Source: Pseudomonadota bacterium
Lineage (GTDB): Bacteria > Desulfobacterota > Syntrophorhabdia > Syntrophorhabdales > Syntrophorhabdaceae
NCBI GenBank assembly: GCA_026388275.1
Contig: JAPLKB010000035.1
Coordinates: forward strand, 1 to 37,663
Reading direction: 5' to 3'
Length of the DNA stretch: 37,663 bases
Part shown: piece by piece, positions 1 through 37,663 of the stretch
How positions within the stretch are numbered: position 1 is the stretch's first letter
How the letters are laid out: each line of letters begins with the position of its first letter
Position numbers and translations under genes: made by a program
Notes under the pieces: generated by a model
The model's input: only the letters and a program-made list of their open reading frames with translations
Database searches by the model: none
Told to the model about the DNA's origin: nothing

Positions 1-298
1 AATTCTGCTGAAGTTCCAGGTTAGGAATCCGTTCATAATTCCACCGATGTCCGTTCCAATTCTTGTTTTTGTAGTATCCTCTCCAACCAAGGTCTACATC
101 ATGATAGAAAGTTGGAACATTGTTATAATAACCCCAGCCCCTGTCATAATATTGTGAGCGATACCAAAAACCATTATTTAGACGCCACCAGAAACCATTC
201 CAGAAAAACAGGTCAGCGCTTATATCAGGAACAACATACACATTGTCCGTATCAGGTATCACTATCACAACCGGAGGTGCCTGAAATGCGAGCGGCGG
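1..298. repeat. Direct repeat of lipoprotein domain, copy 1 (complete form)
   Basis: Bases 1-50 equal 574-623, and 149-298 equal 624-773 with a single mismatch (218 versus 693). Bases 51-148 are unique to this copy. The near identity indicates a recent duplication within the lipoprotein coding region. Confidence 0.9.
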
Positions 299-649
299 AG
301 GCGGCGGCTGGACATAAGGCGCTCCTTTAGGTTGCTGACCTTGCGGCGGCTGGACCTGAGGTGTTCCCTGAGGTTGCTGACCTTGAGGTGGTTTCTTGGG
401 ATCATGGACCTGAATCGGCTGATCTTGCGGCGGCTGACCCTGATGCTTTTTTTGATACTGTTCTTCTCTTTGACGTCTCAGCTCCTGCCTTTGTTGTTGG
501 GGTCGAGGCTGATAGTTCTCTACTCCCCAGCGTTTTTTGCTTTCCCAATAACGATTATCTTGCCAGCTTTTCCAATTCTGCTGAAGTTCCAGGTTAGGAA
601 TCCGTTCATAATTCCACCGATGTATATTGTGAGCGATACCAAAAACCAT
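1..649 (-). pseudogene. Lipoprotein locus, downstream part: proline/glutamine-rich and aromatic-rich open frame continuing past the window edge
   Basis: On the minus strand an open frame runs from an ATG at 649 to position 1 with no stop. It reads through a basic, Gln-rich stretch (about 571-430), a Pro/Gln-rich linker with repeated PQGQQP-like units (about 430-300), and an aromatic-rich domain (about 298-1) rich in Trp, Tyr, Asn and Gly. The 649 ATG lies inside the duplicated domain and the frame lacks an export signal, so it is probably the displaced 3' part of the lipoprotein gene that begins at 887. Restoring the 98 bp missing from the upstream repeat would join the two frames into one long lipoprotein with two copies of the aromatic domain. 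I do not recognise a named family. Whether 649 is ever used as a start is unknown. Confidence 0.55.
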
Positions 650-773
650 TATTTAGACGCCACCAGAAACCATTCCAGAAAAACAGGTCAGCACTTATAT
701 CAGGAACAACATACACATTGTCCGTATCAGGTATCACTATCACAACCGGAGGTGCCTGAAATGCGAGCGGCGG
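574..773. repeat. Direct repeat of lipoprotein domain, copy 2 (98-bp deletion form)
   Basis: This is the second copy of the segment at 1-298. It lacks the 98 bp corresponding to 51-148, with the junction at 623/624. Ninety-eight is not a multiple of three, so the deletion shifts the frame and causes the stop at 606. Confidence 0.9.
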
Positions 774-887
774 TGGCAGCGGTGGGCTATAGACAGAACC
801 ACCAGGTGCCATAGGAACAACTACACATCCCGTTAGTAAGGTTAATGTTAGTAAGGTTAATGCAAGGGGAATCATCATTCTTTTCAT
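606..887 (-). CDS. Frameshift-truncated lipoprotein with signal peptide
   Basis: A 93-residue frame starts with a Lys/Arg N-terminus and a Leu/Thr-rich hydrophobic stretch ending in a lipobox (Leu-Leu-Thr-Gly-Cys; Cys at residue 21), so the product should be a lipid-anchored envelope protein. A Pro-rich segment follows, then the start of an aromatic domain with the motif NGFWWRLNNGFWYRSQY. I chose the ATG at 887 rather than 896 because GGAGG (897-901) sits 9 nt upstream of 887 but directly abuts 896. The frame stops at 606 because 98 bp present in the downstream copy (51-148) are absent at 623/624, which shifts the frame. The short product may be non-functional. The function of the family is unknown to me. 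Confidence 0.6.
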   Translation of the reverse strand: MKRMMIPLALTLLTLTLLTGCVVVPMAPGGSVYSPPLPPPLAFQAPPVVIVIPDTDNVYVVPDISADLFFWNGFWWRLNNGFWYRSQYTSVEL

Positions 888-1095
888 CAGGTGCATCCTC
901 CAATCAGCAGTTTCAAACCGTATTTTTTCATTATGATTATTTATAGCCTCTAAGTATTATCTGCAATGCTTATGCCAAGAAAACTCTTCCATGAAAGAAT
1001 TGAGCTGTCCCGCTTATGATCGTAAACCTCAGCAAAACCTTCGGCAGCTTCTGCTGCATTTTATCATCATCAAGGCCATGCCGGAGCTATTGGGT

Positions 1096-1749
1096 CTATT
1101 CAACCCATCTGACAAAGTTTTCCAGGCCCTCTCTGGGCGATTTGAAATTATTAACAGGGCTGTTTTGGTCAGGATAACCAAGGGCAACACCTATAACTAC
1201 ATCCTTGTTTTCCGCTATATCCAGGACTTCTTTTATTTCGTCTTCATAGGCACTAATAAGACCGATAGGACAGGTGTTAAAACCGAGATCATATGCAACA
1301 AGTGTAAAATATCCCAGGGCAATGCCCATGTCTACAAGGCGCGCCTTGGAAAAAGCATTGTCGAGACAGAGTATGACAGCAACAGGAGCACCATAAAAAT
1401 TACAACTCCCCTCGTTGACAAAACGGTTAAAATCCTGACCCATCTGTTCAAGATAGGGGTTCATAAGTTCAAAGGACTCAACTCCTCTCTTGCTGAACGT
1501 ATCAGCCAGGGGTTTTACGTTTCCCGGGCTGCAGGATATCTGTTTTTCCCTGTATGCCTTAATAAGCTTCCTGCTTAGCCTTGCCTTTTCTTCACCCATG
1601 ACAACAATAAACTCCCAGGGCTGCAGGTTGATTGCGGAAGGAGCGTTAATCACGATGTTTAATATCTCTTCTATCTTTTCTCTCGGAACGATATCCGGAT
1701 TAAAAGCCCGAATGCTTTTTCTTCCCTTGATTGCCTGTATTAATTCCAT
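1096..1749 (-). CDS. Nitroreductase-family FMN oxidoreductase
   Basis: About 217 residues, the usual size for the NfsB/FRP nitroreductase fold. Visible family marks are the N-terminal RKSIRAF segment, which contacts the FMN phosphate, the APSAINLQPWEF motif, a central GAPVAVILC strand and a C-terminal VALGYPD segment. Such enzymes carry out two-electron NAD(P)H-dependent reduction of nitro compounds, quinones or flavins in the cytoplasm; the physiological substrate cannot be read from sequence. The start at 1749 is preferred over 1755 and 1773 because GGAGG (1757-1761) lies 7 nt upstream. A MITE-like element (1768-1863) ends just upstream of this ribosome-binding site, so the native leader or promoter has probably been altered. 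The gene appears monocistronic. Confidence 0.85.
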   Translation of the reverse strand: MELIQAIKGRKSIRAFNPDIVPREKIEEILNIVINAPSAINLQPWEFIVVMGEEKARLSRKLIKAYREKQISCSPGNVKPLADTFSKRGVESFELMNPYLEQMGQDFNRFVNEGSCNFYGAPVAVILCLDNAFSKARLVDMGIALGYFTLVAYDLGFNTCPIGLISAYEDEIKEVLDIAENKDVVIGVALGYPDQNSPVNNFKSPREGLENFVRWVE

Positions 1750-1767
1750 GCTCATACCTCCATGTAA

Positions 1768-1863
1768 TATCAATCCGCCTTCACGTACTGTTAGCAGGCC
1801 TGCGTCGGCTCGTCGTCATCGCCCGGGTACCCTCTGGGTGCTATGTATGAATCCGAATTGATA
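1768..1863 (-). mobile_element. MITE-like element copy 1 (96 bp) with TAA target duplication
   Basis: The ends, read with the flanking base, are ATATCAATCCG (1767-1777) and CGAATTGATAT (1854-1864), which form an 11-bp inverted repeat with one mismatch. TAA occurs on both sides (1765-1767 and 1864-1866), consistent with a 3-bp target duplication. The internal sequence on the minus strand (GACGACGAGCCGACGCAGG) is shared with the element at 31599-31720. This copy carries an extra GC-rich hairpin and has lost part of the second half. It encodes nothing. It lies between the nitroreductase ribosome-binding site and any upstream promoter. Confidence 0.75.
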
Positions 1864-1997
1864 TAAAATATATGAGATAACATACCATATTTTGTTAACG
1901 GTTCACAGTTCAAGAGTTTTTAAAAAGGTATCTTGAATGGTTGGATAACTAATGTTAGAATAATTATGGCAAGTAACATTTAAGAGAGGAATAAGAC

Positions 1998-2330
1998 ATG
2001 TTGGAAAAAACCATTACCAGTATCGAAACAAACATTAAAAATGCCGTATCAATAGGAGAAAAAGACCGGGAAGATTTGTTGGAATTATTATCAATCCTGA
2101 AATCCGAGGTCCTGGAGCTTTCCAAAACCAACGCAGAACATGCCGAAAGCATCACAGGTTTTGCCAAGGTCTCCGCCCACGAGGTAACAAGGCAAAAAAA
2201 GAATCCAAATCTCATAGAATTATCACTTACAGGCCTGACTTCATCAATTGACGAACTTGAAAACACACACCCGACGCTTGTAGAAACTGTAAACAAGATC
2301 TCCCATATACTGGCCAACATGGGTATTTAG
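1998..2330 (+). CDS. DUF4404 family protein
   Basis: A 110-residue, acidic, mostly helical protein. The first third carries the DREDLLELLSIL pattern, and the end reads HPTLVETVNKISHILANMGI. The C-terminal NMGI and the 'HP.L...' helix are typical of the DUF4404 family of small alpha-helical proteins of unknown function. This copy has a longer central segment than the usual roughly 85-residue members. No signal peptide or membrane helix is visible, so it should be cytoplasmic. An AGAGGA ribosome-binding site precedes the ATG. It stands alone, convergent with the succinyl-CoA ligase-like genes. The family assignment rests on remembered motif similarity. Confidence 0.65.
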   Translation: MLEKTITSIETNIKNAVSIGEKDREDLLELLSILKSEVLELSKTNAEHAESITGFAKVSAHEVTRQKKNPNLIELSLTGLTSSIDELENTHPTLVETVNKISHILANMGI

Positions 2331-2361
2331 AGCTTTTGAATGTTTTTTGTTTAAAAGCTCT
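2329..2361 (+). terminator. Inverted repeat at the 3' end of the DUF4404 gene
   Basis: AGAGCTTTT (2329-2337) pairs with AAAAGCTCT (2353-2361), and the left arm overlaps the TAG stop codon. The loop is T-rich but no T-run follows the stem, so this is a weak or bidirectional terminator candidate between convergent genes. Confidence 0.45.
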
Positions 2362-2440
2362 ACTCTTCAGTATCTATATTACCCTGGACGTATATCTTTA
2401 AACGCTGGAATGCCGCTTAAAATATGTTGTTTTTTAAAAC

Positions 2441-3313
2441 TTATTTTAAATTGTGTTCTTTTGCCCACTGTGCAACATGTACGGGGCTTTCGAGGATTGC
2501 TGCCCCGGCTGCACGTAACGCTTCGTGCTTGCCGTCTACTGTTCCTGACGAACCTCTGACAATAGCGCCTGCATGTCCCATACGTTTGCCTTGAGGAGAG
2601 TAACGGCCTGCGATATAAGCAGCAACCGGTTTTGTCATTCTTCTTGAGATAAACCCGGCAGCCTTTTCCTCCTGTTCTCCGCCAACCTCCCCGACAACAA
2701 TAACTCCATCAGTACCTTCATCTTCCTGAAAGAGTTCAAGGATATCGGCAAGATTCCTCAGAACAACCGGATCGGCGCCCATGCCAACAACAGTACTCTG
2801 ACCGACATGGCTTTCAGAGAGAATGCCCGCAAATTCATAAGAAAGTGTACCGCTGCGGGAAATAATTCCAACACGACCAGGTGCAAACAATGAAGCAGGC
2901 ATAATTCCCATCTTACCTTTTCCCGGAACAAGAATGCCCGGAGTTGTGGGTCCAAGGGCAAATACACCCTTTTCGATAGCATAGTTCCGCATTATTATTA
3001 CATCCTTTACCGGGATATACTCAGGGACAATTACAATGAGTTTAATCCCTGCATCGATGGTTTCCAGAAAAGCATCGAGGACAAAAGCTGCGGGGACAAA
3101 AAAGACCGATGCATTGGCTCCTGTCATCCTAACCGCTTCCTCAACACTGTCAAAGACCGGTAGGCCTTCAACGGTGGACCCTCCTTTACCGGGGGTGACG
3201 CCGCCGACAACCTTTGTTCCGTATTCGAGCATCCAATGAGTCTGAGCGCTTCCGATACGTCCTGTAATGCCCTGCACAATAACACGGGTAGAATTATTCA
3301 TTAATATACTCAT
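2441..3313 (-). CDS. sucD: Succinate-CoA ligase alpha subunit-like protein (ADP-forming acyl-CoA ligase)
   Basis: A 290-residue protein matching SucD in length and order: an N-terminal CoA-binding Rossmann domain (GITGRIGSAQTHWMLEYGTK, residues 15-34), then the ligase-CoA domain with GIISRSGTLSYE (149-160) and the phosphohistidine motif GHAGAIV, with His247 as the phospho-acceptor. It would pair with the SucC-like protein encoded upstream to couple ADP phosphorylation to release of free acid from an acyl-CoA. The usual GPN(C/T)PG loop reads GPTTPG (121-126), a small deviation that may point to a substrate other than succinate. The start at 3313 is supported by AGAGG 8 nt upstream. It is in an operon with the beta gene (79-bp gap) and divergent from the GntR/dehydratase pair. 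Confidence 0.8.
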   Translation of the reverse strand: MSILMNNSTRVIVQGITGRIGSAQTHWMLEYGTKVVGGVTPGKGGSTVEGLPVFDSVEEAVRMTGANASVFFVPAAFVLDAFLETIDAGIKLIVIVPEYIPVKDVIIMRNYAIEKGVFALGPTTPGILVPGKGKMGIMPASLFAPGRVGIISRSGTLSYEFAGILSESHVGQSTVVGMGADPVVLRNLADILELFQEDEGTDGVIVVGEVGGEQEEKAAGFISRRMTKPVAAYIAGRYSPQGKRMGHAGAIVRGSSGTVDGKHEALRAAGAAILESPVHVAQWAKEHNLK

Positions 3314-3392
3314 GGGTAGACCTCTATTTAACTTTTATCTTTTAATATTTGAAAAAACATACTGGAACCTGTACGGCGAAAAGAAAATTCCA

Positions 3393-4532
3393 TCAATTGC
3401 CCCCGACCAGCTCATAGAGTTTGTCAATAGCCCTTTCGGTTGCCACCTCTGTGACGACATGCACACCGCCCGAACGGAATATTTCCCATGTCTCTTCCTG
3501 ACGGTTCCCGAGAGCTTTGGCAACAATTGGAATTTTAACATTGTGTTCCTGAATATAGCGGACTACACCCTTAGCACCTTCGTGTATCGGGTTTATTCCA
3601 CCATAGACATTGATGAATATTGCCCTGAGTCCGGGCTTCATCATAATAAGATCCATACACCGGTAAAGCAAATCAGCAGTAATACCGCCTCCAGTTTCAA
3701 GGAAATTGGACGGTCTCATCTTCTCACCGATAATATCCATAGAGGCCATGCCAAGGCCTGCTCCTGAAGAAATAAGCCCGATATCCCCGTCAAGATCAAC
3801 GTATGTAACTCCGATCTCCCTGCCTCTGCGCTCAAGCGGATTCTCAATCCGATCAACACGATCCGGTAAAGGAAAGCGAATCCTTGACAATGCTGAATCA
3901 TCTACTTCAAGAACGGCATCAACAGCGATCAATCCCCCGTTTGGAAGTACAACAAGAGGGTTTACCTCAGTAATAAGCGACTCATAGCGTAATGCCACAT
4001 TATACAACTGATTGATTACGTCCGTCCATGCGGTAATAAGCTGCTGTTTCAGGCCAAGCATCCTCAGGAGGGTGCGGGATTGGTAAGGGTAATATCCGAA
4101 AGAGGGATCTATATGGATTGCCGCAATCTTTTCCGGCGACGTTCTTGCTGTCTCTTCAATAAGCATACCGCCTTCAGTGCTGACTACAATAACAGGCTTA
4201 CCTGAATAACCATCTATGGTAATACCCAGATACAACTCTTTTGCAATCTCCACCTTCTCACAGACAAGGATCTTGCGAACAGGCAGCCCTTTGATATCTG
4301 AGCTGAGCAGGGCATCGGCCATTTCTTTCAATTCATCCGGCGTTGATGCAGTCCTGATTCCCCCGGCAAGTCCACGTCCGCCTACAAGCACCTGGGCCTT
4401 CAACATAACAGGATACCCTATTTCTCCAGCCACATGGAGGGCTTCGTGCATGCTCCCGGCAACGCCTCGTCGCGGAACAGGAATACCGTTTTGTTCAAAA
4501 ATGTCTAATGCCTCATATTCATGAAGTCTCAT
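3393..4532 (-). CDS. sucC: Succinate-CoA ligase beta subunit-like protein (ATP-grasp)
   Basis: A 379-residue protein close to the standard SucC length. It opens with MRLHEYEALDIFEQNGIPVP and carries the ATP-grasp KAQVLVGGRGLAGGI segment (E. coli has a similar KAQVHAGGRGKAGG), a TEVNPLVV motif with the metal-binding Asn/Glu, and the C-terminal ligase domain with GAGLGMASMDII and NVYGGINP. It forms a heterodimer or heterotetramer with the SucD-like subunit. Substrates may be succinate or another short acid. The divergent GntR regulator and dehydratase-family gene suggest a dedicated catabolic acyl-CoA rather than the TCA cycle, but this is inference. Its start is 312 bp from the divergent GntR start, in an AT-rich promoter region. 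Confidence 0.8.
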   Translation of the reverse strand: MRLHEYEALDIFEQNGIPVPRRGVAGSMHEALHVAGEIGYPVMLKAQVLVGGRGLAGGIRTASTPDELKEMADALLSSDIKGLPVRKILVCEKVEIAKELYLGITIDGYSGKPVIVVSTEGGMLIEETARTSPEKIAAIHIDPSFGYYPYQSRTLLRMLGLKQQLITAWTDVINQLYNVALRYESLITEVNPLVVLPNGGLIAVDAVLEVDDSALSRIRFPLPDRVDRIENPLERRGREIGVTYVDLDGDIGLISSGAGLGMASMDIIGEKMRPSNFLETGGGITADLLYRCMDLIMMKPGLRAIFINVYGGINPIHEGAKGVVRYIQEHNVKIPIVAKALGNRQEETWEIFRSGGVHVVTEVATERAIDKLYELVGGN

Positions 4533-4844
4533 AATTATTCACATTCCTTTAAATTATAATTAGTTTTATAACTGTCAGCATATATTATTTTATATTCTGA
4601 CAACATGTTAGTATAAAATTGCAGTCTTAAGAAGTCAATGAAAATGATTATATATTTAATTGTATTTTGAATTAGTATGCTATCGCTAAAAAGGAAAATC
4701 ATATAACAATTAACGCCTTGTATAAATGCTTTTCCTGAAACCAAAAAAGTATTCCAAACAAATACATACAAAATCATGATAAATTAAATTTATTATTTGT
4801 AAAAATTTAATTGCAAATTTAATTTAATTGATGTACAATTTTTC
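4533..4844. promoter_or_regulatory. Divergent AT-rich control region between the sucC-like gene and the GntR gene
   Basis: This 312-bp non-coding stretch is strongly AT-rich and separates divergently transcribed genes. It contains direct repeats of AAATTTAATT around 4802-4826 and the inverted repeat AATTG-ATGTA-CAATT at 4826-4840, immediately upstream of the GntR start. Several TATAAT-like segments exist, but AT-richness makes promoter picking unreliable. Confidence 0.5.
4826..4840. promoter_or_regulatory. Candidate GntR-family operator (15-bp inverted repeat)
   Basis: AATTG-ATGTA-CAATT has perfect 5-bp arms and includes the TGTACA core often seen in FadR-subfamily sites (T-GT-N-AC-A type). 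It ends 4 bp before the GntR start codon, a position suited to autoregulation. This is inference from symmetry and position only. Confidence 0.35.
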
Positions 4845-5546
4845 ATGGTAAAGAAAATGAAAAAAGAAAATACAAAACAGCAGGAAGACAGCAGCCTCAT
4901 CGCCTACCATGGAATCCGGCACATGCTCTACACGAAAGAACTTGTACCGGGTCAAAGGATAGCCTATCGCGATCTTGCCGAAAAGCTGGAATTGAGCCCA
5001 ACTCCAATTATTCAGGCACTTAAATGGCTCGAATTGGAGGGTTTTGTGCACCACGAACCGAACCGGGGCTATTCAATGGCACCTTTCAGCCTCAACGAAA
5101 TAGAAGAGCTCTACGAGCTCCGTGAACTTATCGAACCGTCTCTGGTGCCTATTACTATACAGCATATTGACAAAAAGGGTATCACAGAACTCAAAACAGC
5201 GTTGGAGGCACATCTTTCCGCGGAAAGGGAATTCTATTTAAAGGAACGGCTTTTCAAGAACAGGGAATTTCACATGACGCTCGCTTCTCTTTCAGGAAAA
5301 GGGACCCAGATTCGGATACTGCAGAATGTTTTCGATATGTTGTTCCTCAAATACGGCGGCAACTACTTTCCCATGTCATCACTTACGTCCACCGATCAGG
5401 CGCATCAGGAAATATACGATGCTGTTGCGTTACGAAGCCTCGAAAGAGCCCAGACAGTGCTCAAAAATCACCTTACCAATGTGAAGATTCAGGTATTGTC
5501 GAGCGTTAAAAAAATGCTGGCAGAACAGGAAAAATCCGTTTTCTGA
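4845..5546 (+). CDS. GntR-family transcriptional regulator, FadR/FCD subfamily
   Basis: A 233-residue protein. The N-terminal winged helix-turn-helix (about residues 15-75) includes LAEKLELSPTPIIQALKWLELEGFVHHEPNRGY, the typical GntR recognition region. The FCD effector domain follows (about 88-222), with YELRELIEP, an NREFHMTLA histidine, a DQAHQEIYDAV histidine and an LKNHL histidine, the usual metal or carboxylate-binding set. FCD regulators generally sense organic acids or acyl-CoA compounds. The dehydratase-family gene lies 50 bp downstream in the same direction and the acyl-CoA ligase pair is divergent, so it probably controls both. The start at 4845 has no clear Shine-Dalgarno; 4857 is an alternative in-frame ATG. 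Confidence 0.85.
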   Translation: MVKKMKKENTKQQEDSSLIAYHGIRHMLYTKELVPGQRIAYRDLAEKLELSPTPIIQALKWLELEGFVHHEPNRGYSMAPFSLNEIEELYELRELIEPSLVPITIQHIDKKGITELKTALEAHLSAEREFYLKERLFKNREFHMTLASLSGKGTQIRILQNVFDMLFLKYGGNYFPMSSLTSTDQAHQEIYDAVALRSLERAQTVLKNHLTNVKIQVLSSVKKMLAEQEKSVF

Positions 5547-5596
5547 AACGCACGAAAATTTTATTCTAAATATTTTAAATTAAGGAGGTACACACT

Positions 5597-7033
5597 ATGG
5601 GTCTAAAAACAAAAGAGGAGTATATCGAATCGATACGGGCTTTAAAACCCACAGCATATATGTTCGGAGAACGCCTGACCAATATCGTAGACAATGCCCG
5701 TTTGCGTGCCGGTATCGAGGCAACCGGAGCAACCTATGAACTGGCAAATATGCCTGAAAACCGTGATCTTATGACTACCATGAGCCCTCTTATCAATGAG
5801 ACTGTAAGCCGTTTTACACTACCCCCGGCCAGTGTAGAAGACCTGGTTGCAAGAGTAAAGGTTAATAGAAAAATAGCCAATTACGTGGGGACATGCCATC
5901 AACGGTGCACAGGTCTTGACTGTCTATCCACCCTTGCCATTGTAACTTATGACATTGATCAAAAGTACGGCACCAACTATAATAAAAACTTTACCGAATT
6001 CCTGAAACACATGCAGAAAAACGATCTTACCGGAAATGCAGGTGTTACTGACGTTAAAGGTGACCGCTCCCTTAACCCCAGCGAGCAGGTCGATAAAGAT
6101 ATGTTTCTCCGCGTTGTTGAAAAACGGGACGACGGCATCGTCGTACGCGGCGCAAAGGCACATCAGACCGGTTCTCTTTCCTCCCATGAAATTATTGTTA
6201 TCCCCACGAGGGCAATGGGGAAGGAAGACAAAGATTACTCCGTAGCTTTTGCCATACCTTCCGACACAAAAGGGCTGATACATGTCGTCGGCAGATCTAC
6301 ACTTGATATGCGTGAACTGGACGGATGCGATATCGGCAATGTCTATTATTCGAAATACTGCCCTACCCTCATCTTTGACGACGTTTTCGTACCCTGGGAT
6401 CGTGTATTTATGTGCGGCGAAACAGAATTCGCACAGGATATGGTCGTAAAATTTTCTTCTTTCCATCGTCAGAGTCATGGCGGATGCAAATCCGGCAAAA
6501 TTGACTGCATGACCGGCGCTGCCCTTACCATGATGGATTATAACGGAACCGCAAAGGCCGGCCATCTGAAACAGAAGGTTATCGATATGATCCACAGAGC
6601 GGAGACCCTGTATGCCTGCTGCCTCGCTTCTTCATATGAAGGAAAAAAACAGCCCTCGGGCGCATACTTTATAGATACCGTCCTTGCCAATGCCTCTAAA
6701 ATCCACGAGGGCAAAGAAATGGCTGAAGCTACCAGGCTGATGATAGATGCCGCCGGCGGTTTTGTGGCAGATTTGCCTTCAGACAGAGATTTTGCTAATC
6801 CTGAAATCGGCGGTCTTTTGAAAAAATATTTGAAGGGTGTTGACAGTGTTCCTGTTGAAAATCGCGTAAAGATGTACAGGCTGGTGGAAAAGATGGCCAT
6901 GGAAAGCGCTGATACTATTTCCGACATACACGGCGGCGGTTCACCGGAGGCTCATCGCGTAACCATCTTCCGTGAAACAGATATTCAGAGCAAGAAAAAG
7001 GCTGCCAAAAGACTGGCAGGGATTAAAGACTGA
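5597..7033 (+). CDS. 4-hydroxybutyryl-CoA dehydratase / HpaB-family flavoprotein with [4Fe-4S] ligands
   Basis: A 478-residue protein of the AbfD/HpaB superfamily, which has an acyl-CoA dehydrogenase-like FAD fold. It retains the iron-sulfur ligand pattern of 4-hydroxybutyryl-CoA dehydratase: Cys100 and Cys104 in CHQRC, then His290 and Cys297 in HRQSHGGCK (family numbering C99, C103, H292, C299). This separates it from plain HpaB monooxygenases. The family dehydrates 4-hydroxybutyryl-CoA to crotonyl-CoA by a radical mechanism and isomerises vinylacetyl-CoA, in the cytoplasm of anaerobes. In this protein the position of the family catalytic Tyr296 is His294, so the substrate may differ. It is preceded by AAGGAGG, co-directional with the GntR gene and followed by a strong terminator. 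Family confidence is high; exact substrate confidence is low. Confidence 0.75.
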   Translation: MGLKTKEEYIESIRALKPTAYMFGERLTNIVDNARLRAGIEATGATYELANMPENRDLMTTMSPLINETVSRFTLPPASVEDLVARVKVNRKIANYVGTCHQRCTGLDCLSTLAIVTYDIDQKYGTNYNKNFTEFLKHMQKNDLTGNAGVTDVKGDRSLNPSEQVDKDMFLRVVEKRDDGIVVRGAKAHQTGSLSSHEIIVIPTRAMGKEDKDYSVAFAIPSDTKGLIHVVGRSTLDMRELDGCDIGNVYYSKYCPTLIFDDVFVPWDRVFMCGETEFAQDMVVKFSSFHRQSHGGCKSGKIDCMTGAALTMMDYNGTAKAGHLKQKVIDMIHRAETLYACCLASSYEGKKQPSGAYFIDTVLANASKIHEGKEMAEATRLMIDAAGGFVADLPSDRDFANPEIGGLLKKYLKGVDSVPVENRVKMYRLVEKMAMESADTISDIHGGGSPEAHRVTIFRETDIQSKKKAAKRLAGIKD

Positions 7034-7050
7034 TATAAACGTTTTATATA

Positions 7051-7082
7051 AAAAGGGCGGCTTTTTCAGCCGCCCTTTTTAA
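7051..7082 (+). terminator. Rho-independent terminator after the dehydratase-family gene
   Basis: GGGCGGCT (7055-7062) pairs with AGCCGCCC (7068-7075) around a TTTTC loop and is followed by a T-run. An A-run precedes it, so it could act in both directions. It closes the GntR-dehydratase transcript. Confidence 0.9.
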
Positions 7083-7135
7083 TTTTCAAGGTATATCTTC
7101 TCTATTTATAAATAAAGGCGTCGGCAATATTTTTC

Positions 7136-7375
7136 TGAAAAGTAACCTGGTTCGCCTACTTTTCATCTTCTCCTTTCATCTTCGTGCCAACTTTCCTGTT
7201 CTTTTGTTAAGTAACAGGCTTGGTCATTCCCGGAAAAAAAGTCCAAAAAAATATAACATCATTTCTTCTAATGTTATATAATATATCAGGCTGGTTCCGG
7301 CACTTCCCCCCCCAATAAAGAATTGCCACCCAGCCCGCCACGGTATCTGCAAAGGTACCGTGGCCTCTTTTTTAT
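7136..7375 (+). ncRNA. Candidate structured RNA region: five successive hairpins, last one terminator-like
   Basis: Five inverted repeats follow each other. (1) TGAAAAGTA 7136-7144 with TACTTTTCA 7157-7165. (2) CCAA plus CCTGTT (7187-7200) with AACAGG plus TTGG (7213-7223). (3) ATATAACAT 7251-7259 with ATGTTATAT 7271-7279. (4) GGCTGG 7289-7294 with CCAGCC 7330-7335, plus an inner GGC/GCC pair and an eight-C run in the loop. (5) GCCACGGTA 7337-7345 with TACCGTGGC 7356-7364, then a T-run. A TATAAT at 7277-7282 could start a short RNA of about 85 nt (about 7289-7374) made of hairpins 4 and 5. I recognise no named RNA family. There is no clear -35 box. Confidence 0.45.
7337..7374 (+). terminator. 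Terminator-like hairpin upstream of the HAD gene
   Basis: A 9-bp perfect stem, GCCACGGTA with TACCGTGGC, is followed by CTCTTTTTT. No protein gene precedes it within 250 bp, which suggests that it ends a small RNA. Confidence 0.75.
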
Positions 7376-7410
7376 AAGTTGTTGTGTCCTTGTAGAAAAA
7401 ATATATCTAT

Positions 7411-7440
7411 TTAGCAACAGAATCTATATTGGTATATAAT
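7411..7440 (+). promoter_or_regulatory. Candidate promoter for a leaderless transcript of the HAD gene
   Basis: TATAAT at 7435-7440 ends only 8 nt before the ATG at 7449. A weak TTAGCA (7411-7416) lies 18 nt upstream. Transcription from this box would begin at or next to the start codon, and no Shine-Dalgarno is present. Confidence 0.5.
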
Positions 7441-7448
7441 AAGACCCT

Positions 7449-7985
7449 ATGAAAAAGATAATCATCGATATTGATAACACTTTATGGGACTTTGCTTCTG
7501 TTTTCTATGAACGAATTAAGAAGGTTAGTCCTGACTTTACCCCTCCTGAGGGGTGGCACACCTTTGACTTCTGGAAAGCTTATATCTCTCCAAAACAATT
7601 TTACAGCATTATCAGAGACATCCACATGGATCAGGATCGGTTTCCTCCCTATCCACAGGCAGAATCATTTCTATCATCATTAAAAGAGAATGGCTTCTAT
7701 GTTATTATAGCAAGCCACAGGGAAAAAGGTACATTTGATGTTACCGCAAGATGGCTAAATCAATATAATCTCATATTTGATGAACTCCATATAAGTTACG
7801 ATAAGACAATCCTCTTCAATGAATGCCGGGCCATTGTTGATGATAGTCCGATAACTCTTGAGAAAGCGGCAAAGGCCGGTATCATAGGGGTTGGATTAAG
7901 GATGCCGTGGAATGAACGTGAAGATTATACTTTATTCGACAACCTGACAGAAGTGCTTCAGTACCTGAAAAAACAACTTACTTAA
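7449..7985 (+). CDS. HAD-superfamily hydrolase, 5'-nucleotidase-like
   Basis: A 178-residue protein with the HAD catalytic motifs in order: motif I DIDNT (Asp7 nucleophile, Asp9 acid/base), motif II in the ASHREKG segment and motif IV VDDSP. Length and the DIDNT/VDDSP combination suit the small deoxyribonucleotidase-like HAD group, which dephosphorylates nucleotides or similar phosphates in the cytoplasm. The substrate is not determined. It ends 14 bp before a methyltransferase gene in the same direction, so the two are probably co-transcribed. No ribosome-binding site precedes the ATG, while a TATAAT box sits 8 nt away, suggesting leaderless translation. Confidence 0.75.
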   Translation: MKKIIIDIDNTLWDFASVFYERIKKVSPDFTPPEGWHTFDFWKAYISPKQFYSIIRDIHMDQDRFPPYPQAESFLSSLKENGFYVIIASHREKGTFDVTARWLNQYNLIFDELHISYDKTILFNECRAIVDDSPITLEKAAKAGIIGVGLRMPWNEREDYTLFDNLTEVLQYLKKQLT

Positions 7986-7999
7986 CCGGAGGAGAACAA

Positions 8000-8728
8000 A
8001 TGTCTTTTTATGAAGAAATAGCAGATTACTATGATCTGATCTTCCCTTTCAACAAGGCTCATATTGACTTCGTAAAAAGCTGCGTTGAAGAACCGTATCG
8101 GACAAAAACAGTATTGGATGCTGGATGCGGCACAGGTGATCTTGCGATAGCTCTGGCTCAGATTGGTTTTCACGCTATTGGCATAGATTATGATGCAAAG
8201 ATGCTCCATAAGGCCGGAGAGAAAATAGACAAAGAACACCCTGTTATCTTTAACCGTTTGGATATGAGAGAGATCGCAAATTATTTCATCATGCCTGCAT
8301 TCGACGCAGTTCTCTGTTTCGGCAATACACTCGTCCATTTAACCGGTCTTTCAGAGATAGAGTCGTTCTGCAAACAGATAAAGAGTATATTAAAAGATAA
8401 CGGCAGATTCCTTCTCCAGATACTCAACTATGACCACATTCTGGATCATAATATAAAATCTCTGCCGCTGATAGAGAATAACATCATTACCTTTGAGCGA
8501 TACTACAAATACAATGATATAAATAATCTTATTGAGTTCAAAACTGTATTAACCATTAAAGAATCGAATAGAATCATAGAAAATACAATCCTTCTATATC
8601 CTTTAAGAAAACATGAGCTTGATATGGTATTGAAAAAGGCAGGCTTTACCGATATTTCATATTATGGTGATTTTGACAAGAGAAAGTTGAAAGAAGATAG
8701 TCTTCCTCTTGTTGCGGAAGCTTCATGA
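8000..8728 (+). CDS. Class I SAM-dependent methyltransferase
   Basis: A 242-residue Rossmann-fold methyltransferase. SAM-binding motif I is VLDAGCGTGDLAIALA, followed by the acidic residue of strand 2 in GIDYDAKML, then FDAVLCFGNTLVHL (motif IV region) and LKDNGRFLLQILNYD (post-motif). These features put it in the Methyltransf_11/25 group. The methyl acceptor cannot be deduced. GGAGGAG precedes the ATG closely, and the gene follows the HAD hydrolase by 14 bp, suggesting a two-gene operon. It is convergent with the metallo-beta-lactamase-fold gene, with only 26 bp between the stops and no clear terminator. Confidence 0.8.
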   Translation: MSFYEEIADYYDLIFPFNKAHIDFVKSCVEEPYRTKTVLDAGCGTGDLAIALAQIGFHAIGIDYDAKMLHKAGEKIDKEHPVIFNRLDMREIANYFIMPAFDAVLCFGNTLVHLTGLSEIESFCKQIKSILKDNGRFLLQILNYDHILDHNIKSLPLIENNIITFERYYKYNDINNLIEFKTVLTIKESNRIIENTILLYPLRKHELDMVLKKAGFTDISYYGDFDKRKLKEDSLPLVAEAS

Positions 8729-8754
8729 TTCCTCTAAATCATTTCGGATTAATG

Positions 8755-9666
8755 TTATCTCTGCTTGCTTAGTTCAAGATAGATGGTTTCAACCATGCTC
8801 GGCCAGACCATAGCTCCGGGCTGTGCAGGTTTATTATCGATATTGTATATTTTTTTGATTACATCGAGGTTTTTACCCTCCTTCATCAGTTCCTTAATTC
8901 TGGCTTGTTTATCTTCTATGCCTTGAATATGATTCTGAATGTCTTTTCTTGATGCCGGGTCTCCATGCCCGTTTATAAACACTTCAGCATCAAGGTTCAA
9001 TATGGATTTGAGAACCTTAACAAGTCCGTATGAGCTTCCGTTTTTGTGAAGGTGAATCAGTTGATCTCTGTCTATGAATATAAGGTCGCCGATAAAAGCT
9101 ACTTTTTCATCAGGGAAATACACAATGATATCTCCGTCGGTATGTGCAGGGCCGAAATAAATAAGATCAATGCGCTTGTTCTTTATATCATCGGTGCAAT
9201 ATAGGCTAAGCTTATCAGAGAAGGTGATATCGGGAAGATATGTCCGTTCCCTTGCTGACTGAAAGGCCTTATCCATGTGTATACGCGTATTCTCATGGGA
9301 GATAATGGTTAATCCTTGCGGGAAGCCAACAAGACCGTTTACATGGTCACGATCACTATGTGTGATGATGATGTGCACAATAGGATTGGAAGTCATTTTC
9401 CTGATAGCCCATATCATTTGTTTGGCTGCATCTTCTGTCATTTTGGAATCTACAACCACAACTTCTTTCTTGCCTATGAAAAAACCGGTGTTGGCGCCAC
9501 TCCCGCCTTTTACCTGGTAGATATTGCCCTTTATATTCTGAATGGAAACGGACTGAATTTCCTGTCTTGAGGGTTGTGCCTGTTTTGAAACCTGCCGGGC
9601 TATAACCGGTGAAACAAAACACAGGAAAAAAATAACTAAGACTATGTGTATCAATGAACGTTTCAT
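8755..9666 (-). CDS. Exported metallo-beta-lactamase-fold hydrolase
   Basis: 303 residues with an N-terminal signal peptide (Lys/Arg start, hydrophobic core to about residue 20, probable cleavage after VIA), so it is likely periplasmic. The metallo-beta-lactamase metal motifs are in order: H103-S-D105-R-D107-H108, His175 in GPAHTDGD, Asp194 in GDLIF and His234 in NGHGDP. The first motif is the HxDxDH variant of the usual HxHxDH, so one metal site differs from classical enzymes. Members hydrolyse thioesters, lactones, sulfates or beta-lactams; the substrate here is unknown. A strong AGGAGG ribosome-binding site supports the start. The upstream gene encodes a hotdog thioesterase in the same orientation, about 100 bp away. 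Confidence 0.8.
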   Translation of the reverse strand: MKRSLIHIVLVIFFLCFVSPVIARQVSKQAQPSRQEIQSVSIQNIKGNIYQVKGGSGANTGFFIGKKEVVVVDSKMTEDAAKQMIWAIRKMTSNPIVHIIITHSDRDHVNGLVGFPQGLTIISHENTRIHMDKAFQSARERTYLPDITFSDKLSLYCTDDIKNKRIDLIYFGPAHTDGDIIVYFPDEKVAFIGDLIFIDRDQLIHLHKNGSSYGLVKVLKSILNLDAEVFINGHGDPASRKDIQNHIQGIEDKQARIKELMKEGKNLDVIKKIYNIDNKPAQPGAMVWPSMVETIYLELSKQR

Positions 9667-9766
9667 AGATTATTCCTCCTTTGTCCAATTTCTACTTATC
9701 ACATATTTTCCATCAGGATAAGTGCCGTCACAAGATAAACCCGATATTGCTATGAGGTTTTCACGG

Positions 9767-10234
9767 CTATGCTACAGTATATGAGCCTGTGCCAACGGCG
9801 ATGATCTCGTTTTGATCATTGTTCAGTTCAATTCTTGTAACAGCAACCTTATTTCCCGTTCTCAAAGTATAGGCAGTAGCAACAAACCACTTACCAATCC
9901 CGGGGCGCAAAAAATCAACACGCAAATCAATAGTGCTCACCCTGCCAAATCTCTTAAGCCTTGTTTCTAAAGTCTCATCCGCCATCTTTTCCTGAATACT
10001 CATAAACGCCGACAGGCCGCCTGTAACATCAATAACAGATGATATAACTCCTCCATGCAGCATCCGGCGTGAATAATGTCCCATTAATTCGTCCCGCATA
10101 TGAAACAGTACCTTTACGCGCTCGTAGCTTATCAATTCAATTTTAATGCCCAGAAGTTTGTTAAATGGAATTTTCTCGCTGAACATTTCATTGATGACTG
10201 AAAGAAGCTCTTCATCGTTTACAGAGTTGTGCAT
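9767..10234 (-). CDS. PaaI/YigI-type hotdog thioesterase
   Basis: 155 residues of hotdog fold. The signature MLHGGVISSVIDVTGGLSAF corresponds to the central helix of PaaI/YigI-like acyl-CoA thioesterases, whose catalytic acid in the VIDVTGG segment is preserved. DLRVDFLRPG is the matching dimer strand. It probably hydrolyses acyl-CoA or aryl-CoA thioesters in the cytoplasm, a proofreading or CoA-recycling role that suits an organism with CoA-linked catabolism. AAGGAGAGG just before the ATG fixes the start. It is transcribed towards the exported hydrolase and divergent from the glutamine synthetase cluster. Confidence 0.75.
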   Translation of the reverse strand: MHNSVNDEELLSVINEMFSEKIPFNKLLGIKIELISYERVKVLFHMRDELMGHYSRRMLHGGVISSVIDVTGGLSAFMSIQEKMADETLETRLKRFGRVSTIDLRVDFLRPGIGKWFVATAYTLRTGNKVAVTRIELNNDQNEIIAVGTGSYTVA

Positions 10235-10686
10235 TGCCTCTCCTTGATAGAAAGCTAATTAGTAGTTTAATCTGGTCCTGCTATATCACCATTATAAAAC
10301 CGGTCAGGATAACTGTCAATGTCCATTCCAACGGGCTTTTTCTCTTTTTCTGCAACAAACAGCATATCCCTGACCAGCAGTTCGTCTCTTGGAAAACTTG
10401 CTGATTTTGTGGTGCGTTCAAGCACTTATACAGCAAGACTCAACTTCCGGACCTATTTTTTGGGGGCGGGACAGGTCAGGTAAGTAATCCATGCACTTGG
10501 AGGTTAACAAAAAGAGGTCATTTTTTACTTGTAATTTTACTATCAGCAGGTCTGCACATAGGAGTGTGGATTCTTTGTCCTCATTGATCTCCGAGGGCTT
10601 TTTCAGAAAAATAGAACATTGCTGTTCAAAATGTCAAGGTTCGGACTACATAAAACAGTTTAATAACTCCGTATTGGAGGTAGCAT
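10235..10686. other. Intergenic region upstream of the glutamine synthetase cluster
   Basis: A 452-bp divergent control region. It holds no convincing gene: a 70-codon plus-strand frame at 10491-10703 has no ribosome-binding site and overlaps the next gene. I looked for a GGAA-N6-TTCC NrpR-type operator and a -24/-12 sigma-54 site and found neither. The region must contain the glutamine synthetase promoter, but I cannot place it. Confidence 0.5.
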
Positions 10687-10941
10687 ATGGAATCAATAAA
10701 TAATACAATAGCTTTAAAGACTGCATGCACGTCAGCTATGCCTCTGAAATGGGAGAAGATTCAGGAAGAATCTGGCGGGGAAGAATTGGAAGGTCTTATA
10801 TTGAGCACGCAAAGGGTTCTGGATCACATGGAGACATTGTGGGAGATAAATCACAATGCTGTTGAATTAAGGGATAAATTTCATTTATTACGCTGTTACC
10901 TTGATTATATAAATCAATATTGCGAAGGATACCGCCCATAG
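10687..10941 (+). CDS. Small protein upstream of type III glutamine synthetase
   Basis: An 84-residue, acidic, helical protein with a well placed GGAGG (10676-10680) 6 nt before the ATG. It has no signal peptide or membrane helix. The middle ([21 protein letters not shown]) looks amphipathic. I do not recognise a family. It ends 29 bp before the GTG start of glutamine synthetase, so the two are almost certainly co-transcribed and it may modulate or accompany that enzyme. That role is inferred only from position. It is not obviously similar to the small protein encoded before gdhA. Confidence 0.6.
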
Positions 10942-10970
10942 GGTGTTATATTCTACAAAAGGAGGAAATT

Positions 10971-13067
10971 GTGGAGCTTACAGAAATATTCGGATCTAAC
11001 GTTTTTAATGATAAGGTCATGAAAGAGCGACTGCCCAAACAAGTCTACAAAAATCTGAAGGAAACGATTGAAAAAGACGTTCCTTTGCAACCCGAAGTTG
11101 CTGATGTGGTTGCAAATGCCATGAAGGATTGGGCTATTGAGAAAGGTGCAACCCATTATACACATTGGTTCCAGCCCTTAACCGGGATAACAGCCGAAAA
11201 ACATGATTCCTTCATATCCCCGGCAGACGATGGCAGCGGGATTATGGAATTTTCCGGCAAGCAATTGATCCAGGGTGAACCGGATGCATCATCCTTTCCG
11301 AGCGGCGGACTTCGCACCACATTTGAGGCAAGAGGTTATACTGCTTGGGATTGCACCTCACCTGCATTTTTAAAAGAAGATGAAAGCGGCAATGTTACCC
11401 TTACAATTCCTACAGCCTTCTATTCCTATTATGGCGAAGCCCTTGATAAAAAGACTCCTCTGCTGCGTTCCATGAAAGCTGTCTCAAAACAGGCACTGAG
11501 AGCTCTAAAGGCGTTGGGCAATATTACGTCAACAAGAGTAACCTCCACCGTAGGCCCTGAACAGGAATATTTCCTGGTTGATAAAAAATTATATCAGGAG
11601 CGGATTGATCTGATGTTAGCCGGCAGAACAATATTCGGCGCTCCCGCACCTAAAGGCCAGGAACTTGAAGATCAGTATTTCGGCGCAATTAAAGACAGGG
11701 TATCCGATTATATGAAGGACCTTAACACAGAGCTATGGAAGATGGGCATTACATCTAAGACTCAGCACAACGAGGTTGCTCCTGCTCAGTATGAAATGGC
11801 TCCTCTTTTTACCACAACAAACATCGCAACCGACCACAACCAGCTTGTAATGGAAACAATGCAAAAGGTTGCCTTACGTCACGACCTGATATGCCTGCTT
11901 CATGAAAAACCCTATGCCGGTATTAACGGTTCAGGCAAGCACAATAACTGGTCACTTTCGACAAATGACGGCATCAACTTGTTGGAACCAGGCAATACAC
12001 CAGGTGAAAATGTTCAGTTTTTGTTATTTTTAAGCTCATTAATTAAAGCTGTCGATATCCATGCCGATATACTGCGGGCTACCTGCGCACATGCCGGAAA
12101 CGATCATCGCCTGGGAGCCAATGAGGCTCCCCCGGCCATCATATCCATATTTATGGGCGAAGAATTGACGGAGATTCTGGAAAAAATCGCAAAAGGCGAA
12201 AAGATCTCCACCAAAGATGCGCAATTTGTAAACGTCGGCGTGGATACACTTCCTATGTTCCCCAAGGATAATACAGACCGCAACAGAACCTCTCCCTTTG
12301 CCTTTACCGGCAATAAGTTCGAATTCAGAACGGTTGGCTCGTCGCAGTCTATTGCAGGGCCCAATGTGGCATTAAACACAATAGCAGCGGAAGCTCTCGA
12401 CGAAATAGCAACCCGTCTGGAAAAAGCTAAAGACAAGAATGCTGAAGCAGCGGCAATCATCAGGGAAATCTATAAGAAGCACGGTCGGGTCATCTTCAAT
12501 GGGAACAATTATGCAGAAGACTGGGTAAAAGAAGCCAAAAAGAGGGGCTTGCCCAATGTCACAAACTCTGTTGATGCATTAAAGGCTTTTGTTACGGACA
12601 AAGCCCTTAAACTTTTTGAAAAATATGAAGTCCTGTCGCATAAAGAACTGCATTCACGTTATGACATCTATGTCGATATCTACGCAAAACAGATTAATAT
12701 CGAAGCTCTGACAGCAATAGATATGGTTAAGAGGCAGTTTATTCCGGCAGCAACAGAATATGCAACTTTTCTGGCTAACTCTATCGCCAGTTTTAAGTCT
12801 GTATCTATTCCGGCTTCTGTTCAGGAAGACATTCTCGGGAAACTCAGCACCCTGCTCGTGTCATCCTATAAGAATCTGTCAAGACTTGAAATTGGAGTGA
12901 AGAAGGCTCAAAACAAAGATGATGTCGTTAAAAAGGCTGAAAGCTATCGCGACAACGTTATTCCTGCAATGCAGGACCTGCGCATAGATATAGATAGTAT
13001 GGAAATGATCGTTCCTAATGATATGTGGCCTGTGCCAAGTTATACGGATCTTCTGTTTAAACTGTAA
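10971..13067 (+). CDS. glnN: Glutamine synthetase type III
   Basis: A 698-residue enzyme of the GSIII (GlnN) class, much longer than GSI (about 470). Recognisable elements include [23 protein letters not shown] (metal-binding Glu), the [15 protein letters not shown] segment, [11 protein letters not shown] (ammonium/glutamate site histidine), [14 protein letters not shown] and [16 protein letters not shown]. It makes glutamine from glutamate, ammonia and ATP in the cytoplasm. I place the start at the GTG at 10971 because AGGAGG lies 5 nt upstream; an ATG at 10920 would overlap the preceding gene without a ribosome-binding site. With the nearby gdhA-nrpR operon it forms the ammonia-assimilation set of this region. 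Confidence 0.95.
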
Positions 13068-13133
13068 AAACAGTTATCTGTAATAGAGGCGCACTGCGGT
13101 TAGCATATTCAAGCATCTTTTAAGTAATTAACA

Positions 13134-13165
13134 TAGTTCACCCCAGCTTTGCCTGGGGTGAACTA
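13134..13165 (+). terminator. Strong 13-bp hairpin downstream of glnN
   Basis: TAGTTCACCCCAG (13134-13146) pairs perfectly with CTGGGGTGAACTA (13153-13165) around a 6-nt loop. No T-run follows, so it may be a mRNA-stabilising stem or a REP-like palindrome rather than a classical terminator. Confidence 0.6.
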
Positions 13166-13690
13166 TCATCTGACAGAACTGTCGGAATGGAGTTCCTATT
13201 CCATTTTATCAATCGTTCTTTATTTTAAGTTCTTGCAAAAAATTATACAGTTCCTGGAAAGCAAGAAAAGTTAAACCCATATTTTCCATTAATATAAATA
13301 TCGGTGTTGCCAATGACATATCCGGGCTAAAGTGCAAAGGATTTTAGGCTGTGCAAGAAGACCTGTCCGATTAATATATAGACAACTATTTTGTTTTACT
13401 TCCGGCAATGCAAAACACTATTCGCAAATATTTCTTGACAGCAAGTTTAAATAACAGGAAAATGGAAGAAAAAAGACGGATATGACAGGGAAAATATCGG
13501 TTTTGTAAAGAAAATATTATTGAATATTGTTTTCTCTTCTATTCGGTCGATGTCCTATAAGGAATCTTGATTTTTTAAGAAATGAGCTTGACCCCGGCGA
13601 GCTTTCCTTCAAAAACCTTCTGTTAAACTGCCGGTTATTTGGAGAGAGTTTTTTGAAGCCTTTAGGGGCACATTTAAAAAAGGAGGTTAT
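13166..13690. other. Intergenic stretch between glnN and the tautomerase gene
   Basis: About 525 bp with no supported gene. A TTGACA at 13435-13440 could be a -35 box, but no good -10 follows. GGAA-N5-TTCC at 13184-13196 resembles an NrpR-type site with one base less spacing than the methanogen consensus. Nothing else is seen. Confidence 0.4.
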
Positions 13691-13876
13691 ATGCCTATAA
13701 TTCAAGTCAACTTAATTGAGGGAAGGACAGTAGAGCAGAAGAGAAAACTCGTGGCAGGAATAACTGATGTTGTAGTAAAAAGTCTTGGTGTAGAACCGGA
13801 TACTGTGAAAATTATCCTACAGGACATGGCAAAACATAATTACGCAATAGCGGGCATGCTATTATTGGACAAATAA
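13691..13876 (+). CDS. 4-oxalocrotonate tautomerase family protein
   Basis: 61 residues, the standard 4-OT length. The initiator Met is followed by Pro, which becomes the catalytic N-terminal Pro1. The PIIQVNLIEGRTVEQKRKLV segment and the second-half VEPDTVKIILQDM strand match the family. These small hexameric enzymes tautomerise 2-hydroxymuconate or related enols in aromatic degradation, but many family members have other substrates. AAAGGAGG precedes the ATG. The gene stands alone between intergenic regions of about 525 and 400 bp. Confidence 0.85.
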   Translation: MPIIQVNLIEGRTVEQKRKLVAGITDVVVKSLGVEPDTVKIILQDMAKHNYAIAGMLLLDK

Positions 13877-14273
13877 TAAATAACGCACTGGTTCATATTA
13901 AAATCCATTAAGCAGGCATTATAAATGAGAAGAGGAGGCATGAAAACCTTGCGGTAGGGGCAGTAAAAGAGTGCTTTTCATACTTGCTTTAAAAAAAGCC
14001 AGCAAACTCCAGTAAAAAATAGTTGCATTTTTATTTAGTTTAAAGGAGAATAGAAACAAAAAGGGCTGGTTAATTTAAATGTCTCATATTTGGGGGATCG
14101 GCGAGGGTATGCAATAATGCCTTTTACGGCTTTATTGCTGAAGAAAAGCTTCGTATATTGTCTTTTTTTCTACTCAATGGATTACCTCTGTATTTTCCTA
14201 TCTGCAGCAAGCATATTAATTGCGGCATATTAATGCAGCATATTAATTGTTAGGTAAATAAAAGGAGGCTTTT
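13877..14273. other. Intergenic region upstream of the 14274 gene
   Basis: About 400 bp without a supported gene. It includes a ribosome-binding-site-like GAGGAGG at about 13933 followed by a four-codon frame, and the three-copy repeat at 14211-14247 described separately. Confidence 0.4.
14211..14247. repeat. Three direct repeats of GCATATTAAT upstream of the 14274 gene
   Basis: GCATATTAAT occurs at 14211-14220, 14225-14234 and 14238-14247, with 14- and 13-bp periods. The last copy ends 26 bp before the start codon. The array could be an operator or a simple sequence expansion. Confidence 0.7.
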
Positions 14274-14780
14274 ATGAAGGGTGTGGGTGTTGTTTTCGAT
14301 ATTTATGCATTAGGTGGGGGTTTCTATGGAGCAAAATCGTGGGATATTTTTATGCAAAATCTTCGTCCCGAGAAAATTGTAGGTTGTACGTTGCATGCAG
14401 GAGATACCTCTGAAACACTGAAGGGCGGCAAGCGTGAATTCTGTATCGCTATTTTCGGCGATAAACTGAATGTTGAGGCTGTCAAGGATGTCTTCTCAGT
14501 TGCTGCTGAAAATGGACTTGCTTCAATAGACCGGCGTTTCATGTTAAGCCCTCAACTGGACTCAGAATCTTTTGCAGAAACAGGAACAATTGACTCCGTT
14601 GGCAGGTTTGTCCAGAATACATGGAGTCGTGCATTCCATGACCGCTGCAAAAAATCCGATTGGGGATATATGCCTGCAAGTATACCGGCGGATATTTCTC
14701 CGGAATTAAAGACCGAATTGGCGTTGCTGCAAAGCAAGACAGTACAAGTAAAAAAACCCTGGTGGAAATTCTGGGATTAG
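14274..14780 (+). CDS. Uncharacterised 168-residue protein with PWWKFW tail
   Basis: An unrecognised protein. It opens with GVGVVFDIYALGGGFYGAKSWDIF, a glycine-rich segment. The middle has alternating strands and helices (REFCIAIFGDKLNVEAVKDVFS), and the C-terminus ends in KKPWWKFWD, a tail seen on many unrelated bacterial proteins. No signal peptide or transmembrane segment is visible, so it is probably cytoplasmic. AGGAGG precedes the ATG and three direct repeats lie upstream. It is followed by a long inverted repeat. I cannot assign a function. Confidence 0.6.
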   Translation: MKGVGVVFDIYALGGGFYGAKSWDIFMQNLRPEKIVGCTLHAGDTSETLKGGKREFCIAIFGDKLNVEAVKDVFSVAAENGLASIDRRFMLSPQLDSESFAETGTIDSVGRFVQNTWSRAFHDRCKKSDWGYMPASIPADISPELKTELALLQSKTVQVKKPWWKFWD

Positions 14781-14790
14781 GTTGTACCCG

Positions 14791-14889
14791 AGAAGGTGTG
14801 AAAAATTCAATTTCAGGCATCACTCCTGTAAAACAGCAGTCCAGATTTTCTGTAAGCTAAGGAGTAAATCTGTTTTTTTCACACCTTCT
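14791..14889. repeat. 99-bp nested inverted repeat downstream of the 14274 gene
   Basis: AGAAGGTGTGAAAAA (14791-14805) is the perfect 15-bp complement of 14875-14889. Inside are ACTCCT (14822-14827) with AGGAGT (14860-14865), and two small palindromes, CTGT-AAA-ACAG (14826-14836) and CAGA-TTT-TCTG (about 14842-14851). It could be a large stem-loop RNA end or a MITE-like element. I found no target duplication. Confidence 0.65.
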
Positions 14890-14987
14890 TAAAATTACAA
14901 CAAAAAGAAAAACGCGACAGAATGAACTCACCCGCCACAAGCAGGCAGGGCATAATTCCGATTCTAAATCAAAGATGAAATGAACTA

Positions 14988-15007
14988 CCCCGCGGTAATT
15001 TGCGGGG
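14988..15007. repeat. REP-like palindrome copy 1
   Basis: CCCCGC (14988-14993) pairs with GCGGGG (15002-15007), flanked by TGAACTA and CAATCAA. Related palindromes with the same flanks occur in the 27723-27925 region. Confidence 0.6.
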
Positions 15008-15072
15008 CAATCAAGGCGGCAAGGGAACACCTGCAAGCTGGTACCCGGACATAGGCGTACAAAGAGTCAAAG

Positions 15073-15178
15073 AGCTACATAGCTCACATGGTGAACGAGA
15101 GGGGGAGGCTCCGACGGCCGGGGGACCCACCCTGTGAGTGGGTCGCTGGAGGGGGCGACGTGAGCCCCAGTAATAGAG
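15073..15178 (+). repeat. Dispersed hairpin repeat, family 2, isolated copy (A)
   Basis: The unit begins with a hairpin CTCAC (15083-15087)/GTGAA (15091-15095), continues through GAGAGGGGGAGGCTCCGAC, a variable stem GACCCAC/GTGGGTC, then GGAGGGGGCGACG and a terminal GTAATAGAG. The same order is found in copies C and B of the tandem array at 31559-31945. It is non-coding, of unknown function, and lies downstream (3') of nrpR. Confidence 0.7.
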
Positions 15179-15227
15179 GAGTTGATGACGAAGCCAACGA
15201 TGATAACGCTTTGATTTGGAAGTGGAA

Positions 15228-16220
15228 TTACTGATATAAAATAGAGCTTACTGCATCATTAAAACTCAATAGTTTTGAATACTCGAAAAGGGTGGACATT
15301 GCCATACTTTCCGTGTGTATCCCGGACTCCTCTGCGGCAGCGATAGGATTAAGACCGCCTACCGCTATCATACCGACTTTATCAGCCCCTACCGGGATGT
15401 CCAGTAAGGGCTGATTCGGCTTACCAAAGAGGATTTTTCCTCCAATACCTTTTCTTACCATCTTATTGCTTAAGCTTTCTGCCTCATTTACGCTGACAAC
15501 AGGTATTTCCCGGAAACTTGCAAGTATCTTTCCGGTATTTTGTTTGATAACCCCGGTTATATCGGTCATTCTGCTTCGGATAAAAATCTCAAGCGGGTCC
15601 AGAGAAGACCCCTCATAACTGATCAGTGAAACAAACCTCTTGGGTATTCCTTCCTGAATTTCAATCACACCGCCATATTTAGAGGCAACCGGTATACCGG
15701 CCTTAAGGAATATACCATTTAATGTTATACTGCAGACTGTCCCAATGCCTATTGTGCCTTCAGGAATAATAACATCTCCAATCCTTTCCCCATTCTTTGC
15801 CATAATAATTTTATTACACATAACATACGGTGAATTAAAGACTTCTGTCATTACCCTTAGTGCGTCTCTCAGTTTCTTTTCAGGGAAAAAGGATATATTA
15901 AGTATTATATTCCCTTTCATGGCGTCTATGTTAAAATCTGTTAAATAGGAAAGACTGTCCATCTTACTGATAACAAAATTGACCCGTTCAGACACAAAGG
16001 AATTGTTCAGCTCTGACCTTCCTTTTTCAGTAATAGTCCTTCCCCTCTTGCCCTGAACAAAGGTTAATCCGTTATCGTCAAGCATCTTAAGGTAATGACG
16101 TACCGTCCTCTCGGAAAGTTCAATCCCATGAGGCAGCAATTCTCTTGCGAGTTCTGTCGAACCCATGATATTTTGCTGCCTGTCCAGAACTCTGAGAATG
16201 GTATACATTACTTTGTTCAT
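15228..16220 (-). CDS. nrpR: NrpR-type (DUF128) nitrogen regulator
   Basis: About 330 residues. An N-terminal winged helix (about residues 1-70, including ERTVRHYLKMLDDNGLTFVQGKRGRTIT) is followed by one DUF128 domain (about 80-330) with VIIPEGTIGIGTVCSITLNG, ASKYGGVIEI and VGMIAVGGLNPIAAAEE. This matches NrpR, a repressor of nitrogen-assimilation genes best studied in methanogenic archaea, where 2-oxoglutarate releases it from DNA. The start at 16220 is preferred: the ATG follows the gdhA stop codon by one base, indicating translational coupling, whereas an upstream ATG at 16256 overlaps gdhA. Co-transcription with gdhA strongly supports a nitrogen role. The operators it binds are not identified. 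Confidence 0.8.
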   Translation of the reverse strand: MNKVMYTILRVLDRQQNIMGSTELARELLPHGIELSERTVRHYLKMLDDNGLTFVQGKRGRTITEKGRSELNNSFVSERVNFVISKMDSLSYLTDFNIDAMKGNIILNISFFPEKKLRDALRVMTEVFNSPYVMCNKIIMAKNGERIGDVIIPEGTIGIGTVCSITLNGIFLKAGIPVASKYGGVIEIQEGIPKRFVSLISYEGSSLDPLEIFIRSRMTDITGVIKQNTGKILASFREIPVVSVNEAESLSNKMVRKGIGGKILFGKPNQPLLDIPVGADKVGMIAVGGLNPIAAAEESGIHTESMAMSTLFEYSKLLSFNDAVSSILYQ

Positions 16221-16221
16221 A

Positions 16222-17595
<1,374 letters not shown>

Positions 17596-17638
17596 TTATT
17601 TTTCATATTTTCTTCACAGCTCTGATGGCACATTCTAT

Positions 17639-17857
17639 TCAAACAGTTGCGCAACGGGTGCATTTTATCTCGAATTTCAACAGCTCCATGATCAATTTCC
17701 CGCATTTCTTCCAATCATTAAGGACATCCCTTGCCTTTCCGTCAAGCGCTTCGTCTTCCTCAATGCTTACCGGTTTCTCAAATACATCATCGTTTAAGGT
17801 ATTATGCAGAGTCTTTCCGAATGTATTGAATACTGTGATCTTGTTTGATACTTCCAT
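17639..17857 (-). CDS. Small protein encoded upstream of gdhA
   Basis: 72 residues from the ATG at 17857, which has GAGGCGG three bases upstream; a GTG at 17872 is a weaker alternative. The protein is charged and helical, with an acidic middle (SIEEDEALDGKARDVLNDWKKC) and a cysteine-containing end (KCTRC). I recognise no family. It lies 61 bp before gdhA in the same direction and is probably the first gene of the gdhA-nrpR transcript. A function in nitrogen metabolism is inferred only from this context. Confidence 0.5.
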   Translation of the reverse strand: MEVSNKITVFNTFGKTLHNTLNDDVFEKPVSIEEDEALDGKARDVLNDWKKCGKLIMELLKFEIKCTRCATV

Positions 17858-17878
17858 GCACCGCCTCAACACAAAGTG

Positions 17879-17893
17879 TAAACTTATAGTTTA
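17879..17893. promoter_or_regulatory. Perfect palindrome TAAACT-TAT-AGTTTA upstream of the gdhA operon
   Basis: This 15-bp inverted repeat lies 21 bp before the first ATG of the operon, where a repressor would block transcription. It differs from the methanogen NrpR consensus GGAA-N6-TTCC. It is a candidate operator for the co-encoded NrpR. Confidence 0.45.
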
Positions 17894-17969
17894 TATAAAA
17901 CCTAAAAGACCCACCTTGTTCAATCAGGCTTAAGCTATATTTTAGATAAGGTTTATTACTATTATTTAT

Positions 17970-17986
17970 ATAGGGGATTTCCCTAT
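17970..17986. promoter_or_regulatory. Perfect palindrome ATAGGG-GATTT-CCCTAT between the response regulator and the gdhA operon
   Basis: A 17-bp inverted repeat lies about 113 bp upstream of the operon start and 19 bp after the response-regulator stop. It may be a regulator-binding site, or a weak terminator for the two-component genes. Confidence 0.4.
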
Positions 17987-18005
17987 TGTTGGTATGGATT
18001 CAATG

Positions 18006-18680
18006 TTATCTGCTTTCTACCCAATGTACGGCATGTTTCATCAGCTCAGTTGCGTTTTTCAACTTTAATTTTTCTTTTATGTTTGCACGGTAAGATTCGA
18101 CCGTTTTTATGCTAACATGCAGATTATCCGCTATTTGGCGCGTTCCCACACCTTGCCCGATTAATTGAAATACTTCAAGTTCGCGGTCGCTCAGGATTTC
18201 TATTGCAGATTGGGTCGTTTCAGCCTTGCCGTCAATAAATCTTTTTACGATATTTGCACTTACCCCTTCGCTGATATACAATTCTCCCCGTAAAACCCTG
18301 CGGATAGCCTCCATCATTTTTTCTATTGCTTCCTGTTTCATAATATAGCCTTTTGCGCCTACCCGCAAAGCACGTTCTGCATACAGGGACTCATCGTGCA
18401 TGGACACAACCAGCACAGGCAGATTGCCGTAACGTGCTTTAATGAGTTTGATTAACTCTATACCATCAATCCCCTGTAAGGAAATATCGACAATCATTAA
18501 GTCCGGTTGAGACTTTTTCAAGGATTCAAGGGCATGCTGTGCACTGTCTGCCTCACCGCAAACCACCAGGTCTGCTTCCTGATTGATCATCTGAGAAAGG
18601 CCTTTGCGTACAATAGGATGATCATCTACAATAAATATTTTTCGCTTGAGTTTTATGGAGTTATTCTGTTTTTTGTTCAT
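18006..18680 (-). CDS. NarL/LuxR-family response regulator
   Basis: 224 residues. The receiver domain (about 13-130) has the acidic pair in IFIVDDHP and the phospho-acceptor Asp65 in LMIVDISLQG. A C-terminal LuxR-type helix-turn-helix (about 160-220) carries LSDRELEVFQLIGQGVGTRQIA and VSIKTVESYRANIKEKL. It is the partner of the histidine kinase encoded directly upstream. The start at 18680 follows the kinase stop codon by one base, so the genes are translationally coupled; earlier in-frame starts would overlap the kinase. Target genes are unknown. A palindrome 19 bp beyond its end is one possible site. Confidence 0.9.
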   Translation of the reverse strand: MNKKQNNSIKLKRKIFIVDDHPIVRKGLSQMINQEADLVVCGEADSAQHALESLKKSQPDLMIVDISLQGIDGIELIKLIKARYGNLPVLVVSMHDESLYAERALRVGAKGYIMKQEAIEKMMEAIRRVLRGELYISEGVSANIVKRFIDGKAETTQSAIEILSDRELEVFQLIGQGVGTRQIADNLHVSIKTVESYRANIKEKLKLKNATELMKHAVHWVESR

Positions 18681-18681
18681 G

Positions 18682-19887
18682 CTAACCTGTTCCCTCATCC
18701 CTTTGTTTGTTTTCGAACGAACAAGTGACAAGAGTACCGCCTTCCGAAGATTTTTTAATATCAAGGGATGCCCCTATCATATTCGCCCGGTGTTTCATAA
18801 TACTGATACCCATACCCATGTTTTCTTCTGTAATATTATGGGAGCTTCGACCATTGTTTTTAATTGTAAGAACTGATACCCCATTATAATTAGCGAATTT
18901 GATTACAATTTTTGTTGCCTTTCCGTGCTTAACGGCATTATTAACTGCCTCCTGGATAATCCTGTAAATATGGATGGCAACAAAGTTATCATAAAAAAGT
19001 ACAGGTTTATCATATTCAACATTGCATGTTATATTGAACATCTTTTTCATATTCCGCGAAAGCTCGGAAAGCGCTGACATAAGACCATTTGCTTCGAGTC
19101 TAACCGGGTATAGCCCACGTGCAATTCCTTTTGTCTGTGTAATAGCCTCGTCAATCAGCGACACCATCTCGCCGGCGCTCCTTGCCTCTGCAAAAGATTT
19201 TTTCTTCATCTTCTGTTGTAAGACCTTACCAAGAAAGGCAACGCCTGCAAGCTGCTGACATAAACTATCATGCAGGTCCTGTCCTATCCGCTGTTGTTCA
19301 CGTTCACTGATTTCAAGAACCTGCTTTTCAAGACGTTTTCTTTCAATAATTTCTCCAATGCGCTTTGCTATAGCATTTATGAGGTTCCTTTCCTCTTTGA
19401 GGAATGGCCCTTCACCGCATTTTGGTCTGTCTTCAAGGTAATACACATCCAGAGAGCCTTCTTTTACCGTATGTACAATTATATCAGAGGATTGTTTCCA
19501 TGGCGTTTCTGTAAAGTTTGCCGTTAAAGAAATCTGCTGGCCGATGCTGATTCTTGCACAGGTAATCTCAGGATACTGCCAGGCAGGTGGGATAGTATCC
19601 ACAATGCCTCTGAGGATTCTGTCAAGGGAAATGGGGTATTTTTCAACGAGATTAGAAATGGTATAGAGGCAATTCAATTCTTTAACCCTTTCCCCCAGGG
19701 CATGCGTCTTCTTCTGCAGCATTTCTTTTATCTGTTTATTTTTCCGTTCGGATGCCTTTAATTGAGCAATCTGTTTATGCAGAAGGGTGAGCTTTTTTAA
19801 AACTGTGTCTTTATTTGCTTTTATAGTACGTGCTTTTTTACTGGCGGTATCACTGGCTGAAGCAATTTTTCCTTTAAATACTGGCAT
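18682..19887 (-). CDS. Cytoplasmic NarL-type sensor histidine kinase
   Basis: 401 residues without transmembrane segments, so it should be a soluble sensor. Residues 20-70 form a charged coiled coil, and 70-185 look like a GAF-type sensor region. The HisKA_3 dimerisation domain follows, with the phosphorylated His206 in EREQQRIGQDLHDSLCQQLAG. The C-terminal ATPase domain has the N box EAVNNAVKHG (313-322) and the G-box NMGMGISIMKHRA. The input signal is unknown. It forms an operon with the LuxR-type response regulator. Confidence 0.9.
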   Translation of the reverse strand: MPVFKGKIASASDTASKKARTIKANKDTVLKKLTLLHKQIAQLKASERKNKQIKEMLQKKTHALGERVKELNCLYTISNLVEKYPISLDRILRGIVDTIPPAWQYPEITCARISIGQQISLTANFTETPWKQSSDIIVHTVKEGSLDVYYLEDRPKCGEGPFLKEERNLINAIAKRIGEIIERKRLEKQVLEISEREQQRIGQDLHDSLCQQLAGVAFLGKVLQQKMKKKSFAEARSAGEMVSLIDEAITQTKGIARGLYPVRLEANGLMSALSELSRNMKKMFNITCNVEYDKPVLFYDNFVAIHIYRIIQEAVNNAVKHGKATKIVIKFANYNGVSVLTIKNNGRSSHNITEENMGMGISIMKHRANMIGASLDIKKSSEGGTLVTCSFENKQRDEGTG

Positions 19888-19960
19888 GTTAAAACATATA
19901 CCACAATTAAGGCCAAAACAAAAGCGTGTATACTGATTTTGCAGATATCACGCTAACAGT

Positions 19961-21499
19961 TTAATTAAATTTGAAATCTTTTCCATTAAAAAGCCTGACG
20001 CATGCCTCAACAACATCCGCATCATATAAGATGCCGCTGTTTGTGGTTACTTCTTCAAGCGCTTTATCAATACCAAGCGCAGGTCTGTATGGCCTGTGGG
20101 AAGCCATTGATTCAACTACATCCGAAACAGCAATAATTTTTGCCTCGATTGCAATCTCATCCCCCTTTAATCCCTTTGGATAGCCGGAACCGTCTATCCT
20201 CTCGTGATGCTGGAGTACTATATCGGCAACAGGATGTTCAAATACGATTTCTTTTAGTATGTCGTAGGCAATTTGCGGATGCTCTTTGATTATATTAAAT
20301 TCATGTATACTGATCTTGCCTGGTTTGCTAAGGATATCGGAAGGAACCTGAATTTTCCCAATATCGTGAAGCATACTTGCAATGTAAACAGACCTCGCCC
20401 TGTCTTCATCCAGACGCATTTCTTTCGCGATAGCACAAGCAAGGCTGGTTACGCGATGCTGATGTCCCGCAGTATAAGGGTCCCTTCTTTCAATTGTTGA
20501 GGCAAGAGCGTGTATGGTACAGTCCATCATGTTCTGTAACATGTCAAGGCTTTGTTTGAGCTTTACCTCCACTTTTTTACGTTCGGAAATATCGTGGGTT
20601 ATTACAGCGACATGAGTTATATTTCCATTGTTATCAAAGTATGGATAATATGTTACTTCAAAAGAACGTATTTCATTATTATGAAAAGCAAAAGACTCTT
20701 CATAATACACTTTTTTGCCCGAAAAACATTGGTCTAATTTAGGCTTTATATTTTTCTTAAATGTTTCGCTGCCCCAGATGTCTTCAACCTTATAGTTTAT
20801 AATATCTTCACGTTTTTTATTCCATTTTTTGCAATACGCATCATTAATAGCCTCATATACATAATCTGTGTTTATCAATGTCATAAAATCATTTGACGCA
20901 TTTGCCATGAATTCATATTTGTGCAGCGCTTCCTCTGCCTGCATGTTTTCGGTTATATCTTTACTGTACCCAACCGTTCCTATTATATTTCCGACATTGT
21001 CGTGCAAAGGCGATTTGTAAACCTCAAGAATACGGCTTCCGTTTACGTATCTGATATCGTTAAATTTAAATTGTTCGCTTGTTTTTTTGACAACCGCATT
21101 GTCATTGGAATGAGCTTTTATGAAATCATAATAGTGTCTTGTCTCGCCTCTATTAGGCGAAAAATGTAAATCCGTTTTACTTGTAATATTTTCCTGGTTT
21201 TTATATTTCAAAAAGGTGTCATACATTTCTTTATTTGCAAATAAAAGCTTGCCGTTTAAGCCTTTCGCCCAGATCAAACCTGGAATATTATCAGTTATTG
21301 CCTCAAGAAAATTTGCTTGATTCAGGTTTAACGAATCATTCTTCCGATTTTGAATCTGTATAATGTTGTTTTTTACAATCGGTTCTTTAAGTTTTTCCGC
21401 TTCAGCCACACTATTGTTGGCTCCTGATAATTCCTCTATGAATTCTCTTTTTGTCTTGCTGTTATCCTTTTTTAATATGTTTTTTGCGTACCATTCCAT
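19961..21499 (-). CDS. PAS-PAS-HD-GYP signalling protein, probable c-di-GMP phosphodiesterase
   Basis: 512 residues. An N-terminal charged helix (1-60) is followed by two PAS domains (about 65-187 and 192-307, each ending in a PAC-like GYSKDITE or ITHDISERKK) and a C-terminal HD-GYP domain (about 325-510). The HD pair is in SMLHDIGK (His378-Asp379), and the GYP-region motif HHERIDGSGYPKG is complete at 431-443, so hydrolysis of cyclic di-GMP is likely. No membrane segments are seen. The PAS ligand is unknown. The gene is in the same orientation as the downstream kinase-regulator pair (73-bp gap) and may share their transcript. Confidence 0.9.
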   Translation of the reverse strand: MEWYAKNILKKDNSKTKREFIEELSGANNSVAEAEKLKEPIVKNNIIQIQNRKNDSLNLNQANFLEAITDNIPGLIWAKGLNGKLLFANKEMYDTFLKYKNQENITSKTDLHFSPNRGETRHYYDFIKAHSNDNAVVKKTSEQFKFNDIRYVNGSRILEVYKSPLHDNVGNIIGTVGYSKDITENMQAEEALHKYEFMANASNDFMTLINTDYVYEAINDAYCKKWNKKREDIINYKVEDIWGSETFKKNIKPKLDQCFSGKKVYYEESFAFHNNEIRSFEVTYYPYFDNNGNITHVAVITHDISERKKVEVKLKQSLDMLQNMMDCTIHALASTIERRDPYTAGHQHRVTSLACAIAKEMRLDEDRARSVYIASMLHDIGKIQVPSDILSKPGKISIHEFNIIKEHPQIAYDILKEIVFEHPVADIVLQHHERIDGSGYPKGLKGDEIAIEAKIIAVSDVVESMASHRPYRPALGIDKALEEVTTNSGILYDADVVEACVRLFNGKDFKFN

Positions 21500-21678
21500 T
21501 TAATTTTTATCCAGTCTTATTTGATTTATCGTCAAAGGAATGAATTTTATTAAGTGGCAGTTTGTGATTCTTTTTATTAAAAATCTCCTGTCGTATCTCA
21601 TTCTTCATTAACAGCTAATGGATCATAACATGTCCATAGCCCTTGACTTTGCCTGTCATAAGAAGTATTTTTTTCAGC

Positions 21679-22509
21679 ATGTCAGAAGATTTCATCCCTT
21701 CTATAAACCTGCCTCAAAAACAGACTAATTCTGCTGCCTGGTGGTTTATATTTAAAGGACACAGGATGCTCGTCAGAGTTGTCGGGAATACTGCATCTTT
21801 ACCTCTGTTGAAATCACCTGATGAGCTTGGATTATCAATGATACGGCATCATTACTTGGGAATTCTTGACGGACGTGATTGTTTTTCTGCAGAATTGCCG
21901 GACATCTGTGAAGCCCCTGAAGGGACCACTTTGGAAGGCCTGTGGAAACTATATGGACATCTGGAACAAAGTCTGTATAAAGTGGCTATCAGAGCAGTTC
22001 AGATAGTGGATTGGGATAGGACACATCAATTCTGCGGAAAATGCGGATCACAAACAACAAACAGAGAAGATATACGGGCCAAAGAATGTCCTGAATGCGG
22101 TTTTATCATGTTTCCCAGGATTTCACCAGCTGTTATCGTCCTTGTTGAACATGAAGATATGATATTGCTTGCACGTGCCAAGCGTTTTCAGGATAACTTA
22201 TACAGCGTGCTTGCCGGTTTTGTTGAACCCGGTGAAACACTTGAAGAGACAGTAAAGCGTGAAATAAAAGAAGAGGTCGGTATTGATGTTAATGATATAA
22301 ATTACTTCGGAAGTCAACCATGGCCCTTTCCTGATTCCCTGATGATAGCCTTTACTGCAAGGTATGCAGGGGGCGATATAAAAGTCGACGGAGAAGAAAT
22401 AGTTAACGCGGGATGGTTTAAGGCTGGCAATCTCCCTGAAATACCTGGAAGCATAAGCATTGCGAGGAAATTAATTGACTGGTTTACTGCCAGACATATA
22501 AAAAATTAA
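21679..22509 (+). CDS. nudC: NAD(+) diphosphatase / NADH pyrophosphatase (Nudix)
   Basis: About 276 residues from the ATG at 21679; a TTG at 21643 is possible but has no better signal. The middle holds a four-Cys zinc ribbon (CGKC...CPEC). The Nudix box begins GFVEPGETLEETVKREIKEE and is complete, followed by the NudC-specific SQPWPFPDS motif. It hydrolyses NAD(H), and in related enzymes removes NAD caps from RNA, in the cytoplasm. The gene is divergent from the HD-GYP gene and convergent with the minus-strand tRNA-Leu. Confidence 0.9.
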   Translation: MSEDFIPSINLPQKQTNSAAWWFIFKGHRMLVRVVGNTASLPLLKSPDELGLSMIRHHYLGILDGRDCFSAELPDICEAPEGTTLEGLWKLYGHLEQSLYKVAIRAVQIVDWDRTHQFCGKCGSQTTNREDIRAKECPECGFIMFPRISPAVIVLVEHEDMILLARAKRFQDNLYSVLAGFVEPGETLEETVKREIKEEVGIDVNDINYFGSQPWPFPDSLMIAFTARYAGGDIKVDGEEIVNAGWFKAGNLPEIPGSISIARKLIDWFTARHIKN

Positions 22510-22511
22510 AA

Positions 22512-22596
22512 TGCCGAAGACGGGACTCGAACCCACACAGACTTACAGCCTACTAGACCCTGAATCTAGCGCGTCTACCAATTCCGCCACTTCGGC
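22512..22596 (-). tRNA. tRNA-Leu (anticodon CAG)
   Basis: The minus strand folds as a class II tRNA. The acceptor arms are GCCGAAG (22590-22596) and CTTCGGC (22513-22519) with discriminator A at 22512. The D arm reads GGCGGAATTGGTAGACGC, the anticodon stem CTAGA/TCTAG has a TTCAGGG loop giving anticodon CAG, then a long variable arm, and the T-loop is GGTTCGAGTCC. CCA is not encoded. The gene sits between nudC and ribF, opposite to both. Confidence 0.95.
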
Positions 22597-22647
22597 ACAA
22601 TGATTATTTAACTTATATGGATATGATACATATGTCAAGAGGAGTGT

Positions 22648-23577
22648 ATGAAAACTTTTGAATCTCTCAATAATTTTGATAGTTTTCCGAATCCTGTTCT
22701 TACGATAGGAAACTATGACGGGATACATCTTGGTCACAAACAAATCATTGAAAGGGTAATAGCGCGTGCCGCAGAGATATCCGGCACGTCAATGCTCATG
22801 ACATTTAATCCCCATCCGTTAAGCGTTTTAAGACCTGATAATCATCTTGGCCTCATCACACCGATTAATATTCGAAAAAGGCTCATCGAGGAAAACGGCA
22901 TCGACGTGTTGCTCTTATTGCCGTTTACAGATGAATTCCGTCTGACAGAACCCGAGGCATTTGTGAAAGATATATTGATCGGCAAGCTGGGCATAAAGGG
23001 CTTGGTGGTAGGTTATGATTTCAAGTTCGGGAAAGGGGGCAAAGGAGATACACATATCCTCAAACACCTGTCTGACCAATATGGCTTTTTCTTTGAAGCA
23101 GTGGAGGCTATTACCTTTAACAACGAAAAGGTAGGGAGCAACAGGATAAGAAAACACATTATGTCAGGTAATGTCAAAAAGGCTGAGTTTTTTCTCGGTA
23201 GACCTTATGTAATAGAGGGTCGGGTGCTAAAAGGGTACGGGAGGGGAGGCGGCATCGGTTTCCCTACCATAAATATTGAGACCGAATTTGAGGTTATCCC
23301 GAAAAACGGGGTCTATATCAGCGAAGTCGAGGTAGGTAATAAGAGATACCGGTCGGTGACAAACATTGGATACAATCCTACCTTTAATAACCGGGACAAA
23401 TCTATTGAAACATTTATATTGGATTTTTCTGATAACCTTTATGGAATGGAAGTTTCTCTGTATTTTCATGAACGGATCAGAGATGAGATAAAGTTTAACA
23501 ATGCCGATGAGTTGAAGTGCAGGATTGGTATGGATGTGCATGCAGCCAGATCATATTTTGAAAAGGCTGGACAATAA
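22648..23577 (+). CDS. ribF: Bifunctional riboflavin kinase / FAD synthetase
   Basis: 309 residues. The N-terminal nucleotidyltransferase domain (about 1-180) has the signature TIGNYDGIHLGHKQII and TFNPHPLSVL. The C-terminal riboflavin kinase domain (about 180-309) has GYGRGGGIGFPTINIE and NGVYISEVEV. It converts riboflavin to FMN and then FAD, in the cytoplasm. AGAGGAG precedes the ATG. It is the first of a run of plus-strand housekeeping genes and is 45 bp upstream of the metallopeptidase-like gene. Confidence 0.95.
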   Translation: MKTFESLNNFDSFPNPVLTIGNYDGIHLGHKQIIERVIARAAEISGTSMLMTFNPHPLSVLRPDNHLGLITPINIRKRLIEENGIDVLLLLPFTDEFRLTEPEAFVKDILIGKLGIKGLVVGYDFKFGKGGKGDTHILKHLSDQYGFFFEAVEAITFNNEKVGSNRIRKHIMSGNVKKAEFFLGRPYVIEGRVLKGYGRGGGIGFPTINIETEFEVIPKNGVYISEVEVGNKRYRSVTNIGYNPTFNNRDKSIETFILDFSDNLYGMEVSLYFHERIRDEIKFNNADELKCRIGMDVHAARSYFEKAGQ

Positions 23578-23622
23578 CGTTTTGGGTAAAATTTAATACT
23601 TTTAATTACAGGAGGCAGTTTA

Positions 23623-24132
23623 ATGGGGCTGAGATACGAGGAAGTGAACGATGAGGCAGTGACAATGTTGAGGGAAATAAAGGCTCAGTATTTCCCGGAG
23701 TTGAAAAATGCTCAGATCAAAGTGCTCTTTGATCTAAAGAAAAGAAAATCTGGAGGGATGATGATCCTTGGCAGGATCATGAAAACAAATGATCTTTTAA
23801 GACATCTGACAATCGACGAGGCCGGGGCAGTTGAAGGATATGATTACATTATAACCCTGGACAAATTGTGCTGGGACAATATTACAAAGGCCGATAAAGA
23901 AAGGCTGATCCGGCATGAGTTAAGGCATACGGTCTTTGACCTTGAGGCCGAGTCGAATCCATTTAAACTCCAGGATCACACCATATCTGATTTCTATGAA
24001 GAGATAGAATACAACAAAGATGATCCGCGTTGGCGGGAAAGACTTTCCACGCTCGTAGACGATATCTATGAACAGCAGAAAGAAGCCCGTTTGGATAAAA
24101 AGAAGAAAAAGATAGGGACAGGGCTAAGTTAA
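23623..24132 (+). CDS. Putative phage-type metallopeptidase domain protein
   Basis: 169 residues. The core motif LIRHELRHTVFD contains HELRH, an HExxH zinc site, followed by DHTISDFYEEIEYN, where further ligands would lie. This arrangement matches the putative phage metallopeptidase family (Phage_metallopep), which also occurs on bacterial chromosomes. The C-terminus is a Lys-rich tail. There is no signal peptide, and the substrate is unknown. AGGAGG precedes the ATG closely. It follows ribF by 45 bp and is probably in the same operon. No other phage genes are nearby. Confidence 0.65.
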   Translation: MGLRYEEVNDEAVTMLREIKAQYFPELKNAQIKVLFDLKKRKSGGMMILGRIMKTNDLLRHLTIDEAGAVEGYDYIITLDKLCWDNITKADKERLIRHELRHTVFDLEAESNPFKLQDHTISDFYEEIEYNKDDPRWRERLSTLVDDIYEQQKEARLDKKKKKIGTGLS

Positions 24133-24311
24133 TTTCCTATTCAAAAAACATTTAATTTCTAATCCGGGGTTTACGGATGGACACTAAATCTTTGTCTGTC
24201 TTTTTCGGGGATTTTAATGTTCTAATCTAAAGCGAAATCTTTTTCCCTTTATCATTGCGAGATGATATAATTATTTTCTTACATCACAGTAAATATTAAA
24301 AAGGAGGGCGG

Positions 24312-25148
24312 ATGGAACCGAAAGAGGTGAAATTAAACAGGTTGTTTCAAACAAACGGAAAAACCCTGATATTGCCTTATGACCAAGGGCTTGAGCATGG
24401 TCCGAGAGATTTTTTCCAGGCTACATTTGCACGAGATCCGATGCATATCATAGAAATTGCAAAAAAAGCAAAATACAATGCGGTTGTTATGCATATAGGA
24501 AACGCAAGGAGATACTTTAAGGACATATATGGTGAGGTACCGCTCATACTAAAGGTGAACGGCAAGACGGAGATTCCCCCTGATGACGAACCGCTTTCCC
24601 CCCTCACAGCAAGCATTGACGATGCGCTCTCTCTTTCAGCAATAGCAGTAGGCTACACCCTCTATGTCGGCTCAGCAAGGCAGGACGAGGATATTGAACA
24701 ATTTTCCGAAATAAGAGAAGAGGCCCATAAGCATGGGTTACCGGTAATTGTCTGGTCTTACCCGAGGGGCGAAGACATTAAAGAAAAAGGCGGCAAGGAC
24801 AGCCTTTACGCCATAGAATATGCAGGCCGTGTTGCTGCAGAACTCGGAGCAGACATGGTAAAACTGAATGTGCCTTCCCTGAAAAAGAATGATAAGATAC
24901 CGGAACCCTATAGAAGCTATAATATAGGGCTGGAGGATGCAATAAAGCAGATTATCGCAAGTACCGGAGGTGTGCCTGTGATCTTTGCAGGAGGAGAAAT
25001 GGTCTCCGATAAAGACCTTATCCAGAAAGCCGAGGTGTGCCTTAAGGCTGGAGCTTCAGGGCTTATTTTCGGGAGAAATATATGGCAGAGGCCGCTAAAA
25101 GAAGCAGTGGAGATTTCCGGGAAAATTAAGAAAATGATTGCAGGCTGA
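24312..25148 (+). CDS. Class I DhnA-type fructose-bisphosphate aldolase (DeoC/LacD-like)
   Basis: 278 residues of TIM barrel. Features are the N-terminal LILPYDQGLEHGPRDF, the VIVWSYPRG strand, the Schiff-base Lys in ELGADMVKLNVPS, and the C-terminal phosphate loop GGVPVIFAGGE...GASGLIFGRNIWQ. This is the archaeal-type class I FBP aldolase, or the related 2-amino-3,7-dideoxy-hept-6-ulosonate synthase group; sequence alone does not separate them here. AAGGAGG precedes the ATG. It precedes archease by 67 bp on the same strand. Confidence 0.85.
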   Translation: MEPKEVKLNRLFQTNGKTLILPYDQGLEHGPRDFFQATFARDPMHIIEIAKKAKYNAVVMHIGNARRYFKDIYGEVPLILKVNGKTEIPPDDEPLSPLTASIDDALSLSAIAVGYTLYVGSARQDEDIEQFSEIREEAHKHGLPVIVWSYPRGEDIKEKGGKDSLYAIEYAGRVAAELGADMVKLNVPSLKKNDKIPEPYRSYNIGLEDAIKQIIASTGGVPVIFAGGEMVSDKDLIQKAEVCLKAGASGLIFGRNIWQRPLKEAVEISGKIKKMIAG

Positions 25149-25215
25149 TGATGCAAGTTGAAAAGAAGGATGCCTTTAAACGTATTGACCCGTTTGCTGG
25201 CTCATAGGCTTTTAT

Positions 25216-25623
25216 ATGGAACATTATAAAACCATAGACCACGAGGCCGATGTCGGATTTGAAATATATGGAAAAACGATGGAGGACCTCTACAAAAATG
25301 CTGTAGAGGCCCTTTTTTCGCTTATAGTCAAACCTGGAAAGATGGAGCCTGAGAAAGGCAAAAGGATTGACATAACTGATGACCAGGGACTTCTCGTTGT
25401 TTTTCTAAATGAACTTCTCTACCTATGGGATACGGAAGGGTTTATACCAAAAGACATGTCCTTAAAAGTAGAAAAGGGGAAGCTGACGGGAACTGTAATC
25501 GGCGGGATTTATAATCCCTCAAGAGATGCCATAAAAGCAGAGGTTAAGGCAGTTACATATCATAATTTTTCTATTGAAGAAAAATATGATATGCTTAAGG
25601 CAACAGTAATAATTGATGTATAA
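25216..25623 (+). CDS. Archease, activator of the RtcB RNA ligase
   Basis: 135 residues with the archease hallmarks: DHEADVGFEIYGKTMEDLYKNAVEALFSL at the start, then LLVVFLNELLYLWDTEGF and the closing AVTYHNFSIEE....ATVIIDV. Archease speeds guanylylation and allows multiple turnovers of RtcB. The rtcB gene lies 78 bp downstream on the same strand, so they form a functional pair. No clear Shine-Dalgarno is seen before the ATG. Confidence 0.9.
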   Translation: MEHYKTIDHEADVGFEIYGKTMEDLYKNAVEALFSLIVKPGKMEPEKGKRIDITDDQGLLVVFLNELLYLWDTEGFIPKDMSLKVEKGKLTGTVIGGIYNPSRDAIKAEVKAVTYHNFSIEEKYDMLKATVIIDV

Positions 25624-25701
25624 TAAATGCAATGCTGAATCTTGAGTTCAAAACACCCTCTCCTCTAAAACACTAACTGCTCATTGCAGGAGGTTTAAAT
25701 A

Positions 25702-27141
25702 ATGGAAAACCTGAGGGAACGTTTAAAAAAGCTTGACGACAACAGATATCTGGTAAAAAGACATGACCGTATGCTTGTGGACGGGCTCGTCTATCTTAAT
25801 GAAGAACTGCTTAGCCTTATGGGAACTGATGAAAGCATCAAGCAGGTCGAAAATGTTGCGTGCCTGCCCGGTATTGAAGGTATGTCCATGGCAATGCCCG
25901 ATATCCACTGGGGCTACGGATTTCCAATAGGTGGAGTAGCAGCATTCGATACGGATAAAGGAATTATTTCTCCAGGCGGTGTCGGCTACGATATAAACTG
26001 CGGCGTAAGGCTTATGCGCTCCGTGCTGAGCGCTCATGATATCAGGCATAGGATAGAAGACCTCGTCGATAATCTTTACCTTAACATCCCAAGCGGTGTA
26101 GGATCCCACAGAAAGGATTTCAAACTTTCAAAAGATGAGTTAAAAAAGGTGCTTAAAAAAGGTGCACGCTGGGCAACAGAGAACGGATACGGAACAAATG
26201 ATGACTTATTGTTCATTGAAGATGAGGGACAGATTGGATTTGCATTGCCGGACAACGTATCAGACAAAGCATTCGAAAGGGGCAGGGATCAGCTCGGGAC
26301 TTTAGGCTCCGGCAATCATTTCGTAGAAATCGGCTGTATAAAAGAAATATACGATGAAAACATTGCCCGCACTTTCGGATTGTTTCAGGACCAGGTAACA
26401 GTCATGATACATACGGGCTCACGGGGCCTTGGTTATCAGATATGCGACGATTACATAAAAGAAATGTTCAGAGCATCTGAAAAATACGGTATAACCCTCC
26501 CCGACAAACAGCTTTGTTGCGCACCTGTTGAATCGCCGGAAGGAAAGAAATATCTGGGAGCAATGGCATCTGCTGCAAACTATGCATTTGCAAACAGACA
26601 GATGATCACTCACTGGGTTCGAGAAACATTCGAGCATGTTTTCAGAATGAGCGCAAACAAGATGGGTCTTTCACTCGTTTATGATGTGTGTCATAACATC
26701 GCAAAGATAGAGAAGCATAAAAATAAAACTCTTTGCGTCCACAGAAAGGGGGCAACAAGGGCCTATCCGGCAGGTAATCCCGCATTGCCTGAAAAATATA
26801 TGGAGGTTGGCCAGCCTGTATTAATCCCGGGAGACATGGGCCGGGCATCTTACGTGCTTTGCGGGACAAACCGTGCTATGGAGGAGACCTTTGGAAGCAC
26901 ATGTCATGGTGCAGGACGCGTCATGAGCAGGAGCCAGGCAATAAAGACATCTAAGGGGCGTTCTGTTTCGAAAGAAATGGAATCAAGGGGAATCTATGTG
27001 AGAGCTGCAAGCAAGGCAACACTTGTCGAAGAAATGCCGGAAGCATACAAAGATGTATCAAAAGTTGTTCGGGTTGTCCATGATGCAGGCATTTCCAGAC
27101 TGGTCGCTAAAATTGTGCCGTTGGGTCTTATAAAAGGCTGA
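25702..27141 (+). CDS. rtcB: RNA-splicing ligase RtcB
   Basis: 479 residues with the complete RtcB motif set: MPDIHWGYGFPIGGVAAFD, GGVGYDINCGVRLM (metal-binding Asp and Cys), LGTLGSGNHFVEIG, MIHTGSRGLGYQ, VCHNIAKIE, VHRKGATRAYP (the Lys-Gly-Ala region beside the guanylylated His) and STCHGAGRVMSR. It joins 2',3'-cyclic phosphate or 3'-phosphate RNA ends to 5'-OH ends using GTP and Mn2+. Its neighbour archease is the cofactor protein. No RtcR regulator or RtcA cyclase is in this window. GGAGG precedes the ATG. Confidence 0.95.
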   Translation: MENLRERLKKLDDNRYLVKRHDRMLVDGLVYLNEELLSLMGTDESIKQVENVACLPGIEGMSMAMPDIHWGYGFPIGGVAAFDTDKGIISPGGVGYDINCGVRLMRSVLSAHDIRHRIEDLVDNLYLNIPSGVGSHRKDFKLSKDELKKVLKKGARWATENGYGTNDDLLFIEDEGQIGFALPDNVSDKAFERGRDQLGTLGSGNHFVEIGCIKEIYDENIARTFGLFQDQVTVMIHTGSRGLGYQICDDYIKEMFRASEKYGITLPDKQLCCAPVESPEGKKYLGAMASAANYAFANRQMITHWVRETFEHVFRMSANKMGLSLVYDVCHNIAKIEKHKNKTLCVHRKGATRAYPAGNPALPEKYMEVGQPVLIPGDMGRASYVLCGTNRAMEETFGSTCHGAGRVMSRSQAIKTSKGRSVSKEMESRGIYVRAASKATLVEEMPEAYKDVSKVVRVVHDAGISRLVAKIVPLGLIKG

Positions 27142-27169
27142 ACGCCTGTTGAATTAGTATGGGGGATTT

Positions 27170-27700
27170 ATGAAAAAAGAGAAGAAAGGACTTATTGTAG
27201 TATTCACTGGAGACGGTAAAGGAAAAACAACAGCCGCACTCGGTGTTGCATTACGTGCAAGCGGTCATGGCATGAACACGCTCATGATAGAATTTATGAA
27301 AGAAGAAGGTAAATCAGGAGAGCAGAAGGTCTGCCCGGCAATGTTGCAAAAAATAGATATATACCCCTTTGGTATGGGCTTTGTATTCAGAGGGGACGAC
27401 CCGAGACCGCATATGGAAATCGTTGAAAATGCATGGCTGTTTATGGAAGAGATGCTATCAAAAAAGAAATACCAGATCCTTATTCTCGATGAGCTATCCG
27501 TTGCATTGAGTCTTGGGCTATTCCCCGTTGATAGTGTGATTCGTTTTCTCAAGCTGAAAGATAATGCGCTCCACGTGATTATAACGGGCAGGGATGCGCC
27601 GTCTGAACTCATCAAAATAGCTGATATTGTTACAGAAATGAAAGAAGTAAAGCATATATTCAAAGAAGGTACAGCAGCAACACTTGGGCTGGACTACTGA
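27170..27700 (+). CDS. Cob(I)alamin adenosyltransferase, CobO/BtuR type
   Basis: 176 residues. The P-loop FTGDGKGKTTAALGVALRASGHG is at the N-terminus and ILILDELSVALSLGLF is the Walker B-like segment, both typical of the CobA/CobO/BtuR family. VIITGRDAPSELIKIADIVTEMKEVKHIF closes the domain. It transfers the adenosyl group from ATP to cob(I)alamin, making coenzyme B12. It starts 28 bp after rtcB and is likely co-transcribed. Coenzyme B12 would serve mutases or other radical enzymes elsewhere in the genome. Confidence 0.9.
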   Translation: MKKEKKGLIVVFTGDGKGKTTAALGVALRASGHGMNTLMIEFMKEEGKSGEQKVCPAMLQKIDIYPFGMGFVFRGDDPRPHMEIVENAWLFMEEMLSKKKYQILILDELSVALSLGLFPVDSVIRFLKLKDNALHVIITGRDAPSELIKIADIVTEMKEVKHIFKEGTAATLGLDY

Positions 27701-27705
27701 TACCA

Positions 27706-27925
27706 AATTTTGATTGCCCCACATTTTGATTGCCCCGCGGGTTAATTCACCTCTCGTTGTTATATTGTCCTTGATACCCCGTAGTTTATCACGGGGTGAT
27801 TCAATTAAATGAAGATAAAAATGCAGAAAATATTTCAAAGGTATCTTTACATCTTCTTAAAAAAAGAGTAAAAGAAAAGAATCACCTCGCGGCAAATTAC
27901 AGAGAATGAGAGCCGAGGGGCAATA
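27706..27925. repeat. Cluster of REP-like palindromes between the adenosyltransferase gene and pyrF
   Basis: ATTTTGATTGCCCC occurs twice in tandem (about 27707-27736). The hairpin ACCCCGT-loop-ACGGGGT lies at 27776-27797. A degenerate palindrome (CACCTCGCGGC...GCCGAGGGG) lies at about 27876-27920. The flanks TTGATTGCCCCGC are shared with the palindrome at 14988-15007 in reverse orientation. The remainder of 27701-28046 holds no gene. Confidence 0.6.
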
Positions 27926-28046
27926 AAATATGTTTCAATAACAAACTTGAACAATTGTCGGTAATCCTTATTCATACAGGTTGTTAACAGCAGTAACGGA
28001 AACAACAGATTTTACCTTGCCGCATAGATTTTAGACAGGAGATAAT

Positions 28047-28769
28047 ATGGATCCAAAGGAAAAAATTATCCTTGCTCTTGATGTCGAACATTTTGAGGAA
28101 GCACGCAGAGTTGTTGTAAAGTTTAAAGACCATGTCGGGATGTTCAAGGTCGGCAAACAGCTATTTACACATTGTGGTCCAAAGATTGTAGATTTTATAA
28201 ACATGAAAAATTCCAAGGTGTTTTTAGACCTCAAGTACCACGATATACCTAACACTGTTTCAAAGGCTGTTATTGAAGCGGCAAGGATAGGCGTTGATAT
28301 GTTGAATGTACATGCATCCGGTGGTTTTACCATGATGAAAGACGCAAGGGTTGCGCTTTTCAATGCAGCGAAAAGGCTTGAGCTGCAACGTCCTAAGATC
28401 ATAGGCGTTTCTGTATTGACAAGCATAGATGATACTGAGCTTAAACGCATGGGCATTGATATTCCTGTATCTCAATTAGCCCGGAATCTTGTCCTTCTTG
28501 CTAAGGAAGCTGAACTTGACGGTGTTGTTGCGGCAGGTGAAGATATCAGCATGATAAGGGAACTGTGCGGTAAAGATTTTATCATCGTAACGCCCGGTGT
28601 AAGGATAGAAGCAAAAAAAGACGACCAGAAAAGGACAATAACACCAAAAGATGCAATCCTTTTAGGCGCAACTTACATCGTACTCGGCAGAGCAATAATG
28701 GACAGTGAAAACCCCCAATCCCTCCTTGAAAAAGTCTGCGAAGACCTCAAAGATGCCCTACCTCACTAA
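28047..28769 (+). CDS. pyrF: Orotidine 5'-phosphate decarboxylase
   Basis: 240 residues of TIM barrel. IILALDVEHFEEA is the first strand; the catalytic Asp-Lys-Asp set sits in VFLDLKYHDIPNTV; GVVAAGEDI and the C-terminal FIIVTPGVRI and GATYIVLGRAIM form the phosphate site. It makes UMP from OMP, the last step of de novo pyrimidine synthesis. AGGAG precedes the ATG. Its 3' end overlaps the next gene by 17 bp, so the two are coupled. Confidence 0.95.
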   Translation: MDPKEKIILALDVEHFEEARRVVVKFKDHVGMFKVGKQLFTHCGPKIVDFINMKNSKVFLDLKYHDIPNTVSKAVIEAARIGVDMLNVHASGGFTMMKDARVALFNAAKRLELQRPKIIGVSVLTSIDDTELKRMGIDIPVSQLARNLVLLAKEAELDGVVAAGEDISMIRELCGKDFIIVTPGVRIEAKKDDQKRTITPKDAILLGATYIVLGRAIMDSENPQSLLEKVCEDLKDALPH

Positions 28770-29487
28770 CAAAAACAGTATTATCGAGCTTATCAAAAAC
28801 CATCCGGAAACTGTCAAAAGACTTTGGATAGAACATGGTTATGAGACTGTATCGGATGAAGTCATTAAAGAGGCAAAGAAACATGGCATCTCTTTCAAAG
28901 TGCTTCCAAAAGACACCTTTTTTAAAAAATTCATTGAAGCAAAATCTCATATATGCCTTGAAAGGGATGAAATCTCATATACAGATCCCGATAAGTTTCT
29001 GCATGATCTTGAATATATTAAAAACCCTCTCCTGTGTGCCCTTGACGGCATCTATGATCCGCAGAACCTTGGCAATATTTTGCGAAGCGCAGCCTGTTTC
29101 GGAGTAGACGCAATCATTATCCCGAAAGACCGCTCATGCGGAATTACACAAACCGTTGCGAACATCTCCCGGGGAGGCATTGAGCATGTAAAAATAGTCA
29201 GAGTTGTCAACCTTGCACGATTCATTGATTCATTGAAAAAAACCGGTGTTTTTTGTTATGGTCTCGACGAAAAGGGAACGATGCCAATATGGAAAACAAA
29301 TCTGCAGGGTGCTGCGTGCCTTGTATTGGGCAGCGAAGAGGGTTTGCGGAGACTCACAAGAGAGAAATGTGATGAAATCGTCAAAATCCCCACTGAGGAT
29401 AACTTTTCTTCATTAAATGTTGCAACCTGCTTTGCCGTTTCTGTCTGCGAAGTAAAACGGCAACGGGCTACTGCTCAGATAAATTGA
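28753..29487 (+). CDS. SpoU/TrmH-family 2'-O-ribose RNA methyltransferase (RlmB-like)
   Basis: About 244 residues from the ATG at 28753, chosen because it overlaps the end of pyrF by 17 bp; earlier starts would lie deeper inside pyrF. An N-terminal substrate-recognition domain (about 1-85) precedes the SPOUT domain with motif 1 DPQNLGNILRSAACFGV, motif 2 CLVLGSEEGLRRL and motif 3 (LNVATCFAVSVCE), which form the knotted SAM site. It should methylate a ribose in rRNA or tRNA. RlmB (23S G2251) is the closest idea, but the target base is not certain. Confidence 0.85.
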   Translation: MPYLTNKNSIIELIKNHPETVKRLWIEHGYETVSDEVIKEAKKHGISFKVLPKDTFFKKFIEAKSHICLERDEISYTDPDKFLHDLEYIKNPLLCALDGIYDPQNLGNILRSAACFGVDAIIIPKDRSCGITQTVANISRGGIEHVKIVRVVNLARFIDSLKKTGVFCYGLDEKGTMPIWKTNLQGAACLVLGSEEGLRRLTREKCDEIVKIPTEDNFSSLNVATCFAVSVCEVKRQRATAQIN

Positions 29488-29497
29488 TACAGGCTAA

Positions 29498-30298
29498 ATG
29501 AATATTGAACAAAAATTAAACAACTTAAAAGAAATTATTAAGGGCATTCAAAAGGTTGTTGTTGCCTTTTCCGGCGGTGTGGACAGTACATTTCTTTTAA
29601 AGATTTGTATAGACATTCTCGGCAGAGAAAATGTGATTGCCTTTATTGGATTGTCTCCTGCATGTCCTCAAAGTGAAATAGAAGAAGCGAAGAGTCTTTC
29701 AAAAATTATCGGAGCCGAATGTATTATTGAAGAGACTTCCGAGATGGAAGACCGGAACTTCATTCAAAATACAACCTCCCGCTGCTATTTCTGCAAGACT
29801 CATCTTTTTAATAAGGCATGGGAAATAGCAAAGGATAGAGGTTTTCTTCATGTGGCAGAAGGATCAAACCTCGATGATCTGGATGACTTCAGACCCGGAA
29901 GAAAAGCCTGCATTGAACAGCATATCTTAAGTCCCTTGCTGACAGCTGAACTTACAAAAAATGAAATAAGGGAACTGTCAAAAAAATATTCTCTTCCGAC
30001 ACACAACAAACCTTCCCTTGCCTGTCTTTCATCAAGAATACCTTACGGTACACCAATCAGCATTGAGGTTCTTAAAAGAATAGAACGCTCTGAGAATTTT
30101 ATCCGAAGTCTGGGAATACGGCAGGTAAGAGTAAGGCATCACGGGAATATTGCACGCATCGAAGTCACAGGAGAGGATTTCGGTACAATTATGGCCAATA
30201 AAACCGGCATAGTAGAAGCGCTCAAACAGTATGGATTTTCTTATGTAACGCTTGATTTGGAAGGATATAAAACCGGAAGCATGAACATTGTAATATGA
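29498..30298 (+). CDS. larE: LarE-type ATP-dependent sulfur transferase
   Basis: 266 residues. The PP-loop FSGGVDSTFLL is at the N-terminus, followed by SRCYFCKTHLF and THNKPSLACLSSRIPYG. LarE activates pyridinium dicarboxylate for nickel-pincer cofactor synthesis (lactate racemase and relatives). Cys96, Cys99 and Cys176 form the three-Cys pattern reported for LarE enzymes that hold a [4Fe-4S] cluster as sulfur carrier, in contrast to single-Cys sacrificial types. No larB, larC or larA is in this window. It overlaps the next gene by ATGA (30295-30298), indicating translational coupling. Confidence 0.85.
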   Translation: MNIEQKLNNLKEIIKGIQKVVVAFSGGVDSTFLLKICIDILGRENVIAFIGLSPACPQSEIEEAKSLSKIIGAECIIEETSEMEDRNFIQNTTSRCYFCKTHLFNKAWEIAKDRGFLHVAEGSNLDDLDDFRPGRKACIEQHILSPLLTAELTKNEIRELSKKYSLPTHNKPSLACLSSRIPYGTPISIEVLKRIERSENFIRSLGIRQVRVRHHGNIARIEVTGEDFGTIMANKTGIVEALKQYGFSYVTLDLEGYKTGSMNIVI

Positions 30299-31509
30299 AC
30301 AAAACAATACTATCATGGTGTTTGTTCGACTTTGCCAATTCAAGCTATTCAGCAGTTATAGCAGCCACAATCTTTCCTGTTTATTATGCAAATGTCATTG
30401 TCGGTAATTCTGCCGGCATGGGTGACGTTTGGTGGGGAAGAGCAATATCGGTAAGCATGGCTATTGTTGCTATAACATCTCCTTTTCTTGGAGGTATTGC
30501 CGATTACGCAAAGATACGAAAGAGACTGCTTTTATTCCTTACCCTTTTATGCATTGCTGCTGTGGCTCTTTTTTCTTTTCTCAGCAAAGGTATGGCCATA
30601 GAAGGGTTTATTTTAATAGTTCTTGCAAATATTGGAATGGAAGGCGGTCTTGTTTTTTATAACTCTTTTCTGCCTGAAATTGTTCAACCGACACATCAGG
30701 GCAGAGTTTCTGCATGGGGTTTCGGGATTGGATATGCAGGCTCAATATTTTCGCTTCTTCTTGCGCTTTTGCTTGTCCGCTACGAAATGATTGACATTAT
30801 ATGGCTTATGGTAGCACTATTTTTTGCCGTTTTTTCTCTGCCTGCCTTCATTTTTCTTCCAAAAGATCCAAGGGTCGGAACAAAGATATTTATTTCGGCA
30901 ATAGAAGGGTTTAGCCAAACATGGGGGCAGTTAAAAAAGATGTGGCAGAATAAAAATCAGAGAAGATTCCTTATAGCCTACCTTATATATGAGGATGGTG
31001 TAAATACCGTCATAGTATTCTCAAGTATTTTTGCTGCAACCACCCTCGGTTTTAAATCCGAAGAATTAATCTATATGTACCTTGTTGTGCAGGCTACAGC
31101 CCTTGCCGGCGTATTTTTTATGGCCAGATACATTGACTACTGGGGACCCAAAAAGGTGATCCTGCTTTCCCTGATTTTATGGATTGCTATAACAACTGCC
31201 ATATTTTTTGTTCATGGAAAATTTTTGTTCGCAATAATAGCTTCTATTGCGGGGTTTGGACTGGGCACGGTACAGGCTGCAACAAGGGCTTTTTACACTC
31301 AGTTCGTATTGCCGGGCAAGGAATCGGAGTTTTTCGGCGTTTACAGTCTTGTCGGTAAATCATCTGCAATAATGGGACCGCTTGTTTTCGGGTATCTTTC
31401 GTCGACCTTAGGGAGTCAACGACCTGCTGTTTTTTCAGTAGCCCTGTTTTTCATTCTGGGTTTTGTCATAATAAAAACCGTCAGGGGTGGACAACCTAAT
31501 GTTACTTGA
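30295..31509 (+). CDS. UMF1/Atg22-like major facilitator transporter
   Basis: 404 residues with about 12 hydrophobic helices. The opening SWCLFDFANSSYSAVIAATIFPVYYA is the signature of the UMF1/Atg22-like MFS family, and AIVAITSPFLGGIADYAKIRKR carries the MFS cytoplasmic loop motif. It is an inner-membrane protein; substrates in bacteria are unknown, although Atg22 exports amino acids from the vacuole. It is translationally coupled to larE by the ATGA overlap, but a functional link is not established. Repeats follow its 3' end. Confidence 0.85.
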   Translation: MNKTILSWCLFDFANSSYSAVIAATIFPVYYANVIVGNSAGMGDVWWGRAISVSMAIVAITSPFLGGIADYAKIRKRLLLFLTLLCIAAVALFSFLSKGMAIEGFILIVLANIGMEGGLVFYNSFLPEIVQPTHQGRVSAWGFGIGYAGSIFSLLLALLLVRYEMIDIIWLMVALFFAVFSLPAFIFLPKDPRVGTKIFISAIEGFSQTWGQLKKMWQNKNQRRFLIAYLIYEDGVNTVIVFSSIFAATTLGFKSEELIYMYLVVQATALAGVFFMARYIDYWGPKKVILLSLILWIAITTAIFFVHGKFLFAIIASIAGFGLGTVQAATRAFYTQFVLPGKESEFFGVYSLVGKSSAIMGPLVFGYLSSTLGSQRPAVFSVALFFILGFVIIKTVRGGQPNVT

Positions 31510-31558
31510 AAATTCAATAGCCCATAGATATATTGTAATATATCTTATGGCCTTATAC

Positions 31559-31945
31559 TCACGAGGGAGGCAACGCAAGCACGGTGTGCATAGTGTCATA
31601 CCAATTCGGTTTCATGCATAGAACAAGGCGACGACGACGAGCCGACGCAGGCGTACTACCAGTACGTCGAGGAGCGCGAAGAGGAGGCAACGAAGTTATA
31701 TGATTGAAGGCGAATTGGTATCAATATGACAAATAGCTTGCACAGCAAGCGAGAAGGGGAGGCCGGGGTACCCGCTTGCGGGTCGTGCTTTGCTGATAGA
31801 GGGGGCGACGCAAGCCCGGTGTGCATAGTGTCAATGTGATAAATAGCTCACAAGGTGAGCGAGAGGGGGAGGCTCCGACAGCTTTGCTGGTGGAGGGGGC
31901 GACCGGGTACCCGCTTGCGGGTGTCCCGGTAATAGAACAGCGAAA
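31559..31945 (+). repeat. Tandem array of dispersed hairpin repeat family 2 (partial copy D, copies C and B)
   Basis: D (31559-31597) is a 3' remnant; C (about 31724-31834) and B (about 31835-31945) are fuller units. D and C both end in GGTGTGCATAGTGTC. C and B begin with AAATAGCT plus a short hairpin, then GAG-A/G-(G)n-AGGC and GAGGGGGCGAC. Copy A at 15073-15178 is the isolated relative. A MITE-like element separates D from C. C and B each carry a GGGTACCCGCTTGCGGGT hairpin, at different internal positions. Together with the element at 31599-31720 the array fills most of the 31510-32004 intergenic gap. Confidence 0.75.
31599..31720 (+). mobile_element. MITE-like element copy 2 (122 bp) with TCA target duplication
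   Basis: The ends, with one flanking base, are ATACCAATTCG (31598-31608) and CGAATTGGTAT (31711-31721), a perfect 11-bp inverted repeat. TCA stands on each side (31596-31598 and 31721-31723). The unoccupied target is visible nearby at 31820-31846, where GTGTGCATAGTGTCAATGTG continues without interruption. The element has no coding capacity. The inner GACGACGAGCCGACGCAGG is shared with copy 1 at 1768-1863. Confidence 0.85.
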
Positions 31946-32004
31946 CGGGAAGGATAAGACCAAAATAAAATATCCGTTTTGCCTATAAAATAAGGGGGAA
32001 GCAA

Positions 32005-32346
32005 ATGGATCTGATTGATGAACTCAAAAAAAAGACTGAAGAAGGATTGAAGACGCTGAAGGAGACGGCACAGGATTTAGCTTTTAATGTTGAAAAACAG
32101 GCAAAGATCGGCAAAAAAAAATACGTTGATATTACAAAACTTCAGAGGAACATTCAAAAGTTGTACACAGAAATGGGCCAACATGTTTACGATGAGCTTT
32201 CCATAGGGAAAACATTGGGTAAAGATGACATCTATCTGAAGGAAAGGATAAACTTAATCACAAAATTCAACTTAGAGATAAAGGATATAGAAGACGAAAT
32301 AGATGAAATACAGAAAAACATGCCGCCCAGGAAGTACGATCAATAA
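32005..32346 (+). CDS. Small coiled-coil protein, function unknown
   Basis: 113 residues, very rich in Lys, Glu and Asp with heptad-like hydrophobic spacing. A first helix is MDLIDELKKKTEEGLKTLKE and the last third (NLEIKDIEDEIDEIQKN) is strongly coiled coil. No signal peptide or membrane segment is visible. GGGGGAAG precedes the ATG. The general pattern resembles small bacterial coiled-coil proteins of unknown role. It is downstream of the repeat array and convergent with the interrupted gene at 32369-32818. Confidence 0.65.
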   Translation: MDLIDELKKKTEEGLKTLKETAQDLAFNVEKQAKIGKKKYVDITKLQRNIQKLYTEMGQHVYDELSIGKTLGKDDIYLKERINLITKFNLEIKDIEDEIDEIQKNMPPRKYDQ

Positions 32347-32368
32347 GCTTTCACAGATTGTCCGATAT

Positions 32369-32818
32369 CTACTTTGAAGTTACTAAGTTTCTGCAGACAA
32401 GTTTGCTGAGGAGATAGACTTCCGAGTCGGGCGGGGTCTTAATCCATCTTCCTGCAATATAAGATGTTTTTATCCTGCTGCCCCATAAATAATCAACTGA
32501 GTCCTCCATAAGATGAAACATGTTGCTTGCGCAGGAGATTTCAAGATGTAATAGTTGCGGTTTTTTGTTTGAAGCAGCTATCTTCATCCAGACGCCAACC
32601 TGGTTATCGGAAATATATGTAACGGTTTATGAATCATAGTAGTATTTCATGTCAGACTGGTTTACATCATAGCAGATATATACCCATCTGTCGTTTTTGT
32701 CTGATGCTTCCATAATTCCAGACAATGCAACAATGGCTGAAATGACAAAAATAACTATTAAAACGGCATTTTTTAAAAATTTTCTCAAGCGCCTGTTCCT
32801 CCTGATGTGTTTATACAT
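32369..32818 (-). pseudogene. Surface-adhesin E-like exported protein interrupted by one in-frame stop
   Basis: One continuous minus-strand frame of 150 codon positions (149 excluding the terminal stop) is broken only by a TAA at 32627-32629. Before the stop are a basic N-terminus, a hydrophobic signal or anchor segment (AVLIVIFVISAIVALSGI) and DRWVYICYDVNQSDMKYYYDS. After it, in the same frame, come TVTYISDNQVGVWMKIA and a Cys-containing end. The W-x-YYD-x-SV-x-VWMKI order resembles small exported proteins related to the surface-adhesin E family. A change of one base (to AAA, CAA or GAA) would restore it. It is either a recent pseudogene, a sequencing error or a read-through case. Confidence 0.65.
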
Positions 32819-32906
32819 TTATCTTCTGTCGGATAGAATGCCTTCGACCTGCCATTATACACATCAGATCTCCTGTTAGATGCTCCGCCCCCTGTATCGA
32901 AGTGGC

Positions 32907-33173
32907 TCATCGTTCACATGCCATGCTGCTCTGTCTATGTCCTCTATTTCTTCTCACTTCTTTTTTGCATTCCTGGCATACAATTCCTAATTCATCCGTA
33001 TTAAAACTAAATATTTTTCCGCATATATAGCATATTTCCTGGTTGCCGTTTCTGCGGGGATAATCAGGATATTCCCTATGCAAACAGCTCGGGTTGGAAC
33101 ATACAAGGACCCTTACTCTGTTTGTATAATCATATTCAGGCAACATTTCCGACTCACATTTCCTGCATATCAC
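32907..33173 (-). CDS. Small protein with four paired-cysteine zinc-ribbon motifs
   Basis: 88 residues from a GTG start with AGAGGTGA just upstream. Four Cys pairs are seen: CRKC near residue 3, CSNPSC, CYIC and CQEC, arranged as two potential zinc ribbons. The tail is basic (KKEVRRNRGHRQ). It is probably a cytoplasmic zinc-binding protein that contacts nucleic acid or protein, but I do not recognise a family. It stands alone, in the same orientation as the interrupted gene downstream. Confidence 0.6.
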   Translation of the reverse strand: MICRKCESEMLPEYDYTNRVRVLVCSNPSCLHREYPDYPRRNGNQEICYICGKIFSFNTDELGIVCQECKKEVRRNRGHRQSSMACER

Positions 33174-33399
33174 AGATCACCTCTGTTTGATTTATATTTT
33201 CTGCATGGTAGAATTATCGGAAAATTATCAAATTAATTTAGTAAAATATTGTATTAAATTTCAGAAATGTGATTTTAGCAGAACTCCACGCATACCTTAA
33301 TATCAGACCAATATCCGGAAGATATCTAACCTACGGGATGTCAAGGTAACAGTTGATATATTTGTCTCTTATGACTCCCGACATCACAGCAGAGCATAA

Positions 33400-33430
33400 T
33401 AAAAAGGCTGCCCGAAAGCAGCCTTTTTAT
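33400..33430. terminator. Bidirectional rho-independent terminator
   Basis: GGCTGC (33406-33411) pairs with GCAGCC (33418-33423), with an A-run before and a T-run after. It closes the minus-strand thiolase-DUF35 transcript about 60 bp after its stop. The rest of 33174-33491 holds no gene. Confidence 0.9.
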
Positions 33431-33491
33431 TAATAATTTTTTTGCCCGTCACAAGTGAAAAATATTGATGGCGGGATATACTTTTTTGGAT

Positions 33492-33902
33492 CTAAGCTTT
33501 TGCAATTTCAAAAGACATCTGACCATCATCATACTTCAACGGCCTGATCATTATATCCATTCCGACTTTTGCATCCTCTGGTTTAATATCGCCGGCAAGA
33601 CGTGCAAAAAGCTTTATTCCGCCGAGATCAGCAACACCCATAATATATGGACAATCCTTTTCAAATCCAAAAGGTGCATAATAAGCGGTTGTGAATGTTT
33701 CGAGCTTGCCGCTTTTCGGCATCTCAAACCAATCCATATCTTTTGACATACATGCAGCACAATCAGCCCTTGGCGGAAAATACTTTGCGCCGCACTGTTT
33801 ACACACTGAACCTTCTACCTTTCCTTCTTCTAACAAATCGACGAACTTTGACACCTTTGTCATAGCCGTAAAACTCTTTCTTCCAAATTTTTCGAATCCC
33901 AT
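33492..33902 (-). CDS. DUF35 OB-fold protein with rubredoxin-like zinc ribbon, thiolase partner
   Basis: 136 residues from the ATG at 33902, which has GGGAGGTGAT just upstream; an earlier ATG at 33965 lies inside the thiolase gene. The N-terminal zinc ribbon has CKQCG...CAAC, and the C-terminal OB-fold has KLETFTTAYYAPFGFEKDCPYIMGVADL. DUF35 proteins bind acyl-CoA and form a complex with SCP-x-type thiolases (for example in archaeal HMG-CoA synthesis and in BbsAB of toluene degradation). The thiolase gene is four bases upstream in the same operon, which supports such a complex. Confidence 0.85.
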   Translation of the reverse strand: MGFEKFGRKSFTAMTKVSKFVDLLEEGKVEGSVCKQCGAKYFPPRADCAACMSKDMDWFEMPKSGKLETFTTAYYAPFGFEKDCPYIMGVADLGGIKLFARLAGDIKPEDAKVGMDIMIRPLKYDDGQMSFEIAKA

Positions 33903-33906
33903 CGTA

Positions 33907-35088
33907 TCACCTCCCAAAGATTGTGACATTGCCATATAAGCCAACGCCGCCGACATTGTGAACAAGACCTATTTCCGGACTCCCCGGTACCTGCATGGGG
34001 CCTGCCTCGTCTCTCAACTGAAGAACAATTGTACGTATCTGCGATCCACCTGTTGCGCCGATTGGATGACCTTTAGAGAGGAGACCACCATCGACATTAA
34101 CGGGAATCCTGCCTTCTTTGTATGTGGCTTTTTCACGGATAAGCTGCTTTCCGTCGCCCATTGGTGCAAATCCAAGTCCTTCATATGCCATAATCTCTGC
34201 GATGGTGAAGCAGTCGTGTACTTCAGCAACTTTTACATCTTTTGCTGTTATGCCGGCCATTTTGTATGCCTCTGCTGCTGCTCCGTAACCTACGCTTAAG
34301 CCTTTGGCAAAGTCCGGTCTTGCGGCCATATTCACTGCCTCGGAAGCGGCGCCTATACCGAGTACCCATACAGGTTTCTTTGAAAAAGCTTTTGCTTTTT
34401 CTGCATTTGCCAGAATAACGCAGGAAGCGCCGTCTGCATTGGCACATGCGTCACCGACTCTCAGAGGCCATGCGACAGCACCTGCCATCCTGGCATCGGG
34501 ATTACTCGGATCGAAATCTGATGCCTTAACGCCCTTACGGTAAACGGCTCTCTCGTTAGTCTGACCATAAGTTCCTGATTTTATACGTACGTCTCTCAGA
34601 TCATCATGCGTTAAACCGTTTTTTGCCATATATGCCTGTGCGTAGAGTGCATAATAGGCAGGCATCATAGTACCGAATGGAGCTTCCCACTGGATATCAG
34701 CACCACGGCCCATTCTTTCCTGTGATTCGGCAGATGTAATTTCCGACATTTTCTGGAAACCGACAACAGCCACCACATCATGCAATCCGGCTTTAATCAT
34801 ACTGTATGCCACCTTTAAGCCGCTGCTGCTTGATGAACAAACGGTCTCAATATAAAAGGTCGGCTGGGGAATGAGTCCCAGATACTCTGCCAGAACGCCT
34901 GCGGGTGATCTTTGCTTGTCATATTCAGGTGCTGAGCAAAAAATAGAAGCGGCAATATCCTTTTGCGTGATACCTGCATCCTGTGTCGCCTCTCTGAAAG
35001 CCTCAAAGGCCAATTCTCTGATCGAGCCTTCGTAGCCCCGGACAAACGAAGTCTGACCAACTCCAATAACTGCTACATCTTTTGCCAT
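33907..35088 (-). CDS. SCP-x/lipid-transfer-type thiolase
   Basis: 393 residues of thiolase fold. The nucleophile Cys is in IETVCSSSSSGLKVAYSMI. Histidine motifs are VHDCFT and GGLLSKGHPIGATGGSQI. The usual C-terminal CxG Cys is absent (VHNVGGVGLYGN), as in SCP-x-type thiolases that work with DUF35. It should cleave or condense a beta-ketoacyl-CoA. Partner choice resembles benzoylsuccinyl-CoA thiolase BbsAB, so an aromatic or branched acyl-CoA is possible, but the substrate is not shown by sequence. AGGAGG precedes the ATG. It starts 17 bp after the mltG stop, on the same strand. Confidence 0.85.
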   Translation of the reverse strand: MAKDVAVIGVGQTSFVRGYEGSIRELAFEAFREATQDAGITQKDIAASIFCSAPEYDKQRSPAGVLAEYLGLIPQPTFYIETVCSSSSSGLKVAYSMIKAGLHDVVAVVGFQKMSEITSAESQERMGRGADIQWEAPFGTMMPAYYALYAQAYMAKNGLTHDDLRDVRIKSGTYGQTNERAVYRKGVKASDFDPSNPDARMAGAVAWPLRVGDACANADGASCVILANAEKAKAFSKKPVWVLGIGAASEAVNMAARPDFAKGLSVGYGAAAEAYKMAGITAKDVKVAEVHDCFTIAEIMAYEGLGFAPMGDGKQLIREKATYKEGRIPVNVDGGLLSKGHPIGATGGSQIRTIVLQLRDEAGPMQVPGSPEIGLVHNVGGVGLYGNVTIFGR

Positions 35089-35105
35089 AAACTTCCCTCC
35101 TTCTT

Positions 35106-36110
35106 TTACTGTTTTTTTGTGTTTTTGATTCTCTGGTATATTGTAACAAAACGGTTATGCGTTTTCATGTCCTTTGAAAAGACATGGGTACCGTCATTTC
35201 TGGAGACAAAGTACAGATAGTCTACAGGTGCAGGGTAAAGTGCTGCCATAATTGAATTTTTATCAGGGTTGCAAATCGGGCCCTTCGGCAGCCCCTTTAA
35301 TACATATGTATTGTACGGAGTAGGCGTAACAAGGTCATATTTTGTTATAGGACTGAAAAATGCACCTGTTCCATATATTACAGTGGGGTCACAATCAAGA
35401 GACATATTCTTCCTGAGTCTGTTATGAAAAACCGCTGAAATAATAGGCTTTTCATCTTTCATTTTTGCTTCTTTTTCTATCATCGATGCAAGGGTTAATG
35501 TCTGGTTAATATTCATTTTTAATTCTTGCATTTTGTCCCGTATATTTTCTCTTTCAAAAAATTTAAAAGTTCTCTGAACTATCTTTTCTAAAAATTTATC
35601 TACATCCGTCTCCTTGCTGTAATAATATGTGTCCGGTGAAAGATATCCTTCCAAGGAATCGGAAGTGATTTTTAATCGCCCGAGAAATTCCTTGTCCTTT
35701 GCAAGACGTATAAATTCATCTCTTCCAGTAATTTTTGCATTCTGGATTGTTTCTGCTACATTATATATATTGTAACCTTCAATAATCTTCAATGTATATA
35801 TATTTCTCTCACCTTGCTTCATTTTCATAATAATATCAAAGGTGGACATGTTCCTTTTCAGCTCATATTCGCCCGCTATCAACTTACTTCCTGCAAGAAA
35901 TGAGCAAAGCATAAAAAGATTGGATGAATATATTATGTTGTCATCTTTCAGAAGACCGGCTATGTTGTAAAGACTCATTCCGTTCTTTACAACAACATTA
36001 ATAGGCTCATTTTCTGTGTTCATGGGGATACTTCCAAAAATCAGTGTTTGCATTATCAGGAATAATATTGCTGTAATTATAATTATTCTTTTATGATGTT
36101 TTGCGGGCAT
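35106..36110 (-). CDS. mltG: Endolytic murein transglycosylase MltG
   Basis: 334 residues. A single N-terminal transmembrane helix (IIIITAILFLIMQTLIFG) anchors it in the inner membrane. A LysM-like region follows (GMSLYNIAGLLKDDNIIYSS), then the YceG domain with the catalytic Glu in LASMIEKEAKM, and NTYVLKGLPKGPICNPDKNSI near the end. It cleaves nascent peptidoglycan strands and sets glycan length. Length and motif order agree with the family. It is the first gene of the minus-strand transcript leading into the thiolase-DUF35 pair, though the link may only be positional. Confidence 0.9.
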   Translation of the reverse strand: MPAKHHKRIIIITAILFLIMQTLIFGSIPMNTENEPINVVVKNGMSLYNIAGLLKDDNIIYSSNLFMLCSFLAGSKLIAGEYELKRNMSTFDIIMKMKQGERNIYTLKIIEGYNIYNVAETIQNAKITGRDEFIRLAKDKEFLGRLKITSDSLEGYLSPDTYYYSKETDVDKFLEKIVQRTFKFFERENIRDKMQELKMNINQTLTLASMIEKEAKMKDEKPIISAVFHNRLRKNMSLDCDPTVIYGTGAFFSPITKYDLVTPTPYNTYVLKGLPKGPICNPDKNSIMAALYPAPVDYLYFVSRNDGTHVFSKDMKTHNRFVTIYQRIKNTKKQ

Positions 36111-36313
36111 CCAGGTATCCGTGTGTTATTATTTGTAATGTCATCACGTCAGGAAAGGTTCTTCTCTTTTTATGTTTTAAATTTGCCATTTCGAAGACCT
36201 TCCGGCTTCATTTTTACTAAATCTTTCATTCCATAATTTTAATGGAAATTGAAATGCCTATTTTTTTCTCCTGCGTCAGGACATAACGTGCTCATTTATT
36301 ATACATCCGCTGT

Positions 36314-36341
36314 ATTATAGCAATTTTTGATTAAGATTCAA
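36314..36341 (-). promoter_or_regulatory. Candidate promoter for mltG
   Basis: On the minus strand TTGAAT (36341-36336) and TATAAT (36319-36314) are separated by 16 bp. This would give a leader of about 200 nt. Confidence 0.5.
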
Positions 36342-36413
36342 CAGTAAAAGTTAATGTGACATAACAACGGGCTTCTGCCTTGTATATGGAAAGACTAACT
36401 TTTCGAGCCATAT

Positions 36414-36443
36414 TTGTCAGCCCCTGTTATAAAAGGCTATAAT
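36414..36443 (+). promoter_or_regulatory. Candidate sigma-70-type promoter for the outer-membrane barrel gene
   Basis: TTGTCA (36414-36419) and TATAAT (36438-36443) are separated by 18 bp. Initiation near 36450 would give a leader of about 30 nt before the ATG at 36480. Confidence 0.65.
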
Positions 36444-36479
36444 ATTGTATGATGTAACATAAACATTTTGGTTTATTCT

Positions 36480-37460
36480 ATGAGAAATTTCACTCGAACA
36501 ACTCTGGTTTTGATGTTTCTTTCACTCTTTAGTACATTTTGGATTTTATTTATCCCTCCAGTCTGGGGACAGCATTACCCGGAAAGCTCCCGGATTGAAG
36601 CAGAAAAACCTTCAGACATTGAAGAACTTTCACAGCCAGGGCGCAGGACCGCTGAAATTTTCAGGCCCGGGGTTGAAGACACAACTGCCCCTGCATCTCC
36701 CGGAGATGATGCACTGGGGCAGCAATATATCCTCAAACAAAAGTCCGAATATGAACCTTTTTCCGTTTTCGGGAATCTTGTATGGAACTGGACCAGCAAC
36801 GTAGCGCTGACAAAAAACAACCCGCAGGATGATAATTATATTGTTACAACCGGCGGGGTTTCATACCAGCCCATAATACGTCCCAATCTGCTTGGAGAGA
36901 TTACCGTTGTTCAGCAATGGTTTCGTTATGACAAGTTTACTGATATGAATTTTGACAGTTTGAACATCGGGGCAGGACTTTCTTATGCCATACCGGAACT
37001 TTCCAATCTGGCAGTTTTCAGCCGCTATAACTATAACAGGCTCACAGATGCGGACGGGACGGGTGAGTATTTTCGAAACCACACTATAACATTCGGTTTT
37101 TTTAAAATATTTCCTCTGGCGCGGACACACTATCTATACGGAGGTTATTCAAGCCAGTTCGGTTTTTCAGACCCTAAAATATATCAAAGAGACTATCACT
37201 CTGCCGTTGGAGGATATAACATCGACATTACATCAAAACTATCTGTCGATTTAAGTATTCGCGTTTCCTACATTCCTTATGAAGAGGAGGGCCGTGAAGA
37301 TTTCAATGAGTCTGTTTCGCTTGGAATAACATATAAGCCCAAGCCCTGGCTTATTCTTACTTTTTCCAGCTTCGCCGCATTCAACCAGTCAAAAAATGGT
37401 GTTTTTGAATATAACGTAGTAAATTTAGCCCCGAACATCGGGATAAAGATTAAATTTTAA
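36480..37460 (+). CDS. Outer-membrane beta-barrel protein
   Basis: About 326 residues from the ATG at 36480; a TTG at 36468 is less likely. An N-terminal signal peptide has hydrophobic core LVLMFLSLFSTFWILFIPP and probable cleavage after VWG. A Pro/Glu-rich, disordered linker (about 30-80) follows, then alternating amphipathic strands with aromatic girdles (for example LSNLAVFSRYNYNRLTD and RTHYLYGGYSSQFGFSD). The last residue is Phe, as required for BAM-dependent insertion. No transport specificity can be read. A good promoter is upstream, and the next frame downstream is truncated by an insertion sequence. Confidence 0.8.
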   Translation: MRNFTRTTLVLMFLSLFSTFWILFIPPVWGQHYPESSRIEAEKPSDIEELSQPGRRTAEIFRPGVEDTTAPASPGDDALGQQYILKQKSEYEPFSVFGNLVWNWTSNVALTKNNPQDDNYIVTTGGVSYQPIIRPNLLGEITVVQQWFRYDKFTDMNFDSLNIGAGLSYAIPELSNLAVFSRYNYNRLTDADGTGEYFRNHTITFGFFKIFPLARTHYLYGGYSSQFGFSDPKIYQRDYHSAVGGYNIDITSKLSVDLSIRVSYIPYEEEGREDFNESVSLGITYKPKPWLILTFSSFAAFNQSKNGVFEYNVVNLAPNIGIKIKF

Positions 37461-37472
37461 AGGAGCTGCAGG

Positions 37473-37541
37473 ATGTTTTGTCTTATTGGAAAAGCCTCAA
37501 AGATTAATTACATTTGCAGTACTGACGTAAGATGTTTTTAG
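37473..37541 (+). pseudogene. Short frame apparently cut off by the IS insertion
   Basis: AGGAG (37461-37465) precedes the ATG at 37473, and a 22-codon frame runs to a TAG at 37539-37541, exactly at the presumed left end of the IS. The good ribosome-binding site and tight spacing after the barrel gene suggest that this was the start of a downstream operon gene. It is too short to identify. Confidence 0.4.
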
Positions 37542-37663
37542 TAGACACCAAAGTTGATGTACAATACGACAATGGAGGTGTCAAAATGAAAAGAATTCCC
37601 AATGCAGTTTACACAAAGGAGTTCAGAGAGGAAGCGGTGAAGATGGTTACGGAAGGAGGACTG
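37540..37663 (+). mobile_element. Left end of an IS3-family insertion sequence (partial)
   Basis: The stretch from about 37540 (GTAGACACCAAAGTTGATGT) precedes a transposase OrfA start with little spacing, as in IS3-family elements. The right end lies outside the window, so the inverted repeat cannot be confirmed. Confidence 0.6.
37586..37663 (+). CDS. IS3-family transposase OrfA, N-terminal part
   Basis: The visible 26 residues start MKRIPNAVYTKEFREEAVKM and continue to VTEGGL. This matches the N-terminal helix-turn-helix protein (OrfA) of IS3/IS911-type elements, which normally continues with a segment such as SISEAAR. GGAGG (37574-37578) lies 7 nt upstream of the ATG. The gene runs off the window. 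OrfA binds the IS ends, and the full transposase arises by frameshifting into OrfB. Confidence 0.85.
   Translation, partial: MKRIPNAVYTKEFREEAVKMVTEGGL

Follow-up and report, generated by a model that had tools for sequence, protein, structure and literature searches.

The repeat units of the window

The stretch of DNA analysed here (37,663 nucleotides, referred to as the window) carries three copies, A, B and C, of a dispersed repeat unit of about 77–78 nt, and a covariance model search of the window returned exactly these three matches (Table 1). The unit consists of three hairpins in series, H1, H2 and H3, and reads TAGC, H1, the linker GAGARGGGGWGG, H2, H3 (GGGGC/GCCCC) and AnTAATA or AATA(G); it becomes longer where optional extra hairpins are present. 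Its boundaries lie at CC|AGC and CCCCTAYAATA, directly outside which the information content of 39 Nitrospirota copies is at background. Where units form arrays, these are head-to-tail.

Table 1. Repeat units and associated elements in the window
Feature	Position	Strand	Basis
Copy A, whole unit, long-H2 form	15079–15175	+	cmsearch, model R1, E 1.5e-17
Copy A, H1 GCTCAC-ATG-GTGAAC, one C.A mismatch	15082–15096	+	sequence, alignment to model
Copy A, purine linker GAGAGGGGGAGG	15097–15108	+	sequence
Copy A, H2: CTCC..GGAG base and extra inner hairpin around GACCCACCCTGTGAGTGGGTC	15109–15151	+	sequence; short-form comparison
Copy A, H3 GGGGC-GACGTGA-GCCCC	15152–15168	+	sequence, covariance model match
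Unit 3' part remnant and array linker; direct repeat of 31801–31833	31566–31598	+	repeat search
Palindromic MITE-like element, 124 bp, ATACCAATTCG...CGAATTGGTAT, within array	31598–31721	.	repeat search
Copy C, whole unit; CGGGGTACCCGCTTGCGGGTCG hairpin replaces part of H2	31733–31825	+	cmsearch, E 5.4e-10
Copy C, H1 GCTTGC-ACA-GCAAGC	31736–31750	+	sequence
Copy B, whole unit; hairpin CGGGTACCCGCTTGCGGGTGTCCCGG replaces H3 arm	31843–31934	+	cmsearch, E 1.3e-18
Copy B, H1 GCTCAC-AAG-GTGAGC	31846–31860	+	sequence
Copy B, H2 CTCCGACAGC-TTT-GCTGGTGGAG	31873–31895	+	sequence, structure test

An earlier note on this DNA had described covarying hairpin arms in the three copies. The H1 strings that it quoted, CTTGCACAGCAAG (31737–31749), CTCACAAGGTGAG (31847–31859) and CTCACATGGTGAA (15083–15095), lie where it placed them, and so do GACCCACCCTGTGAGTGGGTC (15124–15144), GGGGGAGGC (at 15101 and 31865) and GGAGGGGGCGAC (at 15148 and 31892). 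The H1 arms do covary across copies, although in copy A one C.A pair is broken (GCTCAC/GTGAAC). The linking blocks, which had been called fixed, are nearly but not strictly so, because one G is missing from copy C (GGGGAGGC, 31756–31763), which also carries GAGGGGGCGAC in place of GGAGGGGGCGAC. The pairs GACCCAC/GTGGGTC in copy A and AGC/GCT in copy B had been read as variation of a single stem; this was mistaken, the former being an extra hairpin inserted inside H2.

Hairpin modules are swapped between sites: CGGGTACCCGCTTGCGGGTG is found in three different places, and the hairpin that replaces the usual H3 arm in copy B is related to the CGGGGTACCCGCTTGCGGGTCG hairpin of copy C. Some units of the window's own genome (C10:61440–61860 and C11:9360–9830) contain a hairpin-rich insert of about 140 bp (GGACGAAGGACGTTCAGTCGCTATACTCCTTCGGACG...), which is probably another repeat family. 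A further long hairpin, H0 (TAGATTCCCACGGGCAAGCCCGTGGGAATCTA and its variants), is frequently found directly beside the unit, on the left, both in Nitrospirota and in some relatives; it was seen at six loci (L098, L100, L207, L263, L268 and L271), with compensated variants such as TAGACTTCC..GGAAGTCTA. Near the contig start, within window positions 1–791, 1–50 equals 574–623 and 149–316 is 96% identical to 624–791, which could be a coding repeat or a duplication at the assembly end.

Covariation and the folded strand

For the structural analysis we took 51 short-form units, drawn from many genomes including that of the window, which were selected solely by the fixed linker blocks, so that the arms of H1 and H2 were free to vary. 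In these units 92.3% of cells are paired in the three-hairpin structure, and 93 cells show double changes, compared with 25.4 ± 6.1 after shuffling and 5–18 when the partners are slid; the excess of compensatory change that the earlier note had expected of further copies is therefore present. All of the covariation is carried by H1 and H2, while H3 is nearly invariant and for that reason tells little on this point. The signal persists when the window's own genome is taken alone: 12 double changes fall in H1, where 1000 shuffles gave a mean of 2.4 and a maximum of 7, and 16 fall in H2, where the shuffled mean was 3.5 and the maximum 9. It is also present among other members of the window's family.

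Run alone, RNAalifold recovered H2 and H3 and missed H1, owing to the G.A that occupies two H1 positions in many copies. Among 120 distinct units, 50 have a joint G.A/A.G in H1 and approximately 55 have Watson-Crick or wobble pairs there, with few intermediates, such that H1 often carries a tandem G.A in place of two Watson-Crick pairs, set between C and G (CGAG/CGAG). Tandem G.A mismatches in this context stack well in both RNA and DNA. In unique H2 stems, G.U outnumbers A.C by 45 to 3 (binomial p 1e-10, which, like the other p-values given here, is optimistic because copies within a lineage share ancestry). The covariation, the one-sided G.U wobble and the tandem G.A that replaces paired bases together give strong support to the conclusion that one single strand, the + strand as RNA or ssDNA, is under constraint rather than a double-stranded site. 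This supports in part the earlier proposal that the repeats function as folded DNA or RNA: the support concerns the constraint on the fold and does not extend to a function for the host.

Matching arms can also arise by mutation alone, since template-switch correction of quasipalindromes copies one arm from the other and so mimics covariation, and the visible exchange of hairpin modules (CGGGTACCCGCTTGCGGGTG at its three places, and the exchange, described below, of the apical hairpin of a MITE for the unit) fits such a process. Correction of this kind, however, leaves the arms fully Watson-Crick paired and does not distinguish between the strands, whereas here the wobble is strongly one-sided, an A.G mismatch persists in H2 as does the tandem G.A in H1, and loop size, linker and H3 are constant over two phyla. 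We therefore regard it as a rather improbable source of the pattern.

Distribution

A similarity search of the window's own genome (3.53 Mb) found about 80 matching pieces, and a two-block pattern had at least 43 exact matches there, whereas the reversed control pattern had none. The two-block pattern occurs in 19 of the 40 genomes searched as relatives, across 12 genera, and public genomes under the labels Syntrophus, Nitrospirae, Proteobacteria and Acidobacteria contain it as well. Copy-rich genomes, with 50–73+ copies each, belong to the window's own family and to part of the Nitrospirota. With the covariance model, 13 of 297 sampled genomes of the window's phylum were positive, mostly from one family, the outliers being a distant genome whose only copy is perfect (G060) and a genus with four weak matches. 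Of the Nitrospirota, 17 of 296 genomes were positive and six of them rich, two reaching 73 and 52 copies. The positives in Acidobacteriota amount essentially to one genome, in addition to two weak matches. Occurrence is patchy, and many close relatives are without copies.

The carriers are mostly MAGs, and the three copies of the Acidobacteria MAG, which may be contamination, lie on two short contigs, as would be expected if chimeric assemblies or bins shared the same contaminating repeat. This explanation is already largely refuted, since copies are embedded in long contigs, where native genes surround or contain them, including single copies in contigs of 338 kb, 373 kb and 2.5 Mb, and the Nitrospirota copies, at 73+, form a sequence subfamily of their own; as an account of the repeat as a whole it is barely credible.

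No viral, plasmid or phage carrier of the unit was found in IMG/VR, PLSDB or INPHARED. In Rfam, the repeat had no match above the gathering score in a search of the whole window, where the sole match was a tRNA outside the repeat, nor any at E up to 5 in positions 31500–32000, and a string search of the available literature with the element's blocks gave no relevant match. That the repeat belongs to no known family, as the earlier note had it, holds across these searches, while in its manner of working the unit is of the REP/RPE kind. It is apparently an undescribed element of roughly 78 bases, now dispersed over two or more bacterial phyla.

Insertion sites and mobility

At several orthologous sites a genome of the window's genus (G001) has no insert, most clearly where an empty ...GCAAAGTAAGGAGGCGG stands against a filled ...GCAAGATAAG[insert]TAAGGGAGGCG; at the second locus of the window it has half a unit and at the first locus none. 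Further empty sites emerge from a comparison of two Nitrospirota species (G322 and G317), and in one intergene of this pair (L284, L294) the unit is present in opposite orientations, apparently because it entered the same spot twice independently.

In four genomes of Nitrospirota, a protein gene that we take, from its sequence motifs, to be DabA (DUF2309) contains an in-frame copy of the unit. The insert encodes AREGEAPPAKPEEGATRAP or close variants and lies directly before the conserved CIDVRSEPFRR segment, at a place where about 26 other homologues have a short loop and no unit. In one further genome (G505) the same loop holds a different long insert, which suggests that it is an insertion hotspot. 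The empty sites in relatives and the in-frame DabA insertions, as read from these comparisons of sequences, indicate that the unit is mobile.

In the flanks of 149 copies, inverted matches are near chance level, and so, a few long ones apart, are target-site duplications as a general rule; one empty/filled pair has a possible TAAG target duplication. Direct repeats of 23–58 bp flank only a few copies, and the arrays repeat the unit plus its flank, in keeping with tandem amplification.

The unit is also nested in another element. The end motif of the 124-bp, ACCAATTC-ended MITE that lies in the window array (31598–31721) has 34 matches in the window's genome, and many copies of this MITE occur in relatives. 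Elsewhere in the genome, in at least seven places, a whole unit stands where the MITE would have its apical hairpin, and in one case H1 alone does; these composites offer the unit another way of spreading. A full-length parent IS with the MITE ends was not seen, and an autonomous IS carrying these ends was discounted, there being no ATACCAATTCG pair 1–2.5 kb apart in the window's genome.

Gene context

Gene contexts were taken from simple ORF calls in 85 cases. The upstream gene is co-oriented with the unit in 63 and opposed in 22 (p 1e-5), no significant bias is seen in the orientation of the downstream gene (50:35), and between codirectional gene pairs 37 copies are sense and 9 antisense (p 4e-5). 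On this bias, the unit lies mostly in the 3' regions of transcripts, where REPs have likewise been reported (PMC3733652).

Such a position, with strong hairpins and wobble pairing on one strand, is what would be expected of an RNA that serves the host, namely a 3'-UTR or intercistronic stabiliser of mRNA, or a processing or termination signal, which regulates the adjacent genes and spreads passively. Against this, the positions of the units differ even among species of one genus, some copies are antisense, in divergent regions or inside genes, a U-tract is absent after H3, and the distribution is patchy, with many close relatives devoid of copies. We judge this interpretation unlikely.

Search for a mobilising enzyme

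Short dispersed hairpins downstream of genes recall REP/BIME-type repeats moved by a RAYT (Y1 HUH) transposase; moreover, GGAG precedes the H3 hairpin and Y1/RAYT genes occur in 20 of 26 genomes. However, PF01797 (Y1_Tnp) had no match in three copy-rich genomes (G025, G595 and the window's own), these being draft MAGs in which loss or contig gaps are possible, and no unit was found near 20 Y1 loci, with flanks of about 2.5 kb where contigs allowed. The arrays, furthermore, are head-to-tail rather than inverted pairs. Mobilisation by RAYT/Y1 was accordingly set aside as very improbable, and Y1_Tnp, the one family surveyed, provided no mobilising enzyme.

Five RAYT-like Y1 genes of Nitrospirota (L316, L318, L320, L321 and L333) are among several Y1 loci whose flanks, where read, have in place of the unit inverted ends of the GGGGTCA type, for example AAAGGGGTCAAGTC...TGACCCCTT, which resemble the TIR-type RAYTs of PMC3733652. 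A gene found between inverted units (L104) was considered as an autonomous version of the element and rejected; it appears, from its sequence only, to be an IclR-type regulator.

Discussion

We consider it probable that the unit is a non-autonomous mobile repeat, whose three successive hairpins have to form on one particular strand in the single-stranded state, and the best reading of it is a selfish, RPE/REP-like structured element that is mobilised in trans. The folded strand, whether ssDNA or transcript, would be the substrate of a mobilising enzyme supplied in trans, and the fold may thus serve the element's own spread. Sense copies after stop codons would survive as harmless or mildly mRNA-stabilising 3'-UTR or intercistronic hairpins, arrays would grow by tandem duplication of the unit together with its flank, and hairpin modules may be exchanged at their tips through template switching. 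A bolder reading, possible and on the whole doubtful, is that the unit represents a new class of mobile element, which propagates as its own folded single strand by means of a non-RAYT enzyme, is shared by the window's lineage and the Nitrospirota, and is recognised, as RNA or ssDNA, via a three-hairpin structure that tolerates changes of sequence.

How bacterial palindromic repeats without a transposase, such as RPE and the CGTC REPs, are spread is an open question, and the present unit makes it testable, because it is well bounded, has hundreds of copies, empty sites and independent insertions in one intergene, and has a strand-specific fold. Two points can be put to the test, namely the strand on which recognition takes place and the gene whose occurrence goes with that of the unit. 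The unit is, furthermore, a structured, RNA-like motif, absent from Rfam, with which many genes of syntrophic and Nitrospirota lineages have been supplied at their 3' ends, and in the DabA case such an element has come to form a piece of a protein.

The mobile hairpins of organelles, such as double-hairpin elements and the GC clusters of yeast mitochondria, are selfish and GC-rich and insert in intergenic DNA and in other hairpins; the unit differs from these in residing in bacterial chromosomes and in having much longer conserved linker blocks. With MITEs (NEMIS, ERIC, RUP and similar) it shares being non-autonomous, short and intergenic and forming transcribed hairpins, but the core unit has neither terminal inverted repeats nor regular target duplication, and TIRs are found only in the composites nested in the ACCAATTC-ended MITE.

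The GTAG REP, BIME and REPIN repeats that go with a RAYT (PMC3733652, PMC3116915) resemble the unit in dispersal, position downstream of genes, compensatory stem changes and mosaic arrays. The unit, however, lacks the RAYT linkage, the inverted pairing and the GTAG tag, and is a compound fold of 77–78 nt, where the RAYT-associated REP is a single hairpin of 20–40 nt (PMC3733652, PMC3116915). The Rickettsia palindromic elements (RPE) and the CGTC-tagged REPs are likewise palindromic, short and dispersed and have no known transposase; they occur in several phyla and lie partly in frame in proteins, as does the unit in the DabA loop. RPE-4 and RPE-6, which fall in the CGTC families, have single stems of 8–9 bp and a CGTC tag and are mostly head-to-head dimers (Di Nocera et al. 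2013, PMC3733652), whereas the unit, set against that definition, has three hairpins and an AATAG end, is single or head-to-tail, and lacks the CGTC tag at both of its ends. The unit thus works like the RPEs and REPs and is, by their defining features, a member of neither.
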